Below, in pieces: positions 1 through 35,463 of a stretch of 35,463 nucleotides of DNA. Each line of letters begins with the position of its first letter. The stretch's first letter is position 1. Position numbers and translations under genes: made by a program. The notes under the pieces were generated by a model. The model saw only the letters and a program-made list of their open reading frames with translations, did not search any database and was not told where the DNA came from. Source of the stretch: Chloroflexota bacterium (GTDB lineage Bacteria > Chloroflexota > Dormibacteria > Dormibacterales > Dormibacteraceae); NCBI GenBank assembly GCA_005879985.1, contig VBIA01000153.1, positions 1-35,463 on the forward strand. Direction: 5' to 3'.

Positions 1-365
1 TCTTTGAACTTGATGACGAAGTTGATGACGATCGGATACGTCGCGGACGCGAGGTCGCCGTTCCCCGAGTTGGTGATCGAGTCGCAGTGGGCCTTGCTGT
101 CGGTGTAGAACACGACCTCCGCCGCGGTCGCGCCGTGAGACTTCGCCTTGTCCCATTCCGACTTGGTCGACGTGTAAGTGCTCGGGTCCTTCGACTTGAC
201 AGCGTTGAGGAACGAATCGATGTCGCCCGAGGCCGAGCACTTCTGAACACCCTTGGGCAAGTCGCCTGACTGCACGGCCACGTCGGCGACACCTGTCGCC
301 GCCGCGCTGGACTGAGTGCACGCGGTCACCACTAAAAGTGCGGCGAGCGCGATCCATCGACGCAT
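1..365 (-). CDS. Putative lipoprotein, 3' end cut by window edge
   Basis: The reading frame is open from an ATG at 365 to the left edge (121 codons), so the C-terminus is missing. It starts MRRWIALAALLVVTAC, a short lipoprotein signal peptide: two arginines, a hydrophobic core and a lipobox ending VTAC, with Cys16 as the lipidation site. The exported part is polar, with Cys near residues 44 and 98, and resembles no family I can name. The start is supported by TAACCT (373-378) seven nucleotides upstream, which fits a leaderless mRNA. It is divergent from the recombinase gene to the right. The role is unknown; attachment to the outer face of the cytoplasmic membrane is inferred from the signal alone. 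Confidence 0.72.
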   Translation of the reverse strand, partial: MRRWIALAALLVVTACTQSSAAATGVADVAVQSGDLPKGVQKCSASGDIDSFLNAVKSKDPSTYTSTKSEWDKAKSHGATAAEVVFYTDSKAHCDSITNSGNGDLASATYPIVINFVIKFK

Positions 366-372
366 CGCTAAA

Positions 373-378
373 AGGTTA
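373..378 (-). promoter_or_regulatory. TANNNT -10 box, leaderless start of lipoprotein
   Basis: TAACCT on the minus strand ends seven nucleotides before the ATG at 365. This spacing places the transcription start at or next to the start codon. No Shine-Dalgarno sequence is visible. Confidence 0.5.
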
Positions 379-477
379 GAGGCACGAACCCTCGGCCCGC
401 CTCCCATAAGAAGAAAGATCGTTCAGGAGCCGCGAGTAACCGGCGGCATCTTGTGTCAACATGCATCCGGCCTCGTC

Positions 478-1410
478 ATGTCCATCGATCTGCAGGCCGC
501 GGCGAACGAGTACATCGGATGGCTTCAGCTCGAGGCCAACCGCAGTCCCAACACGGTCCGCGCCTACGACGCCGAGCTGAAAAAGCTCATCGTCTTCCTG
601 CACGAGAGCGGCCACACCCTGCAGCTCGCCGACTTGCGCCACGAGGACCTGCGCGCCTACCAGCGCCTGCTGGCGACCCGCTTGAAGAGCCCGGCTTCGC
701 GCGCCCGCGCGCTGGTGGCCGTCCGGTCCTGGCTGCGCTGGGTCGCACGCGAAGGCTTCATCGATCGGGACCTTTCCAACGGCATCACGCTCCCGAAACT
801 CGAGCAGCGCCTTCCCAAGCCGATCGATTCGGACGAGTTGGCGCGCCTGCTCGCCGCGCTGCCATCCGGCACGCCTCTCGAGAAGCGCGACAAGGCGCTC
901 GTCCAATTCCTGATCAGCACCGGCTGCCGCATCTCCGAATCGCTCGCCCTCGACCGCACCGACTTCCCGCGCACTGGGAACCGGCTGATCGTCACGGGAA
1001 AAGGCTCCAAGCAGCGGGCCGTGTACCTCACCGCCGACGCGCGCGCCGCGCTGGAGGACTACCTCGCGACCCGTGAAGACGCGTCCATGGCGATGTTCAT
1101 CAATTACGACCGGTCGATTGCCGACGACCGGAACCGGCGGCTGACGTCGGCCGGCGCGCGATTCATCGTCAAGCGGCTGCGCCGCCAGCTCGGCGCGTGG
1201 TCGTTCAAGTCGCCGCACGTCGCGCGACACACCGCCGCGACCACGCTGCTGGAGGTTACCGGCGGCGACGTGCGCCTCGTCCAGGAGGTGCTGGGCCACG
1301 CCAACCTCAACACCCTGCAGGGCTACACGAAGATCGTCGACAGCCGCAAGCAGGAGGCGTATCGCCTGTATCAGCAGTTCCTGGACGAAAAGAAGAAGGC
1401 CACGACCTGA
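478..1410 (+). CDS. Tyrosine recombinase, XerC/XerD type
   Basis: The 310-residue protein has the size and layout of XerC/XerD recombinases: an N-terminal core-binding SAM-like domain (about 1-110, with SPNTVRAYDAEL) and a C-terminal catalytic domain. All catalytic residues are visible: Arg151 (GCRISE), Lys175 (TGKGSKQR), His247 and Arg250 (PHVARH), His274 (LGHANL) and nucleophile Tyr283 (QGYTKI). Xer proteins resolve chromosome dimers at dif by cutting and rejoining DNA through a 3'-phosphotyrosine link. The ATG at 478 was chosen because the family begins a few residues before the core-binding domain; the frame is open further upstream to 316, but that part overlaps the divergent gene's promoter. 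No phage or integron genes are adjacent, so a housekeeping Xer is more likely than an integrase. XerC, XerD and single-Xer variants cannot be told apart here. Confidence 0.9.
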   Translation: MSIDLQAAANEYIGWLQLEANRSPNTVRAYDAELKKLIVFLHESGHTLQLADLRHEDLRAYQRLLATRLKSPASRARALVAVRSWLRWVAREGFIDRDLSNGITLPKLEQRLPKPIDSDELARLLAALPSGTPLEKRDKALVQFLISTGCRISESLALDRTDFPRTGNRLIVTGKGSKQRAVYLTADARAALEDYLATREDASMAMFINYDRSIADDRNRRLTSAGARFIVKRLRRQLGAWSFKSPHVARHTAATTLLEVTGGDVRLVQEVLGHANLNTLQGYTKIVDSRKQEAYRLYQQFLDEKKKATT

Positions 1411-1413
1411 CCC

Positions 1414-1629
1414 TTACGGCCACAGCAGGTGGCCGAGCAGCATCCCGATCACCACCGCCAGCGCGTAGACCGATCGCGGAAAGCTACGCACGATCGAACG
1501 AAGGCCGTTGTTCACCGGGTCGGTGCCGCTACGCAGCGCGAGTGATTCCTGGAGCATGAGCAAGAAGGCGATGAATGCCCCGACGGTCGAGATGAGAGAC
1601 AGGATGGCCGGCGCGTTCAGGGTGCTCAT
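1414..1629 (-). CDS. Small two-helix membrane protein, paralogue B
   Basis: This 71-residue protein has two hydrophobic segments (about 7-28 and 53-70) joined by a short polar loop, and ends in AVVIGMLLGHLLWP. Its start overlaps the stop of the upstream gene by ATGA (1626-1629), so the two are translationally coupled. The upstream neighbour ends its second helix with AVVIGILLGHFLWGP, so the pair looks like a tandem duplication. I do not recognise a family; the conserved Gly-His in the second helix is the only candidate functional feature. It converges on the recombinase gene, leaving three bases between stop codons. Confidence 0.68.
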   Translation of the reverse strand: MSTLNAPAILSLISTVGAFIAFLLMLQESLALRSGTDPVNNGLRSIVRSFPRSVYALAVVIGMLLGHLLWP

Positions 1630-1880
1630 TGTGGCGGGCTCCCCGACGGCGAGGTCCTGCCCGTGGCCGGACCCCACAGGAAATGTCCGAGGAGGATGCC
1701 GATCACGACCGCGATGACGAAAGCCGTGCCGGGATACGAATGCACGGCGGGCTTGATGTAGTCGGAGATCGGCGTGTGGCCGGTGAACAAGGCCCACGTC
1801 TCAAAGGCGAGCAGGAGAAAGATCGCACCGAAGAACGCGGTGACCGTCCATGAGAACAGGTTGCCGATAGCAGCCATCAT
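1626..1880 (-). CDS. Small two-helix membrane protein, paralogue A
   Basis: This 84-residue protein has hydrophobic segments at about 12-33 and 53-70 and a polar tail. The start at 1880 is supported by a strong AAGGAGG ribosome binding site (1890-1896) nine bases upstream, so it is probably translated from an internal position in the mRNA of the WDG-repeat protein gene, 46 bases upstream. Its second helix shares the AVVIG-x-LLGH-x-LW pattern with the next gene, which overlaps its stop codon. The function is unknown. The order, one large single-pass membrane protein followed by two small paralogues, suggests a membrane-associated set, but that is inference. Confidence 0.68.
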   Translation of the reverse strand: MMAAIGNLFSWTVTAFFGAIFLLLAFETWALFTGHTPISDYIKPAVHSYPGTAFVIAVVIGILLGHFLWGPATGRTSPSGSPPQ

Positions 1881-1926
1881 CAGTAGTCGCCTCCTTGCAC
1901 CTTCAACGAACTTGGCCGGAGCGAGG

Positions 1927-2859
1927 TTATCGAGATTCGAACACGTAGAGCCGCTGCAACCACACCGTTTCAGTGGCGGGGCCACCGCGGTTGTCGATGT
2001 AGAAGTCCACATAACCGGAGCTCTGGATCCGCGACGTATCCGCCTGCGTGACACCCCTGCCGTTCAGATAGACGCTGACGTGCCGGCCGCTCAGCCGGAG
2101 GATCATGCGGTTCGGCGCTCCAGCACGAAACGTCACCCCGAACGCCACGCCTTTGGCCAGGCTGTCCCAGCCGTCGTTCGGCCGTCCCTCGTCGAGCCTG
2201 TAGAGACCCTCCTGGAACATTGATATGTCGACGCAGCTACCGGCCCGGGAGCAAGCCAGCTGGATGCCGACCGAGCCTGCACTGGCTTCATACGTGAAAT
2301 CCGCGACGACGACTGTCGTCGGCGGCTGCTTGTCAGCCGTGTCGAAGCTGACGTCGACGTCCGGCGGGGCGGAGAGGTTGCAGCCATCAGAGCCGGTGGT
2401 CGCGATCGTCTTCGTCCAGTCGCCCTCGGTGGGCTTGTAGGACTTCTTCCACACCATGACGCCGGACGGTGTGCCCTCGGTGAGCGTGCAGTCGGCCAGA
2501 AGGTATTCGCTGCCTAGCGTGCCGCCGCACAGCGACTTGCCCTCAGAGAGCGCGGCTCCGGGTTGAGCCAGGGCTGAACTGCATGAGGCGAGGCCGCCCG
2601 GCTGCAGGACTCGCTGGGACGCACGCATCACAAAGCCGACGGCGAAGTAGATGCCGATGCTCGCAGCCACCAGCGCCACGATCGTCCCGCCGGCGATCAG
2701 CCACGGCAGTCGTGAGGGTCGCGCTCGTCGAGGCGCACCTTCGCCGGCTGGACGCCACGACGATCCATCCCACCGCCACGCCCCATCGGGAGATGTGGCG
2801 CTCACCCAGCGCCCACCGTCCCAGTAATACTGCCGGTCGGGACTCAGCTCTCCGGTCAC
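1927..2859 (-). CDS. WDG-repeat membrane protein with extracellular lectin-like domain
   Basis: The 310-residue protein has three parts. Residues 1-40 hold two copies of a tryptophan-rich unit (SPDxxxYWDGxxW and SPDGAWRWDGSSW), similar to the short WDG modules (DUF2510-like) of actinobacterial membrane proteins. A transmembrane helix spans about 52-76. The outer region of about 230 residues has six cysteines and a beta-rich C-terminus (RMILRLSGRHVSVYLNGRGV) that resembles concanavalin/3-keto-disaccharide-hydrolase type sandwiches; that comparison is by eye. The GTG at 2859 lies five bases after TACTCT, fitting a leaderless start. A second protein with the same N-terminal module lies at 28038-28790 with a different outer domain. 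Glycan binding or envelope sensing is a guess. Confidence 0.75.
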   Translation of the reverse strand: MTGELSPDRQYYWDGGRWVSATSPDGAWRWDGSSWRPAGEGAPRRARPSRLPWLIAGGTIVALVAASIGIYFAVGFVMRASQRVLQPGGLASCSSALAQPGAALSEGKSLCGGTLGSEYLLADCTLTEGTPSGVMVWKKSYKPTEGDWTKTIATTGSDGCNLSAPPDVDVSFDTADKQPPTTVVVADFTYEASAGSVGIQLACSRAGSCVDISMFQEGLYRLDEGRPNDGWDSLAKGVAFGVTFRAGAPNRMILRLSGRHVSVYLNGRGVTQADTSRIQSSGYVDFYIDNRGGPATETVWLQRLYVFESR

Positions 2860-2864
2860 GGCGG

Positions 2865-2870
2865 AGAGTA
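2865..2870 (-). promoter_or_regulatory. TANNNT -10 box for WDG-repeat protein
   Basis: TACTCT on the minus strand lies five bases before the GTG at 2859, consistent with a leaderless transcript. The divergent lipoprotein gene has its own box 25 bases away. Confidence 0.45.
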
Positions 2871-2894
2871 TGCGAAAACAAACGGGCGTCCGGC

Positions 2895-2900
2895 TATAGT
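2895..2900 (+). promoter_or_regulatory. -10 box TATAGT for lipoprotein gene
   Basis: TATAGT, one base from the TATAAT consensus, lies seven bases before the ATG at 2908. It decides the start: an in-frame GTG at 2899 is inside this box and would not be transcribed from it. Confidence 0.55.
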
Positions 2901-2907
2901 GCCGCGC

Positions 2908-3897
2908 ATGCCTGTGAGGGCGCTGCTGGCAATCGTTGTGCTGTGCGCATGCGCATGCACCAGCACCGTGCCATCGACCTCACCGAGCCCATCACCCGCC
3001 GCCAGCCCGACACCATCGCCAACCCCTTCGCCGGTCGCGACGCTTCCGTGCAAGATGCCGGCTACGGTCGGCATAGCCGGCGGTGGCTACATCGCCAAGC
3101 TCGGTTGGATCACGCTGCCAAGCGGCGCCATCACCGTCGACACGACCAATGAGATCGACGGCAGCAATGAGCCTGTCGGCATCATCTGGGCCACAAATCA
3201 CTCACCCCAGCGCTTCGGTGTTGGTGAGGGCACCGACTCGAATGCCGCCGGCGGCTGGCTGCCTGTCCCGCCTGAGCTGGTCGCGCCTGACGGCCTCCAC
3301 TACGCCTACCTGCACGCTGACGGGACCATTCGCGTCTCGAACCAGAACGGCCAGGAAGCGATCATCAAGGACCCGAACAAGCTGACCCCGCTGGCGTTCA
3401 CCGCGGCGGGAGTCGTGCTCACCAGCCAAACGGTCGACTCGAACGGCCTGTGGCTGCTCGACACGACAACGCAGACGATCGCACCGATCACGCCGGTCGC
3501 CGGCAACAACGACTGGCACGAGGTGGTGCACGGGACGGTATGGGGCGTGGACTCGCCGGGCGTCCTCGGCTACCCGGCGCCTACCAAGCTCCTCACGGTC
3601 AGCACCGTGCCCGGCTCGACGCCGACCGTTGCGTTCACCGCTCCCGGCGGCGACTCGATCGCGCTCATCGCCACCGACACGCAGGGTGGGGTGATGATCG
3701 ACCTCACGGGATCGGCGCCGGGAATCGAGTACCTGTCGTCAAGCGGCGCGACCTCACAGGCAGCGGCGCCGACCGGCACGGCGCTGCTGTCGGGCCGGCC
3801 CAGACGATCGACATCGTCCCCGGAGGGGACTGCACCTAGCCGGCACCAAAAGAAAAGGCCGGGCCCACATGAGCCCGGCCCTGGTTCAGCTATCTAG
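2908..3897 (+). CDS. Secreted lipoprotein with proline/serine linker, probable 3' frameshift
   Basis: The start MPVRALLAIVVLCACAC is a lipoprotein signal with Cys at the end of the hydrophobic core. It is followed by a linker of Ser-Pro/Thr-Pro repeats (about 20-45) and a domain of repeated beta-type segments (LHYAYLHADGTIRV, NGLWLLDTTTQ) like WD40/propeller surface proteins. As read, the frame runs to 3897, straight through the opposite-strand terminator, ending in a low-complexity basic tail. In the next frame the sequence from about 3798 reads AQTIDIVPGGDCT and stops at 3839, before the hairpin. One missing C in the GGGCCGG run near 3793-3800 would explain this. The true end is therefore probably 3839. 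Function unknown. Confidence 0.7.
   Translation: MPVRALLAIVVLCACACTSTVPSTSPSPSPAASPTPSPTPSPVATLPCKMPATVGIAGGGYIAKLGWITLPSGAITVDTTNEIDGSNEPVGIIWATNHSPQRFGVGEGTDSNAAGGWLPVPPELVAPDGLHYAYLHADGTIRVSNQNGQEAIIKDPNKLTPLAFTAAGVVLTSQTVDSNGLWLLDTTTQTIAPITPVAGNNDWHEVVHGTVWGVDSPGVLGYPAPTKLLTVSTVPGSTPTVAFTAPGGDSIALIATDTQGGVMIDLTGSAPGIEYLSSSGATSQAAAPTGTALLSGRPRRSTSSPEGTAPSRHQKKRPGPHEPGPGSAI
3848..3880 (-). terminator. Rho-independent terminator of the 3901-4215 gene
   Basis: On the minus strand, GGCCGGGC and GCCCGGCC (arms 3857-3864 and 3873-3880, eight perfect pairs, 8-nt loop) are followed by TTTTCTTTT (3856-3848). The hairpin lies 20 bases past the stop codon of the minus-strand gene. On the plus strand there is no T run, so it does not fit the lipoprotein gene. 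Confidence 0.88.
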
Positions 3898-3900
3898 GGC

Positions 3901-4215
3901 TTATTCGTCCTCGATCTGGTTGTACATCAGGCTGTCCTGGATCTCGTAGAGGGCGTCCATCGCCTCCATCACGGAACCAGGCTTCGCCTGCGCCAGCACA
4001 GTGACCTCGGGCGACTCCTCGATGACCTTGTTGACCGCCACCGACAGCACCGGCGGCATGGTCCGCTGGTCGGCGAGGTTCAGCATCTCGAGCTCGTTCA
4101 GGAGCTTGTCGATGTAATGCATCTTGTTGCGGCGCGCGTACTTGGCCCGCTGCACCCGCCGATCTCGGGCCGTCATGTGCTCGATGGCTCGGTTGGCCTG
4201 CTTGATCATCGTCAT
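3901..4215 (-). CDS. Small charged protein of unknown function
   Basis: This 104-residue soluble protein has no signal peptide or cysteine. It is rich in Arg/Lys at the N-terminus (about 10-32) and acidic at the C-terminus (ends QIEDE), and looks largely helical. I do not recognise a family. It is clearly a real gene: it has a near-consensus sigma70-type promoter (TTGACA, 16 bp, TAAACT), a purine-rich GGGGGAGAG stretch before the ATG, and its own intrinsic terminator, so it forms a monocistronic unit. A second ATG at 4209 is an alternative start. It is divergent from the SufR-like regulator, which makes regulation by that protein possible but unproven. It is one of few genes here with a clear -35 box, so it may be strongly expressed. 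Confidence 0.75.
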   Translation of the reverse strand: MTMIKQANRAIEHMTARDRRVQRAKYARRNKMHYIDKLLNELEMLNLADQRTMPPVLSVAVNKVIEESPEVTVLAQAKPGSVMEAMDALYEIQDSLMYNQIEDE

Positions 4216-4230
4216 ATCTCTCCCCCATAG

Positions 4231-4258
4231 AGTTTAAGTGCGCCCGGGATTTTGTCAA
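4231..4258 (-). promoter_or_regulatory. Sigma70-type promoter TTGACA-N16-TAAACT
   Basis: The -35 box TTGACA is at 4258-4253 and the -10 box TAAACT at 4236-4231 on the minus strand. The expected transcript start lies about ten bases before the ATG at 4215, giving a very short leader with a GGGGGAGAG stretch. Confidence 0.7.
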
Positions 4259-4313
4259 GAATCACCTGTAATAAATCGGTTAGAGTGTTTAGGTCGGCAG
4301 CGCAGCCGGACTT

Positions 4314-4952
4314 ATGCCCTCGATGATCGCGGGCCGCTCGACCCGCATGGAGGTCCTGGAGCTCATTCGGCGCAAAGGCCGCGCCAGCGCCGAAGCGATC
4401 GCGTCTGACCTCGGCGTGACCCCGAACGCGATCCGCCAGCACCTGACCAACCTCGAGCGCGACGGCTTCGTCGTGAGCCATCCCGAGCGCCGCGCCCGCG
4501 GACGCCCCTCCCTCCTGTTCAGCCTCACCGAGCGTGCGGACTCCGTCTTCCCCAAGCGCTACGGCCAGCTCGCGACGATGGTGCTGCAGGAGGTCCAGGA
4601 GCTCGGTGGGCCCGAAGCCCTGGACGAGATCTTCTCGCGCGTCGCCGCGCGCCACGCCGAGGTGATCGGCAGGGAGATCGAAGGTCTCGACTTCGACGAA
4701 AAGCTGCGACGCGTGGTGGCCTGGATCGGCCGCGCGGGCACGCTGGCCGAGCAGACCGAGGTCCAGGAGGGCGTGCAGATCACAATCCACAACTGCCCGT
4801 TCCGCAACACGGCGCTCAAGTTCCCGCAGGTTTGCACCATCACCCCGCAGCTCATCTCTAGGCTGCTCGACACCGGCGTGTCCCAGGCTGACTCCATCCA
4901 CCGGCGTGACCCTTACTGCTCCTTTGTCGTCCAGCGCCCGCGCGCTGGGTGA
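4314..4952 (+). CDS. SufR-like iron-sulfur transcriptional regulator
   Basis: The 212-residue protein has an N-terminal winged helix-turn-helix (about 10-70: RMEVLELIRRKG, TPNAIRQHLTNLERDGFV, then the wing with RGRPSLLFSLTE). The C-terminal half carries three cysteines, Cys161, Cys174 and Cys202, spaced C-x12-C-x27-C. This is the spacing I know from SufR proteins of cyanobacteria and mycobacteria, where they hold a [4Fe-4S] cluster that controls DNA binding to the suf operon promoter. Here no suf genes lie in the window; the downstream gene is the NAD(P)HX epimerase. The ATG at 4314 is used, with 4323 as an alternative. A perfect 21-bp dyad follows the stop codon. SufR-family membership is secure; the target genes are not known. 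Confidence 0.87.
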   Translation: MPSMIAGRSTRMEVLELIRRKGRASAEAIASDLGVTPNAIRQHLTNLERDGFVVSHPERRARGRPSLLFSLTERADSVFPKRYGQLATMVLQEVQELGGPEALDEIFSRVAARHAEVIGREIEGLDFDEKLRRVVAWIGRAGTLAEQTEVQEGVQITIHNCPFRNTALKFPQVCTITPQLISRLLDTGVSQADSIHRRDPYCSFVVQRPRAG

Positions 4953-4973
4953 CGGCCGGAGAATCTCCGGCCG
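4953..4973. repeat. Perfect 21-bp dyad after sufR-like gene
   Basis: CGGCCGGAGA and TCTCCGGCCG flank a single central A. It begins directly after the TGA at 4952 and ends 19 bases before the GTG of the next gene. There is no T run, so it may be a 3'-end-stabilising hairpin, an attenuator or a protein site. Confidence 0.6.
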
Positions 4974-4992
4974 AAGGCTCCACTCACTCTCA

Positions 4993-5634
4993 GTGCCAGA
5001 CACCCAGTCGCTGACTAGCGCGCAGGTCAGGGAGCTCGACCGGCTCGCCTCCGAGCGTTTCGGCATCGCGCTCGACTGGCTGATGGAGGCTGCGGGCTGG
5101 CAGGCGGCGCGGGCATGCGATGGCCGCACCGCGGTGGTGTGCGGCGTCGGCAACAACGCGGGCGACGGCCTGGCCGCAGCTCGCCACCTCCACCGCTGGG
5201 GCCGCCTCGCATCCGTCAGCTGCATCGAGCGCACGCGCTTGCGCGGCGACGCGCTGCGCGAGCTCGAAGCCCTGCTCAAGGTGGGCGTTGAGGTCGGTGA
5301 TCACCCGAACTTCGCCGGCGCCGGCCTGGTGCTCGACGCCGTGTTTGGCACCGGCCTCAATCGCGCGCCGGAGGGCCGCTTCGCGGGGTGGATCGAAGCC
5401 ATCAACGCGTCAGGGTTGCGAGTCGTCGCCGTCGATGTTCCGTCCGGTCTCGACTCCGACACGGGCGTCGCCTACTCTCCTTGTGTGCGCGCCGACGTGA
5501 CGGTCACCTTCACGCTGCCCAAGGCCGGGCTGCTGACCGCCGACGGGCCTCGCGTGTCCGGCGACATCTCGGTCGCCGACATCGGCCTCCCAAACGAAGC
5601 CCTGGCGGCGATTGGCGTCGAGGCTCCATCGTGA
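4993..5634 (+). CDS. nnrE: NAD(P)H-hydrate epimerase (YjeF N-terminal domain)
   Basis: The 213-residue protein is a stand-alone YjeF_N domain. It begins with the family pattern TSAQVRELDRLA...LMEAAG (8-35), then VVCGVGNNAGDG (48-59) with the GNN-GDG nucleotide/substrate loop, and DVPSGLDSDTG (about 143-153), followed by TVTFTLPKAGLL. The enzyme interconverts R- and S-forms of hydrated NAD(P)H so that the dehydratase can repair them. The usual fused ADP/ATP-dependent dehydratase (YjeF_C, NnrD) is absent and not elsewhere in the window. The GTG at 4993 is chosen because an upstream ATG at 4906 overlaps the regulator gene and reads through the dyad. The stop overlaps the next gene by GTGA, indicating coupling. 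Confidence 0.9.
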   Translation: MPDTQSLTSAQVRELDRLASERFGIALDWLMEAAGWQAARACDGRTAVVCGVGNNAGDGLAAARHLHRWGRLASVSCIERTRLRGDALRELEALLKVGVEVGDHPNFAGAGLVLDAVFGTGLNRAPEGRFAGWIEAINASGLRVVAVDVPSGLDSDTGVAYSPCVRADVTVTFTLPKAGLLTADGPRVSGDISVADIGLPNEALAAIGVEAPS

Positions 5635-6596
5635 CGCGCCACGTCGTGTGGGATCACGGCGTCTCGCTGCCGGGCCACCGGCTGTGGCTCGACCCGCTGG
5701 TCGTGCGCTCGTTCGCGTTCATCTCACACGCGCACACCGACCACGCGCGGCGCCATCGAGAGGCGGTGCTGACGCCGCAGACCCTCGCGCTCATTCCCGA
5801 GTCGCGCCGCCCCCGCGGCTGGCGGATGCTCGGCTACGACGAGCCGATGCGCCGCGACCGCGCGACCGTGACGCTGCTGCCCGCGGGCCACATGCTCGGC
5901 TCGGCGCAGCTGCTGCTGGAGCACGACGGTACGAGCTTGCTCTACACGGGGGACATCAAGCTGCGCGTGCCGGGCACGCGCAAGCAGACGCACGTGCCGA
6001 AAGCGCATGTGCTCATCGTCGAGACGACGTACGGCCGGCCACACTTCCGTTTCGGCGACCCCGACGCGACCATCGAAGCGATCGCGATATGGTGCCGCCG
6101 CGCGCTGGACAGCCGCGTCGCGCCAGTCCTGCTATGCCACGCGCTCGGCAAGACGGAAGAGATGATGCTGGCACTGGCGCCGTACGGATTCGAGTTTGCC
6201 CTGGAGAAGCGCTGCGTGCCGTGCGCGCAGGCCTACGCCGGGGCAGGCCGGCCGCTGCCGGAATGGATCGAGCTCGATGGCGACGCACGCGGCCGCGTGG
6301 TCATCGCACCGCCGGCGGGCAAGGACGAGGTGCGGCGCCTGGGCCGCTACCGCACCGCTCTGGTTTCCGGATGGGCGAAAGATGCGGAGTTCGCGCGGCT
6401 GTTCGGGGCCGACATGACGTTCGACCTGTCAGACCACTGCGACTTCGATGAGCTAATGGACGTCGTCGAGCGGACGGGCGCCGATCAGGTCTACACGGTG
6501 CACGGCTACACGGAGGACTTTGCGCGATCGCTGCGCAAGCGCGGAATTCGCGCGTCAGCCCTGGAAGCGACGGAGCAACTTCAACTCGCGCTCTAG
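5631..6596 (+). CDS. Ligase-associated MBL-fold DNA exonuclease
   Basis: The 321-residue protein has the metallo-beta-lactamase/beta-CASP layout of the proteins often annotated as mRNA 3'-end processing factor or DNA ligase-associated exonuclease. Metal-binding motifs are intact: SHAHTDH (His33, His35, Asp37, His38), AGHMLGSAQ, LYTGD, and the C-terminal LSDHCDF (Asp268, His269) and TVHGYTEDF. A central ETTYG and an ALGKTEEM segment match the beta-CASP region. In many bacteria this enzyme is encoded with an ATP-dependent DNA ligase, and one lies 1.2 kb away at 7788. The GTG at 5631 overlaps the stop of nnrE. End trimming during DNA repair is the likely role. A perfect hairpin follows its stop. 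Confidence 0.85.
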   Translation: MTRHVVWDHGVSLPGHRLWLDPLVVRSFAFISHAHTDHARRHREAVLTPQTLALIPESRRPRGWRMLGYDEPMRRDRATVTLLPAGHMLGSAQLLLEHDGTSLLYTGDIKLRVPGTRKQTHVPKAHVLIVETTYGRPHFRFGDPDATIEAIAIWCRRALDSRVAPVLLCHALGKTEEMMLALAPYGFEFALEKRCVPCAQAYAGAGRPLPEWIELDGDARGRVVIAPPAGKDEVRRLGRYRTALVSGWAKDAEFARLFGADMTFDLSDHCDFDELMDVVERTGADQVYTVHGYTEDFARSLRKRGIRASALEATEQLQLAL

Positions 6597-6601
6597 GGTA
6601 T

Positions 6602-6627
6602 CCCTCTCCCGCGCTAGCGGGAGAGGG
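6602..6627. terminator. Hairpin between converging genes
   Basis: CCCTCTCCCGC (6602-6612) pairs perfectly with GCGGGAGAGGG (6617-6627) around a 4-nt loop, followed by TCAGGGTGAGGGG. It lies between the stop codons of converging genes and could end both transcripts, although there is no T run. Similar CCCTCTCCC...GGGAGAGGGTCAGGGTGAGGG elements recur in many bacterial genomes. Confidence 0.6.
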
Positions 6628-6642
6628 TCAGGGTGAGGGGCG

Positions 6643-7197
6643 TCAATGCATCACTCGGTACTTCAGAGTCGTCCGCTCGCCGGCGCGCGAAACTTCGATC
6701 GTCTCGAGACGCAAGTGCTCGAGACCCTCACCACCCCAGAACCTCAAGCCTGAGCCGAGCAGCACCGGCATCACATCGACATGCAGCTCGTCGACGAGAT
6801 TCGCCGCGAAAAGCTGCCGCGCGAGGTCGGCGCCGCCGACGACCATCACATTGCGATCCTTCGCCGCGGCTTTAGCCAGTCGCACGGCCGGCTCGACTCC
6901 ATCGGTCACGAATGTGAAGGAGATGCGTCCGTTCTCCTTCGGATGATGAGCCGGCGGGCGATGGGTGACGATGAAGATGGGCACCTGGAACTCGTAGTTG
7001 TCGGCCAACGTGTCGGGGTCGCCCATCTGGAATGTGTGGCGGCCCATCAATACGGCGCCCGTGTCCGCGATTAGGTCTTTCATGTACGGCTTGTCCTGCA
7101 GGTCCGCCAGATCCGGATACAGACGCTCGACGCCGCCCTGTTCGTCGGCTACGAAACCGTCGATGGACGTCGTGTAGCCGACTACTACCTTGGTCAG
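6643..7197 (-). CDS. Dihydrofolate reductase-fold / RibD C-terminal domain protein
   Basis: The frame encodes about 184 residues starting (L/M)TKVVVGYTTSIDGFVA, the typical opening of the small DHFR/RibD-C family, then VLMGRHTFQMG, NVMVVGGADLARQLF and LVDELHVDVMPVLLGSG, all family hallmarks. These proteins bind NADPH; most are uncharacterised reductases. No ATG, GTG or TTG is available at the correct place. The frame is open from an in-frame stop at 7258-7260, and the best candidate is CTG at 7197, which overlaps the stop of the upstream gene as CTGA. A start at ATG 7083 would delete the first strand and the substrate loop. Expression is therefore probably by coupling to the zinc-ribbon gene upstream. 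Confidence 0.82.
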   Translation of the reverse strand: MTKVVVGYTTSIDGFVADEQGGVERLYPDLADLQDKPYMKDLIADTGAVLMGRHTFQMGDPDTLADNYEFQVPIFIVTHRPPAHHPKENGRISFTFVTDGVEPAVRLAKAAAKDRNVMVVGGADLARQLFAANLVDELHVDVMPVLLGSGLRFWGGEGLEHLRLETIEVSRAGERTTLKYRVMH

Positions 7198-7547
7198 CGC
7201 AAGGCCCAGCCGGAGCGCAGGACCGATCGGCGCAGGTTCGCGTCCTGCATGGCGATGTCACTGAGTCGCGTCAGCAGCAGGTCGAGCCATGCGGTCAGGT
7301 CGACCGGCGGCTCGAGGTCGAGCTCTTCGTTCTTCCACCGTGCCAGAAACGTACGACCGTTCACGTCGAATGCAGCCTCTGTGATCGGCCCGCGATTCCA
7401 CGCGCCGCGCTTGACGTGCGCGGTCGGGATCCTCTCGGACAGGTACTCCAGCAGCTCAGCCTCGCCGCCGTGCTCGGCCAGCGGCGCGTGACAGAACACG
7501 CACGCTCCGTCGAGCGTGAAGGCGGGGGCCGAGCAGACAGGGCACAT
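7194..7547 (-). CDS. Zinc-ribbon protein of unknown function
   Basis: The 117-residue protein opens with a treble-clef/zinc-ribbon pair, Cys2, Cys5, Cys16 and Cys19 (MCPVC, then CVFC after ten residues), followed by a soluble helical region with many acidic residues (KNEELDLEPPVDL). There is no signal peptide. The ATG at 7547 puts the first Cys at position 2; a longer frame upstream overlaps the neighbouring gene and lacks family-like sequence. It starts five bases after the stop of a small Cys-rich gene and overlaps the reductase-like gene downstream, so the three form an operon divergent from the DNA ligase. A nucleic-acid or protein-contact role is plausible from the ribbon, but not shown. 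Confidence 0.75.
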   Translation of the reverse strand: MCPVCSAPAFTLDGACVFCHAPLAEHGGEAELLEYLSERIPTAHVKRGAWNRGPITEAAFDVNGRTFLARWKNEELDLEPPVDLTAWLDLLLTRLSDIAMQDANLRRSVLRSGWALR

Positions 7548-7552
7548 GGGGA

Positions 7553-7765
7553 TCAGTCCGTATAACGGGATATCGTCCGATCCTCGCGGCGCTTCTCGGA
7601 TTGGTACAGGTGGCAGTCCTCGAAGTTTCTGACGCAGATCGGCGGCGAATCCGTGAGCGAGTACTTGCGCTTGGACAGGTGGTCGACATGGCAGTCGAAC
7701 CGGTACACACGCAGCAGAGCACGCCGGTTCAACACGAGCTCCTCCAGGTAAGGGCACCGGCGCAT
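7553..7765 (-). CDS. Small four-cysteine protein divergent from DNA ligase
   Basis: The 70-residue protein begins MRRCPYLEEL and has cysteines at 4, 25, 44 and 51, with CHVDH and CHLY next to two of them. The pattern suits a zinc or iron-sulfur site, but I know no family to assign. The ATG at 7765 is preceded at seven bases by TATCGT, giving a leaderless mRNA. Its start codon is only 22 bases from that of the ATP-dependent ligase on the other strand, and both genes can use the same -10 element (7772-7778). It is the first gene of the zinc-ribbon/reductase operon. A longer frame to 7915 would run inside the ligase gene and is unlikely. Confidence 0.68.
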   Translation of the reverse strand: MRRCPYLEELVLNRRALLRVYRFDCHVDHLSKRKYSLTDSPPICVRNFEDCHLYQSEKRREDRTISRYTD

Positions 7766-7771
7766 CGACCC

Positions 7772-7778
7772 TACGATA
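7772..7778. promoter_or_regulatory. Shared bidirectional -10 element TACGATA
   Basis: Read on the plus strand, TACGAT (7772-7777) lies ten bases before the ligase ATG. On the minus strand, TATCGT (7778-7773) lies seven bases before the ATG at 7765. TANNNTA is self-complementary, so the same seven base pairs can open in either direction. Confidence 0.55.
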
Positions 7779-7787
7779 GCGAACGGT

Positions 7788-9443
7788 ATGCAGGATTTCG
7801 CACGAACCGGCGCGGCTGTCGGAGCCACGACGGCGACGCTCGAGAAGACGCGAATCCTCGGCTCGTACTTCCGCACGCTCGGCGACGACGACCTGCGGCG
7901 GGCGGCCATCTTCATGTCCGGGCGCGCGTTCGGGCCCTCTCAGCGCCGCACGCTGGGGCTGGGCTGGCGGGCCATCAACAGGGTCGTGGGGTCAATCTCC
8001 ACTCGCTCTGAGGAGGAGCTGAGCCGGATCTTTCGCAAGCACTCCGACCTCGGCGACTGGGCGGGCGAGGCGCTGGAAGGTCGAACCCAGAATGAGGACG
8101 CCTCGCTCGAGGAGATCGCGGCCACGCTAGAGGCGATCCGCAGCGCGAAGGGCGCGGCCAAGGCCGTCCCCCTGGAGGCGATCCTCAGCCGCCTTCACCC
8201 CGAGGCGGCACGCTTCCTGATCAAGATCATCGCCGGCGAGATGCGCATCGGCCTCAGCGAAGGCCTGGTCGAAGCCGCGATCGCCGAGGCCTTCGATGTG
8301 CCAATCGCCCAGGTCAAGCGAGTCCACCTGATCACCGGCGACATCGGCGAGACCGCGGTGCGATGCAAGAACAAGCAGTTCGAGTCGACGAAGGTGACGC
8401 CCTTCCAGCCTTTCCGCTTCATGCTGGCCAGTCCGGTCGAATCACCCCAGGAAGCCTTCGACCGCATGGGCGCCGGTAAGGTCTGGACGGAGGAGAAGTA
8501 CGACGGCGTGCGGTGCCAGCTGCACCACGTCGACGGCCGCGTCGAGATGTTCTCGCGCGACTTGAAAGAGACGACCGCCGCGTTTCCGGAGCTCGCAGAG
8601 GCGGCGCTGCGACTCCCGCACGGCGTGATGTTCGACGGCGAGGTGCTGGCCCATCGCAATGGACGCGTCCTTCGCTTTTTCGAGCTGCAGCATCGCCTCG
8701 GTCGCAAGGTCGTCGACGAGGAGCTCAGGCGCGAGGTTCCGGTGGCGCTGGTCATCTTCGACCTGCTGTGGGTCAACAATCGGGCCGTGCTCGACGAACC
8801 GCTGCAGGAGAGGCGACGCCTGCTCGAGTCTCTCGAGCTCGAGCATCCCTTCCTTCTCGCGCGCGTTGAGGAGGCGACGAGCCCCGACGACCTCGATCGC
8901 ATCTTTGCGGAGACGCGCGAGCGCGGCAACGAGGGCCTTATGGTCAAGGATCCGAACAGCCAGTACACGCCAGGGCGTCGCGGCCTCGCGTGGTTGAAGC
9001 TGAAGCGGCCGCTCGCCACGCTCGACGTGGTCGTGACCGCGGTCGAATGGGGCCACGGCAAGCGCAAGGGCGTGCTTTCCGACTACACCTTCGCCGTCCT
9101 GGACACCACGACCGGCAAGCTCGTCAATGTCGGCAAGGCGTACACCGGACTGACCGACGCCGAGATCGCGACCATGACCGAGAAGTTCCTGCACATGCAG
9201 GTTCGCGACGTGGGCTACGGGTACGCGGTCAGGCCAGAGGTCGTGCTGGAAGTGGCGTTCGACTCGATACAGCGGTCGGAGCGGCATGCCAGCGGCTTCG
9301 CCCTTCGGTTCCCCCGCATCGTGCGCATCCGCGACGACAAGCCGGTCGGGGAGACCGACACGCTCGAGCGGGTCGAGCAGCTCTACGACCGCTACTTCGG
9401 GGAGAAGGCTGAAGTTCCGCTGAGTGAGGTCGCGGAGACGTGA
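7788..9443 (+). CDS. lig: ATP-dependent DNA ligase
   Basis: The 551-residue protein is an archaeal/eukaryotic DNA ligase I-like enzyme, as in mycobacterial LigB. The N-terminal DNA-binding domain covers about 1-210 (includes LKIIAGEMRIGLSEGLVEAAIAEAF-type region). The adenylation domain starts at motif I EEKYDGVR with nucleophile Lys237, and includes FDGEVLA (motif III), NEGLMVKD (motif IV) and WLKLKR (motif V). An OB-fold domain follows to about 540 (VLEVAFDSIQRSERHASGFALRFPRI). It seals nicks through an enzyme-AMP intermediate. It is likely accessory to an NAD-dependent ligase, as usual in bacteria. It heads a plus-strand operon with an MBL-like gene (GTGA overlap), antiporter and GT87. The start has a TACGAT box ten bases upstream. 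Confidence 0.95.
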   Translation: MQDFARTGAAVGATTATLEKTRILGSYFRTLGDDDLRRAAIFMSGRAFGPSQRRTLGLGWRAINRVVGSISTRSEEELSRIFRKHSDLGDWAGEALEGRTQNEDASLEEIAATLEAIRSAKGAAKAVPLEAILSRLHPEAARFLIKIIAGEMRIGLSEGLVEAAIAEAFDVPIAQVKRVHLITGDIGETAVRCKNKQFESTKVTPFQPFRFMLASPVESPQEAFDRMGAGKVWTEEKYDGVRCQLHHVDGRVEMFSRDLKETTAAFPELAEAALRLPHGVMFDGEVLAHRNGRVLRFFELQHRLGRKVVDEELRREVPVALVIFDLLWVNNRAVLDEPLQERRRLLESLELEHPFLLARVEEATSPDDLDRIFAETRERGNEGLMVKDPNSQYTPGRRGLAWLKLKRPLATLDVVVTAVEWGHGKRKGVLSDYTFAVLDTTTGKLVNVGKAYTGLTDAEIATMTEKFLHMQVRDVGYGYAVRPEVVLEVAFDSIQRSERHASGFALRFPRIVRIRDDKPVGETDTLERVEQLYDRYFGEKAEVPLSEVAET

Positions 9444-10105
9444 AGCTCACGTTCATGGGCACCGCCGGCGCCCGCTTCATGGTCGCCAAGCAGATCGCGG
9501 CGTCGGGCGGCCTTTACCTGGAAGAAGGCGACACGCGCATCAGCCTCGACCCGGGGCCGGGCGCGGTCGTGCAGTACGCGAAGCGCAAGGTCGATCTGAC
9601 CAAGCTCGACGCCATCGTGATCAGCCACCGCCGGCTGTTCTGTCCTGGCGACGCGCTCGACCGCGACCCTGTCGTCCTCAACTACCTGCGCCACTTCCCG
9701 CAGGAGATCGTCCGGCTGCAGCCCGAGACCGACTACAGCGTCAACGGCGTCAACTTCACCACCTCGCCCGCGCACCTCCACCAGGTGGAGACCTTCGGTT
9801 TCCGCTTCGGCGACCGGCTCGGCTGGGTGACCGACTCCGAGTACTACGAAGGCATCGCCGAGCAGCACAAGGCCGGCGTGATGGTCATCCATCTCGTGCT
9901 CATGGAGTGCAGGACGGGCCTGCCGCACCTTTGCCTCGCCGACGTCGAGCGCATCATTCGCGACGCGAAACCGCGCCTCGCGATCATCACGCACTTCGGG
10001 ATGACGGTCTGGCGCGCGCATCCGTGGGAGGTTGCGGCGGACCTCACCCAGCGCCTCGGCACCGAGGTGAAGGCCGCGCGTGACGGCATGTCGATCGAGC
10101 TGTGA
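9440..10105 (+). CDS. MBL-fold-like protein lacking the HxHxDH motif
   Basis: The 221-residue protein has the beginning (KLTFMGTAGARF), middle (TSPAHLHQVETFGFRFG, VTDSEYYEGIAEQHK) and end (PRLAIITHFGMTVW) of a metallo-beta-lactamase-fold hydrolase. Where the family has SHxHxDH followed by about 25 residues, this sequence goes from ISHR straight to RLFCPGDALDRDPVV, so two His and one Asp ligand are missing while His near 138 and Asp near 152 remain. An in-frame internal deletion is the simplest reading. If real, the protein cannot bind two metals in the usual way. The GTG start overlaps the ligase stop (GTGA). The role is unknown; linkage to the ligase suggests, but does not show, a repair connection. 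Confidence 0.75.
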   Translation: MKLTFMGTAGARFMVAKQIAASGGLYLEEGDTRISLDPGPGAVVQYAKRKVDLTKLDAIVISHRRLFCPGDALDRDPVVLNYLRHFPQEIVRLQPETDYSVNGVNFTTSPAHLHQVETFGFRFGDRLGWVTDSEYYEGIAEQHKAGVMVIHLVLMECRTGLPHLCLADVERIIRDAKPRLAIITHFGMTVWRAHPWEVAADLTQRLGTEVKAARDGMSIEL

Positions 10106-10108
10106 GCA

Positions 10109-10140
10109 CCCCACGAAATCTGCGATTTCGCGGGGACCCC
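10109..10140. repeat. CGGGGACCCC-tailed hairpin, copy 1
   Basis: CCCC-A-CGAAATC (10109-10120) pairs with GATTTCG-C-GGGG (10124-10135) around TGC, followed by ACCCC. It fills the gap between the MBL-like gene and the antiporter and ends two bases before the antiporter ATG. Related copies are at 13112-13154 and 17676-17715. Confidence 0.7.
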
Positions 10141-10142
10141 GC

Positions 10143-11333
10143 ATGACCGCCCAGCAGCGATTCCTCCTGCTGCTCATCCTGGTCGGCGGCATCGCCACGG
10201 TCCTCGGCCTCGTTTCCAAGAGGGCGCGGTTCGTGCCGTACCCGGTGGTGCTGGCGCTCGCCGGCGTGCTGGTCGGGCTCCTGCCCGGCACTCCGCTGCC
10301 GCATATCGGCGCGGACATCCTGCTGGTCGCGTTCGTCCCCGGGCTCGTCTTCGAGGCCGCGCTCACGCTCGACCTGGCGGAATTTCGTCGCCGGCTGCTT
10401 CCGGTCGGACTCCTCGTCACCGTAGGGGTTGCGCTCACGGTCGTCCTGATCGGCGCGCTTACCCACCTGCTCGTCGGCTTCTCGTGGGCGGACGGCATGC
10501 TGATCGGCGCGATCCTGGCAGCCACCGATCCCATCGCGGTCGTCACCCTGCTGCGCCGTGTGGCCGCGCCGGCCGGACTCAGCGCGATCCTCGAAGGCGA
10601 AAGCCTCCTGAACGACGGCACCGGCGTGGCGGCGTTCAGCGCCGTCCTGGGGACGATCGTGAGCGGATCGCCATCAGCGACCGACGCGATCGTCCGCTTT
10701 CTCGAGCTCACCGCCGGCGGCACCGTCGTCGGGCTGGCGGTCGGTTTCGTGGGCCTTGCGCTGCTTCGCTTCGCTGACGACGCGCAGCTGGAGATCCTTG
10801 CCACGCTGGTCATCGCGTACGGCAGCTACCTGGTCGCCGACATCTTTCACGCGTCGGGCATCGTGGCTGTGGTGGTTGCCGGCATCGTGGTCGCGCGTTA
10901 CGGCGCCGCGTTCGGCAGGCTGCACGGGCCCCAGCTGCTCGGCTTCTGGAACTTGATCGCCTTCGTCCTCAACGCCATGCTGTTCATCCTGGTCGGCGCC
11001 GCGCTGCCCGCGTCGCAGCTGGTGCCGGTGGCCGGCCTGGTCATCGCGACCTTCGTGATCATGCTCGTGACGCGGGCGCTGCCCGTGTACGGCCTGCTCG
11101 CTATCGCGGCCATCCGTGCGCCGCCGATTCCGTGGCCCTGGCGGCATCTCACCTGGTGGGCCGGGCTTCGCGGAGCGCTGGCTGTCGCGCTCGCGCTGTC
11201 GGTCGCGGCCACGCCCGGCGTCGACTCGCGCGTATCTGTCGTCGCCTACGGCGTCGTGCTTCTTTCGCTGTTCGTGCAGGGCGGCCTCATCGTCCCCGTG
11301 ACGAGAGCGCTGCGCGTCGAGCCGGCGGCCTAG
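10143..11333 (+). CDS. Cation:proton antiporter, CPA1 (NhaP-like) family
   Basis: The 396-residue membrane protein has about 12 hydrophobic segments. Family motifs are visible: FVPGLVFEAAL (about 64-74), GAILAATDPIAVV (122-134) with Asp129, and EGESLLNDGTGV (151-162) with Asp158, typical of Na+/H+ exchangers of the NhaP/KefB-like fold. It exchanges monovalent cations for protons across the inner membrane. The ATG at 10143 is chosen because the first helix follows directly; an upstream frame to 10080 overlaps the previous gene. The start lies two bases after the repeat hairpin 10109-10140, which could occlude the ribosome site, and no Shine-Dalgarno is seen. The GT87-like gene follows after one base, suggesting an operon. 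Ion specificity cannot be read. Confidence 0.9.
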   Translation: MTAQQRFLLLLILVGGIATVLGLVSKRARFVPYPVVLALAGVLVGLLPGTPLPHIGADILLVAFVPGLVFEAALTLDLAEFRRRLLPVGLLVTVGVALTVVLIGALTHLLVGFSWADGMLIGAILAATDPIAVVTLLRRVAAPAGLSAILEGESLLNDGTGVAAFSAVLGTIVSGSPSATDAIVRFLELTAGGTVVGLAVGFVGLALLRFADDAQLEILATLVIAYGSYLVADIFHASGIVAVVVAGIVVARYGAAFGRLHGPQLLGFWNLIAFVLNAMLFILVGAALPASQLVPVAGLVIATFVIMLVTRALPVYGLLAIAAIRAPPIPWPWRHLTWWAGLRGALAVALALSVAATPGVDSRVSVVAYGVVLLSLFVQGGLIVPVTRALRVEPAA

Positions 11334-11334
11334 C

Positions 11335-12468
11335 GTGCTCCCCTTCCGAACGGGGGCGTGGCGCTGGCGCGGGATGGTCGTGCTGACCGGGGTCGCGCTC
11401 GGATTCGGGGTCTACCCGATCACCGAGCCCGGCCACGACGTCATCAACTCCGACTGGCCCGCATTCGCGACCGGCGCCAAGATCGTCATGACCAACCCGT
11501 CGCACCTTTACGACCTCGACGTGCAGCGCCGCGTCCAGCTCGAGGTCACGGGCGGGCGCCAGCTCGTGACGCCCGGCATCCAGGGCATCCTGCCGTTCCT
11601 CGCGCCCGCATGGGTGGCGCTCCTGGCCGTGCCATTCGAGGCGCTCGGCACCGAGCTCGGGGGCAGGCTCTGGGTCCTCTTTGGGCTCGCCTGCCTGGCG
11701 CTGGGCCTGTGGCTCGCGTCGAGGCCGCGTTCTGTCAGCGCGGCCCTGCCCGGATTCGCCAGCGTACCGACGGCGCTGTTGCTGCTGAACGCACAGCTGG
11801 ACGGAATCGTCGCGCTAGGCCTCGGCGCGGCGTTTGCCTTGTGGTCGCGGCCGTTTCTCGCCGGGCTCGCGCTCGGCCTGACGCTGGTGAAACCTCAGCT
11901 GGTCCTGCCACTCGGGCTGGCGTTGATCGCCGGCCGCCGATGGCGCGTCCTCGCCGGCTGGGCGGTAGCCGGCGTGGTGCTGACGGCGTCCTACCTGCCC
12001 GTGGACCCGGCTTGGATCGCGCATTTCATCGCGCCGGCAGCGAGCACCGTGCAGGTCATCGCGCGCGAGGTCGACCTCGCGCACATGGCCGTCTACCTGC
12101 CTCGCGCCGCCCAGACGTACGGACTTGTGATCGTCTCGCTCGTCCTCTCCGCGGCGGTCGTGTGGCTCGCCGCGAGGCGACGTGACGAAACGGCGGTGGC
12201 CGCCTCGATCCTGATCGCCGGCGGCGTGCTGGCCTCCCCGCACGCCTTGCCCGCGGACCTCGTTCTGGTCTCGCTCGCGCTCGTGATGTGGCCCCGAGCC
12301 GATGCCTGGGACTGGGTGATCCTCTCAGTCGGTGCGTTCGTGGCCGCGATTGCGCCGGCGCCGGTGCCGGTGGCGGCCGGGCTGGTGGTGATCGGCCGCC
12401 TGTTGCTCAGGCAGTCTTTGCTGCCTGCGCCGCTCCAGCCATCACCGCAACCGGCGTCGTCTCGATGA
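11335..12468 (+). CDS. GT87-like polyprenol-phosphate-dependent glycosyltransferase
   Basis: The 377-residue polytopic protein has about ten hydrophobic segments. It carries the extracytoplasmic Asp-bearing loop SDWPAFATGAKI (39-50) followed by HLYDLDVQRRVQLE, and later LTLVKPQLVLPL and ASPHALPADLVL. This is the layout of DUF2029/GT87 mannosyltransferases that extend envelope lipoglycans with polyprenyl-phosphate-mannose. The GTG at 11335 begins one base after the antiporter stop. Its 3' end overlaps the converging clpP gene by 62 bases. A second family member is at 23984-25204. The donor and acceptor are not known; GT87 membership is by motif and layout. Confidence 0.8.
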   Translation: MLPFRTGAWRWRGMVVLTGVALGFGVYPITEPGHDVINSDWPAFATGAKIVMTNPSHLYDLDVQRRVQLEVTGGRQLVTPGIQGILPFLAPAWVALLAVPFEALGTELGGRLWVLFGLACLALGLWLASRPRSVSAALPGFASVPTALLLLNAQLDGIVALGLGAAFALWSRPFLAGLALGLTLVKPQLVLPLGLALIAGRRWRVLAGWAVAGVVLTASYLPVDPAWIAHFIAPAASTVQVIAREVDLAHMAVYLPRAAQTYGLVIVSLVLSAAVVWLAARRRDETAVAASILIAGGVLASPHALPADLVLVSLALVMWPRADAWDWVILSVGAFVAAIAPAPVPVAAGLVVIGRLLLRQSLLPAPLQPSPQPASSR

Positions 12469-13045
12469 TCCCGTCGATCAGGCCGTAGTCGACCGCCTCG
12501 GACGGTGTGAGGAAGAAGTCGCGATCGGTGTCGCGCTCGACGCGCTCGATCGGCTGGCCGGTGTGCTTGGCGATGAGCTCGTTGAGCACGCCTTTGATGC
12601 GGACGATCTCGCGCGCGTGAATGTCCAGGTCGCTTGCCTGGCCCTGCAGGCCGCGGCCGCCGATGAGCGGCTGGTGCATGTGGATCGTAGAGCTCGGCAG
12701 GGAGAAGCGGCGACCCTTGGCGCCGGCCATCAGGATCACCGTGCCGAAGCTCGCGGCGCGGCCGATGCAGACTGTCGAGATCGTCGATCGCACGTACTGC
12801 ATGGTGTCGTAGATCGCGAATCCGGCCGTGACCGATCCGCCCGGCGAGTTGACGTAGATCTGGATCTCCTTGTCCGGGTCGTCTGCGGAGAGGTAGATGA
12901 GCTGCGCCACGACCAGGTTGGCGACCACGTCGTCCATTGGCCGGCCGATCAGGATGATGCGGTCCTTCAGCAGCCGCGAGTAAATGTCGAAGCTGCGCTC
13001 GCGGTTGCCGCCCTCGTTCTCGGTGACGGTCGGGATGTACGCCAC
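12407..13045 (-). CDS. clpP: ATP-dependent Clp protease proteolytic subunit
   Basis: The 212-residue protein is a complete ClpP serine peptidase. The triad is Ser99 (GRAASFG), His124 (MHQP) and Asp176 (ERDTDRDFF). The oxyanion/handle regions NSPGGSVTAGFAIYDTM and HAREI...HTGQ are present. It differs from the E. coli enzyme by FG instead of MG after the nucleophile and by three extra residues after HQP (LIGGRGLQGQ). ClpP forms a double heptamer fed by ClpX or ClpC, neither of which is here. The GTG at 13045 is preceded at eight bases by TACTAT, so the message is probably leaderless; longer frames upstream run through the divergent gene and are shadows. The extra differences could mark one of two ClpP paralogues. 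Confidence 0.95.
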   Translation of the reverse strand: MAYIPTVTENEGGNRERSFDIYSRLLKDRIILIGRPMDDVVANLVVAQLIYLSADDPDKEIQIYVNSPGGSVTAGFAIYDTMQYVRSTISTVCIGRAASFGTVILMAGAKGRRFSLPSSTIHMHQPLIGGRGLQGQASDLDIHAREIVRIKGVLNELIAKHTGQPIERVERDTDRDFFLTPSEAVDYGLIDGIIETTPVAVMAGAAQAAKTA

Positions 13046-13053
13046 TGCCGGCA

Positions 13054-13059
13054 ATAGTA
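13054..13059 (-). promoter_or_regulatory. -10 box TACTAT for clpP
   Basis: TACTAT on the minus strand, close to the consensus, ends eight bases before the GTG at 13045, fitting a leaderless clpP mRNA and fixing the start. Confidence 0.5.
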
Positions 13060-13111
13060 CCGGCGCCCTCCCCGCGATAATTCGATCATTGGCACGCGCT
13101 GCAGCGCTAGG

Positions 13112-13154
13112 CCCCACGAACTCAGAGGCTGCGCCGTGAGTTCGCGGGGACCCC
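13112..13154. repeat. CGGGGACCCC-tailed hairpin, copy 2
   Basis: CCCC-A-CGAACTCA (13112-13124) pairs with TGAGTTCG-C-GGGG (13137-13149) around the 12-nt loop GAGGCTGCGCCG, and ACCCC follows. It overlaps the apparent GTG start (13136) of the next gene. Loop and stem differ from copy 3 by compensatory changes. Confidence 0.72.
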
Positions 13155-13591
13155 TTCAACTTGCCCCGGCCGACTTCTTCGCGGGCGTGCGCAAGGGCCT
13201 GAAGGCCCGGCTGCCGGCCGAGCTTCGCGGCTTTGAGCTGATGCGCGGTCACAGCCGCCTGCTGAAGCTCCACTACGGTCATCCGGAGCTGCATTTCGAG
13301 GCGTGGCACCACACCGGCGACGGCCGGCTGGAGGTCGGGCTGCACTTCGAAGGCACGGCGCAGCAGAACGACCGAGCCTTCGACTTCTTCCGCGAGCACA
13401 TGGTCGAGGTGAAGGCGGTGCTGTGGCGCGCTGAGCTCGAGCCGTGGGACCGCGGGTGGTCGCGCCTTTACGAGACGCTCCCGGCACCAGTGCTCGACGA
13501 GCGCGTGATGGCCTCGGCCGTCGACCTGATGCACGACTACATCACCGCGCTGCAGCCGCTGGTTCTGCGCTTCCTGGACGAGGCGGCCTGA
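13136..13591 (+). CDS. Conserved-looking protein of unknown function
   Basis: The frame encodes 151 residues. The body, from about residue 10 on (LAPADFFAGVRKGLKARLP), looks like a compact alpha/beta protein with GHSRLLKLHYGHPELHFEAW and RLEVGLHFEG, then a helical C-terminus. There is no signal, membrane segment or known catalytic motif, and I do not recognise it. The only standard start is a GTG at 13136 that lies inside the loop of a repeat hairpin, so the first eight residues (MSSRGPLQ) are repeat-derived. The original start may have been lost or displaced. Its stop overlaps the ATG of the decayed aminotransferase gene (TGATG), so they were one operon. Confidence 0.7.
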   Translation: MSSRGPLQLAPADFFAGVRKGLKARLPAELRGFELMRGHSRLLKLHYGHPELHFEAWHHTGDGRLEVGLHFEGTAQQNDRAFDFFREHMVEVKAVLWRAELEPWDRGWSRLYETLPAPVLDERVMASAVDLMHDYITALQPLVLRFLDEAA

Positions 13592-14302
13592 TGGATCCAC
13601 GCGAGGCCCGCAACCTCATCCCGCTCACCGAGCACTACATCCACATGAACCACGCGGGCGTGTCTCCCATGTCCGAGCGAGGCCGGGCGGCCATCGAGCA
13701 GTTGGTCGAGGGCATCCTCAACCGGCCGTTTCGCGATCACCAGTCTCAGGACGAGGCCGGCCGGCGCGGGCAAGTGGCTGATGGGTCCGCCGGGAATCGG
13801 CTTCGCCTACTTCTCTCCCGAGCTGCTGGAGCGAGTGTGGCCGCCGGTCGTGGGCTCCGGCTCGGTCGCGGGCCACGAGCGCTACTTCGACTATGACCTT
13901 ACCCTGCGCCCGACTGCGCGCCGGTTCGAGGAGGAGGAGTCGGTCGTCTCGTTGCTGGATACCGCAGCATTCGGCGCCGCGCTCGACCTGCTGCTCGAGG
14001 TGGGCGTCGACGTGATCGAGGACCGCGTGCTGAACCTTGCCGAGCGCCTCGCGAAAGGACTGGCAGAACGCGGCCACGAGATCATCGAACCCTGGCCGCG
14101 ATCGCGTGCGGAAGCGTCCGGTATCGTGTCCTTTCGCAAGCCGGGGGCGTCCGCGCAAGAAGTGCTTCGCGACCTGAACGCAGCTCACATCGTCGCCCGC
14201 ATCCATCGCGACTTCGTGCGGCTGTCGCCCCACTTCTACAACACGTACGAGGAGGTTGAGCGCGTGCTCGAGGTGCTGGCACCGGAGACCGTTAGCGGAT
14301 GA
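13591..14302 (+). pseudogene. Class V aminotransferase / cysteine desulfurase-like, internally deleted
   Basis: Two frames hold the two ends of one PLP enzyme. From the ATG at 13591, about 50 residues match the N-terminus (YIHMNHAGVSPMSERG), as in isopenicillin-N-epimerase-like and SufS-like proteins. From about 13760, in another frame, AGAGKWLMGPPGIGFAYF carries the PLP lysine region and continues through ERVWPPVVGSGSV, then RLSPHFYNTYEEVERVLEVL to the stop at 14302. The normal family length is about 370-390 residues; here about 230 can be accounted for, so roughly 140 residues (the cofactor-binding large domain) are missing and the frame shifts at the junction (13742-13771). It cannot make an active enzyme as read. 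Coupling to genes on both sides is kept (TGATG and ATGA overlaps). Confidence 0.85.
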
Positions 14303-14943
14303 GGACTGTCGAGGTCACCGACGCGCTGCAGGAATACATGGACAGCCTCGTGCTACCGCGGGACAAGGTGCTCGCGCGCATGGAGGAAGAAGCGCATCGC
14401 GAAGGCATCCCGATCGTCGACGAGCAGGAAGGCACCCTTCTGAGTCTGCTTGTGCGGATCGCGGGTGGGAAGCGCGTGCTCGAGCTCGGCACGGCCACCG
14501 GCTACAGCGGCATCTGGCTGCTGCGCGGCACCGACGGCGGCACGCTCACGACGTACGAGGTGGACAAGGAACGGGCGCGGCGAGCGCGCGCCAACTTCTC
14601 AGACGCCGGCCTTGGCGACCGCGCGCTGGTGCTGGAGGAGGACGCGGTCAAGGGCCTCGAAAAGCTCGACGCGCGGTTCGACGTCTGCTTCATCGACCTG
14701 TTGAACTCGTTCCCATCCGAGGATGTCGTGCGGACCGTCTTCGGCCTTTGCATGGAGCACCTCGATGCTGGGGCGCTCCTGCTGGCGGACAACGCGCTTC
14801 GCCAGGGCGAGGTCGTGCAGCCCAAGAACCAGCAGGCGCGCAACGTGCGCCGCTACAACGAGCTGGTGGCGAATGATCGGCGCCTCGAGGGCGTCGTCGT
14901 GCCGATCCGCGACGGATTGTCGATCGCGCGCGTCAGGGACTGA
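14299..14943 (+). CDS. SAM-dependent O-methyltransferase (caffeoyl-CoA type)
   Basis: The 214-residue protein is a class I methyltransferase of the COMT-like group. Motif I is VLELGTATGYSGIWL (60-74). YEVDKERARRARANF supplies the acidic residue that binds SAM ribose, EEDAVKGLEKL precedes the strand DVCFID, and LLADNALRQGEV and GLSIARV close the fold. In the family, ID followed by an Asp or Asn pair binds a divalent metal; here FIDLLNSF retains the first Asp. Substrates are small catechols or other hydroxyl groups and cannot be predicted. The ATG at 14299 overlaps the stop of the decayed aminotransferase (ATGA). A folded repeat element lies directly after its stop. Confidence 0.88.
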   Translation: MRTVEVTDALQEYMDSLVLPRDKVLARMEEEAHREGIPIVDEQEGTLLSLLVRIAGGKRVLELGTATGYSGIWLLRGTDGGTLTTYEVDKERARRARANFSDAGLGDRALVLEEDAVKGLEKLDARFDVCFIDLLNSFPSEDVVRTVFGLCMEHLDAGALLLADNALRQGEVVQPKNQQARNVRRYNELVANDRRLEGVVVPIRDGLSIARVRD

Positions 14944-14947
14944 CCGT

Positions 14948-14996
14948 CCCTCCCCACCGTGTGGGGGCGCCGCTAAAGGCGGCGGTGCTAGGAGGG
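14948..14996. repeat. Branched palindromic element overlapping MFS stop
   Basis: CCCTCC (14948-14953) can pair with GGAGGG (14991-14996). Inside are CCCCAC-cgt-GTGGGG (14952-14966) and CGCCGC-taaag-GCGGCG (14968-14984). The outer and first inner stem compete for two bases. It lies between converging genes and includes the TAG (14988-14990) of the exporter gene, so it may act as a two-way terminator. Confidence 0.6.
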
Positions 14997-16235
14997 GGCG
15001 GCCGTGCTTGCTGCTGCGTCTTGCTTCGGCAGGTACTGATCGGCTCGGCCGAGCGCGGTGAATGCAAAGACCAGAGGGATGACGAACATCAGCGCGCCCA
15101 CACCGGCAAACACCAGCGCCACGTTGTGCGTGCGCTGGATCAGGTAGCCGCCGGCCAGCGAGCCCAGAGGCATCGCTGAGAACGCGAGCAAGCCCGCCAC
15201 ACTCAGCACTCGGCCGAGCATCCGGTTCGGGACGATCGCCTGCCGCAGGCTGAAAGTGTTGATGTTGAGCAGGCTGAGCAGCCCTTCGCGCAGAAGCACG
15301 AGCGGCAGGGCGAGCCAGAACCACGGGATGGCCGAAAAGACGATGGTGCACAGGCCGCCGAGCGACAGGCAGCCGATGACGACGACGCTGAAGGAGTAGC
15401 GCTTGCGGAGCCATCCCGCCGCCAGCGAGAAGATGACCGCCCCGACGCTGCCGGCGGCGAAGTAGAGGCCCAGCTCGAAGTTGTTCGCATGCAGGCGTTC
15501 TTTCGCATAAAGCACTCCCTGCGCGTAGATGGTGACGTTGACCAGGTTGAACAGCATCATCAGCAGGGAGATGTTCCGCAGCACGGGGTGGGTGACCACG
15601 TAGCGGAGCCCCTCTCCGATGTCCGCCAGGATCCTGGTCGCCGGCCGGTTCTTGATATCAGCGGTGTTGAAACCGCCCTTGATCGACGCCAGCGCACCGG
15701 CCGAGAAGACGTAGGAGATGGTATCTACGACCAGCAAAGCCGGCACCGAAATGACGCTGGCGATCGCGCCGGCGATGGTGGGCCCGATCACCTCTGACGT
15801 CTGATAGCTTGCGCTGATGCGTCCGTTGGCGGTGACGAGGTCGTCCTGGCCGACCAGGCTCGGGATCGCGGTGAACTCGGCCTGCTCGAAGATAAGGCCG
15901 AGCGAGCTCGACGCGAACTGCACGGCGTAGACCCAGTACACGTTGAGCAGGTGCATCCAGGCCAGCACCGGGATGGTGAGCATCACGAGCGCCAGCAGGA
16001 CGTCGACGGTGATCATCAGCCGCTTGCGATCGACCCGGTCGACCCACGCGCCGATGAACAGGCCAAACAGCAGATGCGGCAGCGCGTATGTGAAGGTCGT
16101 GATCGCAAGGCTGATCGGCGAATGTGTGAGCTGAAAGACCAGCAGAGGCAGCGCGAACCCCGAGAACGCGCTCCCAAGCACCGAGATCGTCTGCCCGGTG
16201 AAGAACTTCCAGAAGTCGACACGACGCGACTGCAC
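14988..16235 (-). CDS. MFS exporter, drug-efflux type
   Basis: The 415-residue protein has about 12 hydrophobic segments. MFS motif A, GAWVDRVDRKRLM (62-74), lies between helices 2 and 3. The sequence FEQAEFTAIPSLVGQDDLVTANG and RQAIVPNRMLGRVLS are typical of the MFS_3/EntS-like group of macrolide, tetracycline and siderophore exporters, in which a second copy of the loop motif occurs after helix 8. It probably exports small hydrophobic compounds with proton exchange. The GTG at 16235 is preceded at six bases by TAGCAT, consistent with a leaderless mRNA. It is divergent from an APH-fold kinase gene, 22 bases between start codons; an efflux pump beside an antibiotic-kinase-like protein suggests a resistance role, but that is inference. 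Confidence 0.88.
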   Translation of the reverse strand: MQSRRVDFWKFFTGQTISVLGSAFSGFALPLLVFQLTHSPISLAITTFTYALPHLLFGLFIGAWVDRVDRKRLMITVDVLLALVMLTIPVLAWMHLLNVYWVYAVQFASSSLGLIFEQAEFTAIPSLVGQDDLVTANGRISASYQTSEVIGPTIAGAIASVISVPALLVVDTISYVFSAGALASIKGGFNTADIKNRPATRILADIGEGLRYVVTHPVLRNISLLMMLFNLVNVTIYAQGVLYAKERLHANNFELGLYFAAGSVGAVIFSLAAGWLRKRYSFSVVVIGCLSLGGLCTIVFSAIPWFWLALPLVLLREGLLSLLNINTFSLRQAIVPNRMLGRVLSVAGLLAFSAMPLGSLAGGYLIQRTHNVALVFAGVGALMFVIPLVFAFTALGRADQYLPKQDAAASTAAPS

Positions 16236-16241
16236 CGGTGA

Positions 16242-16247
16242 ATGCTA
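16242..16247 (-). promoter_or_regulatory. -10 box TAGCAT for MFS exporter
   Basis: TAGCAT on the minus strand lies six bases before the GTG at 16235. The weaker TATCTG (16246-16251) on the plus strand lies six bases before the GTG at 16258 and shares the central TA base pairs, so the two divergent promoters overlap. Confidence 0.45.
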
Positions 16248-16257
16248 TCTGGAAGCT

Positions 16258-17247
16258 GTGAAGGCACCCCCTGAAGGTCTCGACGAAGCAGCGCTGAGCG
16301 AGGCAGTCGCTCGTTGCTGGGGAGTTGACGTCGAATCGATCAGCTACGAAGCGGTCGGCGGCGGGAGCCATCACTGGCTCCTTCGCACCGCCGACGCGGG
16401 TTATCGCTTCGTGACTGTGGACGATCTCGGCGCCAAACCATGGCTGGGCGCCGACCACGATTCCGCCTTCGCCGGCCTGGAGGCCGCATTCAGGACAGCG
16501 CGCAAACTGCGCGCCTCTGGTCTTGACTTCGTGGTTGCCCCGATTCCGGCCGCGGACGGCACGATGGTGACGCGTCTCGACGGAAGATTCAGCGCGGCGC
16601 TCTTTCCATACATCGCCGGCCGAGCTGGGCAATTCGGCGAAAAGTTCGGCCGGCGCGACCGGCAGGACCTGTGCGAGATGTGGGCAAAGCTGCACCTCGC
16701 GACCGCGGTCGTGCGGGATGGGGCTCCGCGGCGGAGTCTCGATGTCCCTGGCCGAGCAGACCTCGACGGCGCATTGAGGAATCTCGACAGTCCGTGGACC
16801 GGCGGGCCCTACTCAGAGCGTGCACGCGAATGGATGACAGCGAGCCGTGATCTCGTAGAAGCGTCCCTCGACAGGTACGACCGGCTTGCCGGTGAGGTTG
16901 CCACCAGAGAGCTCGTGATCACCCACGGCGAGCCCCATGGAGGCAACCTGATCCGAACAGAAGACGGATTGCACCTTATCGACTGGGACACCGTCGCCAT
17001 GGCGCCACCCGAGCGGGATCTGTGGATGCTCGACGACGGCACAGTCGAGGGCCTGCGGGCGTACATCGAGGCGACCGGGCACGCGATCGATCGATCAGCC
17101 CTGGACTTCTACCGCCTGGCCTGGTTGGTCACCGATGTCGCGGCTTTCACGACCAAGCTCCGGCGGCCCCACACCGACGACGCCAACTCCGCCCACGCGT
17201 GGAGGGCTCTTGGGATCACCGGCGAGAGCCTCAGCTCGATGCTTTGA
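16258..17247 (+). CDS. APH-fold phosphotransferase, spectinomycin-kinase-like
   Basis: The 329-residue protein has the aminoglycoside phosphotransferase fold: an N-lobe with SISYEAVGGGSHHWLLRT and a C-lobe catalytic loop THGEPHGGNLI followed by LIDWDTVAMAPPERDLW (metal-binding IDWD). The catalytic position is Glu (HGE) where many family members have Asp; HGEPH variants are known in actinobacterial members, so this is not by itself inactivating. The overall form resembles APH(9)-like spectinomycin kinases, but many homologues phosphorylate metabolites. The GTG at 16258 was chosen over a frame extending to 16198, which overlaps the divergent exporter. Its 3' end overlaps moaE by 17 bases in converging orientation. 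Confidence 0.83.
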   Translation: MKAPPEGLDEAALSEAVARCWGVDVESISYEAVGGGSHHWLLRTADAGYRFVTVDDLGAKPWLGADHDSAFAGLEAAFRTARKLRASGLDFVVAPIPAADGTMVTRLDGRFSAALFPYIAGRAGQFGEKFGRRDRQDLCEMWAKLHLATAVVRDGAPRRSLDVPGRADLDGALRNLDSPWTGGPYSERAREWMTASRDLVEASLDRYDRLAGEVATRELVITHGEPHGGNLIRTEDGLHLIDWDTVAMAPPERDLWMLDDGTVEGLRAYIEATGHAIDRSALDFYRLAWLVTDVAAFTTKLRRPHTDDANSAHAWRALGITGESLSSML

Positions 17248-17659
17248 CGGCCTCGTCGCCCTCGATCCAGTAGGTCCCGTCCGCGGCATGCTCCTTCTTC
17301 CAGATCGGCACCGACTCCTTGAGCCGGTCGATACCCCATTTGCACGCCGCGATCGCCTCCGCTCGGTGCGGCGCGGACACCGAGACCACCACCGATGCCT
17401 CGCCGATCTCGAGGCGCCCTGTGCGATGGGCCATCGCCACGCGCGCCTCTGGCCAGCGATCCGCGATCTCGTCGGCGATCTTGCGCATCTGCGTGGTGGC
17501 CATCTCGTCGAAGGCCTCGTACTCGAGATGGGTCACCGTCCGGCCACGAGAGGTGTCGCGGACGATACCGGTAAAGGTGCAGATCGCTCCAGCTCGGGCG
17601 TGCGTGACAGCGCTCTCGGCGCGCCTGGCGTCCAGCGGCTCGGTCGTGACCTCGAACAT
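17231..17659 (-). CDS. moaE: Molybdopterin synthase catalytic subunit MoaE
   Basis: The 142-residue protein is a full MoaE. It has GAICTFTGIVRDTSRGRTVTHL (about 27-48), EYEAFDEMA, VAMAHRTGRLEIGEASVVVSVSAPHRAEAI with the active-site region, and CKWGIDRLKESVPIWKKE with the catalytic lysines. It transfers sulfur from the MoaD thiocarboxylate to precursor Z to make molybdopterin. The ATG at 17659 starts the family sequence (MFEVTTEPL). It is the last gene of the pckA-SLOG-moaD-moaE run. Between it and moaD lies a repeat hairpin, which has altered the end of moaD. No other Mo-cofactor gene is present in the window. Confidence 0.93.
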   Translation of the reverse strand: MFEVTTEPLDARRAESAVTHARAGAICTFTGIVRDTSRGRTVTHLEYEAFDEMATTQMRKIADEIADRWPEARVAMAHRTGRLEIGEASVVVSVSAPHRAEAIAACKWGIDRLKESVPIWKKEHAADGTYWIEGDEAVKASS

Positions 17660-17675
17660 CACCCCCACTTGACCG

Positions 17676-17715
17676 CGCAAACTCAGAGCCTCCGGCGTGA
17701 GTTTGCGGGGACCCC
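17676..17715. repeat. CGGGGACCCC-tailed hairpin, copy 3 (within moaD 3' end)
   Basis: CGCAAACTCA (17676-17685) pairs perfectly with TGAGTTTGCG (17698-17707) around the 12-nt loop GAGCCTCCGGCG, then GGGACCCC. The minus-strand moaD frame reads through it and stops inside its left arm (TGA 17685-17683). Confidence 0.75.
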
Positions 17716-17994
17716 TGGAACCGTGTTCGCACCGCCGCTCACTGGCGGTATGAATGCGACCTCGTCGCCCTCGCTGACCACGGTGTCCCAGCTGGAAAAC
17801 TCCTGATTGATCGCCGGTCGCACGGCATCGAGGTTGGATTCGAGCGCCGGGTGCGCGCCCCGCAGCGCGGCGTACACGTCCCCGACAGTCGAGCGCTGGG
17901 GCACATGCACGGTCTCCGAATCGGTGCCGGCCTGCTCGCGCAGCCGCGCGAAGAACCGAGCATGGATCGCCACCGCCACGGTCATCGGCTCCAT
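17683..17994 (-). CDS. moaD: Molybdopterin synthase sulfur carrier MoaD with C-terminal extension
   Basis: The beta-grasp protein (VAIHARFFARLREQAG, STVGDVYAAL, INQEFSSWDTVVSEGDEVAFIPPVSGG) is clearly MoaD. In the family the chain ends in Gly-Gly, whose carboxylate is adenylated and thiolated by MoeB. Here 15 residues follow (ANTVPGVPANSRRRL), the last ten or so encoded by the repeat hairpin 17676-17715. Unless a protease removes them, the carrier could not be charged; Gly-Gly processing is known for other sulfur carriers with tails, such as those cut by JAMM peptidases. The start is ATG 17994, one base after the upstream stop; ATG 17985 is also possible. It lies in the pckA-SLOG-moaD-moaE operon. 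Confidence 0.88.
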   Translation of the reverse strand: MEPMTVAVAIHARFFARLREQAGTDSETVHVPQRSTVGDVYAALRGAHPALESNLDAVRPAINQEFSSWDTVVSEGDEVAFIPPVSGGANTVPGVPANSRRRL

Positions 17995-17995
17995 C

Positions 17996-18343
17996 TTAGG
18001 TGGCCACGAACACGTGGACTTCCTTGCCGGCGTCGAGCGCTCGCTCGACCGTGGTGCGCGTTCCCTTCGAGCTGCCATCCCAGAACGCCACCAGCACATC
18101 GCACGCGTCGACCAGCCTCTGGTTGCGCGCGGCTGACTTCGACACGTCCGCCATCTCGTCGAACGAAGCCGGCATCACCCGAACCGGCAGTCCGCGCGTG
18201 CGCGCTGCCCTGGTCGCCGCCGCGTCCACGCCGCTCGCGCTGCCGGTGACGATCGACGAGCCGGCCGGAAGGTTCTTCACGTAATCAGTGACGCGGTCCG
18301 GGTCGGCGAAGTGCCGGCTGCCGACGATGGCGACCCGCAACAC
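17996..18343 (-). CDS. SLOG-family (DUF2493 / YspA-like) nucleotide-binding protein
   Basis: The 115-residue protein is a small Rossmann-like SLOG domain: VAIVGSRHF (4-12), IVTGSASGVDAAATRAA (about 31-47), then ARNQRLVDACDVLVAFWDGSSKGTRTTVERAL, and a final strand VHVFVAT. DprA, LOG and YspA/DUF2493 proteins share this pattern and are thought to bind nucleotides or nucleotide-derived ligands. The specific role is unknown. The GTG at 18343 lies two bases after the pckA stop, and the stop is one base before moaD, so it is co-transcribed with both. Nothing links it functionally to molybdenum cofactor synthesis except position. Confidence 0.85.
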   Translation of the reverse strand: MLRVAIVGSRHFADPDRVTDYVKNLPAGSSIVTGSASGVDAAATRAARTRGLPVRVMPASFDEMADVSKSAARNQRLVDACDVLVAFWDGSSKGTRTTVERALDAGKEVHVFVAT

Positions 18344-18345
18344 TG

Positions 18346-19804
18346 CTAGCCGGCGCTGGACGCGCTCTTGCCGATGTCGTTGATGTTCTCCTCGAACATG
18401 CCGCGCAGCTTGGCCGCCTGCCGGTCGTACTCCTCGGGGTCAGGCCAGCTGTCGCGCGTGTCGAGCACCTCGCGCGGCACGCCGGGGACGCGGTTGGGGA
18501 TGTGCAGCCCGAAGATCGGGTCGACGTGAGTGTTCACGCCGCGCAGGTCCCCGTTGAGGACTGCGCGCACGATCGCGCGCGTGTGCGCGATCGACATCCT
18601 CTCGCCCACGCCGTATGGCCCGCCGACCCAGCCCGTGTTCAGCATCCAGACGTCAACGTGGTGCCGCTTCACGCGCTCGATGAGCATGTCCGCGTAGCGC
18701 TCGGGCGGCAGCACCAGGAAGGGGGCAGCGAAGCAGGTGCTGAAGATGGGCTCCGGCTCGGTCACCCCGCGCTCCGTGCCCGCGACCTTGGCCGTGTAGC
18801 CGGAAAGGAAGTAGTGGCGCATCTGGTCGTCGTCCAGCCGTGCGACCGGCGGCATGACCCCGTACGCGTCAGCGGACAGGAACAACACGTTGTGGGGGTG
18901 GCTCCCCATCCCATTGGGGATGGCGTTCGGGATCAGGTCGACCGGGTACGCCGCACGCGTGTTCTCGGTCTTCTCGTCCGAGTCGTAGTCCGGCACTCGC
19001 GTGCGCGGGTCGAACACCACGTTCTCGAGGATCGTCCCGAAGCTTTCGGTGGCCGCGTAGATCTCCGGCTCCGAGTCCTTGCGGATGCGAATCGTCTTCG
19101 CGTAGCACCCGCCCTCGAAGTTGAAGACCCCGCGGTCGGACCAGCCGTGCTCATCGTCCCCGATCAGGCGGCGCGAAGGATCCGCTGACAGCGTCGTCTT
19201 GCCGGTGCCGCTCAAACCGAAGAACAGCGCCACGTCGGAGCCGTCCACATCGGTGTTGGCCGAGCAGTGCATCGGGAAGACGCTCTGCGCGGGGAGCAGA
19301 TAGTTCAGGGCCGTGAAGATCGACTTCTTGATCTCGCCGGCGTAACCCGTGCCGCCGATGAGCACGATCCGCCGTCCGAGATTGACCAGGATGAACGTCT
19401 CGCTGTGCGTCCCGTCGCGCGCAGGGTCGGCCTTGAACGAGGGCAGCGAGATGACGGTGAAGTCGGGTTCGAAGCCCATGAGCTCGTCGGCGTTCGGCCG
19501 GATGAACAGATTGCGCGCGAACAGGCTGTGCCACGCCATCTCCGACCTGCATTCGGCGCAGCAGGGCGTCGAAGCGATCGCTGCCGATGGGCTGGTTGCC
19601 CGGGTGCCACCAGATCGCGTCCTGGCTCGATGGCTCTTTGACGAAGAACTTGTCCTTGGGCGACCGGCCTGTATGCCTGCCGGTCTCGGCGGTCAGCGCA
19701 CCCGTCGAAACGACGGCCGCCTCGTCGCGGCGGATGGCGTGCTCGTAAAGCGCGGCCGGGCTGAGGTTGCGTCGCTCGGTGGCGACTTTGTCAGTGATGG
19801 CCAT
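18346..19804 (-). pseudogene. pckA: ATP-type phosphoenolpyruvate carboxykinase, internal deletion and frameshift
   Basis: Two frames encode one PEP carboxykinase. From ATG 19804, about 87 residues give the N-terminus with the substrate-binding HTGRSPKDK (44-52). The rest is read in another frame from about 19542 ([16 protein letters not shown]) to 18346, with [11 protein letters not shown], the P-loop [42 protein letters not shown] and [11 protein letters not shown]. Compared with E. coli PckA, about 33 residues around GKRLFVVDAF are missing at the junction (19540-19546), and the frame changes there. Catalytic residues are otherwise complete. The intact enzyme converts oxaloacetate to PEP in gluconeogenesis. 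As read it cannot produce a full protein. It heads the SLOG-moaD-moaE operon. Confidence 0.88.
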
Positions 19805-19815
19805 GCTTCGTGTTC

Positions 19816-19821
19816 AGGATA
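19816..19821 (-). promoter_or_regulatory. -10 box TATCCT upstream of pckA
   Basis: TATCCT on the minus strand lies 11 bases before the ATG at 19804, giving a leader of only about four bases. It would drive pckA, the SLOG gene, moaD and moaE. Confidence 0.4.
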
Positions 19822-19880
19822 AGCAATCAGTTAGTCACCACCGTACCGCGCCTGGCGCGCGAACGGGCCCGGAGCCAGGC

Positions 19881-21866
19881 TTACGCGATACGGGCCCGGC
19901 GGGAGCTGGCCCGGCGGCGCTGCCGGCCGCTTACGTAGTCGACCAGGATGTACTCGCCAAGGCGCTCCGGCGAAACGAAAAACGCCCTGCCCTTGTTGAT
20001 GCGGGTCATCTGGTTGATGAACTCGGTCAGGTACGGCCCGCGCTCGAGCATGAACGTGTTGATCACGATGCGGTCGCGCGTGCAGCGCCGCACCTCGCGC
20101 AGCGTCTGCTGGATGGTCTTGTAAGTGGGCGGGTAGGCGAAGTAGGCGCGCCCGTTGTCTTCGAGGTGCGCGGTCGGCTCGCCGTCCGTGATCATGATGA
20201 TCTGCCGGTTGCCGCGGTGCTTCGCCAGCAGCGACCGCGCGAGCTGGAAGCCGTGCTGCATGTTGGTGCCGTACACGTAGTCGTTGAGCGCGAGCTGCGG
20301 CAGCGTATGCGGCTTGAGCTCGACGGCGTAGTTCGAGAAGCCGACGACGTACAGGGAGTCGCGCGGGTACTGGCTGCGGATGAGCGAATCGAGCGCGATC
20401 GCCACCTTCTTGGCGGCCAGGAAGCAGCCACGCAAAAACATCGAGCGGCTCATGTCGATCATCAGCACCGTCGACGCCTGTGTCACGTGCTCGGTGCGGT
20501 GAACCACGAAGTCCTTGGCCCCGATTCGCACCGGCACCTGCGGACCCTCGCGTACGAGCGAGTTGAACAGCGTCTCTTTCAGGTCCATCAAGAACGGGTC
20601 GCCGTATTCGTATTCCTTCAGCTCGTCTGACGCGTCGTTGCCGATGCCGCCGCGGTACAGCTGGTGCTGGCCCATCCGCGTCTTCTTGAGCTGGTCGAAG
20701 ATGTCCTTCAGCGCCGACTGGCCGATGCGTCGCATGCCGCGCGGCGTTAGCTCCAGACGGCGACCGCGGCGCTCCACGTAGCCCGCCTTCTCGAGCACGT
20801 CGGTCACGCGGCGCAGCTGGTCCAAAGCCTGACGCGCCTCCGGGCCCAGCAGCTCCTGCGCCAGCGAGCGGTCGACGTCGTCAGGGCGGAAGCTGCCGCG
20901 CTCGAGCTGCGACTCAAGCCGGTCCATCTGCTGCAGGCGCTCCATAAGCCCCATCGCCTCGCCCATGCTCAGCGGGTCCTCGCCGAAGAACGGGTAGCGC
21001 TCTGTCAGCTCCGAGGGCGGCATCATCGCCTGCATGAAGCCCGACAGGCGCGCCAGCTCCAGGCGCAGCGAGTCGTCCTGCAGGAGCGCGTCCATCATCT
21101 GACGCAGCTCCTCGCGGGCCTCGGGGCTCAGGCTTTGCAGCAGCGACTGCATCTGCGCCATCTGCCGCTGCAGATGCTCGAGCAGCTCGTCGAGGCTGTT
21201 GATGCCGGACGGGAACATGTCCCCGAACTTCTCCATGAAGCCGTTGAAGTCAGGCGTCCGGCCTTCCATGCGGTCCTCGAGCATCTTGTTCAGCGAGCGC
21301 ACCATGTCGCGAACGCGCGACAGGTCCTGGCCCTGCATCTGCTGGATCGAGCCCTTCAGGCCCTGGAACATCTGGTCGAGCATCTGCTTCTGAAGCCGCT
21401 GCATCAGCGCGTCGAACTTCTGACGCGCCTCGTCATCGACGAACTCGTAGTCGCGCAGCGCCTTCACGCGTCCGCCGAGCTCGTCAGGCATGCGGTCGAG
21501 CTGGTCGTTGCGCTGCTTGGCGATGCGCTCCATGAGCTTGCGCGCCTCGGGCGTCGCGGCCTCGTTCTGCCGCCGCTCGATGCCCTCGCGCTCGGTGTCG
21601 ATGACGTCCTGCACCTCCTGGCGCAGCTGGTCGACGGTGGAGTCGAGGTTGTAGCGGCCGAGCTCGCGCTCGCGCGCCTCACGCAGCTGCTTGAGGAGCT
21701 GCTCCAGGCCCTGCATGTTGGGCGATCCCCATCGGAGCAGGCGCTGCAGCGCCGCATTGAGGTCGCCGTAGTTCATCAGGTCGTCGGACAGCGAGTCCAG
21801 CAGGTCCCCGGCGTCCAGATCGTCCACGCGCTGGGAGCCGTCCCAGCGCGAGTACCGAAACTTCAC
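19881..21866 (-). CDS. VWA-domain protein with long helical N-terminal region
   Basis: The 661-residue protein starts MKFRYSRWDG and has a long, Gln/Glu/Leu-rich helical part (about 30-400) with likely coiled coils (LEQLLKQLREARERELG, QRQMAQMQSLLQSL). A von Willebrand A domain (about 460-640) follows, with the MIDAS motif DMSRSM at 471-476, then YVVGFS, NMQHGFQLARSLL and MITDGEPTAH. It resembles the Rv0959-type VWA proteins of actinobacteria, which pair with a MoxR/Mg-chelatase-type ATPase to remodel partner proteins. That ATPase is not in the window. The GTG start overlaps the amidase stop (GTGA at 21863-21866), so the two genes are translated together. The partner and function are unknown. 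Confidence 0.87.
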   Translation of the reverse strand: MKFRYSRWDGSQRVDDLDAGDLLDSLSDDLMNYGDLNAALQRLLRWGSPNMQGLEQLLKQLREARERELGRYNLDSTVDQLRQEVQDVIDTEREGIERRQNEAATPEARKLMERIAKQRNDQLDRMPDELGGRVKALRDYEFVDDEARQKFDALMQRLQKQMLDQMFQGLKGSIQQMQGQDLSRVRDMVRSLNKMLEDRMEGRTPDFNGFMEKFGDMFPSGINSLDELLEHLQRQMAQMQSLLQSLSPEAREELRQMMDALLQDDSLRLELARLSGFMQAMMPPSELTERYPFFGEDPLSMGEAMGLMERLQQMDRLESQLERGSFRPDDVDRSLAQELLGPEARQALDQLRRVTDVLEKAGYVERRGRRLELTPRGMRRIGQSALKDIFDQLKKTRMGQHQLYRGGIGNDASDELKEYEYGDPFLMDLKETLFNSLVREGPQVPVRIGAKDFVVHRTEHVTQASTVLMIDMSRSMFLRGCFLAAKKVAIALDSLIRSQYPRDSLYVVGFSNYAVELKPHTLPQLALNDYVYGTNMQHGFQLARSLLAKHRGNRQIIMITDGEPTAHLEDNGRAYFAYPPTYKTIQQTLREVRRCTRDRIVINTFMLERGPYLTEFINQMTRINKGRAFFVSPERLGEYILVDYVSGRQRRRASSRRARIA

Positions 21867-23155
21867 GCTCCCAAGCTAGCAGGCTGCCAGCCGCCCAACT
21901 GCTTTTCGATCGACCCGGCCGCGGCTAGCGCCGCGTAGTCGCGCCAGTTGCGGGCCACGACCTGCACGCCGATGGGCAGGCCCTCGGGCGAGGTGCCCGC
22001 GCGGACGACGACCGCGGGGTTGCCGCCGAGGCTGTAGGGGATGGTGTAGCTGTACTGATCGACAGTTGGGATCTTGGCCCGGTAGAGCGGCGCCGCGTCC
22101 GCCGCCACCGGCGTGAGGATGAGGTCGAAGCTGGCCATGAACTCGAGCAGCCGGGTGCGGAACCCGTCCCACTTGACGATGAGCCGTTCGTGCGTCATGC
22201 GCACCTGGCCCCAATAACCGAGCGTCACCTCGCGTGCTTCGTCGAGGCCCGGCGGCCTCGCTTCGGTGCATCTGCAGCCCGCCTGGGATAGCGCATGCAC
22301 GGCCGCCTGCAGCGCCGCGACCGTAGGCTTGGTCGACTGGACCATGCCGTCCTCGGCGTACCACGCCACTTTCAGGCCGTGCAGCTTGGGCCGGCGGCGC
22401 CGCGGGGGCATGGGGATCACCGCCGAGTCGACGCCGTCCGGTCCCACCAGGAGCGGCAGCACGAGGGCCAGGTCGTTCACAAACCGGGCCATCGGACCCA
22501 CCTGGCTGCGAGGATCCATCAGCCCGCCCGCAAGCCCGTAAGCGCCAGTGCTGGGCACCCAGCCGGTGGTCGGCTTCAGCGCCGCGATCCCGCAGTAATG
22601 GGCCGGCACCCGGATGCTGCCACCGGAGTCGCTGCCGATGCCCAGCGGCGAGCCCGCGGCGGCGATGATGGCGGCCTCGCCACTGCTGCTCGCGCCCGGT
22701 GACCGGGTCAGGTCATAGGGGTTGCGCGTGCCGCCATGGAGCGGGTTCCAGCTCTGGCCGCCGGAACCGCCCGGCGGGCAGTTCGACTTGCCCAGCAGGA
22801 TCGCGCCGGCCGAGCGCATGCGCGCGATCACGGTCGCGTCTTTGTCCGGGACGTTGTCCTTCAGCTTGCGCAGGCCGGCGGTCGTGGCCACGCCGGCGGT
22901 GTCGAAGATGTCCTTGGCCGTGAACGGGACACCGTGCAGCGGCGGCGGCTCGAAGCCGCGCTTGGCGAGGTGGCGGTCGGCCGCCTTGGGCTGGCGGATG
23001 GCGCTCTCGTTGGTGACCCAGAAAATCGCGTTGAGGCGCGGGTTGACGGCGCCGATGTGCTCGAGGTGCGCCCGGACGACCTCCTCCGACGACAAGCGGC
23101 CGTCCCGGATGGCGCGCGCCAGCCAGCTGGCCGGGGCGCCTACCGGGTCGCGCAT
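21863..23155 (-). CDS. Amidase signature family hydrolase
   Basis: The 430-residue protein carries the full Ser-Ser-Lys triad of the amidase signature family: Lys81 (VPFTAKDIFDTAG), Ser156 (RSPGASSSGEAA) and Ser180 (GSDSGGSIRVPAHYCG). The N-terminus (ISSEEVV-like LSSEEVVRAHLEHIGAVNPRLNA in two pieces) is typical. It hydrolyses an amide bond; GatA of the tRNA amidotransferase is in the same family, but there is no gatB/gatC here and the sequence reads like a stand-alone amidase. Substrate unknown. The ATG at 23155 is followed upstream by a symmetric triple palindrome (23188-23240), so expression is probably controlled by a ligand-responsive repressor. It overlaps the VWA gene downstream. Confidence 0.88.
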   Translation of the reverse strand: MRDPVGAPASWLARAIRDGRLSSEEVVRAHLEHIGAVNPRLNAIFWVTNESAIRQPKAADRHLAKRGFEPPPLHGVPFTAKDIFDTAGVATTAGLRKLKDNVPDKDATVIARMRSAGAILLGKSNCPPGGSGGQSWNPLHGGTRNPYDLTRSPGASSSGEAAIIAAAGSPLGIGSDSGGSIRVPAHYCGIAALKPTTGWVPSTGAYGLAGGLMDPRSQVGPMARFVNDLALVLPLLVGPDGVDSAVIPMPPRRRRPKLHGLKVAWYAEDGMVQSTKPTVAALQAAVHALSQAGCRCTEARPPGLDEAREVTLGYWGQVRMTHERLIVKWDGFRTRLLEFMASFDLILTPVAADAAPLYRAKIPTVDQYSYTIPYSLGGNPAVVVRAGTSPEGLPIGVQVVARNWRDYAALAAAGSIEKQLGGWQPASLGA

Positions 23156-23187
23156 GTCGGGCTAGATGATGACGGCCGAAACTGAGC

Positions 23188-23240
23188 TTTGTATACAAAC
23201 GCACGTTATTCCGCCGGAATCCGCGCCCTTTGTATACAAA
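23188..23240. promoter_or_regulatory. Symmetric triple palindromic operator
   Basis: TTTGTATACAAA occurs at 23188-23199 and again at 23229-23240, each a perfect 12-bp palindrome. Exactly midway, 8 bp from each, is a third perfect palindrome, ATTCCGCCGGAAT (23208-23220). The centres are 20.5 bp apart, close to two helical turns. The cluster lies 33 bases before the amidase start and 15 past the UPF0173 stop. A GntR-type or similar dimeric repressor is a reasonable guess from the TTGTATACAA core. Confidence 0.78.
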
Positions 23241-23254
23241 CGGGCTCGCGTTGA

Positions 23255-23965
23255 CTAAACCGTGTCTCCCGGCTTGATGTCGAGGACGTGGACATTGTTC
23301 CCGACCAGCTCCTGCAGCTGGCTGGGCCGGCCGTGGAGGGCCGGGAACGTGCCGAAGTGCATCGGCACGACCGTCTTCACGCCCAAGAGCTTGACCGCCT
23401 TGGCCGCGCGCTCCGGACCCATCGTGTAGAAGTCGCCGATGGGCAGAAACGCGGCGTCGAGCTTGTTGAGCTCGGCGATGATGGCCATGTCGCCGAACAC
23501 GTCGGTGTCGCCTGCGAAATAGATGGTGTAGCCGTTCTCGAACTCGATCACGAGCCCGCACGCATCGCCGCCGTACACGACCCGGTCGCCGTCGGTGATA
23601 CCGCACGAATGCTCCGCGTGCACGAGCGTGACCTTGATCCCGTCCACGTCGACCGTGCCGCCGGTGCTGGCGCCGATCAACGAGTCGCGGTCGATGCCCT
23701 TCGAGGCCATCCACTCGCTGATCTCGTAATTGCTGACGATCTTCGGCTTCGTCGCCCTGGCGATCTCCAGCGCGTCGCCGATGTGGTCAAAGTGACCGTG
23801 CGTGATGAGCATCAGGTCGCATTTGTCGACCGTCTTCATGTTGGCCGGCGCGCCCGGGTTGTTCATGACCCAGGGGTCGATGAGAACCTCTTTGCCCTTG
23901 GCGCTCCGGGACTTCCACGTCCCGTGCCCGACCCACGTGAAGCTGACTTGAGAGTTCAGCGCCAT
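23255..23965 (-). CDS. UPF0173 metal-dependent hydrolase (MBL fold)
   Basis: The 236-residue protein is a complete UPF0173/YtkL-type metallo-beta-lactamase-fold protein: FTWVGHGTW, ITHGHFDH (His56, His58, Asp60, His61), AEHSCG, IYFAGDTDVFGDM and VVPMHFGTFP. All expected metal ligands are present, in contrast to the MBL-like gene at 9440. The biochemical substrate of the family is not established. The ATG at 23965 is preceded by a GGAGTCGGGGG stretch and lies 18 bases after the GT87 stop, so the two share a transcript. Its stop is followed by the palindromic operator region of the amidase gene. Confidence 0.9.
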   Translation of the reverse strand: MALNSQVSFTWVGHGTWKSRSAKGKEVLIDPWVMNNPGAPANMKTVDKCDLMLITHGHFDHIGDALEIARATKPKIVSNYEISEWMASKGIDRDSLIGASTGGTVDVDGIKVTLVHAEHSCGITDGDRVVYGGDACGLVIEFENGYTIYFAGDTDVFGDMAIIAELNKLDAAFLPIGDFYTMGPERAAKAVKLLGVKTVVPMHFGTFPALHGRPSQLQELVGNNVHVLDIKPGDTV

Positions 23966-23983
23966 CCCCCGACTCCTATCTGA

Positions 23984-25204
23984 TCAAGCCGCTCGGAAAA
24001 GTCGATTTTCCCACACGCCCAGAACGAAGATCGCGATCGCCGCGAGCGTCCAGAGGTTCGGAAACAGCAGGTCGCACGGCGGCCGGTAGAACCCGAGCAG
24101 GAACACGCCTATAAGCACCAGCGTCGTACCGCGCTGCTGCTCGATCGCGCGCACCGCGACCAGCAGAAGGAGCGGGAGCAGCGGCAGCCACTGGTACGGC
24201 CACACCTCGTTGGGGATCAGCGCGCCGAGCGAGAAGCCGAGCGCCATGCCATAAGGCGCGTTCCACCCGCTGCGCCACGTGGCCCACACGGCCGCCGCCG
24301 CGAACGCGGCCGAGCTCGCGTAGGACAGCACCGCTGCGAGGCCCGGCATGTGCCACGGCAGCGACACGCTGACGACACCTCCGTTCGAGTTCGGCAGGAG
24401 GTATGGCTCGCCGCCGACCACTCGATCGAACAGCGTGCGCACCGAGTCGTATCCGCAGTCGGCGTTGTGTGAGCCGAGCGAGGCGAGCAGGACGTGCTGG
24501 TAATAAAAGACAGCACCGCCGAATCCCAGCGGGATGAAGCTGACGGCCGTCACCACGATAAGGGCGGCGCCGAGCGCGACGGCGTAGCCGATCCGGTGCG
24601 CCGGCCGCGGGCCGATGATCATGGCCGCGGGGTAGTACTTCAGCGCCGAGGCAAGGCCGCCGAGCGCGCCGGCGATCCAGGGCCGTCGCGATTCGAACCA
24701 GATCGATGCCATCGCGCCGAGCAGCGCGACGCCGCCGCGCTGGCCGGCGCTGATGTCGGCAAACACGGGCGGGAAGTACATGGCGACGACCCAGAAGACA
24801 GGTGGGGCGAGATTGCTCGGTTTGCATGCGATGCGATAGAGGATGAAAAGACCGGCCAGCAGCGCCGCCGCGTCGATGGCGGTCCAGAGCTGCACTCCTA
24901 CGTCTTTGGGCAGCAGCGCGACCGGGATCGCCAGCAGCGCTACCGGTGGCGGGCTGACGAACGCGTAGATCGTGCCAGGCGGGGCGATGACGTGGCTTAC
25001 CGCGAGGTACTGAGCTGCTGCGTCGTACATGTGCGCCGGATTGGTCAGGTAGGCGCGCGCGCCTTCCCACATGCCCTCGGCATCGGGGCGTTGGTTGTTG
25101 ATGATCGAGAGCACCGCGACCCGCAGCGCGAATACCGCGGCCAGCGCCCAGTAGAAAGCGGGCCGCGAGAACAGATCGGCGGCCGCCAACCGGAACCTTT
25201 GCAC
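23984..25204 (-). CDS. GT87-like membrane glycosyltransferase
   Basis: The 406-residue protein has about ten to twelve hydrophobic segments. Near the N-terminus a loop with Asp-Ala-Glu (NNQRPDAEGMWEGARAYL) is followed by HMYDAAAQYLAVSH, and later come FADISAGQRGGVALLG and ASALKYYPAAMIIGP. This is the DUF2029/GT87 layout, an inverting, polyprenyl-phosphate-sugar-using transferase acting outside the membrane. It shares the arrangement, but little close identity, with the gene at 11335. The GTG at 25204 is preceded at eight bases by TATGGT, a box shared with the divergent carboxylase gene. The downstream UPF0173 gene is in the same transcript. The sugar and acceptor are unknown. Confidence 0.8.
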   Translation of the reverse strand: MQRFRLAAADLFSRPAFYWALAAVFALRVAVLSIINNQRPDAEGMWEGARAYLTNPAHMYDAAAQYLAVSHVIAPPGTIYAFVSPPPVALLAIPVALLPKDVGVQLWTAIDAAALLAGLFILYRIACKPSNLAPPVFWVVAMYFPPVFADISAGQRGGVALLGAMASIWFESRRPWIAGALGGLASALKYYPAAMIIGPRPAHRIGYAVALGAALIVVTAVSFIPLGFGGAVFYYQHVLLASLGSHNADCGYDSVRTLFDRVVGGEPYLLPNSNGGVVSVSLPWHMPGLAAVLSYASSAAFAAAAVWATWRSGWNAPYGMALGFSLGALIPNEVWPYQWLPLLPLLLLVAVRAIEQQRGTTLVLIGVFLLGFYRPPCDLLFPNLWTLAAIAIFVLGVWENRLFRAA

Positions 25205-25211
25205 GCGCGCC

Positions 25212-25218
25212 TACCATA
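25212..25218. promoter_or_regulatory. Shared bidirectional -10 element TACCATA
   Basis: TACCAT (25212-25217, plus) lies nine bases before the ATG at 25227; TATGGT (25218-25213, minus) lies eight bases before the GTG at 25204. The two boxes overlap by five base pairs within one self-complementary TANNNTA, as at 7772-7778. Confidence 0.55.
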
Positions 25219-25226
25219 TTCGAGTT

Positions 25227-26832
25227 ATGGCAGCCAGGAAGCCGAAATCACTCACCCCCGTGCGCCGGACGCTTCCCGACCTGCAAGGCGTCGAAGCGCC
25301 CGAGCGCGCGACGGCCAGCGTCTCGGAACAGAAGATCAATCAGTACCGCAAGCGGCGCTACCAGGCGCTGCACGCGGAGACCGAGGCCGCCAACAAGCGG
25401 CGCGCCGCCGGCAGGGCAACCGCGCGCGAGCGCGTCGAGATGCTCGTCGACGACGGCTCGTTCGTCGAGCTCGACGTGTTCGCCACTCATCGCTCGCACG
25501 GACGGTGTGGTCGCCGGGTTCGGCGACATCGACGGCCGCGCGGTCGCGGTATATGCGTATGACGCGACGGTCTTCGGTGGCTCGTTGGGCGAGGTCACCG
25601 CCGAGAAGATCGTCAAGGTCCAGGAGCTCGCGCTGCGCAACCGCGTGCCGATCATCGGCATCAACGATTCAGGTGGCGCGCGCATCCAGGAAGGCGTGGT
25701 CGCGCTGGCGGGCTACGCGGACATCTTCTACCGCAACGTTCGCTCGTCCGGCGTGATCCCGCAGATCAGTATCATCGCGGGCCCGTGCACCGGCGGCGCG
25801 GTCTACTCGCCGGCGATCACCGACTTCATCTTCATCGTCGCGGGACAGGGCTACATGTTCATCACTGGACCCGAGGTGATCCGCGTGGTCACCGGTGAGG
25901 CGGTGTCATTCGACGAGCTCGGCGGCGGCGACGTGCACAACGCCACGTCAGGCGTGGCGCACTTCCTGCCGCGTTCGGAGGATGAATGCGCCGCGGGCGT
26001 GCGGCGCCTGCTGTCCTACCTGCCGTCGAGCAACAACGAGCGTCCGCCCTTCGTCCCCACCACCGACGACCGCGAGCGCGCGGACCCAGAGCTCCAGACC
26101 ATCGTGCCCGAGGCGCCGAACAAGCCGTACGACATGCGCGAGCTGGTGGCCCGCGTCCTCGACAACCGCGAGTTCTTCGAGGTCCAGCCCTTCTTCGCCA
26201 AGAACATCGTGGTCGGCCTGGGCCGGCTCGGCGGCCACGTCGTGGGTATCGTCGGCAACCAGCCGAAGCACCTGGCGGGCGCGATCGACATCAATGCGTC
26301 GGTGAAGGCGGCGCGCTTCATCCGCTTCTGCGACGCCTTCGGGATCCCGATCATCTCCTTCGTCGACGTGCCGGGCTACTTGCCGGGCCGCGACCAGGAG
26401 CACGGCGGGATCATCCGTCACGGGGCGAAGCTGCTCTACGCGTACGCGGAGGCGACCGTGCCGAAGCTGACCGTCATCACGCGCAAGGACTACGGCGGCG
26501 CGTACTGCGTCATGTCGCCCAAGCAGATGGGCGCGGACCTGAACCTCGCGTGGCCGACCGCGGAGATCGCAGTGATGGGACCGGACGCGGCGGTGAACAT
26601 CATCTACAAGCGTGAGCTCTCCAACGCCTCTGACCCGGCCGCGCGCCGGCAGCAGCTGGTGAACGAGTACACGACCCGCTTCGCCAACCCGTACGTGGCC
26701 GCGGAGCGGGGCTACATCGACGACGTCATCGAGCCTCGTGAGACCCGGCGCTCCCTGGTGCGGGGCCTCGAGCTTTGCCTGCGCAAGACGATCGAGCGCC
26801 CGCCGCGCAAGCACGGAAACATACCGCTGTAA
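25227..26832 (+). pseudogene. Acyl-CoA carboxylase carboxyltransferase (beta) subunit, small deletion and frameshift
   Basis: From ATG 25227, 91 residues give the N-terminal helix and RATARERVEMLVDDGSFVELDVF. At about 25500 the frame changes, and the rest runs to 26832: DGVVAGFGDIDGRAV, VFGGSLGEVTAEKIVKVQELA, INDSGGARIQEGV, GPCTGGAVYSPAITDF, FVDVPGYLPGRDQEHGGIIRHGAKLLYAYAEATVPK (in pieces) and KDYGGAYCVMSPKQMGAD. This is the biotin-dependent acetyl/propionyl-CoA carboxyltransferase. Relatives have about 12-16 residues between THRS and GDGVV that are absent here, so the frame is broken by a loss of a few tens of bases. The gene is otherwise complete and undecayed, and a sequencing or assembly fault is plausible. 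It is divergent from GT87 with a shared -10 element. Confidence 0.87.
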
Positions 26833-27105
26833 GCCATGAGCGGAAACCTCGACGGTTTCCGCTGCGCGCCAGGCGCGGGCAGGATCTGACCTACTGATCG
26901 CATCGGGCCGCTCAACGGCCCTACCACGAGGGTCCGCATCTCGTCGGTGAGGCGGGCCGGATTCGCGGCCCTGCTCACCTTCCCGAAGCGGTTGCGATTG
27001 ATCCAGAGATACGCCCGGCCATGCATGGCATCCGTAAGAAACAAAGTCATGGCCGGGCAAAGCCCGGCCAACCCTGCCACGAGAGCCGACATCATCGAGT
27101 CGGCT
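26833..27105. other. Intergenic region with three hairpins, no gene
   Basis: No convincing gene lies here. Hairpins: GCGGAAACC/GGTTTCCGC (26840-26862), GGGCCG/CGGCCC (26905-26921) and GGCCGGGC-aaa-GCCCGGCC (27051-27069). The first may terminate the carboxylase transcript although no T run follows. GCCCGGCC at 27013-27020 could compete with the last hairpin. Confidence 0.6.
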
Positions 27106-27111
27106 TAAGCT
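27106..27111 (+). promoter_or_regulatory. Possible -10 box TAAGCT for plsC
   Basis: TAAGCT lies nine bases before TTG 27121 and 12 before GTG 27124. The spacing is at the long end of the leaderless series in this window, so support is weaker. Confidence 0.3.
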
Positions 27112-27123
27112 TGTCGCGCCTTG

Positions 27124-27858
27124 GTGAGCGCGACAACGGCCGGTCTGCATGATTGGACCAGGAAGAAGCCCTGGCGGCGGACCCGCGCGATCCTGCAGAA
27201 CACGCTGCTCTTCCCCGGCCTGAACAGCTTCGCCAAGCTGTCCGTCAGCCACCGCGAGCGGTTCATGCAGCTCCAGGGAGGCGCCATCTTCATCTCCAAC
27301 CACTGCAGCGCCCTCGACGGCGCTGTCATGGTCGAGGCGCTGCCTCCCCGCTACCGCAATCGTTCAGTCGTGGTGGCGGCGGCCGACTCGATCTTCAAGC
27401 GCAAGTGGGAGGCGGCCGTGGCACAGGTTTCGGTCAACGCGTTTCCCATCCCGCGCGGCGGCGGTGCGCGCCCGTATCTCGACACGCTGAAGGATCTCTT
27501 GCGCCAGCGCTGGTCGGTGATCATCTTTCCCGAGGGCCGGCTGTCCGTCACGGGCGCCATCGGCAACTTCCGCAAGGGCGCGGCGGTGCTGGCCGTCGAT
27601 GCCGGTGCTCCGATCGTCCCCGCGTTCATAGACGGCATGTACGAGGTCCTGCCGCGCTTTCGCAGGCGGCCGCAGGCGGGCAAGGTGAGCATCGTGTTCG
27701 GCGACCCACTGATCCCGCAGCCGGGCGAGGACTACGACGCCCTCACGGCGCGCGCGGAGGCGGCGGTCCGCGCCCTGGGTGGCGACAAGGGCATCGCCGT
27801 GGACACGCCGGTCGCTGCCGGCGCGGGCTCGGCTGAAGGCCCGAACTACTGGTACTGA
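27124..27858 (+). CDS. 1-acyl-sn-glycerol-3-phosphate acyltransferase (PlsC family)
   Basis: The 244-residue protein is a PlsC/LPLAT-family enzyme. Motif I NHCSALD (59-65) gives the His-x4-Asp catalytic pair, motif III is FPEGRLS (135-141), and VPAFIDGMYEVLPRF carries motif IV-like proline. It transfers an acyl chain to lysophosphatidic acid or a related lipid at the membrane. No long membrane helix is seen; the N-terminal basic helix (WTRKKPWRRTRAIL) may anchor it. The GTG at 27124 and TTG at 27121 are both possible. The C-terminus after about 218 is a Gly/Ala-rich tail that ends NYWY. It is followed by a structured, T-ended element. Confidence 0.87.
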   Translation: MSATTAGLHDWTRKKPWRRTRAILQNTLLFPGLNSFAKLSVSHRERFMQLQGGAIFISNHCSALDGAVMVEALPPRYRNRSVVVAAADSIFKRKWEAAVAQVSVNAFPIPRGGGARPYLDTLKDLLRQRWSVIIFPEGRLSVTGAIGNFRKGAAVLAVDAGAPIVPAFIDGMYEVLPRFRRRPQAGKVSIVFGDPLIPQPGEDYDALTARAEAAVRALGGDKGIAVDTPVAAGAGSAEGPNYWY

Positions 27859-27904
27859 GCCGGCAGGACGATGAAAAAGGGCGTCGAGAGCTGCGGCGCA
27901 CAGG

Positions 27905-28027
27905 CGGCCCAGGCCAAGGAGGCGACGAGCACCGGAGCGAACGTATTGGAAATACCTGAGCGAGGAGCGCAGGAGCCGACGCCGGCCTGGGCCGAAATGG
28001 GCGACGCAGATCCGACGATCACTTTTT
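27905..28027 (+). ncRNA. Candidate structured RNA / 3' element after plsC
   Basis: An 11-bp stem joins CGGCCCAGGCC (27905-27915) with GGCCTGGGCCG (27984-27994). At the centre is GTATT-gga-AATAC (27943-27955), flanked by the near-symmetric GGAGCG and GAGCGAGG. A T5 run follows at 28023-28027. The pieces fit a long imperfect hairpin that could end the plsC mRNA or be an independent RNA. I cannot name a family. Confidence 0.4.
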
Positions 28028-28037
28028 CAGCGGCCTG

Positions 28038-28790
28038 CTAAAAGCCGGCCGGCCAGGTGAACGCCGGCGGTGGGTTCACTGTAGGCGGGGTGATCTCGAG
28101 CGTGATGACCTCGTGGTCCTTCAGCACGATGCCGCGAGGATTGCTCGAGAAAGGCGCCCCACCCTTGCCGTCGCCCAGGTCGACGTAGACCGACAGCTTC
28201 TGACTGCCGGCGAGTGTCAACGTCCCGACGTGCGTGCTGTCGAGAAGCTGCGGCGCGTGACCCCAGTCACTCCAGACGTCGAAAAAATCGCCGAGAGTGA
28301 AAGTGCGGTCGGACGGCGATTCGATATGGATGATGCCCGCCTCGTTGGTGTGCATGTGCAGCCAGTAGTAGCAGGCGCTCGACCGTCCGACGTTGGTCGG
28401 GATGGAGACCCTGCTGCCCTGATTCAGGATCTGCAGGTAAGCGTGGTAGTGGACCTGTGTGTGCTCGAGCTGGTCGCACGGAATGGTCGTGAACGAGGTC
28501 GGTGCCGGAGACGCGGCTGGGCTCGGTTGTGATCCCACCGGCGTCAAGTGGGTCGCAGCGTTGAACAGGAGGACCACCGGCACCATCGCCGCGAGGAGCA
28601 CGACGACGACGCCACCCGCGATGGCCGCGATCCATCCCGCCGACAACCCGCCGCCCACCGCGACCCACGTGTAGCCGTTCCACCGCCACCGTCCATCGGG
28701 TGACAGCGCCGTCCGCCAGGTCGTGCCGTCCCAGTACCAGCGCCCGTCAGGCGAAAGCTGCGGCCTCGCGGGTCCTCCCGGCTGCCCCAA
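28038..28790 (-). CDS. WDG-repeat membrane protein with HYHAYL outer domain
   Basis: The 250-residue protein repeats the design of the gene at 1927: two tryptophan-rich units at the N-terminus (LSPDGRWYWDGTTW, LSPDGRWRWNGYTW), one transmembrane helix (about 50-75), a short Pro/Ser/Ala linker, then an outer domain. That domain has HYHAYLQILNQGSRVSI, YYWLHMHTNEAGIIHIESP and RTFTLGDFFDVWSDWG. Several spaced histidines (HYH, HMH, HIE) could bind a metal. I have seen similar outer domains in hypothetical proteins of Chloroflexota-type genomes but know no function. The start is TTG 28790, with AGGAG before it, ten bases after the GH15 stop, so both genes share an mRNA. A sugar-related role is a guess from that linkage. 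Confidence 0.75.
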   Translation of the reverse strand: MGQPGGPARPQLSPDGRWYWDGTTWRTALSPDGRWRWNGYTWVAVGGGLSAGWIAAIAGGVVVVLLAAMVPVVLLFNAATHLTPVGSQPSPAASPAPTSFTTIPCDQLEHTQVHYHAYLQILNQGSRVSIPTNVGRSSACYYWLHMHTNEAGIIHIESPSDRTFTLGDFFDVWSDWGHAPQLLDSTHVGTLTLAGSQKLSVYVDLGDGKGGAPFSSNPRGIVLKDHEVITLEITPPTVNPPPAFTWPAGF

Positions 28791-28799
28791 AAGGAGCTC

Positions 28800-30815
28800 C
28801 TAGACCGACTGCAGCCGGTGCGACGGCGCTCCGTTGTGCTGCACGTGGCTCAGGTGATCGGCCTTGCGGCAGAACTCGTCCACCGTCGTGATCAGCTCGG
28901 CATGCGACCACGTGAGCGGTGAGACCGAGAGCGGCACGCCGGTGTTGGGGTCGAGCTGCTCGGAAAGCAGGCCGCCCGGCAGCTGGTGCGCGACGACCCA
29001 GTTGATGATGTCGCGCGCGGGCTTCAGGTCGGCGGTGGTCTTGGCCATCGCGATGTGCCACTGCGCCATCCACAGCGTGCAGATGAACCAGGGGTTGCCG
29101 GGCACGCGGCTGCTGTTGTTCTCGACGCGGAAGTAGTAGTCGTCCTTGTAGCGCGCGATGCCGCCAGCGTCGCCCTTGTTGGACAGCTGCTCGTGGATCG
29201 CCTCCATCGTGTCGGCGATGCGCGCCTCATCGGGCGAGTACATGCCAAAGCGCCACAGCCCGCAGATGGCACTGTCGATGACCATGTCGACCGTCAGGGT
29301 CCCGTCTTCCTCCACCGCCAGCCTGCGCGCGAAGCGACCCAGCTCGGGGCTGTACAGATGTGTGTCCGAGGCTTCGCGCAATCGCTCGGCGGCGTCGCGA
29401 TAGCGGACCAGCGCGGGCTTGTCGCCGAAAAGCTCCGCGAAGTTGCGCGCCGCGTCCAGACCGGCCCACACGGAGCCGACCGTGAACGCGTGCACCCCCC
29501 ACCGCTCCTCCCACAGGTCCCACGAAGGCTTGATCAGCCCGTTGCGGTCGTCGAAGTACTCGACCATCCAGTCGGCGGCGGGCACGACCAGGGTCGAGTA
29601 CAGGTGGAGGATGTAGTCGAGGTTGCGGTGGATCTTGTAGTGCTGCCACAGCGCCCACAGCACGAGGCCCGTCTCGTCCTCCTGGATCGGCAGGGTGCGC
29701 AGGCCGTGGCTATCCACCCAGGGCAGCCACGAGCTGCCGGGCAGCCCGTACGGCGTGTACTTGTGGAGGAAGAAGCCTTCCTCCACCAGCGACTCCTGAC
29801 AGAAGGTGAAAAACAGCCGCGTAACGTCCTCATGGCCTGACCGATCGAGCGCATTGGCGACGATGGCGCCGTCGCGCGGCCACGCGTATGCGTACGTGTC
29901 GCGTGCGAACTTGGTGATGTCGAAGTCGGTTGCGGCGATGATGCCGCCGTGGTTGTCGACGTGGCTGCGCGCCGTGAGGATGCTGCGTCGGTACAGGTGC
30001 GTGACCTCCGGCCCGAGCTCTTCGTCGATGTGGCGGTGGTCCTTCTCCGACCAGACGCGCCAGTACGTGATGGTGCGGCCGCGGTACGTCTCAGCACCCT
30101 TGGCGACGAGGAGGTCCTGGCCGTAGGTCGTGACCTCGCTCAACCGGGTGCCCATGCAGACCCAGTGCGTCAGCTGGCGCGGCTCGCCCGCGACGGCCGG
30201 CCCGATTTCGAACCCGACCGTGCAGTCCACCGCTCCCTGCTCGATGGGGTTACGCCCGAGGACGCCGTCCTCCGCGTCGATCCACGTGCCCGCCGCGCCG
30301 TTGCCCTTCTTGCCGTTGGCCCAGGTGTCGATTCCGAACTGCGACCCGTGGATTCCGCCCATCAGGAAGTAGCGGTTGGCCTTGTACGCCAGGACCCCGC
30401 GATGGCGCGGGTCGTAGGCGACGGTGTTGCCGATGTCGGAGCCTTCGATGTACCAGTCGTAGTGGAAGAAGACGCGGCCGACGTCGAAGCCTGATGGGCT
30501 GACCACCTCGACCTTGCGCACGAACCAGTTGCGCGCCATGTCGACGAAGTCTTCGAACTTCACAGCGATGCCAAGGCGTGGATGCTTGAGCGTGACGTTC
30601 GTGACCAACGAGTCCGGCGCGTACTCCAGCTCGCGCTGCCAAGCCGGGTCGTCGAGCCATGCGAACTTGCCGTCGATGAAGAACCCCGTGTGGCATGGGT
30701 TGCCCATGGTCTGGTTGGCATCGCCGACGCGCGGGAAGTAAAGGTCGCGGACCGTGTAGTTGGCGTCGAAGCCCACGAGCACGTTGCCGTTGCCGATGAC
30801 GATGGTCCTGGGCAT
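28800..30815 (-). CDS. Glycoside hydrolase family 15 (glucoamylase-like)
   Basis: The 671-residue cytoplasmic protein has an N-terminal super-sandwich domain (about 1-270, GNGNVLVGFDANYTVRDLYFP) and a C-terminal (alpha/alpha)6 barrel. Barrel motifs are YAYAWPRDGA (W312, R314, D315), LPWVDSHGLRTLPIQEDETGLVLWALW, KPSWDLWEERWGVHAFTVG and GGLLSEQLDPNTG, where Glu619 is the likely catalytic base. Relatives are glucoamylases, glucodextranases and trehalases that remove terminal glucose. No signal peptide is visible, so an internal role such as glycogen or trehalose turnover is more likely than external starch use. The ATG at 30815 follows TACGAT by ten bases. The WDG-repeat gene follows in the same transcript. 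Confidence 0.92.
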   Translation of the reverse strand: MPRTIVIGNGNVLVGFDANYTVRDLYFPRVGDANQTMGNPCHTGFFIDGKFAWLDDPAWQRELEYAPDSLVTNVTLKHPRLGIAVKFEDFVDMARNWFVRKVEVVSPSGFDVGRVFFHYDWYIEGSDIGNTVAYDPRHRGVLAYKANRYFLMGGIHGSQFGIDTWANGKKGNGAAGTWIDAEDGVLGRNPIEQGAVDCTVGFEIGPAVAGEPRQLTHWVCMGTRLSEVTTYGQDLLVAKGAETYRGRTITYWRVWSEKDHRHIDEELGPEVTHLYRRSILTARSHVDNHGGIIAATDFDITKFARDTYAYAWPRDGAIVANALDRSGHEDVTRLFFTFCQESLVEEGFFLHKYTPYGLPGSSWLPWVDSHGLRTLPIQEDETGLVLWALWQHYKIHRNLDYILHLYSTLVVPAADWMVEYFDDRNGLIKPSWDLWEERWGVHAFTVGSVWAGLDAARNFAELFGDKPALVRYRDAAERLREASDTHLYSPELGRFARRLAVEEDGTLTVDMVIDSAICGLWRFGMYSPDEARIADTMEAIHEQLSNKGDAGGIARYKDDYYFRVENNSSRVPGNPWFICTLWMAQWHIAMAKTTADLKPARDIINWVVAHQLPGGLLSEQLDPNTGVPLSVSPLTWSHAELITTVDEFCRKADHLSHVQHNGAPSHRLQSV

Positions 30816-30825
30816 TGCGGGCTGA

Positions 30826-30831
30826 ATCGTA
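30826..30831 (-). promoter_or_regulatory. -10 box TACGAT for GH15 gene
   Basis: TACGAT on the minus strand ends ten bases before the ATG at 30815, implying a leader of zero to four bases. Confidence 0.45.
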
Positions 30832-30872
30832 GTTTTTCGTTCGCCAGTTCGCTTGCCGTTAACAGGCAGGGT

Positions 30873-30900
30873 TTGCAGACCGCCGGCTGCCGCCTACAAT
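30873..30900 (+). promoter_or_regulatory. Promoter TTGCAG-N16-TACAAT
   Basis: TTGCAG (30873-30878) and TACAAT (30895-30900) are 16 bp apart on the plus strand. The transcript would start near 30907 and carry a GGAG (30927-30930) before the TTG at 30939, so this gene has a normal leader, unlike most others here. Confidence 0.55.
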
Positions 30901-30938
30901 CGGCCCCGAACCGTCCCAGCATCATCGGAGCCAACGTC

Positions 30939-31463
30939 TTGAACGCCGATCCAGAACCGTTCCGGCCACCTGTCCGCGTCATCGCCTCGCGCCGGCGGCG
31001 GCGCACCGTTTCCGCCAGGGTGCGGTCGGGCGTGCTCGAGCTCCTGGTGCCGTCGTGGATGTCAGCCTCCGAGCGCGAGCGTTGGGCGGAAGCCATGCGC
31101 GTGCGCCTGGAGAAGCGGATGAGGCGATCGATCCCCTCCGACGAGCGCCTGGAAAGACGCGCGCGCGAGCTCAACCGCCGGCATTTCGGCGGGCGGCTCA
31201 GCTGGACGTCTATCGGTTTCGCCGACATGGCCAGCCGCTGGGGCAGCTGCTCGTTCACCGACGGCGCCATCCGCGTCGCCACGCGCGCCGCGAAGCTGCC
31301 CGAGTGGGTCCTCGACTACCTGGTCGTGCACGAGCTCGCCCACCTGGAGCACAGCGACCACGGTCCCGCGTTCCACGAGCTGGAGGACCGCTATCCGCTG
31401 ACCGAACGCGCGAAGGGCTACCTGATGGCGCTCGACCAGAACCCGGGGGCGACTACGGCCTGA
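30939..31463 (+). CDS. YgjP-like zinc metallopeptidase (DUF45)
   Basis: The 174-residue protein belongs to the YgjP/DUF45 group of gluzincin-like proteins. It has RWGSCSFTDGAIRVATRAAKLP (100-121, in two segments), the zinc motif VVHELAH (129-135) with His131, Glu132 and His135, and the third ligand His141 in EHSDHGPAF. The family is close to SprT/WLM peptidases; its substrates are not established. The start is TTG 30939, eight bases after GGAG, downstream of a promoter with both -35 and -10 boxes. An ATG further upstream in frame would run inside the GH15 gene. Its end overlaps the converging alcohol dehydrogenase gene by 11 bases. Confidence 0.85.
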   Translation: MNADPEPFRPPVRVIASRRRRRTVSARVRSGVLELLVPSWMSASERERWAEAMRVRLEKRMRRSIPSDERLERRARELNRRHFGGRLSWTSIGFADMASRWGSCSFTDGAIRVATRAAKLPEWVLDYLVVHELAHLEHSDHGPAFHELEDRYPLTERAKGYLMALDQNPGATTA

Positions 31464-32490
31464 GGACTATCTTCGTCGCCTCGCGAGCGTCAAACATGCG
31501 GTAGGCCGCGGCGGCCTGGTCGAGCTTCATGCGATGGCTGATGATCGACTCCGGCTGCAGCCGACCCGCGGCGACCAGGTCGAGCAGCGGCCGCATGTAC
31601 GCCTGCACGTTGCACCAGCCTGCGCGGAAGGTGAGCGCCCGCTGCCACATGTCGAGGTACGGAAAGTCCCCGATCGAATGGTTCGGTATTCCGACCATCG
31701 AGATCGTGCCTCCGCCCTTGACGACCTGCATCGCCGTTTCGACGGCGGTGAGGACGCCGACGCACTCGATGCTGCGGTCGACTCCGAAACCACCGGTGTC
31801 GCGCTTGATCGCCTCCACCGGATGGGTCTCTTTCGCGTTGACCGGGATCGCGCCCATCCCCTGTGCGAACTCGAGGCGGCTGTCGACCATGTCGACGACG
31901 AAGACGCGCGCCGGACCGAAGAGCTGCGCGCACATGATGGCCATCAGGCCCACGGGCCCCGCGCCGATCACGGCGACCGTGTCGCCGGGCTTGATCTCGG
32001 CCCGCTCGGCGGCGAAGAACCCGGTGGCCAGGATGTCGCCGACGAAGATCGCCTGCTCATCGTTCATTCCGTCCGGGATCGCCTCCAACGTGCTGTCGGC
32101 CAGCGGCACAGTGACGTACTCGGACTGCGCGCCGCCCAGCGCCCCGAAGAACTCTCCGTAGCCGAACGCGCCCCGCTGCACGCACTGGTTGAACCAGCCG
32201 CGGATGCAGTAGTGGCAGTGGCCGCAGGCCACGAAGAATGACGACACGACGCGATCGCCTTTCTTGAAGCGGCGAACCTCGGGCCCCACGTCCTCGACCA
32301 CGCCGACGAACTCGTGGCCCATGCCCCAGCCTTCGGTGCCGGGTATGCGGCCCTCGTAGATGTGCAGGTCCGAGCCGCAAACGCCGGACAGCGTCACCTT
32401 CACAAGTGCGTCGGTCGGGTTGCTTAGCGAAGCCATCGGGACGTCCGTGACCTCGACCTGTTTCTCGCCCCGATACACGGCCGACTTCAT
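31453..32490 (-). CDS. Zinc-dependent alcohol dehydrogenase (MDR family)
   Basis: The 345-residue protein is a complete medium-chain dehydrogenase. Catalytic zinc ligands are Cys38 (GVCGSDLH), His59 and Glu60 (GMGHEF). Structural zinc is held by Cys89, Cys92, Cys95 and Cys103 (CGHCHYC, then C). The Rossmann motif is VAVIGAGPVGLMAI. The final part (SHRMKLDQAAAAYRMFDAREATKIVL) is typical of the formaldehyde dehydrogenase-like/sorbitol dehydrogenase-like branch. It oxidises an alcohol with NAD(P)+; the substrate is not predictable. The ATG at 32490 has TAGAAT six bases upstream, fitting a leaderless mRNA. It is divergent from the SDR gene. Confidence 0.93.
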   Translation of the reverse strand: MKSAVYRGEKQVEVTDVPMASLSNPTDALVKVTLSGVCGSDLHIYEGRIPGTEGWGMGHEFVGVVEDVGPEVRRFKKGDRVVSSFFVACGHCHYCIRGWFNQCVQRGAFGYGEFFGALGGAQSEYVTVPLADSTLEAIPDGMNDEQAIFVGDILATGFFAAERAEIKPGDTVAVIGAGPVGLMAIMCAQLFGPARVFVVDMVDSRLEFAQGMGAIPVNAKETHPVEAIKRDTGGFGVDRSIECVGVLTAVETAMQVVKGGGTISMVGIPNHSIGDFPYLDMWQRALTFRAGWCNVQAYMRPLLDLVAAGRLQPESIISHRMKLDQAAAAYRMFDAREATKIVLRP

Positions 32491-32496
32491 GTCCGG

Positions 32497-32502
32497 ATTC
32501 TA
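32497..32502 (-). promoter_or_regulatory. -10 box TAGAAT for alcohol dehydrogenase
   Basis: TAGAAT on the minus strand ends six bases before the ATG at 32490, a leaderless arrangement. A 10-bp tandem repeat (TAGGCCGC at 32501 and 32511) lies between it and the opposite promoter. Confidence 0.5.
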
Positions 32503-32521
32503 GGCCGCCCTAGGCCGCGCC

Positions 32522-32527
32522 TAAGCT
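32522..32527 (+). promoter_or_regulatory. -10 box TAAGCT for SDR gene
   Basis: TAAGCT ends six bases before the GTG at 32534. It supports that GTG as the start and a leaderless mRNA. Confidence 0.45.
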
Positions 32528-32533
32528 AGCCAC

Positions 32534-33280
32534 GTGCGGCTCAAGGGGGCGGTCGTCGTCATCACCGGAGCGTCCAGCGGCATCGGGGAGGCGGCAGCGC
32601 TCGCGTTCGCGCGAAGGCGCGCCAACCTCGTGCTTGGCGCACGCCGAGTCGACGCGCTGAACGCGGTCGCGCAAAAGTGCCGCGACAAAGGCGCACCAGA
32701 GGTGACCGTCCGCCGTCTCGACGTCAGTCAGCGCGTCGAGGCGCGTGCGTTCGTCGCGGCGGCGCTTCGCGACCACGAGCGCATCGACGTGCTCGTCAAC
32801 AACGCGGGCCTGGGATGGATGGGCCGCATGCATGAAATGCCCGAAGACAAGATCGACGAGCTGATCGCCACGAATGTGAAGGGTGTCATCGCCACTACGC
32901 AGGCCGCCATGCCGTCGATGGTGCAGCGGCGGCGCGGCGTGATCATCAACGTCGCGTCTGTGTTGGGTTTTCGGGCCGCGCCCTATTCGGCCGTCTACTC
33001 CGCCACCAAGCACGCGGTGGTCGGCTTCTCCCACGCGCTTCGGGGCGAGCTGTCCGGCACAGGCGTCAAGGTGTGCGTCGTCTACCCCGCGAGCACCGAG
33101 ACGGGATTCTTCGCCGAGACCGAGGCGCCGATCGGACCGCAGTATCCCGCGTGGTGGGTGGCCAACGCGATGGCGGAGCCCGTGTTCGGGGGCCTGCTCG
33201 ACCATGCGCTCGGAGAGGCGCGGCGGATGAAATCGCCTCACGTCGGCGCGAGCCCGCCGCCCGCGGACGAGCGCGCCTAG
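32534..33280 (+). CDS. Short-chain dehydrogenase/reductase
   Basis: The 248-residue protein is a classical SDR. It has the cofactor loop TGASSGIG (11-18), GARR after strand 2 (preference for NADPH is likely), LDVS, NNAG (89-92), Asn114, Ser142 and the catalytic YSATK (Tyr155, Lys159). After the active site, PASTETGFF matches the family's PG-motif region in a modified form. Substrate unknown. The GTG at 32534 is at the correct place for the family (RLKGAVVVITGASSG) and is preceded by TAAGCT. The last about 20 residues are a polar, Pro-rich tail. Confidence 0.92.
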   Translation: MRLKGAVVVITGASSGIGEAAALAFARRRANLVLGARRVDALNAVAQKCRDKGAPEVTVRRLDVSQRVEARAFVAAALRDHERIDVLVNNAGLGWMGRMHEMPEDKIDELIATNVKGVIATTQAAMPSMVQRRRGVIINVASVLGFRAAPYSAVYSATKHAVVGFSHALRGELSGTGVKVCVVYPASTETGFFAETEAPIGPQYPAWWVANAMAEPVFGGLLDHALGEARRMKSPHVGASPPPADERA

Positions 33281-33298
33281 CGCCGGATCAATTCCGAC

Positions 33299-33739
33299 CT
33301 ATTGGCCCACACCAACCACAACTTCGCTCACCGTCGTTATCCCTGTACTGAGGCGGAGCCGCACTGTGAGGCGGTCTCCGGCTCGCACTCGAAGAGGTTC
33401 TCCGGTGATTGAAACCATCTCCAGAAACACGCCACTCGGCATTCGACGGTAATCGACGCTCACACCATCAAAGTGGTTGAGCGTGCGCAGGGCTTGTGGT
33501 CCATCGATTCCGATTTCCAGGACGTCTATTGGGGGACCAGCCTCAGTCCTGCGGAGCTTGAGTCGCACGTCAATGTGCTCTGGCTCGTCTTCGTCTCCCA
33601 GGTGACTGTCGCGACACAAGCGAGCCGTCACGCCAGCATCAAGCCCTGAAGGCGGCCCTGGGGGTCTCAGCCGTTCCATGAGCCTAGCCAGCACCTGCCG
33701 GAAGCGCGGATCTGGAACGCCCACCCCGCCGGGCATCAT
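33299..33739 (-). CDS. Protein of unknown function, atypical composition
   Basis: The frame gives 146 residues from ATG 33739 (MPGGVGVPDPRFRQVLARLMERL after an additional Met). The N-terminal third is helical and basic; the last about 90 residues look beta-rich (HIDVRLKLRR, VFLEMVSITGEPLRVRAGDRL, VSEVVVGVG). No catalytic motif, signal or membrane segment is visible and I know no family. Its DNA looks less GC-rich at third codon positions than its neighbours, so recent acquisition is possible. An in-frame start further upstream would overlap the DUF72 gene; 33739 leaves 38 bases after that gene's stop. No ribosome site is clear, so the start is uncertain. Confidence 0.5.
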   Translation of the reverse strand: MMPGGVGVPDPRFRQVLARLMERLRPPGPPSGLDAGVTARLCRDSHLGDEDEPEHIDVRLKLRRTEAGPPIDVLEIGIDGPQALRTLNHFDGVSVDYRRMPSGVFLEMVSITGEPLRVRAGDRLTVRLRLSTGITTVSEVVVGVGQ

Positions 33740-33777
33740 AGGCCGGAGATGGCCGTTGCAGATTTCACGGCCCAGGG

Positions 33778-34683
33778 CTACTTCTGCCAGGCCGCTAGGA
33801 GCTCCTCCAGCTTCTGGGCGTTCTTGACCGAGTAGTTCGAGTAGTTGTTGTTCATGATCGCGTGGACCTCCTTGGCCGAGCGCTCCATCTCCTTGATGCG
33901 CGGCACCCACTCCCGCAGGTCGGCGTCCGGGTAGTCGTACCGAAAGCGCACGTTCGGCGGCGCGTTGCGCTGGTCCCAGGTCTCGTGATTGCGGCCGTGG
34001 AACCGCGCCACCGCCAGCTTGCTCGAGGTCACCTCATGCAGCGCGGGCATGCTCGAGTCGTGTCCCTGCGGCGTGTCGACCGCCACATACGGAATGTCGC
34101 GCGACCTCAGGAAGGCGAGCGTGCCGTCGAGATGGCGCGCGTCGAGCCATTCGATCTTCCTGAACTCGACCGCGATCTGAAATCCATGCATGCGCTCCTG
34201 CACCTGCTCGACGTATGACAGCGAGCGAGACGATGGAAGGAACCAGCGCGGGAACTGAAAGAACACCGCGCCGATGCGGCCGGCCGCGCGCAGCGGCTCG
34301 AGCGCGGAGCGAAAGCGCTCCCACGCCTCGTCCACGAGCTCGGGCGGCAGCTGCTCCACGTAGAGCGTGCTCTTGGCACGGAGGGCCTCGGGCAGCTCCG
34401 CGCGGAGGTCGGGCGGCAGGTTCATGGGCCGCGTGGGGTGGTTGGTGAAGAGCGAGAACGACTTGACGTCGAAAAGGAAGCCTGGCGGCGTCCGCGCCGC
34501 CCAGCGCTCGATCACCTCGGGTTTGGGGATGCCGTAGTAGGTCGTGTCCGCCTCGGCCATCGAAAACTGGGTCGCATAGAAGGCGAGGCGGTCCTCGGAC
34601 GTCTTGACGGCCATCGGGTAGAAGAGCCGGGAATCGATCAGTGACCGGTCGATCCAGCCGGCGATCCCACACCTGACAGTCAT
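33778..34683 (-). CDS. DUF72 family protein (YecE-like)
   Basis: The 301-residue protein is a DUF72 TIM-barrel-like protein: MTVRCGIAGWIDRSL at the start, then RLAFYATQFSMAEADTTYYGIP (about 33-54, in two pieces), FLFDVKSFSLFTNH, GAVFFQFPRWF, IAVEFRKIEW, PYVAVDTPQ, and YDYPDADLREWVPRI with MNNNYSNYSVKNAQKL at the end. This is the usual order of family motifs. DUF72 proteins have no settled function. The ATG at 34683 is chosen because the family begins there; a longer frame runs across the divergent CHASE2 gene. No TANNNT box is seen upstream. Confidence 0.9.
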   Translation of the reverse strand: MTVRCGIAGWIDRSLIDSRLFYPMAVKTSEDRLAFYATQFSMAEADTTYYGIPKPEVIERWAARTPPGFLFDVKSFSLFTNHPTRPMNLPPDLRAELPEALRAKSTLYVEQLPPELVDEAWERFRSALEPLRAAGRIGAVFFQFPRWFLPSSRSLSYVEQVQERMHGFQIAVEFRKIEWLDARHLDGTLAFLRSRDIPYVAVDTPQGHDSSMPALHEVTSSKLAVARFHGRNHETWDQRNAPPNVRFRYDYPDADLREWVPRIKEMERSAKEVHAIMNNNYSNYSVKNAQKLEELLAAWQK

Positions 34684-34721
34684 CTCGGCGCGATGGTGGC
34701 ACAGGCGGCTGAGGCGGGCGC

Positions 34722-34727
34722 TATGAT
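34722..34727 (+). promoter_or_regulatory. -10 box TATGAT overlapping a candidate ATG
   Basis: TATGAT (one mismatch to TATAAT) contains the ATG at 34723 and lies ten bases before an in-frame TTG at 34738. If it is the promoter, translation must begin at the TTG. Confidence 0.4.
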
Positions 34728-35463
34728 CCCGCCAGCCTTGGGCCGCTTCATCCGCTACTGGTACACATACCGCACGGTCGTCGCGGTGTTGCTGGGGATC
34801 CTCGTCAGCGGCTCGATGTACTGGCTCTATACGCAGCAGGTCGCATGTGACAACCAGGACCCGAGCTGCGCCATCCGCCTCTCGCTGCACCCGGAAGACC
34901 GGCTGTTCTTCGAGTCGACCGACCCGAATATCGTCCTGATCGGAATCGACGACGCGAGCGTCCGGGAGCTGGGCAAATTCCCGCTGGACCGACTCGACTA
35001 CGCGACCGCCCTCGACACCCTCAACCAGGACCAGGCCGGCGTGGCCGCATTTGACATCGGGTTCTCCGACCCAGGACGAAGCGAGGACGGCGACCGGAAG
35101 TTTGAGAAGTCACTCGGCGCGACCAAGGTGCCGGTGGTCCTCGCCTATGGCTCCAGCGGAGAGCTTCGCTCGGGCGACGGCCAGGTCTTCATGACCGGCG
35201 CCGACGAGATCCCGCTGCACAGGTTCCGGTGCCTTGACGCAGCCGGCGCCGCCATCGCGCCATGCGCGAGGCCAAACCCCAATGTGATCCTCGGCTCGAC
35301 CGACCTGCGGCCCGACGCGGACGGCGTGGTCCGCAAGATGCCGATGTTCGTCAGCCCCACCTGCAACCAGACGGGCAGCTGCTCGACTCCGAATATCGAC
35401 GCGCTGGGCTTCGCGGCCTATCGCGCCTGGTCGCTCCAGGGCAGCGAAGGTCCCGACCTGACC
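34723..35463 (+). CDS. CHASE2-domain sensor protein, 3' end cut by window edge
   Basis: The frame is open from 34723 to the right edge (247 codons). It has a transmembrane helix at about 18-37 (TVVAVLLGILVSGSMYWLY) and then the extracellular CHASE2 sensing domain: IVLIGIDDASVRELGKFPL, LNQDQAGVAAFDIGFSDPG, LGSTDLRPDADGVVRKMPMF. Cysteines (near 43, 49, 178, 189, 222 and 227) may form disulfides outside the cell. CHASE2 is usually followed by three helices and an adenylate cyclase, GGDEF, histidine kinase or serine/threonine kinase domain; that output part is beyond the window. The start is ATG 34723 or TTG 34738. Confidence 0.85.
   Translation, partial: MIPPALGRFIRYWYTYRTVVAVLLGILVSGSMYWLYTQQVACDNQDPSCAIRLSLHPEDRLFFESTDPNIVLIGIDDASVRELGKFPLDRLDYATALDTLNQDQAGVAAFDIGFSDPGRSEDGDRKFEKSLGATKVPVVLAYGSSGELRSGDGQVFMTGADEIPLHRFRCLDAAGAAIAPCARPNPNVILGSTDLRPDADGVVRKMPMFVSPTCNQTGSCSTPNIDALGFAAYRAWSLQGSEGPDLT

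Follow-up and report, generated by a model that had tools for sequence, protein, structure and literature searches.

The window, that is, the whole stretch of 35,463 nucleotides that was analysed, holds two identical palindromes that flank a third, different one in the gap between an amidase gene and a gene for a metallo-beta-lactamase-fold hydrolase (Table 1). The question raised by this locus is whether the arrangement serves to regulate the amidase, as the first-pass annotation proposed, or belongs to something larger. The geometry described in that annotation, namely the two identical outer palindromes, the 8-bp spacers, the inner palindrome and the common centre at 23214, was re-found in full in the sequence. 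Within the window, the outer sequence matched exactly twice, where shuffled sequences gave an expectation of 0.02, and no further match was obtained even when 1–2 mismatches were allowed. A search of 19500–26000 with the Rfam covariance models returned no match up to E = 1.

Table 1. Location of the palindromic element and the adjacent genes in the window.
Feature	Position	Strand	Remarks
Left palindrome, module 1 (TTTG-TATA-CAAA), TTTGTATACAAA	23188..23199	.	Exact match; core TGTATACA in all the aligned halves
Right palindrome, module 2, same sequence as left (TTTGTATACAAA)	23229..23240	.	Centre-to-centre distance 41 bp
29-bp spacer, with arms rich in G+C (CGCRS), an A/T block ~14 bp inward of each palindrome and a centre rich in G+C	23200..23228	.	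Column counts
Inner 13-bp palindrome ATTCCGCCGGAAT	23208..23220	.	Private to the window copy, judged coincidental
Probable whole unit, ~82 bp (2 × 41) including outer arms	23173..23255	.	Edges deduced from the GCGC-type copies and from the sizes of indels
Metallo-beta-lactamase-fold hydrolase gene, 3' end facing the element	23255..23965	-	Stop codon and doublet 14 bp apart
Amidase gene	21863..23155	-	Start 32 bp beyond the element

The outer pair was found to be one copy of a repeat family. In the 2.85-Mb draft genome of a soil Chloroflexota bacterium of which the window is contig 185 (G000), 45 sites matching TGTATACA were identified, 44 of which were paired into 22 doublets at a centre distance of 41 or 42 bp, and a reversed control pattern gave 0 doublets, which places the outer pair beyond chance. 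The genomes used are draft MAGs with completeness values of 88%, 71% and 87%. The sister species (G001), the sole other species of the genus searched, carried 25 TATA-type doublets, while the 59 other relatives searched yielded one match, with a different spacing. Unpaired or one-sided decayed cores were absent from the sampled sequence and nearly absent from the genome; the near-miss TTGTATACAA singles in G000 were matches that had no partner. Matches in other phyla and in viral contigs were isolated, several of them being perfect long inverted repeats or a single phage locus, and were taken as unrelated. Lone perfect inverted repeats of ~20 bp ending in TGTATACA, seen in Clostridium (L092), a Bacillota MAG (L104) and a Muribaculaceae MAG (L109), were also judged unrelated.

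An alignment of 47 doublets showed a mirror-image layout, in which outer G+C is followed by TT-TGTATACA-AA, CGCG, an A/T block and a G+C centre. The core TGTATACA was present in 94 of the 94 halves, an invariance that is due to collection, as the doublets were gathered using the exact core. The spacer sequence varied from copy to copy. The spacer of one doublet on a 3.5-kb contig (L049, G000:C2) shares 91% identity with the L057 spacer (contig 39); this may be a strain-variant contig that was counted twice. Six complementary pairs about the centre were found in the window copy alone among the 47, and this number is about the level seen in half-swapped chimeras. In the conservation check proposed by the first-pass annotation, the sister species retained both outer palindromes and their spacing in its orthologous copy, but the inner palindrome is broken there and reads ATTCCGCCTGAAT. 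The inner palindrome is judged to be coincidental and no property of the element. Its lack of conservation leaves the central site that had been suggested for a dimer of dimers unsupported; the dimer of dimers itself stays plausible, since the outer palindromes are the conserved unit and have a fixed, helically phased spacing. The spacing of about two helical turns applies to the outer-to-inner distance; the outer centres, 41 bp apart, lie ~3.9 turns from each other.

Sibling core types are repeat families of the same architecture. Further cores, namely TTTG-TGCA-CAAA, TTTG-GCGC-CAAA, TTTG-GATC-CAAA and CGAGTGCCGGCACTCG, were found at a spacing equal to that of the TATA type. When identical palindromes within 120–150 bp were sought blindly in the fetched G000 and G001 DNA, almost solely spacings of 41 and 42 bp were returned, along with three extra cores (TTTGTGCACAAA, TTGGCGCCAA and GTGCCGGCAC). 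The pattern TTTGNNNNCAAA-N29/30-TTTGNNNNCAAA identified exact doublets in G000 (22), G001 (17) and G009 (16), with fewer in other genera; it also yielded the GATC core, and its reversed control gave 0. The doublet pattern occurred in 7 of 301 Chloroflexota genomes, five of them in this family, while the two elsewhere had single matches with unmatched cores. No doublet mixed the TATA, TGCA and GCGC families, and cores match within a doublet. With the spacing left free between 30 and 60 bp, 21 of the 22 CCGG-type doublets proved to be spaced at exactly 42 bp. Most carriers have CGAGTGCCGGCACTCG as the core of this type, and G007 often has CAAGTGCCGGCACTTG. The total for G000 is ~50 doublets, made up of 22 TATA, 11 CCGG, roughly 8 TGCA-like and 11 GCGC.

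Some GCGC-like copies were unusual in their setting. At L223 (~7076–7173), three GCGC-like palindromes ~42 bp apart may form a degenerate run, the sole hint of more than two modules. GCGC-like doublets also fell inside predicted reading frames, with uncertain gene starts, at 3636–3689 of L206 (G002:C46) and at 2312–2365 of L188 (G000:C232); the latter would read ...FGAK...FGAK..., which recalls in-gene palindromic elements. Two GCGC doublets 1.7 kb apart at L188 were considered as possible transposon ends and rejected, the genes called around them showing no obvious transposase. Two GATC doublets 0.8 kb apart at L200 were likewise considered as possible transposon ends.

Comparison of orthologous loci in the two sister species provided insight into the turnover of the element. 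At the cleanest indel (L079/L135), the flanks are near base-for-base equal and G001 has 71 extra bp, which consist of the doublet plus 8–10 bp per side and begin directly after a stop codon; no target-site duplication was visible there, and clean cases are few. The pairs L083/L134 and L074/L131 showed presence/absence of the same kind, and a difference of ~90 bp was observed at L085/L064. Six GCGC copies in G000 have the spacer and outer arms in common, which defines a unit of ~84 bp (2 × 42). Clean presence/absence at orthologous loci, together with these recent copies, therefore indicates that the elements spread; some of the absences could, in principle, be losses. At one empty site where the sister species holds a TATA doublet (L132, G000:C44), two copies of CCCTCTCCCCGTCTGGGGAGAGGG, another gene-end palindromic repeat, were seen. 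Based on these results, the feature is probably a single member of a dispersed family of miniature, non-autonomous mobile doublets of REPIN/BIME-like type, with modules of ~41–42 bp that would be read as double-stranded DNA by a putative dimeric protein. Against this reading, at three orthologous positions (L062/L121, L066/L125 and L077/L129) a TATA doublet in one species has a TGCA-like counterpart in the other. Such switches, in which the element may have been replaced or changed in place, are not explained by simple insertion.

The placement of the doublets was then compared with simulated random positions in intergenic gaps, the genes being called with a simple codon-usage caller. Within 40 bp of a gene 3' end lay 36 of 44 TATA (P = 3e-24), 15 of 17 TGCA-like (P = 9e-12) and 15 of 21 GCGC doublets (P = 2e-9), against a simulated fraction of 0.135, and CCGG doublets showed 3'-end placement as in the other types. 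About 40% of the doublets lay between convergent genes, only 1 of 40 TATA doublets lay between divergent genes against 29% expected, and the median distance past stop codons was 13 bp. This extreme closeness to 3' ends speaks for a first alternative, that the copies are host functional sites rather than mobile DNA: a host-maintained 3'-end element, such as a protein-bound bidirectional insulator, a roadblock terminator or a topoisomerase site, would guard compact neighbouring transcription units. Its dyad symmetry would fit convergent genes, the core is invariant, and one copy (L056) lies 44 bp past a 5S rRNA gene, beyond a separate hairpin. However, orthologous convergent pairs do without a copy, down to merely 8 bp between the stop codons at L135, there are only ~50 copies per genome, turnover is fast with recent near-identical copies, and REPs of other bacteria have an equivalent 3'-end bias (PMC3733652). 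We consider this explanation rather unlikely.

Conservation was highest in the core. Across 12 orthologous pairs, changes were found in 0 of 192 core positions, 34 of 352 spacer positions (9.7%) and 58 of 288 outer-arm positions, and the core differed from the spacer with P = 3e-7, a contrast that owes something to ascertainment, both partners having been gathered with the exact core. No decayed TATA core was encountered at the orthologous loci that were read. A second alternative holds that the paired state of an RNA or a single-stranded DNA matters, the palindromes being the two sides of one REPIN-like stem. The two palindromes are able to pair, stable folds are predicted for the doublets, and position 2 of the CCGG module covaries, driven by one genus. 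Non-palindromic centres in G009 and G002, oriented by the upstream gene, mostly kept G-U or Watson-Crick pairing, in 8 cases with 3 against, a possible strand bias of G-U versus A-C. On the other side, no covariation was detected in the TATA type between left and right arms, where positions flanking the core vary one side at a time, nor between the outer and inner arms within one module. Native halves of the TATA, TGCA and GCGC types folded no more stably than half-swapped chimeras; because chimeras joined from related copies in opposite orientation may in some cases be overly stable, the claim is limited to a lack of hairpin support. All four cores are self-palindromic, a property that a stem would not need. 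Given arms that do not covary, a conserved hairpin is unsupported, and the stem-loop explanation is improbable.

In the third alternative, the doublets would serve as operators for a transcription factor, of GntR/FCD type or another, that controls a regulon of ~22 genes. Tetrameric repressors usually have paired, phased sites, and TTGTATACAA resembles the operators of some GntR-type regulators, a resemblance that serves as a lead only. The doublets lie past stop codons and largely avoid divergent gene pairs, rather than sitting upstream of promoters, and this placement refutes a regulon as the general account. Furthermore, the genes next to the doublets are unrelated (Lon, a carbamoyltransferase, a peptidase M3 and 5S rRNA are among them), no match to a promoter consensus was found at the window copy, and copies are present or absent between sister species. 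The operator explanation is thus very improbable, and the window element is not an amidase operator, as the identical doublet type follows the stop codons of unrelated genes as well as a 5S rRNA gene. Intrinsic (Rho-independent) terminators, which would suit the dyad symmetry and the position past stop codons, deserve practically no credence, as no terminator match was found in 23000–23400, a T tract is missing (the 12 nt that follow contain 2.3 T on average) and the 5S copy comes after a separate hairpin.

The mobile doublet was also compared with known repeat systems. REPINs are doublets that act as the replicating unit and hold the core more strictly than the spacer (PMC3116915). The Chloroflexota doublets resemble REPINs and GTAG REPs in that the copied unit is an extragenic palindrome doublet of ~100 bp or less, present in tens of copies and several families per genome, with a core stricter than the spacer and a location near gene 3' ends. 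Unlike these, they occur almost without singletons and at an exact spacing of 41–42 bp, and their arms do not pair while the core is self-palindromic. No match to the RAYT/Y1 transposase (PF01797) was obtained in G000, G001, G009 or the other scanned carriers; RAYT is likely missing from the carriers, which falls short of proof because the genomes are incomplete draft MAGs. G012, of the same family, has eleven PF01797 matches and zero TTTGNNNNCAAA doublets, a pattern opposite to that of the carriers. In 94 flanks, the GTAG tag was counted 8 times and CTAC twice, and CGTC 11 times and GACG 9 times, with ~8 expected of each and no clear enrichment. With no RAYT-type gene, no clear GTAG or CGTC enrichment and no supported hairpin, the element is filed as REPIN-like and not as a REPIN; it resembles known REP/REPIN repeats without the usual transposase.

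The CGTC REPs described by Di Nocera and colleagues form dimers, are placed at 3' ends, often at <20 bp, between convergent and unidirectional gene pairs, and have no dedicated transposase (PMC3733652). The Chloroflexota doublets share their dimer form and 3'-end placement, but REPs are defined as stem-loops, which is unsupported here. BIMEs of enterobacteria are pairs of palindromic units past genes, to which host proteins, among them gyrase and IHF, bind at the DNA level. The doublets are likewise pairs of palindromic units past genes, but they are unrelated to BIMEs in sequence and uniform in spacing, and their binding by a protein is putative. Similar to MITEs, they are short and non-autonomous, with terminal repeats and presence/absence between relatives; in contrast to MITEs, their terminal repeats are palindromes with outer arms. 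At the cleanest of the few clear indels, no target-site duplication was visible. Unpaired TTTGGCGCCAAA ends, as of a parent insertion sequence, were not found in the sampled sequence except in a decayed doublet.

For the mobile doublet, symmetric binding of protein dimers on duplex DNA is suggested by the self-palindromic cores, which are alike in the two modules, and by the constant distance of about four turns. A homodimer would recognise each palindrome in its double-stranded form, and two such dimers, 41–42 bp (3.9–4.0 turns) apart, would sit on one face, as a tetramer or a synaptic complex. The dimeric protein, most simply an enzyme that spreads the element in trans, would keep the core exact. 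Copies may survive chiefly in the compact space past stop codons, where they would do the least harm. Literature searches turned up nothing corresponding to this sequence, or to such repeats in Chloroflexota. We put forward, tentatively and as a possibility we hold with more doubt than belief, a previously undescribed class of dispersed double-stranded DNA elements, in which self-palindromes (TTTG-NNNN-CAAA and relatives) are paired exactly four turns apart and come in several core specificities within one genome. Such elements would lie at the 3' ends of transcripts, with a putative non-RAYT DNA-binding or recombining protein, unique to one Chloroflexota family, acting on them. Were this so, the type changes at orthologous positions would reflect competing element families in the same slots.

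The standard example of tiny sequence populations inside bacterial genomes is provided by REP and REPIN repeats, which are linked to RAYT transposases and to hairpins. This case shows that a seeming operator beside one gene can belong to a genome-wide repeat family. The Chloroflexota doublets display REP/REPIN ecology, with a doublet unit, 3'-end placement, turnover and several families, in the absence of tags, a detectable RAYT or a conserved hairpin. Their exact helical spacing predicts the binding mode of the putative protein, and they make a second origin of such sequence populations open to test.
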